Shown here piece by piece: positions 1-35,872 of a DNA stretch of 35,872 nt (the first letter of the stretch is position 1; the number at the start of each line of letters is the position of its first letter). This stretch comes from a virus. A program made the position numbers and the translations under genes. The DNA lies in the IMG/VR virus record IMGVR_UViG_3300045977_000085, positions 1 through 35,872 of that record. One strand, given 5' to 3'. Under the pieces are notes generated by a model. It did not search any database and was not told the DNA's origin. It saw only the letters and a list, made by a program, of their open reading frames with translations.

Positions 1-127
1 CGCGCCGGTCGCTATGACGCTGCCGGTGATCGCCCCCGCCGCGATCTGGGCCGAGTTGACGTAGTCCCAGGCGGCGGCGCTGGTCCCGGACGAGATCGGG
101 ACGTGCCCGACGCCCGACGGCGCCGGC
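1..127. repeat. Left copy of 127-bp terminal direct repeat (circularity mark)
   Basis: These 127 bases are identical to the last 127 bases of the window. The repeat lies inside a fibre coding sequence that stays in frame when the ends are joined. An odd length of 127 is a common maximum assembly k-mer, so this is most simply the overlap left when a circular or circularly permuted genome is assembled. The unique circle would be 35,745 bp. Confidence 0.95.
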
Positions 128-228
128 AGCACGCCGTTGAACCAGGTGTCGTTGGCGGAGAACGCGTTGGTGTAGGCCGCGCCGCAGACGCTGCCGGTGA
201 TCGCGGTCGGCGGCGCTACGAACGGCAC
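1..228 (-). CDS. Tail fibre-like protein A, N-terminal part (continues at the right end)
   Basis: This holds the GTG start and first 76 codons of a 211-residue protein whose remainder lies at 35338-35745 across the circular junction. It opens with MPFVAPPTAITG and has an SAN..WFNG motif near residues 24-32, as in paralogue B. The next stretch is rich in Ala, Gly, Ser and Thr, as in trimeric fibre shafts. Exactly 76 codons fit from 228 to 1, and the next codon at 35745-35743 keeps the frame. It is the third fibre paralogue in the direction of transcription, after C and B. Its role in receptor contact is inferred from position and composition. Confidence 0.8.
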   Translation of the reverse strand, partial: MPFVAPPTAITGSVCGAAYTNAFSANDTWFNGVLPAPSGVGHVPISSGTSAAAWDYVNSAQIAAGAITGSVIATGA

Positions 229-321
229 GAGCTCGCTCCGCGAGCGGGTGTCGGGGCCCAGGTGATAGGTGTCAGGAGACGCATTCCCGCCCCCCGCCCC
301 CCGACACCCGACACCCGGCCA
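229..321. repeat. Fibre A/B spacer with GGGTGTC heptamers and hairpin
   Basis: This 93-bp spacer shares two blocks with the 961-1054 spacer. One is CGCTCCGCGAGCGGGTGTCGGG near the fibre A start; the other is a GACACCCGACACCCGGCC block running into the fibre B stop. The arms GGGTGTCGGGG and CCCCGACACCC can pair as an 11-bp stem. The middle diverges from the other spacer and contains C-rich runs. It was probably duplicated together with the fibre gene. Confidence 0.75.
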
Positions 322-960
322 TCAGGCTCTCCTGACGGCGACGTAGCCGCGAGACGGGATCACCCAGGACGCCGTGTTGGTCGTGCCTGAGAGCGCGTGG
401 GTGTGGTTGATATGCGCCGCCGTGCCCGTGCCGCTCGGGCTGAAGTTGGTGTCGACCGTCGACGGCGAGCCGGCCGCGATGCTGGCCGTGAACGGGTGAT
501 CGTGCGCCCACGAGCTCCCAGAGTTGGTCTCTTCGACGAACGTCACCGTGAAGGTGGTGCCGGCCCCGACGAAGAACCGCCCGTCGCCGCTCGTCTCGCG
601 TGACCAGCCGGTCGCGATGTCGCCGGCCAGGCGCACCCAGGCGCCGAGCCCGGAGGGCGGTATTCGTGCGACGACGTCGCTAGCGAGGATCGTGCTGTCA
701 ACCGCGCCGGCCGCGAGCTGCGCCGTCGCGATCGTCAGGTCAGCGTACTGGGCCGTGCCGACCGCGCCGTCGTGGACGTTGGCCGCGCTGAGCAGGCCGT
801 AGGCCGCCGCGCTGGCGCTGGTCGCCTGGGGCACCTGACCGGCCGCGGCCGGCGTCTGGAGCAGCCCGTTGAACCAGGACGAGTTGGCCGACAGGGTGTT
901 GACGTGCGCCGACGCGACCGGCGTCCCGTCTACGGCCGTTGGCGGCGTCGTGAACGGCAT
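322..960 (-). CDS. Tail fibre-like protein B (collar-like, His-rich C-terminus)
   Basis: A 212-residue protein; the ATG at 960 is chosen because it aligns with the MPF starts of paralogues A and C. An upstream extension would read through spacer repeat. The N-terminal part has MPFTTPPTAVDG and SSWFNGLL. The middle is an Ala/Gly/Thr-rich shaft with AQLAAGAV-type repeats. The C-terminal part (about 130-212) has DGRFFVGAG, then His-containing motifs (WAHDH, HINHTH) and ends IPSRGYVAVRRA. Clusters of His-x-His in phage fibres can bind metal in the distal trimer (known from T4 gp37); metal binding here is inference. It lies between paralogues C and A and is probably a distal tail or receptor-contact component. 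Confidence 0.75.
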   Translation of the reverse strand: MPFTTPPTAVDGTPVASAHVNTLSANSSWFNGLLQTPAAAGQVPQATSASAAAYGLLSAANVHDGAVGTAQYADLTIATAQLAAGAVDSTILASDVVARIPPSGLGAWVRLAGDIATGWSRETSGDGRFFVGAGTTFTVTFVEETNSGSSWAHDHPFTASIAAGSPSTVDTNFSPSGTGTAAHINHTHALSGTTNTASWVIPSRGYVAVRRA

Positions 961-1054
961 TACGGCTCGCTCCGCGAGCGGGTGTCGGGTGTCGGGTATC
1001 GGGTGACAGGGGACGTCCCCCGACACCCATCACCCGACACCCGACACCCGGCCA
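961..1054. repeat. Fibre B/C spacer: 68-bp imperfect inverted repeat of heptamers
   Basis: Bases 981-1014 and 1015-1048 are imperfect reverse complements (29 of 34 positions by my count) centred on GAC|GTC. They are made of GGGTGTC/GACACCC heptamers. Beside it is a second small palindrome, GCTCGCTCCGCGAGC. In RNA this would be a long GC-rich hairpin between two fibre cistrons. It could act as an intercistronic stabiliser, an attenuator or a recombination hot spot. No T tract follows, so it is not a canonical intrinsic terminator. Confidence 0.85.
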
Positions 1055-1693
1055 TCAGGCTCTCCTGATCCAGACATAGGCCCGCGACGGGATCGTCCAG
1101 GAGGTCGAGCCCGAGGTGCCGCCGGCCGTGTGGAAGTGGCCGGTACTGGCGGCGTCGACCTGCTGCGGCGTGACGGTCGCGATGTTCGCCTGGGTCGAGT
1201 CCGGGACGCCGGTCGTGCCAGACCAGCCGTGGGCGTGCGCCCAGGACGACCCGTAGTCGGTCGCCTCCGCGAACGCGACCGTGAAGGTGGTACCGGCGTT
1301 GATCGCGAAACGCCCGTCGAGCGCCGTCTCGCGGGCCCAGCCGGCCGGCAGCTCGGCGATGGTGCGGACCATGAGCACCAGCTTGCCCGGCATCATCGCG
1401 GCCTGAGCCGAGCTGGAAAGCGCCGCCGCGTCGATCCCGCCATCCTGGATCTTGGCGGTCGTGATCGCGGCCGCGCCGAGCTTGACCGTCGTCAGGCCGC
1501 CGCCGACGAACGAGCCGGTGCCGGCCTGTGCCCAGGTGCCGGCCGAGGGCCCGGTCAGGATCGGGAGCTGGTTCGCGGCGGTCGGGCTCGGCATCAGGGC
1601 GTTGACGTACAGCTGATTGTCCCGGAGCACGTTGCGGTGCTGGGCCTGAATGACGGTGAGCGGAACGGCGGTCGGCGGCGGCGTGAAGGGCAC
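1055..1693 (-). CDS. Tail fibre-like protein C
   Basis: A 212-residue paralogue of A and B with a GTG start at 1693 encoding MPFTPPPTAVPLTV. It keeps the layout: variable N-terminus, Ala/Gly-rich shaft with ITTAKIQDGGIDAAAL-like repeats, a LDGRFAINAGTTFTV segment, a YGSSWAHAHGW motif, then GHFHTAGGTSG and a C-terminal IPSRAYVWIRRA. The C-terminal 80 residues are the best conserved part among the three copies and the N-terminal half diverges, which suits diversification by duplication. It follows the 129-residue gene by 3 bp, so it belongs to the tail operon. Assignment as fibre is by composition, motif and position. Confidence 0.75.
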   Translation of the reverse strand: MPFTPPPTAVPLTVIQAQHRNVLRDNQLYVNALMPSPTAANQLPILTGPSAGTWAQAGTGSFVGGGLTTVKLGAAAITTAKIQDGGIDAAALSSSAQAAMMPGKLVLMVRTIAELPAGWARETALDGRFAINAGTTFTVAFAEATDYGSSWAHAHGWSGTTGVPDSTQANIATVTPQQVDAASTGHFHTAGGTSGSTSWTIPSRAYVWIRRA

Positions 1694-1696
1694 GGG

Positions 1697-2086
1697 CTAG
1701 CCCTCCGCCTCGGGCGCCCACTGCTGGCGGTTCGGCGCCGCTCCGTCGAGCGCGCTTGCGATCCCGACGGCGTCGTCCGGGACGACGACGCGCCGCCACT
1801 GCCCGCCGAGGTCGGCGTTCGCGCAGCTTGCGCAGAACGCCAGGTGCGGCCCGGCGAGCCAGACCAGCGACGCGCCGCCGCAGGGGCAGTCGGCGACCCA
1901 GCGGCCCCAGTCGACCCGGGCGTAGGCCGGGCTATCGTCTGACACCCGGTCGAGCGGCGGGATGGTAGCTCCGATCGCTTTGAGCAGCTTCGGCATCGCG
2001 CCCGCGAGCTGGCCGGGCGCCCGGCCGTGGTACCAGTCGTCGAAGCTGACGCCGACCTCGGCGCGCCCGTCTCTGACGCTCGGCAT
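1697..2086 (-). CDS. Small protein with CxC...CxxC zinc-binding pattern
   Basis: A 129-residue protein with an ATG start preceded by a GAGGAG ribosome-binding site. The N-terminus is acidic and aromatic (FDDWYHGRAPGQ). Residues about 68-90 contain CPCGG, then after a hydrophobic stretch FCASC, a CxC-x16-CxxC arrangement able to bind one zinc ion. I do not recognise a family. It sits between tail-tip and fibre genes, so it may be a tail assembly factor or minor structural component. Confidence 0.65.
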   Translation of the reverse strand: MPSVRDGRAEVGVSFDDWYHGRAPGQLAGAMPKLLKAIGATIPPLDRVSDDSPAYARVDWGRWVADCPCGGASLVWLAGPHLAFCASCANADLGGQWRRVVVPDDAVGIASALDGAAPNRQQWAPEAEG

Positions 2087-2090
2087 GGCG

Positions 2091-2600
2091 CTACTCCTCC
2101 ACGATCCCGGCCGGGCTGAACGTCTCGAAACTCCCCGTAAAGCGCCAGTCGATCGTTCGGCCAGCGGCGCCGGTAACGGTGACGTAGAAGTCCGTCCCGC
2201 TCACGCCCGGCTGGATGTTCCACGACGACGCGCCGGCGCCCTGGCGGTGGTCCGCCTGGATCGTCTGGTTCTGGCCGTCCGCGTTGTTGACGATGAGCGC
2301 GTCCTGGTTCGCCCGCCCGACGACCATCACGCCCTCCACGCTACGCAGCTGGTTGTTGTCGGCCATCGCGAGCAGGCTCAGCCGCAGCAGGTAGCCGGTC
2401 ATCGGCGCCAACGTCTTTCGGAACAGCTCGGCCGGCGTGACGTCGACGGTCCGGACCTGGATCGGGATAATCCGCTCGCTCTCGCCGTAGCGGATGTACT
2501 CGGTGCTTGCACGGCCCTCGTCGAAGTCGGCTGCTTCGTCCGGCGTCAGGTCTTCGACGACGACGTCCCCGCTGTCGCACTCGGCTATCACGTGCTGCAC
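2091..2600 (-). CDS. Putative minor tail protein (unrecognised)
   Basis: A 169-residue protein starting at GTG 2600, 7-8 bases after GGAGGG. The first 50 residues are very acidic; the C-terminal half is Gly/Thr/Asn-rich and looks beta-stranded (TDFYVTVTGAAGRTIDWRF). There is no signal peptide or cysteine pattern beyond a single Cys. It lies between two structural genes with 4 and 9 bp gaps, so it is probably part of the tail tip or baseplate. No specific function can be assigned. Confidence 0.6.
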   Translation of the reverse strand: MQHVIAECDSGDVVVEDLTPDEAADFDEGRASTEYIRYGESERIIPIQVRTVDVTPAELFRKTLAPMTGYLLRLSLLAMADNNQLRSVEGVMVVGRANQDALIVNNADGQNQTIQADHRQGAGASSWNIQPGVSGTDFYVTVTGAAGRTIDWRFTGSFETFSPAGIVEE

Positions 2601-2609
2601 GATCCCTCC

Positions 2610-3347
2610 TTACGGTAGCCCGTAGAGCGTCGCGGTCGAGCCGACGGCGAAGTTGCCGGCCGTCGGGAAGAGCTGGATCGCGACGATGGGAGACGTGTTG
2701 CGCCAGTAGCCCACCTGAAGCGCGACCCGCAGGTCAGCCGCGGCCGTGCCCTGCTTACGCACCATATTCACCACCGTTCGTTTCTCGAAGGTCGTCCCGG
2801 CGTAGTTCTCGATAATCCCGCAGCCGCCGCCGGAGAGCCCGGCCGCTGCGCTCGCGGCCGGCACCGAGATCGGAGCGAGCGACGTCTGCGCGAACGCCTC
2901 GAAGGCGCCGGGCGTGGCGCCCGAGGCATAGAGGGTCTGGAAATCGTAATTCGCGCCGCTGTCGTAGCTGACGCCGCTCGCCGCGAAGCGGATATTCAGA
3001 CCGGTATTCGCGGCCGCCGTGTCGCCTCGAGCGTCGACCTGGAGCAGCAGGTTGCGGAACGTCTGCGGGATCGCCGTGAACGCCATCGCGGCCGCGACGG
3101 CTCCGAGCGGCGCGATCTGGGCGAGCTGGACCGCGCCGGAGTAGCCCCAGGCCGAAGCGCCAGCCGCGCTCGCCATCAGCGTCTGGTAGGCGGCGGCCGG
3201 CGTCGAGGCGCCGAGCCCGAACTTCGTCCAGAGCGCCCGGATTTCGGCGCGGTCGTCGACGTGGAGCTCCGAGCCGTGGTTGACGCTATCGGCCGTGTCG
3301 GTCGGGCTGAACACGTAGGCCGGCGGTAGGCTGGTCGGTCCTGGCAT
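2610..3347 (-). CDS. Tail tip/fibre-associated structural protein
   Basis: A 245-residue protein with a strong AGGAGG site before ATG 3347. A short N-terminal part is followed by an Ala-rich segment and then, from about residue 85, a beta-rich domain beginning AFTAIPQTFRNLLLQVDARGD. That kind of sequence recurs in phage tail proteins of unknown detailed function (from memory). The C-terminus ends in a beta-hairpin-like GSTATLYGLP. It is directly downstream of the hub-like protein, consistent with a distal tail protein that carries fibres. Confidence 0.6.
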   Translation of the reverse strand: MPGPTSLPPAYVFSPTDTADSVNHGSELHVDDRAEIRALWTKFGLGASTPAAAYQTLMASAAGASAWGYSGAVQLAQIAPLGAVAAAMAFTAIPQTFRNLLLQVDARGDTAAANTGLNIRFAASGVSYDSGANYDFQTLYASGATPGAFEAFAQTSLAPISVPAASAAAGLSGGGCGIIENYAGTTFEKRTVVNMVRKQGTAAADLRVALQVGYWRNTSPIVAIQLFPTAGNFAVGSTATLYGLP

Positions 3348-3361
3348 GTGGCGTGTCCCTC

Positions 3362-4912
3362 CTACTGCCCGAACAGGGCGACCCCGTACAGGCCGTCGTC
3401 GTAGAGGCCCCAGTCGGCTTCGACCACCTTTTCGCAGCCGAACGTGACCAAGTGGCTCGGCCCGTTCGTGATCCGGTGCCGCCGCTGCTCGATCAGGACG
3501 TCCAGGTCAGCGCCCGACCAGGAGTCGACGACGTGGATACGGTCGCCGATCAGCAGGCGCATGATCTGGACGGCGACGCGGCGTTCGTCGTTGACGGTGT
3601 CCAGCTCGACGACCGGGCGCGGCTCCTGGTAGGCAATCGCCATCGCGTCGCACAACGACACCGCGTCCGTGAGCGCCAGGCCCGGCAGGGCGTCGAGCTG
3701 GAGCGACCGCTCGCCGTAGGTCGCGATCGAGGCCGAGGTGTCGATCAGCGTCTCCGCCGTCACGCCGCCGGTGACGGCCATGACCTGTGCGCGTAGCCGG
3801 AGCGTCGAGATCGTCGCGCCCGGCGATCCGCCGCTGAACTGGATCTCGGTCGAGGCGCCGCTGGCCCGCGAGAGCGCGACGCTGACCGTCCCGGCCGATA
3901 CCACGAAGTCGCCGCTCGCGACGGATGGCGCGACCGCGCCCACGAACGGATCAGATGGCGCCGCCCGGACGCTCGCGGCGCCGGTCCCGTCGAGCGTGAG
4001 GACGTTTGAGCCGTACTCCCAGACCACGGCGAGCGCCGCCGCCTGGCGCTGGACGATCTCGACGACCGGGCGGTTGATGACGTCGCGAATCCCGGGGTGC
4101 AGCCGGAAGCCGACGTGCCAGAGGTCGTCGCCGGACAGCACGTCGCGAAACGTCGCCTGGACCTCCTGCGACCGCTCGGAGAGCGTGCGGTAGTTGCGGC
4201 CCTGGAAGAGAATGATACCGTCTTCGTCCTCGCCGAAGAACGCGCTATAGCCCTCGGTCGCCCAGAGCGCGAGCGCCTGGCTGTAGGCGTCGGAGCCGTC
4301 GCCGTACCAGTAGGCGAGAATCCGCCCGTTCGTGACGACGTCGCTGTCGATGCTGTATTCCGACGCCGAGAGGCCGGCCGCCGCCAGCAGGTACTGCATC
4401 GCCGCGCCGGTCGTGATCGACGCGTACAGCTGCGTCTCGACGCGGGCCCGCTCGAGCCGGCTCAGCCGGCCGTGCGACGTCAGCCTGACGCGGTTCCGGC
4501 CGAGGATCGGGTCTTCATCGATGCTGTCGATGACGCCGGTGAACAGCGCGTAGGCGAAGCCGGCCCCTTCCATGAAGTGTTCGGGCGAATCCATCGGGAC
4601 GTCTGGTGAGTCCATGAGCCAGTCGTTGCCGATGGTGATTCGGAACTGCGTCGGCCGGCCTGGCAGCAGGTTGCCCGCTAACGGCGACGACGCGAACTCC
4701 GAGGAAAACAGGCGGTCGAGGTTGAGGAGCGTCTGCTCCATCCTCGGCTGCTGGGGCGGTGCCGTCCCTCTGGCCTGGTCGCGGCCCTGCCCGCTGACCG
4801 TGATCGTGTCGGCCGGCAGGACGTAGTGGGTGATGTCGTCGTAGGTGCCGGTGTAATTCCCGTTGGCGTCCCAGTCGACCAGCGAGGTGTAGCGCGACGA
4901 CGGGCTGCTCAT
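3362..4912 (-). CDS. Tail tip/baseplate hub-like protein
   Basis: A 516-residue protein starting at ATG 4912, which overlaps the tape-measure stop by 4 bases (ATGA). It is rich in beta strand and aspartate, with segments typical of tail-associated proteins downstream of tape measure. These include an N-terminal tail-tube-like part (YTSLVDWDANGNYTG) and a central hub-like region (ALALWATEGYSAFFGEDEDG; about 215-235). A C-terminal part has GDRIHVVDSWSGADLDVLIEQ, close to the way gpJ or Dit/Tal family hubs end. No peptidase or lysozyme motif is visible. The role, closing the distal tail and attaching fibres, is inferred from position. Confidence 0.7.
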   Translation of the reverse strand: MSSPSSRYTSLVDWDANGNYTGTYDDITHYVLPADTITVSGQGRDQARGTAPPQQPRMEQTLLNLDRLFSSEFASSPLAGNLLPGRPTQFRITIGNDWLMDSPDVPMDSPEHFMEGAGFAYALFTGVIDSIDEDPILGRNRVRLTSHGRLSRLERARVETQLYASITTGAAMQYLLAAAGLSASEYSIDSDVVTNGRILAYWYGDGSDAYSQALALWATEGYSAFFGEDEDGIILFQGRNYRTLSERSQEVQATFRDVLSGDDLWHVGFRLHPGIRDVINRPVVEIVQRQAAALAVVWEYGSNVLTLDGTGAASVRAAPSDPFVGAVAPSVASGDFVVSAGTVSVALSRASGASTEIQFSGGSPGATISTLRLRAQVMAVTGGVTAETLIDTSASIATYGERSLQLDALPGLALTDAVSLCDAMAIAYQEPRPVVELDTVNDERRVAVQIMRLLIGDRIHVVDSWSGADLDVLIEQRRHRITNGPSHLVTFGCEKVVEADWGLYDDGLYGVALFGQ

Positions 4913-7563
4913 ACGACCGACAGCCTGGTCCGGCCCTGCTGCTGGGCCGCTGACAGGCCGACCACGACGGCGTCGGCGATCTCCTGCCTGGATGCTAACG
5001 CCGAGCCGTAGACGTTGACGTTGACGACCAGGCCGGTCATGCCGCCGGCCGCGCCGCCGTAGCCGCCCGAGCTGCCGCCGAGCGGGACGACCGCCTCCGG
5101 CCCGGCCTCGCCGATCGAGTAGCGCGCACCCGAGCGCAGGCCGTAGCCGACGACCGGCTCGGAGATGATCCCGCCGTGCGCCAACTCCCTGCTCTCGCGG
5201 CTACTGTACTCCGAGCGGCTGGCCGCTTCTTTTTGTTTGCCGATCAGGCGGTTGAGCTTGTCGATGAGCTGCTGAATCCAGCCGAGGCCGGTCCGGATGT
5301 CGCGGATGAAGTTCCCGAACCCTCGGGCGATCGCGTCCACGCCGCCGGCCGCTTCGTACGCCGCTTGCCCGAGGTTCTTGAACCAGTCAACCGCGCGCGC
5401 GGCCGGCCCGCTGGTCGTCTCGCCCGCCGCCGTGTTGACCTTCGTCAACCAGTCCCAGACGAGCTGGATCGTCTGCCACAGGCTAGCCGCGATCGTCGTC
5501 AGGTCGCGCCAGAGCGCTTGCAGCTCGGTAAACACGCCGCGCTGCTCCAGGGCCACAAACAGGTCCGTGAACCACTGGTGCATCACCTGGACCATCCCGT
5601 AGACGGCCTCGCCGGCCGCGACCAGGGCCGGCCAGCCGGTTTCGGAGATCCAGGTGCAGACGTCGACCAGCTTTGGCCCCAGCCATTCGGCTAGCGTCGT
5701 GAGCGCCGGGATCAGCGTCCCGGTCACGAAGTCGGCCACGGCGGTGCCGGCGCTGACCAGGGCCGGCCAGCCCACGGTGGCGATCCAGTCCAGGAGCGGC
5801 GGGATCTTCTCGCCGAGCCAGGCCGCTAACGCCGTGAACGTCGGCTCGAGGTAGGCCCAGACGGCGGCGGTCTTTTCCTGGATGCCGCCCCAGTTGCCGA
5901 TCCAGGCGGCGGAGAGGATCGCGATGGCGCCGACGACGAGCCCGATCGGCGACGTCAGCAGCGCGATCGCCGCGCCGATGCCGCTGATGACGGCCACGAC
6001 CGCCTGAGCGGCCATCAGCGACAAGAGCGCGACCCCGAGCCCGTAGATCAGCTCGGTATGCGTCGAGAGCCAGCTCCCGAACGCGTCGAGCGCCGGCTGG
6101 AGCGTGCGGAACGCGTTGCCGGCCATCATCAGCGCCGCCTGCACGGTCGTGCCGAAGTCGCCGAACAGGTCGGTAAAGCCCGCGAGCGCGTCGGCGCCGA
6201 TGTCGCCGGTCGTGAACGCCTCGACGATCCCGTCCCACGCCTTCGGCAGCTTCTCGAGGATCTCGATGCCCTGGTTGACGTACTCCGTGAGCGTGTCTAC
6301 CCAGCCCTTCAAGATCGGCGTGAACAGGCCGCCGAAGATGATCATGGCCGTTTCGACCGAGCCTTTGAGCTTTTCCAGTGAGCCGGCCAGGTTGTTCAGC
6401 CGTTCTTCGGCGACCGCTTGCGCCGTGACCTTCGACATCGCCTCGGCCATATCGGTGAAGCCCTGTGCGCCGGCTTCCATCATGACCGCGCCGGCCCGGA
6501 TCGCGTCCGAGCCGAACATGACCTCGAGCGTCGCCAACTGCTGCTCCTTGGTCATGCCTTTCAGCGCGTCCTGGAGCACCTGCGCGATCTCGGAGAACGA
6601 CCTGGCTTTGCCGGTCGCGTCAAAGAACGCGTTCTGGGTCAGCCCAAGCTTGCTCGACAGCTCCTCGTATTGTTGCTCCTGTTTCTTCGTCCAGGTCGCC
6701 GTATCTCGCGAGAGCCCGAGGGAGTCCATCATCGCGGCCGATAGCCCTGCCAGGTCTTGCGTCGCTGGCTGGATGCCGAGCTTGGCGGCGCCCTCGAGCC
6801 CGCGCTGGACGTCGAACGTGATGAGGCCCAACTCGCGGAACAGGTCTTTCTGCTTGTTGGTGGACGGGATCAGGTTCATCATCATCGTTTTCAACGACGT
6901 GCCAGCGTCAGATCCTTTGATGCCGGCCTGGCCCATGACGGCGATCGCTTCCGAAAGCGACTCGAATCCGATCCCGACCGTGGACGCGACCGCGCCAGCC
7001 GCCGCGAGCGAGAACTTGTAGTCGTTGACGCTGATGGCCGAGGCGTTGGCCGCGCCGGCGATCACGTCGGCGACATGCCCCATGTCGCCGCCAGAGAGGT
7101 TGAAGACGTTCATCGCGTTCGACGCGATCTCGGCGGCGTCGCCGACGCTGATGGCGCCAGCCGCCGCCAGGTCGAGCGCCGCGCGAGCTCCGCCGCCGAT
7201 GGCGTCCTCAACCGAGACGCCAGCCTTCACCAGCTCCTCGATCCCCTGGGCCGCCTCTTTGGCGGAAAAGCTGGTGTCCTTGCCGAGCTGCAACGCCGTC
7301 GCCGTCAGCGCCTCCATCTCTGCGGCAGAGGCTCCCGTGACGGCCGAGATGGCGGACATCTGCTTTTCGAAGTCCATGGCCGAATTGACCGAACCGACGA
7401 ACGCGGCGCCGAGCCCGGCGACGGCGGCGATAGCCGCGCCGCCAAGCGCCGTCTGCAACGCCGACCCCGCGCTGTTGACCTTGGTCCCGAGGTCAGAAAG
7501 ACCGCGCTCGGCGGCGCTGGTGTCGGCTGAGACGACGACCTGGAGGTTAGCGACTTCGGGCAC
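4909..7563 (-). CDS. Tail tape measure protein (TP901 type)
   Basis: An 884-residue protein, the longest gene here, in the expected place after the tail chaperones. The GTG start at 7563 overlaps the end of the -1 chaperone frame by 17 bases. Residues about 60-330 carry the TP901 core (MSAISAVTGASAAEMEALTA, FSAKEAAQGIEELVKAG, GSDAGTSLKTMMMNLIP). A hydrophobic stretch follows at roughly 495-555 (two or three membrane-like segments), then Trp-rich helices. Near the C-terminus is YSIGEAGPEAVVPLGG, a usual C-terminal signature of this family. It sets tail length and exits with the DNA. At roughly 1.5 angstrom per residue (general rule) a tail near 130 nm is expected. Confidence 0.96.
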   Translation of the reverse strand: MPEVANLQVVVSADTSAAERGLSDLGTKVNSAGSALQTALGGAAIAAVAGLGAAFVGSVNSAMDFEKQMSAISAVTGASAAEMEALTATALQLGKDTSFSAKEAAQGIEELVKAGVSVEDAIGGGARAALDLAAAGAISVGDAAEIASNAMNVFNLSGGDMGHVADVIAGAANASAISVNDYKFSLAAAGAVASTVGIGFESLSEAIAVMGQAGIKGSDAGTSLKTMMMNLIPSTNKQKDLFRELGLITFDVQRGLEGAAKLGIQPATQDLAGLSAAMMDSLGLSRDTATWTKKQEQQYEELSSKLGLTQNAFFDATGKARSFSEIAQVLQDALKGMTKEQQLATLEVMFGSDAIRAGAVMMEAGAQGFTDMAEAMSKVTAQAVAEERLNNLAGSLEKLKGSVETAMIIFGGLFTPILKGWVDTLTEYVNQGIEILEKLPKAWDGIVEAFTTGDIGADALAGFTDLFGDFGTTVQAALMMAGNAFRTLQPALDAFGSWLSTHTELIYGLGVALLSLMAAQAVVAVISGIGAAIALLTSPIGLVVGAIAILSAAWIGNWGGIQEKTAAVWAYLEPTFTALAAWLGEKIPPLLDWIATVGWPALVSAGTAVADFVTGTLIPALTTLAEWLGPKLVDVCTWISETGWPALVAAGEAVYGMVQVMHQWFTDLFVALEQRGVFTELQALWRDLTTIAASLWQTIQLVWDWLTKVNTAAGETTSGPAARAVDWFKNLGQAAYEAAGGVDAIARGFGNFIRDIRTGLGWIQQLIDKLNRLIGKQKEAASRSEYSSRESRELAHGGIISEPVVGYGLRSGARYSIGEAGPEAVVPLGGSSGGYGGAAGGMTGLVVNVNVYGSALASRQEIADAVVVGLSAAQQQGRTRLSVV

Positions 7564-8181
7564 GACTCATCGCCTGCTGCAGTTTCGCGGCGCGTTCTCG
7601 TTTGAGGGCCTGCTCGTTCTCGGCGGCGATCTCGGCGTTCCGCACGCTGTTTATCCAGAGCCGCCAGCAGAGCCAGCCGGCGGTGTGGTCGAGGCCGGCG
7701 AGCGTCCAGGGGGCGAGATGCGCCCATTGCGCGTCTTTGACGATGCCGTAGTAGTCAGGCGGCCCTCCGAGCCGTCCGCCGGTGACGAGCCAGCGCTGCA
7801 GGGCCGTACGCGGTTTGGGTCGCTGACGTCCGCGAACACGGCCATCAGCAGCGCGACCGGCAGGCCCAACGGCAGCGCGATCAGCTCCTCCGGCGTGATC
7901 GCGACCGGGACGCCGTCGCGCGTGATGTCCCAGCCGCGCTCATGCTCCGGCACGTCCGGGCCGGACGGCAGCAGCAGGCGGACCAGCTCGTCAATCGCCG
8001 CCTCGAAGTCGGGCACTCGCACCGGCGCCCCGATCATTTCGACGCCGACGAGCGCGCGCTTGACCGCGATCATCGCGCGGTTGTCGAGACTGGCCCGGTA
8101 GCGGAGCACGATCTCATCACCCTGCCATTCGGCGACGCACTCGCCGTGCCCGCGCTCGACCGACGCCAGGTCAAACGGCAT
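7547..8181 (-). CDS. Tail assembly chaperone, -1 frameshift fusion (gpGT-like)
   Basis: Reading zero frame from 8181 to 7813, slipping back one base, then continuing to TAA at 7549-7547 gives a 211-residue fusion. After the slip it reads PRTALQRWLVTGG, then GPPDYYGIVKDAQWAHLAPW, WLCWRLWINSVRNAEIAAEN and a basic helical end (KRERAAKLQQAMSRARSR). This stretch has normal amino-acid composition, unlike the zero frame over the same bases. It lacks its own plausible start, as expected of a frameshift-only T domain. In lambda-like tails the T domain recruits tube subunits to the chaperone-coated tape measure. Confidence 0.85.
7651..8181 (-). CDS. Tail assembly chaperone, zero-frame product (gpG-like)
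   Basis: A 176-residue zero-frame product starting at ATG 8181 after AGGGAGGAG. Residues 1-123 look like a folded, acidic/hydrophobic chaperone (PDFEAAIDELVRLLLPSG, ITPEELIALPLGLPVALL). After the slippery site at 7813-7819 the zero frame turns into a Ser/Pro/Thr/Gly-rich stretch that looks out of frame. Between tail tube and tape measure, siphoviruses normally encode two overlapping chaperones linked by a frameshift. This is the shorter-domain product made by ribosomes that do not slip; it would coat the tape measure during tail assembly. Confidence 0.8.
   Translation of the reverse strand: MPFDLASVERGHGECVAEWQGDEIVLRYRASLDNRAMIAVKRALVGVEMIGAPVRVPDFEAAIDELVRLLLPSGPDVPEHERGWDITRDGVPVAITPEELIALPLGLPVALLMAVFADVSDPNRVRPCSAGSSPADGSEGRLTTTASSKTRNGRISPPGRSPASTTPPAGSAGGSG
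7813..7819 (-). promoter_or_regulatory. Programmed -1 ribosomal frameshift slippery site C_CCA_AAC
   Basis: On the minus strand the zero frame reads GAC CCA AAC, giving the heptamer C CCA AAC. This fits X XXY YYZ with X=C, Y=A, Z=C. Both tRNAs can re-pair on CCC and AAA in the -1 frame. The -1 frame downstream stays open for 88 more codons and encodes the T-like domain. GC-rich sequence follows immediately and could supply a stimulatory structure; I did not resolve a definite one. Confidence 0.85.
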
Positions 8182-8193
8182 AGCTCCTCCCTC

Positions 8194-9195
8194 CTAGAGC
8201 GCGGCGATGTTCGTGGTGAGCTCGACGCGGAGCGCCCCGCCGAACGCGGGGTCGTCGAAGATGCCAAAGCCCCATTCCAGCGTTGAGAGCCCGTCGCTGT
8301 CGCCCCGCGTCGGCGCCTGCACGACCTTGAGCGCGGCGTCGATCCGCAGCCGGTGGGTGTGGGCCGGCGGCCCGGCGTCGATCTGCGGCCCGGTCGCCTC
8401 GATCCGCAGGTAGCGGGTGTCGCCGGTGCGCATCGGGCTGACCGGCTCGCGGCCCTGGGTGTCGTTGCCGAGCTGGAGCATCGCCATCGCCTCAGGCTTC
8501 AGCGGGGCGTGGCCGCCAAAACTGAGGTTTTCGCAGTCCAGCGGCCAGAACGGGCCGAACAGGTCGCTGATCTCGATGCTTGCTAAGAAATCGCGCGTCA
8601 GCTTGGTGGTGCCCAGCTCGGCGAACGTGTCGTCGAGGTAGACGCAGACCTGGGTCGGCAGGACCGGCACCAGGTCGAGCGCGGTCAGGCCGGTCGCCCC
8701 GACGCTGGCGGCGTAGTCGAGCGCCCGCGCGAACAGGTCGCCGCCGATCTCCGGCTGCGCCGTCCGCGTGAACGAGAGCGAGACGCCGGAGAGCAGGCCG
8801 TAGGCCGCGAGCTCGGCGGTGTTGCCGACCATGCCGCGCCGGATGGTCCAGGTCAGCGGCGTCCACGGCGTCGAGGACGACGGCGCCCACGACCAGCGGC
8901 GCGCGTTGACGGCGCCCGACGGCGTGGTGACGACGGCCGCACCGAACACGTTTGAGAACACGTACGGCAGCTCGGTGTAGGTCGGATAGCCGGAGAGCGA
9001 CCCGGTCGCGTGCTCCTGCCTGGGCGCCGCGATCGTATCCCAGAGGTTCCCAGACGGCGCGATCCGGTCGAGCTCCAGGGCCGTGTCCAGCTCGATGACC
9101 AGGCCGCCGAGCTTGACCGTTGACGGCACGGCCGTGCCCGGAACACTTTCGACGCCGATCTCACAGATCTCGGTAACCAGGTATCTGTCTGGCAT
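8194..9195 (-). CDS. Major tail tube protein
   Basis: A 333-residue protein with a GGGGAG site before ATG 9195. It opens PDRYLVTEICEIGVESVPGT, like phage tube proteins that begin with a beta strand and a loop containing EXXPGTA. It then alternates beta strands and Gly/Thr loops (SGYPTYTELPYVFSNVFG; LSGVSLSFTRTAQPEIGGDL). The C-terminus has DSDGLSTLEWGFGIFDDP. It lies between the tail terminator and the chaperones, the conserved position of the tube subunit. At 333 residues it is larger than lambda gpV, so an extra decoration domain is possible. Confidence 0.85.
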   Translation of the reverse strand: MPDRYLVTEICEIGVESVPGTAVPSTVKLGGLVIELDTALELDRIAPSGNLWDTIAAPRQEHATGSLSGYPTYTELPYVFSNVFGAAVVTTPSGAVNARRWSWAPSSSTPWTPLTWTIRRGMVGNTAELAAYGLLSGVSLSFTRTAQPEIGGDLFARALDYAASVGATGLTALDLVPVLPTQVCVYLDDTFAELGTTKLTRDFLASIEISDLFGPFWPLDCENLSFGGHAPLKPEAMAMLQLGNDTQGREPVSPMRTGDTRYLRIEATGPQIDAGPPAHTHRLRIDAALKVVQAPTRGDSDGLSTLEWGFGIFDDPAFGGALRVELTTNIAAL

Positions 9196-9206
9196 GGCGT
9201 TCTCCC

Positions 9207-9656
9207 CTACGCGGTGGCGTGCGCCTCGGTGCGGTACGTCTGGATCAGATGCGAGAACGACGCGCCAGCGTCGACTTCGACGAACGCCTGGGTCTGGTCG
9301 CGGCGTAGCTCGACGACCTGCACGCCGCTGCGCGTGCCGACCCGGCCGTGCAAGACGACGTCGACGCGGTCGGCGATCGGGTCGATCGCGCCCCAGTTGA
9401 CGCCGCTCGCGACGACTCTGACGTCGACCAGGACGACGTCGAACGCCCGGACGCCGCCGAGCGTGTTGGAGTCCGTCGACGACACCAGCGCGATCACGGC
9501 CGCCGGGAGCTGGGCCGCCTGCGGCGCCTGGTCGCGGTAGATCCGCCCTGGCGTGGCCGGCGTCCCGCCCAGCAGGGTGTTGACGCCGCCGGCGCCGGAG
9601 TCGTTGCGCAAGGCGTCCCAGACGAACGCGGCGACCCGCTGGCCTTCGACGGCCAC
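9207..9656 (-). CDS. Tail terminator/completion protein
   Basis: A 149-residue protein with a GTG start at 9656. It begins with an amphipathic helix (VAAFVWDALRNDSG), then a loop typical of gpU/DUF3168-like terminators (GRIYRDQAPQAAQLPAAVIA). Beta strands follow (FDVVLVDVRVVA, ADRVDVVLHG), and it ends with a strand-turn-strand carrying a DQTQAFVEVDAG-like segment. These proteins cap the tail tube and limit its polymerisation. It sits between the gp10-like gene and the tube gene, as expected. Confidence 0.75.
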   Translation of the reverse strand: MAVEGQRVAAFVWDALRNDSGAGGVNTLLGGTPATPGRIYRDQAPQAAQLPAAVIALVSSTDSNTLGGVRAFDVVLVDVRVVASGVNWGAIDPIADRVDVVLHGRVGTRSGVQVVELRRDQTQAFVEVDAGASFSHLIQTYRTEAHATA

Positions 9657-9657
9657 G

Positions 9658-10008
9658 TTAGTAGACCTTCCGAGTGATCGCCTTGATCTCGTCGACGAAG
9701 CGCGGGAACACCAGCTCGGCGGCCGGCCGCATGTACGGTCGCGCGCCCATCCGGCGGGTGCCGAACTCGACGAAGATGCCGTAGTTGACCGACGGGCCGA
9801 CCGTCGCGGTCGCGCCGCCGTTCGACAGCACGGTGTGGATCGAGCGCCGGAGCGTGCCGGTCAGGACGGGCGCTTTCGCCTTGCCGGCCGCCTCGATCGC
9901 GAAGCCGGCGCGTGAGACGGCGGCGAGCGTCTCGGCATGCTGCCCGGCCGCCGTGGAGGCCAGCTTGTTCGACACGATGCGGATCGTGACGCCGGTGGCG
10001 CCGGCCAC
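9658..10008 (-). CDS. HK97 gp10-like head-tail protein
   Basis: A 116-residue protein with the GTG at 10008 chosen because it lies 2 bp past the stop of the upstream small gene. A longer reading would run backwards through that gene's other frame. Family features are visible: an Ala-rich helix (QHAETLAAVSRAGFAIEAAGKA), KAPVLTGTLRRSI, then beta strands with SVNYGIFVEFGTRRM and ARPYMRPAAE. The combination APVxTGxLRxSI, Y..xVEFGT and RPxxRPA is characteristic of HK97-gp10/minor tail joining proteins, needed for head-tail joining or tail completion. Confidence 0.85.
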   Translation of the reverse strand: MAGATGVTIRIVSNKLASTAAGQHAETLAAVSRAGFAIEAAGKAKAPVLTGTLRRSIHTVLSNGGATATVGPSVNYGIFVEFGTRRMGARPYMRPAAELVFPRFVDEIKAITRKVY

Positions 10009-10010
10009 GG

Positions 10011-10154
10011 CTACGGCACCAGCCAGGAGGCGAAGCAGACGGCGACGCCGACCTGGAAGACGTCGGCCGGCCCGAGCGCGACCCCGAACGCGCCGAGCAC
10101 GCAGAGGATCACGCCGATCAGCAGGACGATCCGCTGGACAGTGATGACGGCCAT
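10011..10154 (-). CDS. Small two-helix membrane protein (47 aa)
   Basis: A 47-residue frame with ATG 10154 preceded by GGGAG at proper distance. It is almost wholly hydrophobic: residues 6-27 (QRIVLLIGVILCVLGAFGVA) and 31-46 (DVFQVGVAVCFASWLV) form two potential membrane segments. It is tightly packed, 9 bp after the head-closure stop and 2 bp before the gp10-like start, so it is very likely translated. Membrane proteins here, far from the endolysin, are unusual. It could be a small holin, an antiholin, an exclusion protein or a head-tail accessory; none is proven. Confidence 0.7.
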   Translation of the reverse strand: MAVITVQRIVLLIGVILCVLGAFGVALGPADVFQVGVAVCFASWLVP

Positions 10155-10163
10155 CGCTTCTCC

Positions 10164-10550
10164 CTACGTCAGCAGTGAGCAGATCAGCTCGCGCGACGCT
10201 TCGTAGCTGCGCTCGCCGACGCGGTTGACCTCGAAGGTCCGCGCGTCCGGGCGGTCGGCCCCGGTGACGGTGATCCGGTCGCGGTCGTTGACGTCGGTCA
10301 GGGCTGGCAGCCAGATCACCCAGTCCGAGACGCCGCGTAGCACGTTGGTGGTCGAGCCGGCCGTCTCGGCGGCGGTCGTTCCGGACGGGCTGACCCGGCA
10401 CGGGACGCCGGTCGCTACGACCTGCCAGTCCTGGACCACGCCGTCAGCGGTGTTGCTCTCGGTGTAGCGCGAGATCGTTGCTGTATCGGGCAGGAAGGCA
10501 TCAGAGATGCCTCGCAGCCAGCCCATCGGGAGCGCGATCGGCGAGCTCAT
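10164..10550 (-). CDS. Head closure/head-tail adaptor protein
   Basis: A 128-residue protein with N-terminal helix then beta barrel-like strands. It has AFLPDTATISRYTESNTADG, WQVVATGVPCRVSPSG and WVIWLPALTDVNDRDRITVTG, matching the pattern of stopper/head-closure proteins (gp16 of SPP1, HK97 gp7-like). These start with a DTATI strand and carry a central DRI.V.G turn. It lies between connector adaptor and gp10-like genes. Function, docking the completed head to the tail, is inferred from fold pattern and order. Confidence 0.75.
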   Translation of the reverse strand: MSSPIALPMGWLRGISDAFLPDTATISRYTESNTADGVVQDWQVVATGVPCRVSPSGTTAAETAGSTTNVLRGVSDWVIWLPALTDVNDRDRITVTGADRPDARTFEVNRVGERSYEASRELICSLLT

Positions 10551-10560
10551 GCTGCACGCA

Positions 10561-11253
10561 TTACGCGATCACTGGACGCCGGTAGCGGTCGAGGATGGCG
10601 GCCACGGCCGAGCCCGGAGCGGCCCAGGACGACCCGGCCGCCGAGGTTCGGGCGGCCGCGCCGCCGGTGACGGTCGAGCTGAGCCTGACCGAGACGTCGT
10701 TCTGCCCGACGCTGATCTGCTCGACGCCGGCCAGCGACGGGTTGTCGGCGATGACGCTGCTCCCGCGCTGGATGGCCATGATGGCGGACATCTGGCCGGC
10801 GCCGATCATGGTGGCCGCGAGCTGGATGTCAGCCGGCGGGCCGGGGGTGTAGGCGTAGTCGACCAGCGCAAGCAGGCCGGGGTACGGGCCAGCGTCGCCG
10901 CCGACCAGCGTCAGGACGCCGTGTGTCGGGTCCACCAGCTCGTACTCCGTCGCGGCGAGCACCGTCTCGGTGGCGTGCGGGTAGGCGGTCCTGAGCGTGA
11001 CGCTCGAGACGCTGGTGACGGGGCGCGAGACGAGGTAGACGATCCCGTAGGCGCCCGGCCAGGCAGCCGAGCCCGGCAGGACGTTGGCGAGCTCGCCCAT
11101 GACGGGTGACGTCCCTTGCCAGGTCCGGCCCGTGTAGCCGTCGATGTACGCCGTTACCGCGTCGGCAACGGCCTCGGCCTGAGCCTCTTGCTCGGGCGTG
11201 AACGTGACGCCGAGGTAGGCCGCGATGGCGTCCGCGGTCGTGTAGGCGGCCAT
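10561..11253 (-). CDS. Head-tail connector protein (gp6/gp15-like adaptor)
   Basis: A 230-residue protein starting at ATG 11253, overlapping the previous stop by one base (TGATG). The N-terminus (YTTADAIAAYLGVTFTPEQE...AVTAYIDGYTGRTW) is typical of phage connector adaptors: a helix bundle ending in a Tyr/Trp motif. A beta-rich insert follows (VYLVSRPVTSVSSVTLR) and a C-terminal helix (DIQLAATMIGAGQMSAIMA). It would sit below the portal and extend the DNA channel. Confidence 0.8.
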   Translation of the reverse strand: MAAYTTADAIAAYLGVTFTPEQEAQAEAVADAVTAYIDGYTGRTWQGTSPVMGELANVLPGSAAWPGAYGIVYLVSRPVTSVSSVTLRTAYPHATETVLAATEYELVDPTHGVLTLVGGDAGPYPGLLALVDYAYTPGPPADIQLAATMIGAGQMSAIMAIQRGSSVIADNPSLAGVEQISVGQNDVSVRLSSTVTGGAAARTSAAGSSWAAPGSAVAAILDRYRRPVIA

Positions 11254-11489
11254 CAGCCGGCGCCCCGGTCCTCGAGGCGATCGGGACGCGTGTCGGTGGC
11301 CGGCCGTAGCCGCTTGTCGGCGTAGCCGGCCACGCGCCGCCGCTCGTTCTCGGCGTGCTGCGCGGCGAGGCTGCCGCGCATCTCGATCAGCCCGGCCACG
11401 ACGACCTGGCCGGGCGCAAGTTTGCGGAGCGGCTTCCCGTCTGACGTGAAGACCGTCGCGCCCTCCGGCCCGACCCGGTACGTCGCCAC
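11253..11489 (-). CDS. Small protein between capsid and connector genes
   Basis: A 78-residue protein with GTG 11489, just 3 bp from the capsid stop. The N-terminus is a small beta unit (TYRVGPEGATVFTSDGKPL) and the C-terminal half is charged and basic (AENERRRVAGYADKRLRPATD). Its position suggests a capsid-associated or head-tail accessory protein. No family recognised. Confidence 0.65.
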   Translation of the reverse strand: MATYRVGPEGATVFTSDGKPLRKLAPGQVVVAGLIEMRGSLAAQHAENERRRVAGYADKRLRPATDTRPDRLEDRGAG

Positions 11490-11492
11490 GGC

Positions 11493-12794
11493 CTAGACCC
11501 CGGTCACCCGGCAGGCGGTCAGCGGGCGGAACAGCGCCAGGACGGCCCGGAGCTCGGCCAGGATCCGCTGGATGTTGCGGATGAAGTCGTCATTGGCGGT
11601 CCCGACCCGGATCGCGCCCTGCTCGCGGTCGAACACCATCATCTGGCTGAAGTCGGCGACCAGCGCCGTGTTCTCGGGCATCCCGATCGCCAGGACGGCG
11701 GGCCGCCCCCACAACGTCGTCGGGCCGGTGACGTTCGGCGGGCCGAGCAGGTAGCCGCCGAGGGTGGCCGTAGCGTCGTTCTCACGCGCCAGCCGGACGG
11801 CCTCGAAGTCGAGCGGGTTCCAGACTGAGGCGGTCGGGTTGCCGAGCCCCGTCACCATGACCTGCGTCATCGCGCGGTAGACGGCGTCGATCGCCGAGCC
11901 CGAGCCAGCCCCGAGCCCGATCGTCTGGATCCCGGTATTGGCGAGGATGCCGAGCATGTTCGGGGCGACGCCGGTCCCCGAGATGACCTGCGTCTCCAGG
12001 GTCAGTGCCAGGTGCGTCAGGAGCTGGTTCTCGATCATCCCCTGAAGGGCCGGCGCGTCGGCCAGCATCTGGTTGGTGATCGGGATCCACTCGGCGATCG
12101 TCGCGACCGGCAGCGAGCGGAGCAGCCAGGCCAGCGCGCCCTCCGGCTTCGTCCCGGTCGTGCCGGTGATCGCGGTCGCCTCGGCCACGGGCGCCGCGTT
12201 GTTGGTCGAGGTCGTCTGCTCGTAGTACTCGATCGTGTTCGACGTGGTGCTGGTCGTCGGGATCAGGTCGAGGATCGTCGTCGGCCGGTAGAGCGCGTCG
12301 ACGCCGGCCACGCGATCCGGGCGGACCAGCGCGCCGCCGACGCCGCTACCCGAGTACACCAGCGCTTTGGCGAGCAGGTAGCGGAGCAGCGAGCCGTCGA
12401 GCTTGACGCCCATCTCGACCCGGTTCGACGGGTTGTTCAGGGCGCCGCTGTCGACGATCCGTTTGTACTCGGCCGAGTCGACGAACTGCTGGCTGAACGA
12501 CGTGACCGCTTTGCCGCCGTCCGGCGGGTCGCCGCTGGCGTGCTGGTGGGGCATGGCCGGCTGGCGGAGCCGCTTCTGGTTGTCGAGGATGCGCTGCTTG
12601 CGGGCGTCGGCCTCTTCGAGGCCGGAGAGCTTCGCCTCCAGGCCGTCGATCTCGCCGAGCAGCCGCTTCGCCTCCGTCCAGTCCTCGGCGTTGGCGTCCT
12701 GGGTCAGGCCGTCCGGGTAGCGGTTCTCGATCGCGGCGGCCGCGTCGTAGAGGCGCCGGATCTCGACGTGCGCCTCAGAGATCGTCATGGACAT
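11493..12794 (-). CDS. Major capsid protein, HK97 fold
   Basis: A 433-residue protein. ATG 12794 follows GGAGG by about 7 bases; a second in-frame ATG at 12788 is possible. Residues 1-80 are a charged helical delta/scaffold domain (EAHVEIRRLYDAAAAIENRY, LLGEIDGLEAKLSGLEEADARKQ), then a Gly/Pro linker where the protease probably cuts. The mature part (about 105-433) has HK97 landmarks: EYYEQTTSTNNAAPVAEATA, ATIAEWIPITNQMLADAP, LTHLALTLETQVISGTG, SVWNPLDFEAVRLAREND and GGYLLGPPNV. The last three match the spine helix and P-domain region. Its start overlaps the protease stop by 10 bases. Confidence 0.95.
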   Translation of the reverse strand: MSMTISEAHVEIRRLYDAAAAIENRYPDGLTQDANAEDWTEAKRLLGEIDGLEAKLSGLEEADARKQRILDNQKRLRQPAMPHQHASGDPPDGGKAVTSFSQQFVDSAEYKRIVDSGALNNPSNRVEMGVKLDGSLLRYLLAKALVYSGSGVGGALVRPDRVAGVDALYRPTTILDLIPTTSTTSNTIEYYEQTTSTNNAAPVAEATAITGTTGTKPEGALAWLLRSLPVATIAEWIPITNQMLADAPALQGMIENQLLTHLALTLETQVISGTGVAPNMLGILANTGIQTIGLGAGSGSAIDAVYRAMTQVMVTGLGNPTASVWNPLDFEAVRLARENDATATLGGYLLGPPNVTGPTTLWGRPAVLAIGMPENTALVADFSQMMVFDREQGAIRVGTANDDFIRNIQRILAELRAVLALFRPLTACRVTGV

Positions 12795-13351
12795 GATGGG
12801 GCCTCCACGGTGATGCCGTGCCTGGCTAAGCGACGGCGGAGCAGCTCGAAGCGCAGCGACAGGCGCGGCTCGGGCGCTGGCGGCGGCGCTGGCGGTGCGC
12901 GTTTGACGTCGGTGACGACGGCGCTCGGGTTCGCCGGGAGCGCGACCGCCGAGACCTCGTAGAGCGTCACCCGCTTGAGGACGCGCACGTCGTCGCGGAA
13001 CTCGACCTCGTCGGCCAGGTAGCCGATCGAGAGGCTGTCGAGGACGCCGGCTTTTGCGAGCTTGTAGGCGTCGGTGCCGGCCGTGGTGTCGACGATCGAC
13101 CAGCGCCCGTACAGGCCGCGTGCGTCCTCGCGGAGCTCGAGTTGCTTGCCGATCGGGGTGTGGTGCTCGTAGAGGAACTTGGTCGGCCGCTCGGCGATCG
13201 AGTCGGCGAAGGCGCCGGGCGCGACGACGTCGCCGTAGGAATCAGGCGATCCGCCGAAGGTCGAGGCGTAGCCGGCGATCTCCCAGCCGCCGTCTTCGAC
13301 CGGGACCATCTCTTTGAGCTCGAAGGGAACCGACTTGTATTCGAGCGGCAT
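12785..13351 (-). CDS. HK97-family prohead protease (peptidase U35)
   Basis: A 188-residue protein. I prefer ATG 13351 because a GGGGG purine run lies about 6 bases upstream; an in-frame start at 13375 would add eight residues. Visible family features are the opening KSVPFELK, WEIAGYASTFGGSPDSYGDVV, the catalytic His region FLYEHHTPIGK and the catalytic Ser region LDSLSIGYLADE. A KRVTLYEVSAVALPANPSA segment closes the domain. It cleaves the capsid delta domain during maturation. The last 40 residues are Pro/Ala/Arg-rich and probably disordered. Confidence 0.95.
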   Translation of the reverse strand: MPLEYKSVPFELKEMVPVEDGGWEIAGYASTFGGSPDSYGDVVAPGAFADSIAERPTKFLYEHHTPIGKQLELREDARGLYGRWSIVDTTAGTDAYKLAKAGVLDSLSIGYLADEVEFRDDVRVLKRVTLYEVSAVALPANPSAVVTDVKRAPPAPPPAPEPRLSLRFELLRRRLARHGITVEAPSCP

Positions 13352-13393
13352 CAAAACGCCCCCTTCCCCGCGCACCTGAAGCGCTGGAGATGG

Positions 13394-13408
13394 GGGCGCC
13401 GAACGCCC
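13394..13408 (-). promoter_or_regulatory. Leader hairpin upstream of prohead protease
   Basis: A 5-bp GC stem (GGGCG/CGCCC) with a 5-base UUCGG-type loop on the minus-strand RNA, about 40 bases before the protease start. With the hairpin at 13436-13449 it makes a structured 91-bp leader in front of the head genes. It may insulate or set expression of the capsid module; no promoter consensus is convincing here. Confidence 0.4.
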
Positions 13409-13435
13409 GACCGTCTGGGGTTTGGCCTAGTCTAC

Positions 13436-13449
13436 ACGGTTTTCACCGT
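13436..13449 (-). promoter_or_regulatory. GAAA-tetraloop hairpin over a stop codon
   Basis: On the minus strand the RNA reads ACGGU-GAAA-ACCGU, a perfect 5-bp stem with a GNRA tetraloop. It overlaps the stop of the 62-residue zinc-ribbon gene. It is too weak and lacks a U tract for a terminator, but such hairpins often mark mRNA processing or protein-binding points. Confidence 0.4.
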
Positions 13450-13631
13450 AAATGCACCGTCTGGCCGGCGCCGTACTTCGGGCAGCGGCGGTTGCCGCAG
13501 CGACCTCTCGCCCATTTCGTCGTGGCCGGCACCGTCACGATCCAGCCGCCGCAGGCCGCGCAGCGCGCCTCTCGCGGCGCCTTCCGTTCGGCCGGCGCGG
13601 CCGGCTCACGCCAGGACGAGGCGGCCGTCAC
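13443..13631 (-). CDS. Small zinc-ribbon protein (62 aa)
   Basis: A 62-residue protein with GTG 13631. After a disordered Pro/Ala/Glu-rich N-terminus it has RCAACGGWIV, then about 18 residues later RCGNRRCPKYGAG. The CxxC...CxxxxC pattern fits a treble-clef or ribbon zinc site. A Com-like translational regulator or a DNA-binding adaptor is possible. It is the last gene of the cassette inserted between portal and protease. Codon use fits its neighbours, though the 89 bp between it and the GT gene show no strong ribosome-binding site. Confidence 0.55.
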   Translation of the reverse strand: MTAASSWREPAAPAERKAPREARCAACGGWIVTVPATTKWARGRCGNRRCPKYGAGQTVHLR

Positions 13632-13720
13632 ACCGCCACCAGCTTTCCCCGCCGTTCACGCGCGTCCTCGGCGATCGCGGACCCCTAACGTCCGTGGTGT
13701 CGAGTCCCCGGTAGTTACAG

Positions 13721-14851
13721 CTACGCGGGGACATTTCGCGTCCCACTTGTACCAGTAGTGAGCCCGCCCCTTCGAGTGGCAGCGTCTTCTGCAATGAGAC
13801 GCCAACTATGAGGCCAGCGCCAGAGGTTCTCCGCCAGAGACCATCGACGCTCGACGACGCGCAGCAGCCGCCTGGCCTCGATCCGCCGCGTGGCCGGCGA
13901 CGCCAGGTACGCGGCGATCGCCGTCTCCCACTCGTCGGCCGTCTCCGCCAGGCGGCCGGTCACGCCGTGCTCGATCAGGTGCCCGTAGACCGTCGGCGTC
14001 GCGACGACGGCGGCGCCGGCCAGCGCGGCCTCATACGCTTTGATCGGGCTCTTACAGCGGTTGAAGCGGTCGTCGGCGACCGCGCAGCAGGCGACGTCGA
14101 CCTCTTTGAGCCCGGCCGGGTACCGCTCCAACGCCAGCCACGGCAGCACGGTCAGCCGGTCGGCCGGCACGGCGGCGGCGACGATCGGCGGCAGGTAGCC
14201 CTGGACGACGAAGCGGACAGCCGGGAATCGCACCGCGATCCGCTCCCAGGCCGCCGCCATCTCCCTGACGTCGTCGTCCGGCCGCTTGCCGCCGGCCCAG
14301 CCGACCGTCGGAGGCACCAGCTGGCGCGTGGCGGCCTGGAGAACGCTCCGGAACCACGGAACGTCAATGGCGTTGGGGACGACGTGGACGGGCCTGGTGG
14401 TGAAGCTACGGACGACCGTTGCTAATCGCCGCGTCGAGACCGTCACGCCGTCGCACTGCTGCATCGCCCAAATCCGCTCGTACCGCTCGGCCGTCAGCTC
14501 GGCCAGCGTCTTGCCCTCAGTCCAGCCGAGCGCGGCCGTTCGCGCGTCGATCGCGGCCGTGAAGATGTCGTCGTCGGCATCGTAGACCACGAAGCGCCCG
14601 GCCCGCCGGATCATGGCGAACCAGGCCTCAGCAACGTGCCGGTCCTGCGGCCGCCAGGACATGCGGGGTAGGACGTAGCCGTCGAAGGCCGGGGCGATCA
14701 GGCCGATGCCGGCCGCGTCCTTGAAGTCCCAGCCGGCGCCGTAGCCAGCACGCTGGAGCGCGGTGAACGGCCAGAACACGCGCCAGAGTGACGGGCCCGT
14801 CTGGTCGGCCACCAACGCCAGCATCGCCGGCCCCGCGATGCGTTCAGCCAT
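13721..14851 (-). CDS. Glycosyltransferase, GT-B fold, GT4-like
   Basis: A 376-residue protein. ATG 14851 is chosen because it overlaps the preceding stop by 8 bases and the frame further upstream is low-complexity Arg-rich shadow. The N-terminal half contains WRVFWPFTALQRAGYGAGW and VVYDADDDIFTAAID; the C-terminal half has VHVVPNAIDVPWF, VGWAGGKRPDDD and the GT4 donor-site region SPIKAYEAALAGAAVVATP followed by LIEHGVTGRLA. GT4 enzymes transfer a sugar from a nucleotide-sugar or similar donor; the acceptor is unknown. Possibilities are modified phage DNA, a virion protein, or host surface glycan altered in lysogens. It belongs to the cassette between portal and protease. Confidence 0.85.
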   Translation of the reverse strand: MAERIAGPAMLALVADQTGPSLWRVFWPFTALQRAGYGAGWDFKDAAGIGLIAPAFDGYVLPRMSWRPQDRHVAEAWFAMIRRAGRFVVYDADDDIFTAAIDARTAALGWTEGKTLAELTAERYERIWAMQQCDGVTVSTRRLATVVRSFTTRPVHVVPNAIDVPWFRSVLQAATRQLVPPTVGWAGGKRPDDDVREMAAAWERIAVRFPAVRFVVQGYLPPIVAAAVPADRLTVLPWLALERYPAGLKEVDVACCAVADDRFNRCKSPIKAYEAALAGAAVVATPTVYGHLIEHGVTGRLAETADEWETAIAAYLASPATRRIEARRLLRVVERRWSLAENLWRWPHSWRLIAEDAATRRGGLTTGTSGTRNVPA

Positions 14852-15695
14852 ATCGAGCCCGCGCAGTGTCGCGTAGGTACGTCGCCCAGCAGACGCCGCA
14901 CCAGACGCCCGGACGACGCTGCTCGGCACACGGAAGCGCCAGCAGCCAGCCGGGCAGCGGATGCACGCGTGCGCACGGCTCGCGATTCGGACGCGAGCGC
15001 GTGCGCTGGCACTCGCTCGGCGACGGAGCCGAGCGCGGCGCGTGGTACGGGTACCCGTCCGCGAGAAAGTCGCGAAACCGGCGCGTCCGTAGCGGATGGC
15101 GCAGTTTGCGAAGCGCCTTCGACTCAATCTGGCGTATCCGTTCGCGGGTGACACCGAACTCTCGCCCGATCTCTTCATACGTCATTGGCGCGCTACCGTC
15201 GACACCGTAGCGAAGCTGCATGACGCGGCGCTCACGCGGCGTGAGCGTGTCGAGCGCGTCGCGCATGACCGACGACAACACCCGCTGCTCGCCGGCCTCA
15301 GCGACGTCGACAACCGAGTTGACCTCACCGCCAAGCGCCTGCACGTCGTCGCGATAGAGTGGAACCTCCAGGCGGCGCGTCTCGCCACAATCGGCGAGCG
15401 CGTCGATCTCGCCGGGAAACAGCACGTCCTCCGGCACGCCGAGTGCGAGCGCGATCTGCCAGCGCGCGACGGCGCCGATGTGCCGCAGCTGCTCGGCGTG
15501 CCCGGTGGTCGTGCTGCTGATGCCGGCCTGGCGTGCCAGCTCGGCACGGGACCAGCCTTTCGCTTCACGCGCTCGACGGACCCGCCAGTTGAACGGAGCG
15601 ACCTGAAAGCCGATGATCGGCGCGTCGTCGCTCCATTCCAGAACGTGGAGATCGCCTTCGTACTCGACATGCGCTAGCGCACGGTTGTCGCGCAT
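14844..15695 (-). CDS. XRE-type HTH fused to sigma-70 region 4
   Basis: A 283-residue protein with a clear GGAGG before ATG 15695. Residues about 35-95 form an XRE/Cro helix-turn-helix (FNWRVRRAREAKGWSRAELA, RWQIALALGVPEDVLFPGE). Residues about 143-205 are almost consensus primary-sigma region 4: LDTLTPRERRVMQLRYGVDG, MTYEEIGREFGVTRERIRQI and ESKALRKLRHPLR. Region 2, which melts the -10, is absent, so this is not a complete sigma factor. The tail (206-283) is basic and ends with a WCGVCW motif. Region 4 binds -35 DNA and the RNA polymerase beta flap, so it may redirect or block host polymerase. It is co-transcribed with two glycosyltransferases and overlaps genes on both sides. Confidence 0.85.
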   Translation of the reverse strand: MRDNRALAHVEYEGDLHVLEWSDDAPIIGFQVAPFNWRVRRAREAKGWSRAELARQAGISSTTTGHAEQLRHIGAVARWQIALALGVPEDVLFPGEIDALADCGETRRLEVPLYRDDVQALGGEVNSVVDVAEAGEQRVLSSVMRDALDTLTPRERRVMQLRYGVDGSAPMTYEEIGREFGVTRERIRQIESKALRKLRHPLRTRRFRDFLADGYPYHAPRSAPSPSECQRTRSRPNREPCARVHPLPGWLLALPCAEQRRPGVWCGVCWATYLRDTARARYG

Positions 15696-15823
15696 CGACA
15701 GACCTCCGGGACGTAGCCGCAGCCGACACATGTCGGCCGGTCAGAGCCCGGGTTCAACAGCGTGACCTCGCGCCAGCATCGCGAGCAGGTTTCGGCCGGC
15801 GGGTCGTTCGTCGTCGCGGTCAT
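15674..15823 (-). CDS. Zinc-ribbon miniprotein (49 aa)
   Basis: A 49-residue frame beginning at ATG 15823, overlapping the GT2 stop as ATGA. Its end overlaps the XRE-sigma start by 22 bases. It contains CSRCW, then about 17 residues on CVGCGYVPEVCRC, giving CxxC...CxxC plus CxC, enough for one or two zinc ions. Translational coupling on both sides argues that it is real. It could be an adaptor for the adjacent transferases or regulator. Confidence 0.75.
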   Translation of the reverse strand: MTATTNDPPAETCSRCWREVTLLNPGSDRPTCVGCGYVPEVCRCATTVR

Positions 15824-16464
15824 CGGTCCACCCTGTGCGTCACGGTGACGCGGTCGAGGAAGGCGTAGCGCGCGCCGGCCGCCAGCCAGCGCGCGATCGT
15901 CTCCCAGTCGGCGGTACGGTCGTTGCCGAAAACGTAGAGCGAGTGGCGGAGCAGCTCGGCGCGGTAGAGCACGTTGGTGATCTGGCCGCAGTGTGGCGGC
16001 TCGGTCCCGATGACCAGCCGGCGGCCGGGATCGTCGCGCCACCAGAGCTCCGCTTTCGAGTACGCCAGGTCGGCGCCTCGGGCCTCGAGGAGCTCGACCA
16101 GCGCGGCGCAGTGGTCGGGCGTTATCCGCTCGTCGTCGGCCAGCCACATCTGATAGGCCCCACGCGCCAGGAACATGCCGACGGTCAGCGGCGCGGCGGC
16201 GTAGGAGTCGCGGAGGATGCCGGTCCAGTGCTGGCCGAGCTCGACGAAGCGGAGCGAGACGTCGTCGGCCGGATCGACCGGGCACGGCCGGTTGTACCGC
16301 GTCGCCACGATCCAGCGCACGAGGTCGCCGTCCTGGCCATCCGAGACGACGACGTGCTCGAGCGGCCGGTACGTCTGCTGCCTGACGTTCTCGATCGCCT
16401 CGGCCAGCAGGGCGTGGCGCTGCCAGGTCGGCGTGATGACCGAGACGAGCGGCCGGCCGCTCAT
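15820..16464 (-). CDS. Glycosyltransferase family 2 (GT-A fold)
   Basis: A 214-residue protein starting at ATG 16464 with ATGA overlap to the portal stop. The GT2 opening is unmistakable: PLVSVITPTWQRHALLAEAI, ENVRQQTYRPLEHVVVSDGQ. The metal/donor-binding acidic motif appears as YQMWLADDERITPDH (about 105-118), and a downstream GNDRTADWETIARWL segment resembles the catalytic-base region (ED/ETD). It is a compact soluble domain without membrane anchors. Sugar and acceptor are unknown. It opens the cassette inserted downstream of portal. Confidence 0.9.
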   Translation of the reverse strand: MSGRPLVSVITPTWQRHALLAEAIENVRQQTYRPLEHVVVSDGQDGDLVRWIVATRYNRPCPVDPADDVSLRFVELGQHWTGILRDSYAAAPLTVGMFLARGAYQMWLADDERITPDHCAALVELLEARGADLAYSKAELWWRDDPGRRLVIGTEPPHCGQITNVLYRAELLRHSLYVFGNDRTADWETIARWLAAGARYAFLDRVTVTHRVDR

Positions 16465-18479
16465 GCCGACCGCGTCAGCTCTTCGGCGTCGACGACCGGA
16501 CTAAAAGCCCTCGTGCAATTTGGATGCTGGAGCGCCGGCGGCACCTGGTCGAGCGGGAACGTCCGGCCGTCGATCGCCGCGCACGTCGCGTCGTAGTCGC
16601 CGTCGTGAACGCGGACGCCGACGACCACGCCGGAGCCTCGGTAGCTCGTGAGCGCCGCCTGTGTCTGCGACGTCCCGAGCTCCGTCCTCGCGACGACGCG
16701 AGCGCGAGCCTCGCCGAACGCCGGCAGCTCGCGGAGCCGGCGCGCTACCGGTTCGACCCCCTCCCCGGCCTGCTGGCCCTCGGTCAGCGCGTCCTGGACG
16801 GCTCGCCGCGTGGTGTCGGTGATCCCGACGATGTTGACGCCCGCCGACCGCAAGTACGCTCGCGTTGCCGGGTCGTCGAGCTGAAAGCTGATCCCGAGCT
16901 CCACCTCCACCAGCCGCTCGACCTCGCCGAGCAGCCGGAGCTGTAGCGGCGTCAGCGTCTCGCCGAGCAGCACCGCCTCACCCTCGGGCACCAGCTCATC
17001 GGCGGTGTCCCCGCCGGCCCGGAGCCGGCGCTCGACCCGGCGGAGCTGGCGGTCCAGGAACGCCAGCAGCTCCGATTCCCAGGTCGGGAGCTCGCGGCCC
17101 CGCATCCGCTCGTACGCTCCAGGCAAATCCTCGGCCGCTTTCGTCTCGGGCGCGGGCAGGGCGCGGACCTGCAACCGCCGGCTGGCCGCTTCCCTGAGCG
17201 CGGCCGGCGCCGGCTGAGCCGGGAGCGCCTCGTAGCCGAGCTCCGCTCTCGCTTCGTCGGTCGTCAGGATGCCGGCCTCGGTCAGCAGCTGCAGCCGCTC
17301 GGCCTGCGCGTTGACGTCGTCGGCTAGCGCCCGGATCTGGGCAATGTCGAACTCCACCAGGACGGCCGGATCGGACGTGAAGTCGGGCACGAGCTGGAGC
17401 GTGATCTCGGCGGCGAGCGACCGCCAGAGCGGGATCAGCTTCATCTCGGTGAAGATCTCTCGAGACTCCCGGGCGTTGGCGTAGGTCGAGCGGTCGAGGC
17501 CGGCCCCCAGGCCGGCCACGATGGCCGGGACGCCGAGGACCGCGCTGATCCGCTCCTCAGGGACGCGATGCAAGGTTTTCATGTCCATCTGCGCGGGGCT
17601 GAACCCGAGCGCCTCGAGCTTCGCGCCCGGCGACAGGACGGCCGCCGAGCCCACCGCGTCGCCGCCGTAGGCCGCGACGATCCGGGCTTTCAACTCGTCA
17701 GCCGTCGCCTGGTCGATGCTCGGGCTGTCCTTGTCGAACGAGAGCGTCAGGCCGTTGACGGCGAGGTTCGCGAGCAGCCGGTCGGCGTAGCGGGTCGCCT
17801 GGTCGTCCGCCGAGATCTCTCTAGCCAGCCGTTTCAAAGGCGAGCAGCCGAGCCGGTGGTCGCCGTCGTCGAGCCCGTTGCGGAAGTGGACGACGTCCGC
17901 CGGCGCCAGGTCCAGGTAGCGGCCGGGCGCGTAGGCGTAGCGGTAGAAGTCGACCAGTTGCGCCGATCCGTTCTCCGTCGTCGGCGTCATCCGCGACGGC
18001 GAGATCGGCCAGAGCTCGACGACGGTCCCGCGCTCGGCGTCGCCGGCGCGGAGCTTGTGCCAGTAGGCGTTGCCGTCGGTGTCGAGGCAGGTGGCGACGT
18101 AGGCCAGCAGCGTGTCGAGGCTGAAATGCGGGTTCGGGTGCGCGAACAGCACGCCGAGCAGGCTGTCGGTGACGGGGATCCGCTCGCCGTCCTGGACGCG
18201 GTAGACCAGCAGGTCAGGCTCGGCGACCGCCCGGGCAATCGCCTGAAGGCAGGCGTAGACGGCGCTATTAGCGGACGCGCCGTACGCACCGTACAGCGAT
18301 TCGGACGCGCCGGGCCCGTGGACCAGCGTCCGCACGGTCAGCGCGGGGCCGTAGCCGTCGAGCGTGCGGACCGTCCCGAGCGGCGCCGCTTTCTGCTCGG
18401 CCGGGGCCGGCGCCGGGAGCTGATCCCAGCCACGCCGCGTACTCAGGCTCGTCGGTCCTAGCCAGTCGAAGATGCCCAT
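16461..18479 (-). CDS. Portal protein fused to MuF-like head morphogenesis domain
   Basis: A 672-residue protein. Residues about 60-400 are an HK97-type portal (ANSAVYACLQAIARAVAEPD, NAYWHKLRAGD, DVVHFRNGLDDGDHRLGCSP, LGVPAIVAGLGAGLDRSTYA). Residues about 430-590 are helical and charged. Residues about 594-664 show the SPP1 gp7/MuF signature: RVVARTELGTSQTQAALTSY, C633, then the terminal LQHPNCTRAFSP. Portal and MuF are usually separate neighbouring genes; here they form one frame with no internal stop. The portal forms the packaging vertex, and MuF proteins are minor capsid components that are sometimes ejected with DNA. It starts 13 bp after the large terminase stop. Confidence 0.92.
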   Translation of the reverse strand: MGIFDWLGPTSLSTRRGWDQLPAPAPAEQKAAPLGTVRTLDGYGPALTVRTLVHGPGASESLYGAYGASANSAVYACLQAIARAVAEPDLLVYRVQDGERIPVTDSLLGVLFAHPNPHFSLDTLLAYVATCLDTDGNAYWHKLRAGDAERGTVVELWPISPSRMTPTTENGSAQLVDFYRYAYAPGRYLDLAPADVVHFRNGLDDGDHRLGCSPLKRLAREISADDQATRYADRLLANLAVNGLTLSFDKDSPSIDQATADELKARIVAAYGGDAVGSAAVLSPGAKLEALGFSPAQMDMKTLHRVPEERISAVLGVPAIVAGLGAGLDRSTYANARESREIFTEMKLIPLWRSLAAEITLQLVPDFTSDPAVLVEFDIAQIRALADDVNAQAERLQLLTEAGILTTDEARAELGYEALPAQPAPAALREAASRRLQVRALPAPETKAAEDLPGAYERMRGRELPTWESELLAFLDRQLRRVERRLRAGGDTADELVPEGEAVLLGETLTPLQLRLLGEVERLVEVELGISFQLDDPATRAYLRSAGVNIVGITDTTRRAVQDALTEGQQAGEGVEPVARRLRELPAFGEARARVVARTELGTSQTQAALTSYRGSGVVVGVRVHDGDYDATCAAIDGRTFPLDQVPPALQHPNCTRAFSPVVDAEELTRSA

Positions 18480-18492
18480 TGCGCACCGCCTT

Positions 18493-19761
18493 TCAGTAGA
18501 CGTAGACCTGCCGCTGGTCCTTCACGAGCAGCTCGGTGATCGCCCAGACCAGCGCATCCAGGCGATCCGGCGACGTGCCGCTCTCCGGCGTCCACGAGGT
18601 CAACTGGTCCTCCAGCTCCGTAAACATCTCGCCATGCGACACGTTGCCCTGCTCGTAGAGCGCCGCCACTGGCTGCGCGCGGATCGCCTTGCCGCGCGAG
18701 GCGTGGATCGCCTTGTACGGGATACGACGCCGCACGGTCTTGATCGTCGCGCCGACCATCTCGCCGCCGTTGTTGACCTCCGCGACGACGAGATCCGCCG
18801 AGAACTCGTCGAACGCCGCGACGACGCGGCGCGCCCAGCCGTCCGGCGAGAGCCGGCACGAGCGGTCAGCCAGGACGTAGCCGCGGCCGTCAGCGCCGAG
18901 CCCGGCCACGATGATGCCGGTCTCGTCGGCGTCCTCCGACGACGTCGCGGCCGGATCGACCGCCACGACCACCCGGACCAGGTCGGCCGGCGGCGGCGCC
19001 CGGAGGATCGACTCATGCCGCCAGAGCGCGCCCGGGACGTCGACCAGCAGCGCGCCGTGGATCTCCTGACGCCCGAGCCGGGTGCCCTCGTAGCGCGCCA
19101 GGATCTGCTCCCGGAACGCGGCCGGCAGGTGCTCGAGGTTCTCGTACGTCGAGCCGGTCGTCAGGTGCGTGGTCGGAGACGCCACCAGGTCGCGCACCAG
19201 CTTCGTCGGGCGCGGCGTCGTCGTGACGACGGCCCTAGGGTCCGATCCCAGGCGGAGCCCGAACTGGAGCATATCCCAGGTCGCGGGATACGACCAGGCG
19301 GCCAGCTCGTCACAGTAGGCGCGGTGGTGCTGCGGCCCGCGTAGCCGATCGGGCTCGTCGGCCGAGAACAGCTTGACGCGCGTCCCGTTCGTCATGACCA
19401 GCTCGCCGAGCGAGCGATTCCAGGTCCGGACCTCGGCCGGCGCCAGGGCCGAAAGCAGGCCGGAGGCGCCCTCAACGCAGGTGTCGCGGGCGTCGGCGTA
19501 GGTCGGCGCGACGATCGCCAGGCGGGCGCCCGGCTGCGCCCGGCCGTAGGCGGCGAGGTCGCTGGTGCCGGCCAGCGTTTTGCCCCAGCCGCGCCCGGTC
19601 AGGACTAGCCAGGTCCGCCAGTCGCCGGCGGGTGTGACCTGCGACGGCCGCAACGTCCGCGCGGCGCCCGGCGACAGCGCGGAGTCGCGGCGCGCCAGGA
19701 CCGACCGCACGGCCTGGCCGGCCGCGAACGCGACGACGGCCGACTCAGCCGCGACCGGCAC
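18493..19761 (-). CDS. terL: Terminase large subunit
   Basis: A 422-residue packaging motor with GTG start 19761 overlapping the small-terminase stop by 17 bases. ATPase: Walker A GRGWGKT at residues 56-62; Walker B with Asp151 and catalytic Glu152 in HHRAYCDELAAW; a TTTPRPT coupling motif near 180-186. Nuclease: Asp269 in VAVDPAATSS, Glu328 in VVAEVNNGGE, and Asp399/Asp402 in SPDRLDALVWA. The residue set is complete, so the enzyme should be active. It would cut concatemers and pump DNA through the portal encoded next. Confidence 0.97.
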   Translation of the reverse strand: MPVAAESAVVAFAAGQAVRSVLARRDSALSPGAARTLRPSQVTPAGDWRTWLVLTGRGWGKTLAGTSDLAAYGRAQPGARLAIVAPTYADARDTCVEGASGLLSALAPAEVRTWNRSLGELVMTNGTRVKLFSADEPDRLRGPQHHRAYCDELAAWSYPATWDMLQFGLRLGSDPRAVVTTTPRPTKLVRDLVASPTTHLTTGSTYENLEHLPAAFREQILARYEGTRLGRQEIHGALLVDVPGALWRHESILRAPPPADLVRVVVAVDPAATSSEDADETGIIVAGLGADGRGYVLADRSCRLSPDGWARRVVAAFDEFSADLVVAEVNNGGEMVGATIKTVRRRIPYKAIHASRGKAIRAQPVAALYEQGNVSHGEMFTELEDQLTSWTPESGTSPDRLDALVWAITELLVKDQRQVYVY

Positions 19762-20158
19762 GGCCGTGCTCCTGAATCAGTCTCGACGCCTCGGCGACGG
19801 CCTCGCGCTCTTCGTCCGCTGAAAGGCCGTGCTCGCGCGCCAGCTCCCGGATCGTCGTCAGCAGCTCCAGGCGGTCTCGCCGGCCCCAGTCCTCGTGACG
19901 CCGGCGCTCGAGCCACCAGGCGGCTGCCCGCCAGTCGTTGCTGTTGATCGCCTGGCGGATCGTCACGACGGCGCGCACCTCGGCCGAGGCCTCGGCCATT
20001 AAGACCGCGTCCCGAAACGTCCCGAAACGCAGGTAGACGCTAATCTTGGATCGGGCGACGCCGGCCGCCTGGAACGCCGCCGTCCGGGTCGCTCCGGCCC
20101 GCAGCGCGTCGAGGATGATCCGCTCGACGGCGGGTGTGAGCTTGGTCGGCCGAGCCAT
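19745..20158 (-). CDS. Terminase small subunit (putative)
   Basis: A 137-residue protein starting with ATG 20158, overlapping the glycosyltransferase stop by one base (TAATG). The N-terminal HTH is typical of small terminases: RPTKLTPAVERIILDALRAG, TRTAAFQAAGVARSKISVYL. A helical segment with AINSNDWRAAAWWLERRRHE follows, found in many TerS proteins. The C-terminal helix is acidic. It would recognise the packaging site and stimulate the adjacent large subunit. Confidence 0.9.
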   Translation of the reverse strand: MARPTKLTPAVERIILDALRAGATRTAAFQAAGVARSKISVYLRFGTFRDAVLMAEASAEVRAVVTIRQAINSNDWRAAAWWLERRRHEDWGRRDRLELLTTIRELAREHGLSADEEREAVAEASRLIQEHGRAGRG

Positions 20159-21000
20159 TAGCGCACCTCGACCAGGCGCATGCCGTACTCATTCGGGCCG
20201 GCCGCGATCTCCAGGCCGGGCTTCCGGATCAGCCGGTTCGACTTGAAGCGGCGGTAGTCGACCTGGTGCTGCCATCGGCCCCATCGGCGCGTTACCTTGA
20301 CCACATCGGGGTGTTGTAACCGGAGCGACTGCGCCATCAGGAGACGGCCGTCCCGGCCGTCAGCGAGCTTGTAGAGCTCCTCGGTGTTCCCGCCGCTCAC
20401 CTTCATGGTCGCCATTTTCTTCTGGAGGAAGGCCAGGAAGAGCACGGTGCACCAGCCGTCTTTGAGCGCCCGGAGTGCGAGGTCGGTATCCTCGTTGTAC
20501 CGGCCCCGCCATCGGTACGGGAGATCGTTGCGGATCAGGATGCACGAATACACCCTCGTGTTGAACCTCATCGGCAGCCGGTAGGGCCGCCGCCTCGGCA
20601 TGAAGAAATCATACTCAGGCCCCGCTAGCGCCACGTTCTCGTACCGATCTACGAAATCCTCCATGCACCGAAAGCCCGTACCCGACCGCAGATAATGACG
20701 CTGGTTCCGCGTGAAATAGGACAGTCCGTGAATGTTGTCGTCAAGAATCCAGTGGCGCGCGTGGCCCGCGCTCATCGCATCCTCCCAGCACCAGTTCCGC
20801 GCTGGGACGGAGCCCTGCCCCAGGTTGCTGAACGGGAGGGTAAGGATCTTCGCCGGATCGACACCAGCAGCGTACTCGTCGTACTCTTGCGGCTCAATGA
20901 CGATCCGGTACGGCACCCGCATCTTCTCGAGCATCCGGCTCGTCAGCCTCGAGTCCGCCCGGCCCTTCGAGATGACGTAGAGCGGGTACCTAAGGTTCAT
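20158..21000 (-). CDS. TAGT-type (TET-associated, GREB1-like) glycosyltransferase
   Basis: A 280-residue protein; ATG 21000 overlaps the ParB-like stop by 11 bases. The opening YPLYVISKGRADSRLTSRML, YRIVIEPQEYDEYAAGVDPA and LPFSNLGQGSVPARNWCWED match the TAGT family, predicted by Iyer and colleagues (2013) to glycosylate oxidised pyrimidines in phage DNA. A DxD-like metal site is visible in HWILDDNIHGLSYF (about 90-103) and a second acidic motif in YNEDTDLALRALKDGW. The C-terminal region has the family-like RLQHPDVVKVTRRWGRWQH. Usually a TET/JBP dioxygenase supplies the substrate; I find none in the circle. Family call from memory, activity inferred. Confidence 0.85.
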   Translation of the reverse strand: MNLRYPLYVISKGRADSRLTSRMLEKMRVPYRIVIEPQEYDEYAAGVDPAKILTLPFSNLGQGSVPARNWCWEDAMSAGHARHWILDDNIHGLSYFTRNQRHYLRSGTGFRCMEDFVDRYENVALAGPEYDFFMPRRRPYRLPMRFNTRVYSCILIRNDLPYRWRGRYNEDTDLALRALKDGWCTVLFLAFLQKKMATMKVSGGNTEELYKLADGRDGRLLMAQSLRLQHPDVVKVTRRWGRWQHQVDYRRFKSNRLIRKPGLEIAAGPNEYGMRLVEVR

Positions 21001-21655
21001 CTACCGTCTCTACCGTCTCTTCAGCGACCTCATACAAGGTACCCCGGGGTTGCTTCCCGAACCAGACGAACGTACGCCCGGTGAGATCCTGGCCCATGAG
21101 TCGCCCGAACGCGGCCAGCTCGTCGCCATCCTGAAGATAGACCCGGATCGTGAACGCCGCCCCCGCCGTCATGTCCTCATGCTCGAACCCCGGCATCCCC
21201 GCCCACTCCGCCATCGGGTCGTCCGGCGCCTCCAGGCCGCGATCCGTCGCGATGAACTGCACCAGCCGTTGCACCACGTCGTCGTCGGCCGTCACCGACC
21301 CGAGCAGGTCGCGCAGCGCGTCGGCGTCGGTCTCGGCCATCGCTGAGAGCGGGTCGAGCGTCGCTAAGACCAGCCGCTCCTCACCGTCGGCGAGATCGAC
21401 GTAGCCGACGGGGATCGTCGGCTCGCCTCGCTCGACGGCGAGCTGGACGCGGAGGTGGCCGTCCACGATCCGGCCGCTGCGCTCATTCACGATGACGGAC
21501 TGGACGACGCCGATCTCCGAGAGCACGCCGGCCAGGGCGTCGGCCTGGGCTTTCGGGTGAACGCGCCAGTTCGCCGGGTTCGCCGAGAGCGTTCTCGGAT
21601 CGACGTCGGCATGTCTGACGATACGATTCGCCCAGCGGCGCGGCGATGTCGCCAT
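20990..21655 (-). CDS. ParB-like nuclease-domain protein
   Basis: A 221-residue protein. ATG 21655 is preferred because it overlaps the upstream stop (TGATG) and has AGGGG upstream. Residues about 20-90 form a ParB/Srx fold: NPANWRVHPKAQADALAGVL, GVVQSVIVNERSGRIVDGHL, RVQLAVERGEPTIPVGYVDL, with the GRIVDGHLR phosphate-binding motif intact. An acidic helical part and a C-terminal domain follow (TIRVYLQDGDELAAFGRLMG...RTFVWFGKQPRGTL). In phages such proteins neighbour DNA methylases and base-modification genes. It is co-translated with the TAGT enzyme and may direct it to DNA. Confidence 0.85.
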   Translation of the reverse strand: MATSPRRWANRIVRHADVDPRTLSANPANWRVHPKAQADALAGVLSEIGVVQSVIVNERSGRIVDGHLRVQLAVERGEPTIPVGYVDLADGEERLVLATLDPLSAMAETDADALRDLLGSVTADDDVVQRLVQFIATDRGLEAPDDPMAEWAGMPGFEHEDMTAGAAFTIRVYLQDGDELAAFGRLMGQDLTGRTFVWFGKQPRGTLYEVAEETVETVDEP

Positions 21656-22113
21656 CACGACCCCTGGAGGCGCGAGTTTACCCCGAGCGAAGCCGAGGGG
21701 GCCTCGGCGATCCACTCGTACCGGCCGGCCCGCTGAAGCACCTGGCCGGCCGCGAGCGCTGGTCCGGCGACGGCATTGGCGACGACGACGTGCGTCGGGT
21801 CGTCGAGCGACGTCGGCGTCGCCGATGTTCCCGCCACGGAGTGGAGCAGGTTGACGGCGGCCAGCAGGTCGGCGAGCGCCGCGAGCGCGTCATCGGCCTC
21901 GTGCTCCGCCCGCTCGGCGCGGCCCTGGGCCCGGAGCATGTCCTCGCTCGCCGCCGCGGCCACGTTCGCCACTGTCGTGACGGCCGCCTTGAGATGAACG
22001 AGGGCCTGCTCCAACTGGCAATGCGAGCACAGGCCGGGCCCGCCACATCGAGCGACAGCACCGTCCGGCAGGGGTGTCACCCAGCCGTGGCTTCGGATTC
22101 GGTCAGTCGCCAT
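21655..22113 (-). CDS. Cys-containing phage protein with helical core
   Basis: A 152-residue protein starting at ATG 22113, overlapping the previous stop by one base. The N-terminus WVTPLPDGAVARCGGPGLCSHCQLEQ holds a C-x5-CxxC possible zinc site of a kind I have seen at the start of small phage proteins. Residues 35-100 are a long Ala-rich helix (SEDMLRAQGRAERAEHEADD). Function unknown. Its position before the ParB-like gene places it in the early/middle block. Confidence 0.7.
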   Translation of the reverse strand: MATDRIRSHGWVTPLPDGAVARCGGPGLCSHCQLEQALVHLKAAVTTVANVAAAASEDMLRAQGRAERAEHEADDALAALADLLAAVNLLHSVAGTSATPTSLDDPTHVVVANAVAGPALAAGQVLQRAGRYEWIAEAPSASLGVNSRLQGS

Positions 22114-22394
22114 CAGCGGCCCTCAGCCGGCGACCCGATCGTCCGGAAGAATGCCTCGATCTCACGCCGGATGGCTTCCAGGACCTCGACGCCCTCGTCT
22201 TCCGAAATCTCGGGCTCACCAATCTCGGCGTACCGACACAAGAGCTCCCACGCTCCCGCGTAGAATGCTCGCCGGGTCTCCTGGCGCTGAACGGCCGACG
22301 CCCCCGCCGGGAGGACCCTCTCGGCGTAGTCCTGCCAACCGTCGCGGATCAGCCGGCCCTTCCGAGCGATGATGCGCCAACTGCTGCTGCTCAT
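22113..22394 (-). CDS. Hypothetical helical protein (93 aa)
   Basis: A 93-residue protein rich in Arg, Glu and aromatic residues (WRIIARKGRLIRDGWQDYAE, AFYAGAWELLCRYAEIG, GVEVLEAIRREIEAFFRTIG). It is probably all helical, with an acidic middle. The ATG at 22394 lies 9 bp after the stop of the upstream membrane miniprotein. No family recognised. Confidence 0.7.
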   Translation of the reverse strand: MSSSSWRIIARKGRLIRDGWQDYAERVLPAGASAVQRQETRRAFYAGAWELLCRYAEIGEPEISEDEGVEVLEAIRREIEAFFRTIGSPAEGR

Positions 22395-22403
22395 GCGCCA
22401 CTC

Positions 22404-22526
22404 CTACCGCGGCCAGCGCGGCCGGCCGACGAAGAGATCGCGGACGAGCGCGATGCCGACGTGGACGAGGACCGAGAACGCGATCACCAGGATAGCCCAG
22501 AGGTAGGTGGCTTCCCAATCAGTCAC
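22404..22526 (-). CDS. Single-pass membrane miniprotein (40 aa)
   Basis: A 40-residue frame from GTG 22526, whose start overlaps the upstream stop by 8 bases. Residues 6-28 (ATYLWAILVIAFSVLVHVGI) form one strong membrane segment and the C-terminus is basic (RDLFVGRPRWPR), predicting the C-terminus inside. It is too short and isolated from the lysis genes to be called a holin. A superinfection-exclusion or regulatory membrane peptide is possible. Confidence 0.65.
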   Translation of the reverse strand: MTDWEATYLWAILVIAFSVLVHVGIALVRDLFVGRPRWPR

Positions 22527-22719
22527 GCTGTTCGCCTCCGATGACGACCACGCGCTCCGCGAGCAGCGTCGCCGCCGTCGCCGCGTCCAGCCGGCCGGAC
22601 TCGACCAGTCGCTCGAGCACCAGCGCGAGCCGCCCGAGCAGCTCGGCGTCGAGGCCTCGCGCACGGATGGTGAGCGCGATCTCTCCGATGAGTCCCGCCT
22701 GACCGTCGTACGGATACAC
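22519..22719 (-). CDS. Hypothetical helical protein (66 aa)
   Basis: A 66-residue acidic, Leu-rich protein (LIGEIALTIRARGLDAELLG, LALVLERLVESGRLDAATAA) that looks like a helical bundle. It lies 3 bp after its upstream neighbour and overlaps the next start. Another frame over the same bases is Arg-rich shadow, so this frame is preferred. Function unknown. Confidence 0.65.
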   Translation of the reverse strand: MYPYDGQAGLIGEIALTIRARGLDAELLGRLALVLERLVESGRLDAATAATLLAERVVVIGGEQRD

Positions 22720-22722
22720 AGG

Positions 22723-23019
22723 TCACCCCCAATCGGCGCAGCCGCCACAGCGGCGGCCGGCATGCAGCATCGCGTGAGCTACCAGGTGGCCGGCGTTCGC
22801 CCGTTGCCAGTCGCCGGGCCTGTCGGTCGGCGACTGCATCCCGGCCAGCATCCCGCGAGGCTCATCCGGCAGGGAGGCGAGCGGCGGGTAGCCGTGATCG
22901 GCGAGCGCGCGGCCAAGCTGCTCGTCGGTCCAGGCGTCAGTCTCCGCCAGGCCGTACCGTTCGCGGAACGCCGCCGCCTGCCGCTCGGCGAACGCCTCGA
23001 AACGCTCCCAATCCGTCAT
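22723..23019 (-). CDS. Hypothetical protein with C-terminal CGGC (98 aa)
   Basis: A 98-residue protein. ATG 23019 is preferred over a TTG at 23031 because it makes an ATGA overlap with the upstream stop. It opens with a charged aromatic helix (TDWERFEAFAERQAAAFRER) and ends GHLVAHAMLHAGRRCGGCADWG, where His and Cys could bind a metal. No family recognised. Confidence 0.7.
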   Translation of the reverse strand: MTDWERFEAFAERQAAAFRERYGLAETDAWTDEQLGRALADHGYPPLASLPDEPRGMLAGMQSPTDRPGDWQRANAGHLVAHAMLHAGRRCGGCADWG

Positions 23020-23444
23020 CGTGAGTCCCAAGCCTCTGGCATCTGATTGAGATGGAAGACGTGGGAATCCATGCCCACTCTCGGATCAGGCACTCCTGAA
23101 ACATACAGGTCGTCTCTCGGCAACGCCATCATGACGTCAACATCCGTCGGGAAGAACGCGTACCGGATCAGCTTGATGTCGGCCCAGGGCGGGTCACGGT
23201 CTGGGTAGCTCATGCTGACGTGGAGCAGCCGGCCGAACCGGTGCTGATCCGACGAGCAGACGACGATCAGCCGTTTCGGGCCGTCCCAGCCCTCGAGGTC
23301 GACGCCCCCTCCCAGACGCGAACGCAGCTCGGCACGGCGCGGGTCGCCCGGCTGCCAACGGCGTAGCCGGCGGCCGTCCGGCAGGGTCAGGTCCGTGTGC
23401 GGCACGGGCAACACTGGGCGGCTCGGATCTACACGCACGCTCAC
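23016..23444 (-). CDS. Small phage protein, DUF7694-like
   Basis: A 142-residue protein; the GTG at 23444 is chosen for its GGGGGAGG site and its 4-base overlap with the upstream stop. The C-terminal half reads LLHVSMSYPDRDPPWADIKL, IRYAFFPTDVDVMMALPRDD, then SHVFHLNQMPEAWDSR. This pattern (a W..IK..R..FF segment, an MMALP segment, then HVFHL...P..W) is common in phage proteins of unknown role, DUF7694 as I recall. Function unknown. Bases further upstream in this frame belong to the overlapping zinc gene. Confidence 0.75.
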   Translation of the reverse strand: MSVRVDPSRPVLPVPHTDLTLPDGRRLRRWQPGDPRRAELRSRLGGGVDLEGWDGPKRLIVVCSSDQHRFGRLLHVSMSYPDRDPPWADIKLIRYAFFPTDVDVMMALPRDDLYVSGVPDPRVGMDSHVFHLNQMPEAWDSR

Positions 23445-23641
23445 GGCAGCACCTCCCCCTCCCGGCGCGGGTCGCGCCCGAACTTCGACATCGTCCAGCC
23501 GAGCTCGGTCAGGACGATGGCGCGCGCCCGGGTGCGTGTGCGGTTGCCGCGCCGCGCGATCGGGTTGTGCGGAACGCAGACGTGCTCGACGGGGCGCCGG
23601 CCGCCGCAGGTCCAGCACGATCGGAACGCGGTCTCGCGCAT
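23441..23641 (-). CDS. Small Cys/His protein (66 aa)
   Basis: A 66-residue basic protein. Residues 8-25 contain SCWTCGGRRPVEHVCVPHNP, a CxxC...C..H pattern suited to one zinc ion, followed by an Arg-rich region (RRGNRTRTRARAIV). Its stop overlaps the next start as GTGA, supporting translation. Its first 133 bases overlap the 3' end of the VRR-NUC gene in another frame, so one of the two C-/N-terminal readings may be imperfect. Confidence 0.65.
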   Translation of the reverse strand: MRETAFRSCWTCGGRRPVEHVCVPHNPIARRGNRTRTRARAIVLTELGWTMSKFGRDPRREGEVLP

Positions 23642-23937
23642 CGCGCCAGCACCGTTTGGACGAACGGCCAGTCAGACGGCTTCCAGACGTAGGCCTCAAT
23701 CCCACAGGCGCGGAAGTCGTCGAGCCAGGCCGATTGATCGGCGGTCGGGTCACGGTCCTCCCGCTTCAGCTCGGCGACGACCACGCGCGGCCGGCGCACG
23801 AGAATGAGATCGGGAAAGCCGGCCGCCGAACCGATCGACGTTCGGGTGTGGTACGCCCGCCAGCCGAGCAGGCGCGCGGCGTCGTAGACCTGCTGCTGCC
23901 ACGACGCCTCGGACTGGAGCTTGAGCTGCTCGGTCAC
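23509..23937 (-). CDS. VRR-NUC domain nuclease
   Basis: A 142-residue protein with GTG 23937 overlapping the methyltransferase stop (GTGA). Residues about 8-97 are the VRR-NUC fold of the PD-(D/E)XK superfamily: EASWQQQVYDAARLLGWRAY, TSIGSAAGFPDLILVRRPRV, VVAELKREDRDPTADQSAWL. The catalytic Asp lies in GFPDLIL and Glu/Lys in ELK. It is a probable Holliday-junction or flap endonuclease of recombination or packaging. The natural domain ends near WPFVQTVLAR; the last 45 residues are Arg/Ser/Ala-rich, overlap the next gene for 133 bases and may reflect a lost stop or frameshift. Confidence 0.85.
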   Translation of the reverse strand: MTEQLKLQSEASWQQQVYDAARLLGWRAYHTRTSIGSAAGFPDLILVRRPRVVVAELKREDRDPTADQSAWLDDFRACGIEAYVWKPSDWPFVQTVLARCARPRSDRAGPAAAGAPSSTSAFRTTRSRGAATAHAPGRAPSS

Positions 23938-24824
23938 AACGTCGCCTCTTGCCGCCGGTAGGCCCGGAGCGGTGCGCCCTTACGCCGCGCGCGGAACAGG
24001 CGAAGGCGGCAGGCGAGGGTGCAGGTCTCGGCATCCGCGCGCCGCCCTGGATCGAGCAAAGCGAAACAGCTCGGACACCGTTTCGGCAGCAGGTCCTGAC
24101 GGCCGTTCCGTTTCGCTTCGCCGACCTCCTGCCGCCGGTAGAGGGCGTCGAAGTCGATGTGAGCCGGGCCGTCGTGGCGGTAGACGAGGTAGACGGCGCC
24201 GTTGGACCTCGGCACCCGCTCGGCCTTCCAGCGGCCGGACGACATCAGCCCGGCCGTCCTGACCGTCGAGAGCTTCGTGTAGAGCGGCACGCCGAGCGCC
24301 TGAGCGATCCAGGCCGACTGGTCGAGGAACCGGCCGCCGTGATGGTGCTCGGTCACCTTGACGATGACGCCGGCCGACGAGACGCGCCACGCCTCACGGG
24401 CGCCGGCCTCGATCAGCTCCCGGAGAGCCGACGTCGTCCGGATCGACCCGTACCGCTGGGTCATGATCCCGGAGACGCCGCCGTCCGCGACGTGCGGCGG
24501 ATCGTAGACCACCAGGTCGTACGATCCGGCCGCCAGGCCCGTCGCCGTGAAGTCGAGGTGCAGGTCCGTCGCGGCTCGCGGGTCGAGGTTGTTCGACGTC
24601 ACCGCCAGGCCCGGCGGCAGCGGGGCTCTCCAGAAGAGGCCGGCGGCGTAGGTCAGGTCGAGCGCCGTCGCGGCGTCGCGGAACGCGAGATGCGCGAGCC
24701 GGCGGCAGGCCTCGGCCGAGCGGATCCGCATGTAGCTCAGCGTCGTCGTCTGTACCAGCGGGTCGGGCGGGCGGATCAGCCGGCGGCCCGTTGAGACGTG
24801 GGCCTCCCGCGCCTCGTCTAGCAT
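23934..24824 (-). CDS. DPPH-motif DNA methyltransferase with C-terminal zinc ribbon
   Basis: A 296-residue protein. ATG 24824 overlaps the XRE-gene stop by 7 bases; codons upstream are shadow. It has a divergent SAM-site region (ALDLTYAAGLFWR, residues 54-66), an acidic SNNLDPRAATDLHLDF segment, and the catalytic motif IV DPPH at 108-111 in YDLVVYDPPHVADGG. REAWRVSSAGVIVKV and SSGRWKAERVPRSNGAVYLV strands follow. Residues 248-275 form a CxxC-x14-CxxxC zinc ribbon (C250, C253, C268, C272) with an Arg-rich tail. DPPH resembles amino-methyltransferases (N4-cytosine/N6-adenine class); target base unknown. Self-protection or a modification step is plausible. Confidence 0.8.
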   Translation of the reverse strand: MLDEAREAHVSTGRRLIRPPDPLVQTTTLSYMRIRSAEACRRLAHLAFRDAATALDLTYAAGLFWRAPLPPGLAVTSNNLDPRAATDLHLDFTATGLAAGSYDLVVYDPPHVADGGVSGIMTQRYGSIRTTSALRELIEAGAREAWRVSSAGVIVKVTEHHHGGRFLDQSAWIAQALGVPLYTKLSTVRTAGLMSSGRWKAERVPRSNGAVYLVYRHDGPAHIDFDALYRRQEVGEAKRNGRQDLLPKRCPSCFALLDPGRRADAETCTLACRLRLFRARRKGAPLRAYRRQEATL

Positions 24825-25345
24825 AGCTTGCCCCGAGCTTGCCGAGGGGCGGCTCCCGCTCGACGGAGCTCGACGACCTCGCGGGCCAGCCGCCGGACCT
24901 CGGCCCGTTGCAGGTCGAGTTTCTCCTCGAGCACCAAGACGCTGCCCTCCCAAAGCCGGACGTAGGGTTCCCAGCCGCCGGCCGCGACGACCGATTCCGG
25001 CAGCAGGCCGGCCTCGGCGAGCAGCGCATCCAGCTCGGCCTCGTCGGACGAAACGGCCGCCCAGAGCCGGCGAATGACGTCCCGACTCGGGCGCATGGCC
25101 GGCCCGGCCGGCGTCTGGGTCCCCACGAAAGCCGGGTGCCCTTCGGGCGGCTTTCGTGGGATCCCCTGCCGCTCGAGGCGGTTGACGTAGGCCGGGTCAA
25201 TCTCAGCGGCGTAGGCCAGGCTGTGCTGACTCAGGCCGGCAGCGTCACGGAGCCGGCGCAGCCGTCGAGCGAACGGCAGGCCGTCCGGCACCGCAGCCGC
25301 GCCGGCTGATCTCGTGCGCTCCCGCTCGGCCATCCGTATCACCAT
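24818..25345 (-). CDS. XRE-family regulator with palindromic insert
   Basis: A 175-residue protein with ATG 25345 just after the upstream stop. Residues about 23-56 begin an XRE HTH (GLPFARRLRRLRDAAGLSQH, SLAYAAEIDPAYVNRLER). This is interrupted by about 25 residues (QGIPRKPPEGHPAFVGTQ...) before the expected continuation RPSRDVIRRLWAAV. The insert matches a perfect 13-bp inverted repeat in the DNA (25122-25160). The C-terminal part has an LLAEAGLLPES helix typical of XRE regulators and a coiled coil (VLVLEEKLDLQRAEVRRLAR). Likely a transcription regulator of the middle genes. Confidence 0.8.
   Translation of the reverse strand: MVIRMAERERTRSAGAAAVPDGLPFARRLRRLRDAAGLSQHSLAYAAEIDPAYVNRLERQGIPRKPPEGHPAFVGTQTPAGPAMRPSRDVIRRLWAAVSSDEAELDALLAEAGLLPESVVAAGGWEPYVRLWEGSVLVLEEKLDLQRAEVRRLAREVVELRRAGAAPRQARGKLC
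25122..25160. repeat. Perfect 13-bp inverted repeat inside the XRE gene
   Basis: The arms CCCACGAAAGCCG (25122-25134) and CGGCTTTCGTGGG (25148-25160) are perfect reverse complements separated by 13 bases that include a C-TTCG-G tetraloop-like centre. The 39 bases are exactly 13 codons in frame. They fall between HTH recognition helix and the rest of the domain, as expected of a palindromic element inserted into a gene. Confidence 0.85.
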
Positions 25346-25347
25346 CG

Positions 25348-25665
25348 CTACCGGCCCTCCCTCGGCTCGTCGAATGACGGGTCGAAACCCATCATGAGCG
25401 TCGTCTCGATCGCCGAGCCCGGCCCGATGGCGCCGCGCGCCAACCGGATCAGGCCGTCGGCGATCTGACCGGCGAAATCGACCACGATCGCCCGCTGCAC
25501 ATCCGAGAGCCCGGGGTTCCGACTCGTGCCCTGAAGCGCCGCAACCAGCACAGAGGCCTCGAACGGCGGCGCCGAGAACGTGAGCGCAGCCGGAACCCTC
25601 GGGTCTACCATGAGACGCTGAATCTCGCCGGCCAGCCGAACAGACACCATCTCATCGTCGCTCAT
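25348..25665 (-). CDS. Hypothetical protein (105 aa)
   Basis: A 105-residue mildly acidic protein, mostly helical (VRLAGEIQRLMVDPRVPAAL, VDFAGQIADGLIRLARGAIG) and without cysteines. It starts at ATG 25665, overlapping the upstream stop as ATGA, and ends 2 bp before the XRE start. No family recognised. Confidence 0.7.
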   Translation of the reverse strand: MSDDEMVSVRLAGEIQRLMVDPRVPAALTFSAPPFEASVLVAALQGTSRNPGLSDVQRAIVVDFAGQIADGLIRLARGAIGPGSAIETTLMMGFDPSFDEPREGR

Positions 25666-25940
25666 CCCCTACGCTCCTCCTCCGGCCAGAACCGCCGCGT
25701 CGTCGATCGCGTTTCCCAGTGCCTCCGGCTCGTCGGATCAGCGGGCGGCTCCTCGGCCGGCAGGAAGGACGTCTGCGTCGGACTCGGGTCCGGTTCCGTC
25801 TTGCGCCACTCCCGCCGCTGTGGGCAGGTGATGAAATGGTTCTGACCGTCCGAGAGGTTGAACGGCGCCCGCCGGCCGGCCGCCGTCTCACCCCAGACGA
25901 TCGGCTCGTTGCACGACCGGCAGTGTCGCTGCTCGCTCAT
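25662..25940 (-). CDS. Zinc-binding phage protein (92 aa)
   Basis: A 92-residue protein starting at ATG 25940 with ATGA overlap. The first 45 residues hold CRSCNEPIVWGETAAGRRAP, then NHFITCPQRREWRK. The CxxC plus C and nearby His fit a small zinc ribbon widespread in phages, of unknown role. The rest is Pro/Glu/Arg-rich and disordered. Perhaps a nucleic-acid or polymerase adaptor. Confidence 0.75.
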   Translation of the reverse strand: MSEQRHCRSCNEPIVWGETAAGRRAPFNLSDGQNHFITCPQRREWRKTEPDPSPTQTSFLPAEEPPADPTSRRHWETRSTTRRFWPEEERRG

Positions 25941-26245
25941 AGCTTGCCCTGAGCCAGCTTGCGAGTCGAACGGGTCGAGGCCTCGGGAGCCGGCAGGCCT
26001 CGAAGTTCAGCCGACAGCGCGCGGCAGGCGCGCGCCGTCTCGTCGAACTCGACCAGCAGGTCGGCCCGGAACGGGCTGTTGGGCCGCGCTGACCAGCCGC
26101 AGACCAGCGCCATCACGTCGAGCCCCTCGGCCAGCTCGTGGAGCGCGAGCGCCCCCTGGAGCGTCGCCGCGAGCGCCAGCAGCCAGGCGCGCTGCTGGGG
26201 CGCGATCGTCGTGTAGGCCGGGCGGCCGGCCGTGGTCTCTATCAC
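25937..26245 (-). CDS. Hypothetical helical protein (102 aa)
   Basis: A 102-residue protein. GTG 26245 is preferred because sequence further upstream in this frame is Ser/Arg-rich shadow of the neighbouring gene, and AGGAAC-AGGG purines lie just before it. Residues 10-60 are hydrophobic helices (QQRAWLLALAATLQGALALH, GLDVMALVCGWS); the C-terminus is charged. Function unknown. Confidence 0.65.
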   Translation of the reverse strand: MIETTAGRPAYTTIAPQQRAWLLALAATLQGALALHELAEGLDVMALVCGWSARPNSPFRADLLVEFDETARACRALSAELRGLPAPEASTRSTRKLAQGKL

Positions 26246-26246
26246 C

Positions 26247-26444
26247 CTAGTTCCTCGCGATCTCGACGAGGCGCGGGAACGCCGCCGGGTCCGGCAGCGG
26301 AACGACGGGGCAGATCCAGACCGGGCGTCGCTCTCGCCGCCCGGACCGGAGCACGAGCTGGAACGCCCGGGCGGCCGCGTCAGACGCGCGGCGGAGCCGC
26401 TCGAGCGAACCATCTCCCGCATGGTCGACATCTCTCGGTACCAT
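26247..26444 (-). CDS. Hypothetical protein (65 aa)
   Basis: A 65-residue protein at ATG 26444 after a GGGAGA site. It has an acidic N-terminus, a basic helix (LERLRRASDAAARAFQLVLR) and a hydrophobic WICPVVPLPDP segment. Tight spacing on both sides (16 bp before its start, 1 bp after its stop) favours translation. No family recognised. Confidence 0.6.
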   Translation of the reverse strand: MVPRDVDHAGDGSLERLRRASDAAARAFQLVLRSGRRERRPVWICPVVPLPDPAAFPRLVEIARN

Positions 26445-26460
26445 CGTCAGGTCTCCCTAC

Positions 26461-27384
26461 CTAGAACGCCGGCGTCGGAGCTCCCGGCGGGCAGTCGCAG
26501 CCCGGCCCGTGGACGTTATGGCCGGCGCCGCGCATCAGTAGCCCGTAGCCGTCCAGGTAGCTCCGCGCCGGCGGTGAACGCTCCACCTGGTAGCCGGCCA
26601 GCCGGTCGATGACCATGTGCAGGCTCAGGTTCGACGGCAGGAAACGGTCGCCGCCGGGATCCCACTCGCCCCGAGCGGCGGCGACGTAGGCCTCGGCGAT
26701 CAGGCCAGGCGGCGCCGCGCACGATTTGAGGACGCCGCCGTCCCGAGACGTCGGGTGGATCGGGATGCCAGCAGCGCGGACGAGATCGACGATCTCAGCA
26801 AGTTTGACCTGGGTCGCCGTCTGTTTTTTCGTTCGGGGGGCAGACGGCGACGTCGTGCCGCGCAGCGGTGCGACGTCCGCGCGCCGCAAGGCGGAGCCGT
26901 GCTGCCGGACGTCCGCAGACGTCCGTAGCTCCCGCATGCTGCCGTTCGACGACGGGTGATGGTCCGGGTCCGGGTTAACCGGCCCGGGTACCGGGTCCGG
27001 GTTAACGGGTAGGGGCGTACTCGGCGTGTCAGTGACGCTGTCACCAGCCACGTCACGCCTCGCTCTGTACGCGGCAGTGCGCTGAGCCGTCGCCGCGCGC
27101 TTCGCGCGGACGCTCGCGGCACACGGCTGCAAGTCGAGCAGAAAGACGAGCTGATAGCCGCCGGGCCGCTCAGCCCACCAGCCGGCAGCAACGAGCCTGG
27201 CGATGATGCCGGCCAGGTCCGCGACCGCGAGCAGCGTCGACGCTTTCGCGTGCGGGACCAGCCCGTCGGTCAGGTTACGGTTCGAGTAGCCGAGCGCGGC
27301 GTGATGCACCGCTACGGCATCCAGGCCGATCGCCAGGACGTCCGGCTGGTCGTACAGGTCGTCAGGCGTCCGTACCCAGACCAC
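26461..27384 (-). CDS. Replication-initiator-like protein with N-terminal winged helix
   Basis: A 307-residue protein with GTG 27384. Residues 1-105 resemble the N-terminal winged-helix part of phage replisome-organiser proteins: VWVRTPDDLYDQPDVLAIGL, YSNRNLTDGLVPHAKASTLL, VAAGWWAERPGGYQLVFLLD, then a charged helix (RAKRAATAQRTAAYRARRD). A long Pro/Asp/Ser linker follows (about 115-195), then a C-terminal helical region (VKLAEIVDLVRAAGIPIHPT). No helicase or polymerase motifs exist elsewhere, so this is the best candidate for origin recognition and recruitment of host replication proteins. Confidence 0.75.
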   Translation of the reverse strand: MVWVRTPDDLYDQPDVLAIGLDAVAVHHAALGYSNRNLTDGLVPHAKASTLLAVADLAGIIARLVAAGWWAERPGGYQLVFLLDLQPCAASVRAKRAATAQRTAAYRARRDVAGDSVTDTPSTPLPVNPDPVPGPVNPDPDHHPSSNGSMRELRTSADVRQHGSALRRADVAPLRGTTSPSAPRTKKQTATQVKLAEIVDLVRAAGIPIHPTSRDGGVLKSCAAPPGLIAEAYVAAARGEWDPGGDRFLPSNLSLHMVIDRLAGYQVERSPPARSYLDGYGLLMRGAGHNVHGPGCDCPPGAPTPAF

Positions 27385-27386
27385 CG

Positions 27387-28079
27387 CTACAGCTCCGCCG
27401 GAAGCTGGCGGAGTAGGTAGCCGGCGCCGCGCCGCGTCTCGACGAGCGCCGGGCCCAGCTCGCCGAGCCGAGATCGCAGCCGCATCACCGACGCGCGGAG
27501 CAGCGGGTACGGGTCGGCACGGCGCCGTTTGCGGCCGGCCCGGGTCCGACAGGCCGCCGCCCAGACCGCGACCAGGTCGTCACGCGAGACGACCCGCCCG
27601 ACGTGCCGGGCCAGCGCGGCGAGCAGCGCCCACTCGGACGGGACCATGTCCAGGCGCCGGCCGCCGAGGTAGGCCGCGTCGTCGATCAGGTCGACGGTGA
27701 GCCGGCCGGTCCGGATAACAGTACCACGGACAGCGAGCTGGTCCACGTCGCGGCGCGCCGCGTCAGCCAGCCTCACCGCCTCGAGCTGCGCCGCGTCAAC
27801 CAGCGCCCGAGCCCTGGCGAGCTGAACGGACAGCTCGGCGACCCGGGCGCGGAGCGTCGCCTCGTACTCCGCGTGGTCGTGGTAGTCACGATGGACGACG
27901 CCCTGCCGGGTGCCGACGCCGCCGACGACGATCACCCGCTCCCGGCGGCAGCGAGCCGAACAGCCGTCGACGCGGTCGTACGCCGGTCGAGAGATCGGAC
28001 CGTCGTGACGCGACTGTGACGTGAGCTGAGGCGCAGTGTCGAGAGCCGGCACGCGAGGTGCGGTACAATCCTGCATCAC
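27387..28079 (-). CDS. Orphan OmpR/PhoB-type winged-helix regulator
   Basis: A 230-residue protein; the start is uncertain (GTG 28079 or ATG 28076). Residues about 60-115 form a coiled coil (EYEATLRARVAELSVQLARA). Residues about 130-228 form an OmpR/PhoB effector domain: GGRRLDMVPSEWALLAALAR, HVGRVVSRDDLVAVWAA, LLRASVMRLRSRLGELGPAL, then ETRRGAGYLLRQL, the beta-hairpin wing. The receiver domain of two-component regulators is missing, so no phospho-acceptor Asp is expected. Possibly a DNA-binding activator of middle or late genes. A strong hairpin lies just upstream (28105-28134). Confidence 0.8.
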   Translation of the reverse strand: MMQDCTAPRVPALDTAPQLTSQSRHDGPISRPAYDRVDGCSARCRRERVIVVGGVGTRQGVVHRDYHDHAEYEATLRARVAELSVQLARARALVDAAQLEAVRLADAARRDVDQLAVRGTVIRTGRLTVDLIDDAAYLGGRRLDMVPSEWALLAALARHVGRVVSRDDLVAVWAAACRTRAGRKRRRADPYPLLRASVMRLRSRLGELGPALVETRRGAGYLLRQLPAEL

Positions 28080-28104
28080 TGCCCCGGACGGGGTGCTCCC
28101 TTCG

Positions 28105-28134
28105 GCCCGCGACGGAGTGGCATCCGTCGCGGGC
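28105..28134. terminator. Perfect 12-bp hairpin between two early genes
   Basis: GCCCGCGACGGA (28105-28116) and TCCGTCGCGGGC (28123-28134) form a perfect GC-rich stem with a 6-base loop, located 12 bp past the stop of the 62-residue gene. No clear T run follows on either strand, so it may attenuate or stabilise RNA rather than fully terminate. A smaller CCCCG/CGGGG stem lies at 28082-28093. Confidence 0.6.
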
Positions 28135-28146
28135 TATTTCCTGGTC

Positions 28147-28335
28147 TCAGGCCACGTCGGTCAGTTCCGGGTCCGGATCGAGCGCAGCTCCGGTTCGAGC
28201 AGCGAGCGCGCGGAGCAGCAGCCAGCGGGCTTCCACGCACGGCTCGCGCTGGTCATGCCGGGCCGCCTCGACCAGCGCGTCCCACTCGAGCGGTAAGAGC
28301 GTGACGACGATGTGGCGCCTCGGCCGTCGACTCAT
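28147..28335 (-). CDS. Small basic/helical DNA-binding candidate (62 aa)
   Basis: A 62-residue protein starting at ATG 28335 with ATGA overlap to the upstream stop. It begins with basic residues and a short strand (RRPRRHIVVTLLPLEWDALV) followed by a helix (EARWLLLRALAARTG), a strand-helix-helix arrangement resembling ribbon-helix-helix repressors. The C-terminus is acidic. Role in early regulation is a guess. Confidence 0.6.
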   Translation of the reverse strand: MSRRPRRHIVVTLLPLEWDALVEAARHDQREPCVEARWLLLRALAARTGAALDPDPELTDVA

Positions 28336-29075
28336 CCTCCCAGACCTCCAGAGAGCAGCGTTGGCACCGGCCGTACCGCGCTGGTCGCCTCTCGCGCCAG
28401 CAGGGCGCGATAGCGCGAGAGCGTGCGGAGGTCAACGCCGAGCACGGCCGCGATCGGCCGCCAGCCCTGCCCTGGGCGCGCCGCGTAGCGCGCCTCGGCG
28501 TCCTCGGCGATCGTGCGCCAGGTGGTGTCCTCAGCGTACGAGCGGCGGCCTCGACGCCGGCCTCTCCCGATGATGAGGTCGGCCATCCGGCCGAGCGCAG
28601 CGACGGCGTCGGCCGAGGGCGCGGCACCGTCGAAGTCGTAGACGAGGTGGCACGGCCGATCGAGCCTGGAAGCCCAGACCGCGAACGGGGCGCCGGGCTC
28701 GGTCCAGGCGACGGCGTAGACGATCCAGAGGAGAGCGGGTGCGAGGTACCGGGCCTGGACCGGCGGGCGCCGGTCGAGCCCGAACAGGTCGAGCCGGTAG
28801 CCCAGATGGGCGCGCAGCTCCGGCCAGGTCCGGATCAGGTCGGCGTCACGTTGCTGCGAATTCGGGGGGGGGGGGGGCGGTTGTTGCGACAGCGGGTGCG
28901 ACGTCAGCGGGGTCGTTCTCGGGCCGATCGGGCCGAGGTGGAGCCAGCGTCCAGGGGTACGGGCGCACAGGCCGAGCGCGGCGAGCAGCGGTCCGGCCGG
29001 GCGGCAGTGGGCCGAGGCCGAGCAGGCCGGCTGGTGGGACGCCGGGCGTGAGGCGTGTGCAGCGGGGCGGGACAT
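28332..29075 (-). CDS. First gene of leftward early operon; putative HTH protein
   Basis: A 247-residue protein. ATG 29075 has GGAG about 7 bases upstream; an in-frame ATG at 29117 would leave almost no leader. The first 75 residues are Pro/Ala/His-rich and low complexity, including a poly-Pro run coded by 14 consecutive G bases on the plus strand. Residues about 80-165 form a globular part (RYLAPALLWIVYAVAWTEPG, RPCHLVYDFDGAAPSADAVA). The C-terminus carries an HTH-like segment (WRPIAAVLGVDLRTLSRYRA). It is the promoter-proximal gene of the long minus-strand unit; perhaps an early regulator. Confidence 0.65.
   Translation of the reverse strand: MSRPAAHASRPASHQPACSASAHCRPAGPLLAALGLCARTPGRWLHLGPIGPRTTPLTSHPLSQQPPPPPPNSQQRDADLIRTWPELRAHLGYRLDLFGLDRRPPVQARYLAPALLWIVYAVAWTEPGAPFAVWASRLDRPCHLVYDFDGAAPSADAVAALGRMADLIIGRGRRRGRRSYAEDTTWRTIAEDAEARYAARPGQGWRPIAAVLGVDLRTLSRYRALLAREATSAVRPVPTLLSGGLGG
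28864..28877. repeat. 14-base G homopolymer in coding sequence
   Basis: Fourteen consecutive G on the plus strand (C on the coding strand) encode the poly-Pro stretch of the first early gene. Such tracts slip during replication and sequencing, so the gene may be phase-variable or the length may be wrong. Confidence 0.9.
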
Positions 29076-29127
29076 CGGCGCACTCCGTCGACGGTGGACC
29101 GGACGCGAACACAGCAACGCGAGAGCT

Positions 29128-29154
29128 ATCGTAGCACGTCAGAATGGACAGCAA
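29128..29154 (-). promoter_or_regulatory. Candidate promoter for the leftward operon
   Basis: On the minus strand TTGCTG (29154-29149) is followed, after 15 bases, by TGC-TACGAT, an extended -10-like element (29128-29133). The leader to ATG 29075 would be about 46 bases. The -35 touches the palindrome at 29152-29178. The spacer is shorter than the ideal 17, so this is tentative. Confidence 0.45.
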
Positions 29155-29178
29155 TGAGACAGGAATACTGTCTCATTG
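29152..29178. promoter_or_regulatory. Perfect 11-5-11 palindrome, probable operator
   Basis: CAATGAGACAG (29152-29162) and CTGTCTCATTG (29168-29178) are perfect reverse complements with a 5-base spacer. The site lies in the 122-bp gap between the leftward early operon and a rightward small gene, overlapping a candidate -35. Its length and dyad suit a dimeric repressor such as the XRE protein at 31113. A serine-recombinase attP is an alternative, since the recombinase gene ends nearby. Confidence 0.7.
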
Positions 29179-29197
29179 GTGTCGCGCGGTCCGGGGT

Positions 29198-29377
29198 ATG
29201 GTGGACCGTATGGACGAGCCGCGATCCGCAGATCAGCCTGGGCGTGAGCCGCTCTCCGGCGACGCACTCGCGGCCGTCATCTGGGCCGTCGAGTACCTGC
29301 TGAGCCGCGACGACCTGGATGACCTGCCGGCCGAACGGCATCCGTCAGGCCAGCCGGAGCGCCAGCGCGCCGGGTAA
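29198..29377 (+). CDS. Small acidic protein opposite the recombinase end (59 aa)
   Basis: A 59-residue rightward frame; starts at 29198 or 29210 are both possible. The core SGDALAAVIWAVEYLLSRDD plus DLDDLPAER is an acidic amphipathic helix region with normal codon use, unlike a shadow frame. It lies downstream of the palindromic control region and its last 33 bases overlap the recombinase 3' end in convergent orientation. It could be an antirepressor-like or excision-control peptide, but nothing proves it. Confidence 0.5.
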   Translation: MVDRMDEPRSADQPGREPLSGDALAAVIWAVEYLLSRDDLDDLPAERHPSGQPERQRAG

Positions 29378-31054
29378 CGGCGTACCGGTACCCTGAAATA
29401 CGTGAACGCTGTTACCTGTGAGATCGACCGTCACGCCGTCCGGCGCGTCTTCGAGTGGGATACGGGCCGTCCAGTCAACGACGTGCTCGACGACGCCGCC
29501 GAAGCTGGCTGCTCGCGGGTCGCCGTCGGCTGCGCGATGGACCGTTCCCTCTAGGCCGAGGCCGGCGATGAGTGCGGCTTGTGCCGTATGATCGCGGCTG
29601 GCTGCGTCGAGTCGCGACCGGATGATCTCGACCTGCCGCATGATCGTCTCGACGTGCTGGGCGCCGAAGACTTCCGGGCGCGATCGTCGTAGACGCTCGA
29701 GGCTCGGCAAAGCTATCCGCAGGTCGGCCTCGGCCTTTGCGCGCTGCTCGCGCGCCCGCTTCCAGCTGACTGATCCGCGTTCGAGGTCGGCGAGGTCGTC
29801 GGTGTAGTTCTCGATCCGATGTTCGAGCCGGCGGACTTCTAGCTCGGCCGACGCTAGCTGGCGTTCCCAGCGCGGGAGCGTGTCGTCAGCAGCGGCGCGC
29901 GCCTCGAGGGCCTCGCGGAGCTCCGGCGCCTGGAGACGGTCGACCAGCAAGCTCCAGGCGTGACGCTCGATGACGTCGGCGCGAACGCCCTTCTGAGGGC
30001 AGCGGGTCGCTCGCTGTTGCTCACGGCTCGTTGCCGAGCGTACGCACCAGTACCGTCGAAAGTGGCCGCGATTTGTCGCCATGATGCCGCCGCATTCACC
30101 GCAGCGGAGCCGCTGGCGCAGCGTGAAGGTGTCGTCTGTGGCCGGCGTCAACGGCCGGCGGTGGCGCTTCCGATGCTCGAGCGCGGCCTGGGCTCGGTCG
30201 CGCTGTTCATGCGTCAAGATAGCCGGCACGTCGACGTGCGTGATATCGGCGGGTGTGGTGAGGCGGGTTGTGCGCTTGGTCCGGGCGCCACGGGGGTTCT
30301 TCGTCTGTTTCGTCTTGCCGAACTGGTAGTCGCCGACGTAGACCGGGTTTGCGAGCAGCGCTTTGATCGACGATGGTCCCCAACGCCCGCCGCTCGGCGC
30401 GGTGATGCCGTCGGCGTTGAGAACGCGGCAGAGGTCGACAAGGGGGCGCTCGACGACCTGGTCGGCGATCCGTCGGACGATCGCGGCTTTCTCGTCGTCG
30501 ATCGTGTACGACACGATGCGGCCTTTGGCATTGAGCGCCGGCACCAGTCCGTACGGGATGCGGCCGTTCCCCATGACCTCGCCGCGCAGGCGTTTCTCGT
30601 CGGCGCCCAGCTTGAAGCGCCGCCGGATTCTCGCTTTCTCGTGCTGGTCGAAGACGGCCAACATCTGCTCGTGCATCTCGCCGTCTGGGCCGTCGGCGAA
30701 TTCGACTTGTGCGTAGCGGATCTGGATGCCGTACCGTTTCAGTTCGTCTTTGAGCCAGAGATGCTTGAGCAGGTCACGAGCGAGCCGCGAGGTGTCGAGT
30801 CCGATCAGGACGTCGTACTGGCGCGCGGCGGCTGCTCGCGTGATCTGCTCGAGGCCGTCGAGATCCCAGGCGTCGCCGCTGCCGTCTTCGACGACGGTGA
30901 GCACGACGTCGGCGCTTAGCTGATTGGCGCGGTCCTGGCAGACGCGGACCATCGCGTCTGGCGAGTAGCCCTTCAGCTGGTCGGGGGTCGAGACGCGGAC
31001 GTAGATCGCCGCGCGCTCAAAGACCTCGCCATGCGCAGCGGGTACAATCGGCAT
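29345..31054 (-). CDS. int: Large serine recombinase (integrase)
   Basis: A 569-residue protein with GGGAGG before ATG 31054. The resolvase domain holds catalytic Ser22 in AIYVRVSTPDQ, with GLDTSRLARD near 85-93 and a QHEKARIRRRFKLGAD connector helix. The recombinase domain spans about 160-300 (GNGRIPYGLVP; LNADGITAPSGGRWGPSSIK, ALLANPVYVGDY). A zinc ribbon has C318, C321, C337 and C352. A coiled coil (about 395-460) could control directionality, as in phiC31-like integrases. It should insert the phage circle at attP/attB and makes the phage temperate. The attP site is not identified. Confidence 0.95.
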   Translation of the reverse strand: MPIVPAAHGEVFERAAIYVRVSTPDQLKGYSPDAMVRVCQDRANQLSADVVLTVVEDGSGDAWDLDGLEQITRAAAARQYDVLIGLDTSRLARDLLKHLWLKDELKRYGIQIRYAQVEFADGPDGEMHEQMLAVFDQHEKARIRRRFKLGADEKRLRGEVMGNGRIPYGLVPALNAKGRIVSYTIDDEKAAIVRRIADQVVERPLVDLCRVLNADGITAPSGGRWGPSSIKALLANPVYVGDYQFGKTKQTKNPRGARTKRTTRLTTPADITHVDVPAILTHEQRDRAQAALEHRKRHRRPLTPATDDTFTLRQRLRCGECGGIMATNRGHFRRYWCVRSATSREQQRATRCPQKGVRADVIERHAWSLLVDRLQAPELREALEARAAADDTLPRWERQLASAELEVRRLEHRIENYTDDLADLERGSVSWKRAREQRAKAEADLRIALPSLERLRRSRPEVFGAQHVETIMRQVEIIRSRLDAASRDHTAQAALIAGLGLEGTVHRAADGDPRAASFGGVVEHVVDWTARIPLEDAPDGVTVDLTGNSVHVFQGTGTPLPGALALRLA

Positions 31055-31079
31055 GTGAGCCTCCCAACAGGTTCACCGT

Positions 31080-31108
31080 CGCCCCGGCCGTTCGTGCGGC
31101 GCGGGGCG
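31080..31108. terminator. GC hairpin between repressor and recombinase
   Basis: CGCCCCG (31080-31086) pairs with CGGGGCG (31102-31108), with an inner CCG/CGG. It lies 4 bp after the repressor stop and 26 bp before the recombinase start. There is no T tract. It could partly separate repressor and integrase expression. Confidence 0.55.
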
Positions 31109-31112
31109 GTTC

Positions 31113-31328
31113 CTATTCTAGCCTGCTCGCGCGGTTCGTCGGGCTGACGAGCGCCGCCGGTTTCACCCGGAGCGCTCGAGCGAGCTTGCGCGCGGTGTCG
31201 AAGCGCGCGGCCTGCCCGGTCTCAATGCGCGAGATCGTGGCCTGCGTCACGCCCGCGCGCTGCGCCAGCTCGACCTGGCTGAGCATCCGCGATTCACGGA
31301 TCGGGCGGAGATTCGAGAGCATCGGCAT
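31113..31328 (-). CDS. XRE/Cro-CI-type repressor (71 aa)
   Basis: A 71-residue protein with AGAGGA before ATG 31328. It is a single HTH_3 domain: NLRPIRESRMLSQVELAQRA, GVTQATISRIETGQA, RFDTARKLARALRVKPAAL. There is no C-terminal cleavage or oligomerisation domain, so a RecA-cleaved CI is unlikely and Cro-like or minimal CI action is more probable. It is divergent from the rightward operon across an AT-richer control region and is the likely lysogeny switch. Confidence 0.9.
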   Translation of the reverse strand: MPMLSNLRPIRESRMLSQVELAQRAGVTQATISRIETGQAARFDTARKLARALRVKPAALVSPTNRASRLE

Positions 31329-31458
31329 GGGCGTCCTCTGTCGCGATAGTACCTCAATCGTAGCACAGAACTATATAGCCCTGCTATACTAGACATATCA
31401 CAAATGGCGCCGCCGGGGTGATAGCCCGACGGCGCCCGCCACAGGAGGCTAGACTCCC
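31329..31458. promoter_or_regulatory. Divergent control region of the lysogeny switch
   Basis: This 130-bp gap is clearly AT-richer than its surroundings. Rightward: TGC-TATACT (31382-31390) is an extended -10 with AGCACA 17 bases upstream. Leftward: TGC-TACGAT (complement of 31357-31365) would start the repressor transcript about 22 bases before its ATG. A dyad TAGCA (31361-31365)...TGCTA (31382-31386) and the palindrome CTATATAG lie between. ATCGTAGCAC at 31357-31366 recurs at 29128-29137. Confidence 0.6.
31406..31436 (+). promoter_or_regulatory. 5' leader hairpin before rightward operon
   Basis: GGCGCCG (31406-31412) pairs with CGGCGCC (31430-31436) and CGGG with CCCG inside, giving a strong bulged hairpin. 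It lies between the rightward -10 and the AGGAGG ribosome-binding site (31443-31448). It could attenuate or stabilise the leader. Confidence 0.55.
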
Positions 31459-31632
31459 ATGACGACCACATCGTACTCCGTGCGACTCGCCGCGATCGTC
31501 GAGTACGCCGAGATTCACGCCGCGTCGTGCCGCTACCGCAAGCAGGGGCTTGTCTGTTCGACCTGCGGCGACCTCAACGAGCGCGCCGAGCGCGCCAGCT
31601 CGGCGCTGGCGCAGATTGCCGAGGCCGCCTGA
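31459..31632 (+). CDS. Small CxxC protein, first gene of rightward operon (57 aa)
   Basis: A 57-residue protein with a perfect AGGAGG upstream of ATG 31459; it is one base overlapped with the next gene (TGATG). It contains VEYAEIHAASCRYRKQGLVC then STCGDLNERAERASSALAQI, a C...CxxC cluster within helices that could bind zinc. As first gene of the short rightward transcript next to the repressor, it may be a Cro-like or early accessory factor. Confidence 0.75.
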   Translation: MTTTSYSVRLAAIVEYAEIHAASCRYRKQGLVCSTCGDLNERAERASSALAQIAEAA

Positions 31633-32300
31633 TGTTGACCGATCTGTCGCTGCTCTCGTCTCCGCCGGGCCAGCTGGCCCGGCATCCCCACTCCGGCGCC
31701 AACTACTACGAGGGCGCCGACATCATCGCCCACCTGACCCGCTGCCTCGGACCGGCCGGCTGGTCGTGGACGACCGGCGAGCACGGCTACGACGAGATGG
31801 CGGACCAGGTCTGGGTCCGCGGCACCCTGACCATCCGCATCGTCGTCGAGGCCCAGGACGGCTCGGAGGCCACCATCGAGACGTCGCACGTCGAGCGAGG
31901 CTGGCAGACCGCGAACCGCCGCGTCCGAGATCAGACGTTCGTCGATCTCGGCAACGACTACAAAGCCGCCGACACCGATGCCCTCAAGCGGGCCGCGAGG
32001 TTGGTCGGGGTCGGCCTCGACGCCTGGAGTAAGGCCAGCCCGCGGCAGCACCAGCAGCCGCCGGCGCCGGCCAGGCCTGCTCCACGGCCGGCAGCTGAGC
32101 CCTCACCAGCACGAGCCCTGAGCCCGGCCGCCCGTGCGGACGCCGCGAGCCGGTACGTCGATCTCCTGGCGCGCGCCCAGGCCGCGGGCTTTACCGCGTC
32201 GTGGACGGGCTCAGACCCGGCTCGCTGGTCGGACGTCCAGCTCGGCAAGTACACCGCCCTGCTCGATCAGTACCTCACCCGTCAGGCCGGCGCCGCCTAA
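31632..32300 (+). CDS. Rad52-like single-strand annealing protein
   Basis: A 222-residue protein starting at ATG 31632. Residues about 10-130 resemble Rad52/Rad22 annealing proteins: NYYEGADIIAHLTRCLGPAG, WSWTTGEHGYDE, LTIRIVVEAQDGSEATIETS, and the hallmark GNDYKAADTDALKRAARLVG-VGLDAW. A Pro/Ala-rich linker (about 140-170) leads to a C-terminal helical module (SRYVDLLARAQAAGFTASWT, WSDVQLGKYTALLDQYL). Rad52-type proteins anneal ssDNA during phage recombination, here perhaps with the VRR-NUC nuclease. Confidence 0.85.
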   Translation: MLTDLSLLSSPPGQLARHPHSGANYYEGADIIAHLTRCLGPAGWSWTTGEHGYDEMADQVWVRGTLTIRIVVEAQDGSEATIETSHVERGWQTANRRVRDQTFVDLGNDYKAADTDALKRAARLVGVGLDAWSKASPRQHQQPPAPARPAPRPAAEPSPARALSPAARADAASRYVDLLARAQAAGFTASWTGSDPARWSDVQLGKYTALLDQYLTRQAGAA

Positions 32301-32376
32301 CCCGTAGGCGCCGCGACAGCGTGGCTCGGGGCAGCCGTTCTGCCCCGAGCCCCCCATCAGAGATTTGGAGCTCACC

Positions 32377-32796
32377 ATGCACCATCGAAACGCTATCCGT
32401 GCTCTCGTCGCCGCGCTTCTCGCGCTCCTGCTCGTGTCCCCGGGCGTCGCCCGCGCTGAAGAGCCCGGCTGCGCGCCGACCCCGACCGGGGCGCCGCTCA
32501 CGCTGACCAACCACGGCGGCCAGCGCACCCGTCCGTTTGAGCTGGCCGGCGGCACCTATCACGCGAGCTGGAGCGGCGAGGTCGCGGCTGGCGACCAGGA
32601 CAACCTCATCGTTGACCTCAAACGCGCCGACGGACAGCGCGGCTCGTACGACGCCGTGGTCAACGTCATCCTCGGGCGGCAGGGGCAGCCGTCGAGCGGC
32701 GAGACGTACCTCTACAACGTCAAGCCGGGCGCCTACTATCTCGACGTCCTGGCACCCGCACGGTGGACAGTCACGCTGACGCCGATCGCGACGTAG
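32377..32796 (+). CDS. Secreted beta-rich protein of unknown function
   Basis: A 139-residue protein with GGAG before ATG 32377. Residues 1-27 are a classic Sec signal peptide: basic MHHRNAIR, hydrophobic ALVAALLALLLVSPGV, and an ARA|E cleavage site. The mature part is beta-rich with Gly/Asp turns (FELAGGTYHASWSGEVAAGD, DNLIVDLKRADG) and ends in YYLDVLAPARWTVTLTPI, like small pre-peptidase or lectin-type beta sandwiches. Two Cys are absent except one near the mature N-terminus. A secreted product beside the lysogeny switch suggests lysogenic conversion. Confidence 0.75.
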   Translation: MHHRNAIRALVAALLALLLVSPGVARAEEPGCAPTPTGAPLTLTNHGGQRTRPFELAGGTYHASWSGEVAAGDQDNLIVDLKRADGQRGSYDAVVNVILGRQGQPSSGETYLYNVKPGAYYLDVLAPARWTVTLTPIAT

Positions 32797-32818
32797 CGCC
32801 CGCGCCCCCAGCACCCGA

Positions 32819-32847
32819 AACGCCCAGTCCTAGCACGGCCGGGCGTT
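32819..32847. terminator. Bidirectional terminator between convergent genes
   Basis: AACGCCC (32819-32825) and GGGCGTT (32841-32847) form a 7-bp stem with a 15-base loop, in the 64-bp gap where the rightward operon and the leftward lysis end converge. The sides carry short A and T stretches. This is the expected stop for both transcripts. Confidence 0.6.
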
Positions 32848-32860
32848 CTGGCGTTCGACG

Positions 32861-33067
32861 CTAGAGCGGAGCCGGCGGCTCGGGATTTGGGTCGTTGTCG
32901 CGGAGGAAGTTGCAGACCGCCTGGACCTCGACGCGCATCTGCTCGACGTCCTGCTGCAGCGCCGCGTTCTCGAGCGCCGGCCGGACGGTGCCGTTCGCCG
33001 CGTACGCCGTCCCGACCAGGCTTTCCAGGCGGTCGAGCCGCGCTTTCAGTTCGCTCATTTCATCCAC
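32861..33067 (-). CDS. Small coiled-coil protein downstream of endolysin (68 aa)
   Basis: A 68-residue protein; GTG 33067 is chosen because AGGAGGG lies 7 bases upstream. It begins VDEMSELKARLDRLESLVGT and continues with Leu/Val heptads (ALQQDVEQMRVEVQAVCNFL), a probable trimeric or dimeric coiled coil, then an acidic Pro-rich tail. It is the last gene of the leftward unit. It may be a lysis accessory or minor virion protein. Confidence 0.65.
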   Translation of the reverse strand: MDEMSELKARLDRLESLVGTAYAANGTVRPALENAALQQDVEQMRVEVQAVCNFLRDNDPNPEPPAPL

Positions 33068-33078
33068 GTGATTCCCTC

Positions 33079-34434
33079 CTAACTCGGCCGGATTCTGAAT
33101 CCGAGGTTCTCGGTTAGCAGCCACCGATAGGTGATGCCGTTGGTGCCCACGCACTCCTCGATGTCGGCCGGCGGCGGCGCCCCCAACGGCAGCCAGGTCG
33201 AATAGCGCTGGGCCGGCAGCACGCCGTCAGCCGCCATCATCTCGAGCAGGCCGCTCCCGATCCGGCCTGCCCACGGCGAGTAGTCGAGCGGTGGCGTTTC
33301 CACGTCTCCCTCCGCCGCCGGGTGGCGCAACCGGACCAGGCTGAACGGTCCGAGCTGCGCGAACTGCGCCCGCGTCATCGTCTGGTAGACGCCCTGCCAG
33401 CCGGGCGCCGGGTTCGCCAGCAGCAGCAGGTCCGCGCCGTCGTCGTACCCTCTGACGCCGCTCCAGTGATACCAGGCCCGCCCACCGATCGCGACCGGGT
33501 AGAGGCCCTGTCCGGCCTCTTCCACCACCGCGTCGAATGAGACCTCCGGGTCGTTCGACCCGACGTAGCCGTCCGGGCCGTAGTGGCGGGTCAGCCAGGC
33601 GGCGAGGCCGGCCCCGCTGGCGTCGAGGCAGCCGGCTTCGACGCTGACGACGTCCTCCGCGATCATGCTCTCTTCAATCCAGTTGTCGTCCGGCGTCCGG
33701 CCGTAGGCGTACAGGCACCACTCCATCGACTCCGGTGAACAGTCCCAGTCGTTCTCCTGGAGGCGGGCCGGCTCCTGCCAGTCATACTCCGGCAACCGCT
33801 GGGCGGCGCCGTAGCCCGCCAGCTCGGCGGCGGTGCCCGAAAACAGGTTGCCGTCGCAGGGCGTGGCCACGCCGGCGATGCTGGCCGAGGAGGTGTACTG
33901 CCAGATGGTGATGGCGTCCCAGGGCGGCGCCGGCATCGGCATGCTCTCCTGGTAGGCCGCCAGCCACAGCGGATACCCCGCAAGCTCGGGGCACGCGCCG
34001 AACCCGGCCGGCGTCGAAAACCAGGCGCCGGTGTACACCATGGGCCGCCAACCCAGGCGGTCCTCGGCGCGGGCCAGCCAGCGCAGTGCCCACTCCCCCA
34101 TCTGGCTGCTACCGTCGCCTTCTTCCACGTCCAGCACCGCCAGGTCGCCGGCCTCGATCCCCAGCGCCTCCAGCGCATCACAGAACACGTCGGCCTCGGC
34201 CTCGGGGCCAGCCCCGGGCATCTCGTGCATGCTGGGTTCCAGCGCGTAGTGGTAGGCGCCGCGCACCAGCCCCTGGGCTTTCATGCCGGCCCAGGCCTCG
34301 GCGGCGTACGGGTTCCTGTAGTCGGTGCCGCCGGTCAGCTTGGTGAACCCGTAGGCCACGCCGGCGCCCTTCACGGCGGCCCAGTCCACCGACCCCTGAT
34401 GTGAGCTGACGTCGATCCCCAGCAGCCCGGCCAT
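33079..34434 (-). CDS. Two-domain endolysin: GH25 muramidase plus C39-like domain
   Basis: A 451-residue protein; ATG 34434 has GAGGAGG upstream. Residues 1-210 are GH25: LLGIDVSSHQGSVDWAAVKG, AYGFTKLTGGTDYRNPYAAE, YHYALEPS, then LAVLDVEEGDG with the catalytic acidic pair and MVYTGAWFSTPAGF, ITIWQYTSSASIAGV. Residues about 230-385 resemble a C39-like cysteine peptidase: RLQENDWDCSPESMEWCLYA with the putative nucleophile Cys, and WYHWSGVRGYDDGADLLLLA with its His. The last 70 residues could bind cell wall. It would cut glycan and perhaps peptide bonds in the host wall. It has no signal peptide, so it needs a holin. Confidence 0.88.
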   Translation of the reverse strand: MAGLLGIDVSSHQGSVDWAAVKGAGVAYGFTKLTGGTDYRNPYAAEAWAGMKAQGLVRGAYHYALEPSMHEMPGAGPEAEADVFCDALEALGIEAGDLAVLDVEEGDGSSQMGEWALRWLARAEDRLGWRPMVYTGAWFSTPAGFGACPELAGYPLWLAAYQESMPMPAPPWDAITIWQYTSSASIAGVATPCDGNLFSGTAAELAGYGAAQRLPEYDWQEPARLQENDWDCSPESMEWCLYAYGRTPDDNWIEESMIAEDVVSVEAGCLDASGAGLAAWLTRHYGPDGYVGSNDPEVSFDAVVEEAGQGLYPVAIGGRAWYHWSGVRGYDDGADLLLLANPAPGWQGVYQTMTRAQFAQLGPFSLVRLRHPAAEGDVETPPLDYSPWAGRIGSGLLEMMAADGVLPAQRYSTWLPLGAPPPADIEECVGTNGITYRWLLTENLGFRIRPS

Positions 34435-34439
34435 GGCGC

Positions 34440-34724
34440 CTAGTCCTCCTCGGCTACGGCAGCCCCGACAGGGCCGCCCGCGCGCACCCTGCACTCGTCG
34501 ATCAGTTCCCTAGCTAACGCGGCCGTCCGGTCTTCTGAGGCCTCCGAGCGGTCGCGGAAGTGGTCGCGCTCCACCTCCAGGCTTTTCACCCTGGAGGTAT
34601 GGGCCTCCAGCAGCGCCCGCAGCACCACCCCGCCGAACCGCCACAACAGCGCCACGGCGCCGATGGCCATCACCACGGGCAGGCCGTTCCGCTCGATCAG
34701 CTCCAGCACGGCCTCGCCGTTCAC
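34440..34724 (-). CDS. Candidate holin with one membrane segment (94 aa)
   Basis: A 94-residue protein beginning at GTG 34724, which overlaps the upstream stop as GTGA; the upstream extension is shadow. A short N-terminal helix is followed by one membrane span at about 13-35 (LPVVMAIGAVALLWRFGGVV). A long charged coiled coil follows (SRVKSLEVERDHFRDRSEAS, EDRTAALARELIDECRVRAG). Its place directly before the endolysin suggests a type III-like holin or a holin partner. A single span and large charged tail could also mean a spanin-like role. Confidence 0.7.
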   Translation of the reverse strand: MNGEAVLELIERNGLPVVMAIGAVALLWRFGGVVLRALLEAHTSRVKSLEVERDHFRDRSEASEDRTAALARELIDECRVRAGGPVGAAVAEED

Positions 34725-35038
34725 CCGTCGACCGCCATCGCCGGGTGCTCGCTCAGGGCGCCGTCCAGGTGCTGCATCACCCCTGGCTGGTAGTGCTGGT
34801 GGCAGTACGCCCTGTCGTCCACGATCAGCCAGCTGGTGCCGCCCTTCGCTGCCACCTCTTTCATGCCGCGGCTCATGAGCGTGGCCTCGGCCTCGCACCT
34901 CGAAGCTGCCACCTGCTCGTACACCGGCACCGCCACCACTTGATCTGTGGGCTGGCCGGTGTCGTCGTCGACAATCACCAGCTCGCGGCCCTCGAAGCGC
35001 ACCACGTCGTGCGCGGCCACCGTGCCCTCACACTGCAT
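34721..35038 (-). CDS. Hypothetical protein between fibre and holin genes (105 aa)
   Basis: A 105-residue acidic protein with mixed beta strands (RFEGRELVIVDDDTGQPTDQ, VVAVPVYEQVAA) and a Cys-His pair (AYCHQHYQPG). It starts at ATG 35038, overlapping the upstream gene by 11 bases. No family recognised; possible minor tail or lysis-associated protein. Confidence 0.65.
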   Translation of the reverse strand: MQCEGTVAAHDVVRFEGRELVIVDDDTGQPTDQVVAVPVYEQVAASRCEAEATLMSRGMKEVAAKGGTSWLIVDDRAYCHQHYQPGVMQHLDGALSEHPAMAVDG

Positions 35039-35336
35039 GCTCGCCTCCAGCTCCCAGGCCGTTGGCGCGGTCGACAGCGGTCCGCTCGCGCGCCAGCGCC
35101 TCGCGCGTCAGTGCCAGCTCGGCCTGCGCGTCCGAGAGCCCGAACAGCTGGTCGCGCCTGGCCGCCCACTGCTCGAACCGCCCGACCATAGCCTCGGTGT
35201 GGCCGGCCGCCTGGGCCTGCTCGATGGCGCACCCCAGGATGCGCGATAAGCACCCGGCCATGTATTCGGACAGCGTGAACTCGGCCTCTTCCTGGGCGAG
35301 ATACTCGGTCCACCCTTTCGGCGTGCGCTTCTCCAC
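35028..35336 (-). CDS. Hypothetical helical protein downstream of fibre A (102 aa)
   Basis: A 102-residue mainly helical protein (GWTEYLAQEEAEFTLSEYMA, AELALTREALARERTAVDRA). It lies 1 bp after the fibre A stop. Genes just downstream of fibres can encode fibre assembly chaperones; that is a positional guess. Confidence 0.65.
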   Translation of the reverse strand: MEKRTPKGWTEYLAQEEAEFTLSEYMAGCLSRILGCAIEQAQAAGHTEAMVGRFEQWAARRDQLFGLSDAQAELALTREALARERTAVDRANGLGAGGEHAV

Positions 35337-35337
35337 G

Positions 35338-35872
35338 TCAGTTCTTCCTCACGAAGACCACCGCCCGCATCGGGATCGCCCAGGCGCTCGCGGTGGTGTT
35401 GCCGCTGACGCCGTGGGTGTGGCTGCTGTTCGAGGCCGGCCAGCCCCCGGTGTCGCCTTTCAGATTCGGCGTCAGGCCGGTCGTCGCCTCGGACGTGTCG
35501 GTCAGGCTATGCTGGTGGCTCCAGGACGCGCCGTACGCCGTGTCCTCGAGGTAGGTCACGCTGAACTCGGTGCCGGCCCCGACCGGCAGCCGGCCGTCGA
35601 GGTTGGTCTCTCTAGGCCAGCCAGCCGGGATCTCCGAGGCTTTGCGGACCCAGGCCGTCATGCCGGTAGCAGCCAGGCCGAGCTGGACGGCCGGCGTCAG
35701 CTTCGCGAGCGTCACGCTGCCGGCCGCGAGCTTCGGCGTCGTCGCCGCGCCGGTCGCTATGACGCTGCCGGTGATCGCCCCCGCCGCGATCTGGGCCGAG
35801 TTGACGTAGTCCCAGGCGGCGGCGCTGGTCCCGGACGAGATCGGGACGTGCCCGACGCCCGACGGCGCCGGC
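35338..35872 (-). CDS. Tail fibre-like protein A, C-terminal part (5' end wraps to 1-228)
   Basis: This holds the last 135 codons of fibre A before the junction; bases 35746-35872 duplicate 1-127. An in-frame GTG at 35715 is internal and not the real start. The C-terminal domain has NLDGRLPVGAGTEFSVTYLE, YGASWSHQHSLTDTSE and SSHTHGVSGNTT, ending IPMRAVVFVRKN. It keeps the DGR, WxHxH and HTH motifs of paralogues B and C but is more divergent. The whole protein is 211 residues. Confidence 0.8.
   Translation of the reverse strand, partial: PAPSGVGHVPISSGTSAAAWDYVNSAQIAAGAITGSVIATGAATTPKLAAGSVTLAKLTPAVQLGLAATGMTAWVRKASEIPAGWPRETNLDGRLPVGAGTEFSVTYLEDTAYGASWSHQHSLTDTSEATTGLTPNLKGDTGGWPASNSSHTHGVSGNTTASAWAIPMRAVVFVRKN
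35746..35872. repeat. Right copy of 127-bp terminal direct repeat
   Basis: Exact duplicate of bases 1-127. Removing one copy joins base 35745 to base 1 and restores one uninterrupted fibre gene. See the left copy for interpretation. Confidence 0.95.

Follow-up and report, generated by a model that had tools for sequence, protein, structure and literature searches.

The window analysed here is the whole stretch of 35,872 nucleotides of IMG/VR record IMGVR_UViG_3300045977_000085. Its two ends share an exact repeat of 127 nt, so that in effect it amounts to a 35,745-bp circle. The window also encodes a serine integrase, portal and capsid genes and a GH25 lysin; it is a temperate phage and, judging by the end repeat, apparently complete. 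The features that concern us are the following:

20158..21000, minus strand: TAGT glycosyltransferase, 280 aa, with a GT-A fold (Pfam PF20691, alignments, AlphaFold2 and GT-A structure matches)
20990..21655, minus strand: ParB-G protein, 221 aa from the ATG at 21655, which is abutted by the upstream gene
21230..21634, minus strand: ParB/Srx-fold domain of ParB-G, approximate limits (Foldseek/VIA match to ParB-CDP 6sdk; homology to methyltransferase-fused ParB)
21047..21241, minus strand: G domain of ParB-G, of the W-x-GMPEF...IWYP type
19745..20158, minus strand: terminase small subunit, terS (phrog_4102, 1.9e-19)
18493..19761, minus strand: terminase large subunit, terL (PF03237/PF17289)
15820..16464, minus strand: second glycosyltransferase, GT2-like, in the head-gene region between the portal and major capsid genes (PF00535, 6.4e-10)
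13721..15178, minus strand: third glycosyltransferase, GT4-like, between the portal and capsid genes (PF13692, 2.1e-9)
23934..24953, minus strand: DNA-methyltransferase-like open reading frame with a DPPH motif (phrog_954, 7e-11 over 70 residues only, a weak match)

The open reading frame list starts the ParB-G gene at an earlier GTG, at 21715; most likely the start is the ATG at 21655. At the junctions, the ParB-G stop and the TAGT start overlap by 11 nt and the TAGT stop and the terS start by 1 nt, which confirms the gene order given in a preliminary description of this DNA (TAGT overlapping a ParB-like gene, with terminase directly after), and because of these overlaps the three genes look translationally coupled. 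Nor is the TAGT-terS-terL arrangement an accident of assembly, since the same order is repeated on an independent contig of 4,987 bp (L235), whose terS and terL are 100% identical to those of the window and which carries a TAGT fragment just upstream. A terminase-like gene lies within three genes downstream of TAGT in 80 of 153 loci. The location is therefore a common one, as the preliminary description would have it; its further suggestion, that the modification guards or marks packaged DNA, finds no counterpart in our results, where nothing shows a link to packaging. Counting TAGT, the GT2-like gene and the GT4-like gene, three glycosyltransferase genes are found in this one 35.7-kb phage.

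The identification of the 20158-21000 product as a TAGT was borne out by the Pfam search, in which PF20691 (curated cut-off 27.5 bits) matched it at 146.1 bits and 1.7e-42 over profile positions 1-205 of 205, by the PHROG search (phrog_842, 5e-39) and by its GT-A model. The motifs previously pointed out, YPLYVISKGRADSRLTSRML, DDN (as LDDN) and YNEDTDLALRAL, can all be read in the translation of the 280-aa open reading frame. Its conserved motifs are D87-D88 (LDDN) and E170-D171 (NED), and in an alignment of 58 TAGT sequences D87, D88 and D171 are invariant and E170 is nearly so; by analogy with GT2 enzymes, these acidic motifs would serve as metal ligand or base. The AlphaFold2 model (pLDDT 92.6, pTM 0.90) lies nearest to GT2-, GT27- and GT13-type GT-A entries in Foldseek and VIA-align, with Z values of 13-15 (maximum 14.8) and an rmsd of 3-5 A. 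This agrees with a published account that places the T6 TAGT beside GT2 and gives the model of the T6 enzyme a GT-A fold (PMC13216743). Among solved structures, the substrates of those closest in fold are sugars, peptides and teichoic acid. No nucleic-acid glycosyltransferase stood in the structure-match lists, an absence of little weight because sequence searches of the PDB, whether with the single TAGT sequence or with a profile, found no solved TAGT. The preliminary description had looked to a structure search to place the enzyme; the GT-A fold is confirmed in this way, and families are not discriminated, the nearest solved GT-A enzymes being generic. In base composition the gene is typical of coding frames in the window genome (GC3 0.84, with GC2 low at 0.43), and its overall GC of 0.626, the lowest among 16 window genes checked, hints at a separate acquisition.

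Starting from the ParB-like protein of the window, profile walks met a partner at 77 of 81 TAGT loci. We rejected ParB as a universal partner of TAGT, since the match was often to the C-terminal domain alone, a domain for which we coined the label G. It comprises about 65 residues at the C-terminus of ParB-G, with the pattern W-x-GMPEF...I-x-VHF...F-A-x-L...IWYP, and it stands alone, behind a ParB domain or fused to TAGT. A profile built without the window sequence recovered the window's G domain at 5e-12 among 650 window open reading frames, even though this copy belongs to the more divergent members. Of 173 dereplicated loci, 165 have G adjoining TAGT or fused to it, namely as a separate gene with ParB (95), as a separate gene without ParB (46) or as a fusion (24); at the other eight it lies elsewhere in the locus (three), was not seen (three, one of which is the TET-type Nonlabens TAGT) or falls at a contig edge (two). 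On a FastTree tree, the G-TAGT fusion accounts for 12-13 changes, with at least seven gains or losses forced by well-supported branches, and the presence of ParB for about 18-20; roughly 40% of TAGT loci have no ParB domain. When viral sequences were scanned with the G alignment alone, all 77 newly numbered loci among the best 80 matches listed carry a TAGT (at least six of the 77 come from contigs already in the locus set), and no exception to the pairing was seen among them. In most of them G ends where TAGT starts, and in five 0.8-1.6 kb lies between. G is thus a dedicated partner domain of TAGT, as its near-universal adjacency and repeated fusion show. The ParB-like partner of the preliminary description does have a ParB fold; the constant partner, however, is the G domain behind it. 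Against Pfam and NCBIfam, G gave no family above cut-off and against the PDB chance-level matches only, and it is the poorly modelled part of the ParB-G model (pLDDT 84.9 overall, 56-88 by block in G).

The N-terminal domain of ParB-G (20990-21655) matches PHROG ParB/DNA-methyltransferase families and, at 7e-13, a Spo0J profile. In the model, residues 28-162 adopt the ParB fold, with ParB-CDP 6sdk matching at Z 13.0 over 126 residues in Foldseek/VIA. The ParB alignment ends at residue 162 in a 241-aa numbering of this 221-aa protein, and the C-terminus is the G domain. Scanning viral sequences with the window's ParB domain alone yielded 13 loci. One of them, L319, is a further ParB-G/TAGT pair, and in six others (L317, L318, L320-L323) the ParB domain is fused to a DPPY-motif protein. 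The ParB domain of L317, a methyltransferase-type protein truncated by the edge of its contig, shares 81% identity with the window's over 102 residues, and the ParB domains of L318 and L320-L323 share 50-64%; the methyltransferase part of L318 is PF01555 (3.5e-17). In two more loci, L315 and L316, a C5-cytosine methyltransferase (PF00145, 3e-52 and 1e-51) sits between ParB and terS, where the window has TAGT, and the surrounding genes are those of sister phages, with identities to the window of 49-50% for terS, 51-53% for terL and 65-68% for ParB. The terminase-adjacent slot of TAGT is thus held by DNA methyltransferases in the sister phages. ParB-domain DNA methyltransferases of the phrog_498 type accordingly resemble the window in their ParB domain (up to 81% identical) and in their slot upstream of terS and terL, and differ in that their catalytic part is a methyltransferase, whereas in or beside the ParB-G gene there is no methyltransferase catalytic domain, but G and TAGT instead. 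That the same ParB domain and the same slot serve DNA-modifying enzymes (the METHYLTRANSFERASE swap) is the strongest reason to consider DNA as the substrate. The 'DNA methylase' of Stenotrophomonas phage QH16 was rejected as an example of the swap, although it looked like a ParB-methyltransferase: it is only 243 aa long, and its methyltransferase-like tail is short.

The preliminary description had recognised neither a TET/JBP enzyme nor a hydroxymethylase in the circle of 35.7 kb. Our searches of the window agree with this: Tet_JBP PF12851, a profile made locally from three TET proteins of phages, PF00303 (the thymidylate-synthase superfamily, including dCMP hydroxymethylase) and PF00145 (C5-cytosine methyltransferase) all found no match, and in the scanned subset of window open reading frames there was likewise none to PF11440/PF09198, the GT-B alpha- and beta-glucosyltransferases. 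As positive controls, PF12851 found the TET proteins of Nonlabens phage P12024L (2.8e-29) and of L025, and PF00303 found the T6 hydroxymethylase gene beside the T6 TAGT. The same two profiles found nothing in 66 larger viral records with a G-type TAGT (45 plus 21, fragments included), neither TET nor a thymidylate synthase or hydroxymethylase, and PF00145 matched in five of 48. In 34 of 35 whole bacterial genomes that carry G-TAGT, isolates and MAGs from many phyla, there is no TET homologue; in the remaining one, Winogradskyella (L205), the TET adjoins a separate, distant TAGT. Over the flanks of 179 dereplicated TAGT loci, a TET profile matched at L025, L205 and Nonlabens only. The lack of a base-hydroxylating enzyme is therefore general to the G-type subfamily and not special to the window phage. 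Some larger phages, T4-like ones among them, do have PF00303 genes (phiAS5, henriette, Kuja, PTm1). These genes were rejected as T6-type hydroxymethylases, since at the substrate-deciding position they have Asn, as in thymidylate synthase, and the T6 enzyme has Asp; as Asn is compatible with a dUMP hydroxymethylase, they may still be of that kind, above all the one of Kuja.

From these comparisons we consider it likely that ParB-G and TAGT form a DNA glycosyltransferase module encoded by the phage, with DNA as its polymer acceptor. DNA is better supported as the substrate than before, because of the methyltransferase swap at the same locus and because of the cluster at L025, where the order is TET, amino acid:DNA transferase (PF18724, 3.6e-21), P-loop kinase-like gene (below cut-off), G and TAGT. 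In the proposed mechanism TAGT, with its family, fold and DD and ED motifs as observed, would catalyse the transfer as the GT-A subunit, taking the sugar from a nucleotide sugar, presumably a UDP-sugar, while G would hold or present the acceptor to it. The ParB-fold domain, which by homology and positional swap appears to be an optional DNA-directing module common to phage DNA methyltransferases, may load or target the DNA. Together, ParB-G and TAGT would modify the phage DNA after replication and so protect it from host nucleases, like the DNA methyltransferases with which they are interchangeable. The acceptor would be a canonical base, used as it is, or else a group provided by an unrecognised enzyme. 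It is not attributable to a known TET/JBP, hydroxymethylase or C5-methyltransferase of the window phage, and with no known acceptor-making enzyme the pathway has either a missing step or an unprecedented one.

The unprecedented step would be direct glycosylation, a sub-case of the DNA-module explanation with a definite acceptor: TAGT and G put the sugar on an unmodified DNA base, for example on an exocyclic amine, and no oxidase is needed. We give this a minority chance. It would account for the blank counts among the 66 viral records, obtained with positive controls, and for the rarity of C5 methyltransferases and of host TET homologues, and the cassette occupies the slot of methyltransferases, which themselves act on canonical bases. 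The lack of a recurrent accessory enzyme, together with hosts without TET, makes it a serious option alongside an unrecognised acceptor-maker. Against it, many of the viral records are fragments, L025 and L205 do pair with TET, and we know of no enzyme that glycosylates an unmodified DNA base with a nucleotide sugar as donor; the nearest precedent is the ADP-ribosylation of DNA bases by DarT. The same minority chance holds for a reading in which ParB-G and TAGT are self-sufficient on an ordinary base without prior hydroxymethylation, ParB choosing the sites. The pair would then do with a sugar what a DNA methyltransferase does with a methyl group, and many environmental phages would carry it.

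The missing step, a phage gene that hydroxylates or activates the base before TAGT glycosylates it, seems to us a comparably tentative proposal. Candidates may be radical SAM enzymes, atypical oxygenases, PAPS-reductase-like proteins or the DPPH methyltransferase-like protein. At L113 (665-1708) a radical-SAM gene (PF04055, 2.8e-21) stands between G and TAGT. At L296 (1-1637) a distant TAGT, 28% identical to that of the window, lies between a terminase and a gene that is radical-SAM/SPL-like by eye and has no Pfam match, possibly another route to the acceptor. SAM methyltransferases are found between or beside G and TAGT at L053, L136, L168 and L179. A phage that has the product and no visible enzyme is known, since the DNA of Krischvirus SAP contains glucosylated hmC though no hydroxymethylase or glycosyltransferase gene was detected (PMC13390438). 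Each candidate gene, however, occurs in at most about five of the 179 loci, so that no single hidden enzyme accounts for the family, and the window itself offers only the methyltransferase-like open reading frame at 23934-24953, whose product has no Pfam match and whose part in any TAGT pathway is speculative.

Rather than DNA, the target could be a virion or terminase protein, with the ParB domain and the methyltransferase swap reflecting a shared genomic hotspot only. The solved GT-A relatives work on proteins and glycans, TAGT lies immediately ahead of terminase, and the GT2- and GT4-like genes lie between portal and capsid; their enzymes may glycosylate virion proteins or extend a DNA-linked sugar, both being predictions, and with two further glycosyltransferases near the head genes the glycosylation of another target in the window phage is plausible. 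For TAGT itself we hold a non-DNA target to be unlikely, because G-TAGT is also found in replication-type neighbourhoods without terminase and in the TET/ADDT cluster of L025, and because the methyltransferases share the ParB domain itself, beyond the location. A modified base supplied by the host, one of the options of the preliminary description, is very improbable, as 34 of the 35 host genomes lack TET and bacteria are not, to our knowledge, known to have 5hmC or 5hmU as a standing modification.

The window TAGT has known relatives. In two published accounts, the T-even TAGT is credited with adding the second glucose to alpha-glucosyl-hmC (PMC13216743, PMC13390438), which speaks for the proposed module. 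The T6/T2 enzyme (beta-glucosyl-HMC-alpha-glucosyltransferase) belongs to the same PF20691 and shares the GT-A fold in the published T6 model (PMC13216743). It differs in scoring only 39 bits to PF20691, in escaping the G-type family profile, and in its setting, where a dCMP hydroxymethylase adjoins TAGT, an alpha-GT is present and no G domain was seen. The TET-TAGT-methyltransferase cluster of Nonlabens phage P12024L is likewise of the same family (23% identity), with clustered DNA modification genes, but there TET adjoins TAGT, a G domain is lacking, and in the tree its TAGT falls outside the G-type set (support 76, long branches). These T-type TAGTs, of T6 and Nonlabens, are too distant from the G-type for their function to be directly transferable. 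The TAGT family, and TAGTs without alpha- or beta-GT, were already known; PMC13216743 counts such solitary TAGTs in 288 of 753 phage genomes and flags them as unexplained. The window TAGT is a member of that class, and the passages on it there contain no G domain, ParB link, methyltransferase swap or statement of missing acceptor enzymes (PMC13216743).

In the open literature searched, we found no link between ParB and a glycosyltransferase, and no earlier description of the G domain, the near-obligate G-TAGT pairing or the ParB-linked methyltransferase swap. A 2013 paper by Iyer and colleagues reportedly predicted TET-linked glycosyltransferases and may have noted part of these findings. For the unexplained solitary class, the results supply a partner domain that defines it, connect it with DNA methyltransferases and state which enzymes are missing. 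At least 600 matching stretches were returned by the first scan of one viral collection, and if DNA is the target, the modification is common; a DNA-targeting G-TAGT would then bear on phage defence and counter-defence and on enzyme tools for DNA labelling, and G-TAGT genomes are small enough for a two-gene reconstitution.

Several other genes accompany G-TAGT, counted by clustering and, where there was no Pfam match, named by eye. SDR epimerase/decarboxylase-type genes lie near nine loci (one member checked, PF01370), UDP-glucose-dehydrogenase-like genes near four and extra glycosyltransferase-like genes near five; such sugar-nucleotide genes speak in favour of the proposed glycosyltransferase module. 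Two G-TAGT fusions (L020:9286-11022 and L044:9644-11284) end in a uracil-DNA-glycosylase-like domain that scores 0.0094 and 1e-4, respectively, below the Pfam cut-off. In Rhodovulum euryhalinum (L200:8307-9793) two genes precede G-TAGT, the first with a start that is PAPS-reductase-like by eye. An unassigned gene of about 276 aa lies directly upstream of a fused G-TAGT at L184:4478-5314, L190:1253-2083, L213:8511-9341 and L187:7749-9476; the L187 copy has an additional N-terminal domain fused to it, which resembles a separate gene, L184:2782-3630, that is GT-like by eye. In the window, finally, positions 286-1358 hold a diverged tandem duplication, its two copies 72-80% identical and spaced by about 733 nt, and positions 979-1050 an inverted repeat with 36-nt arms.
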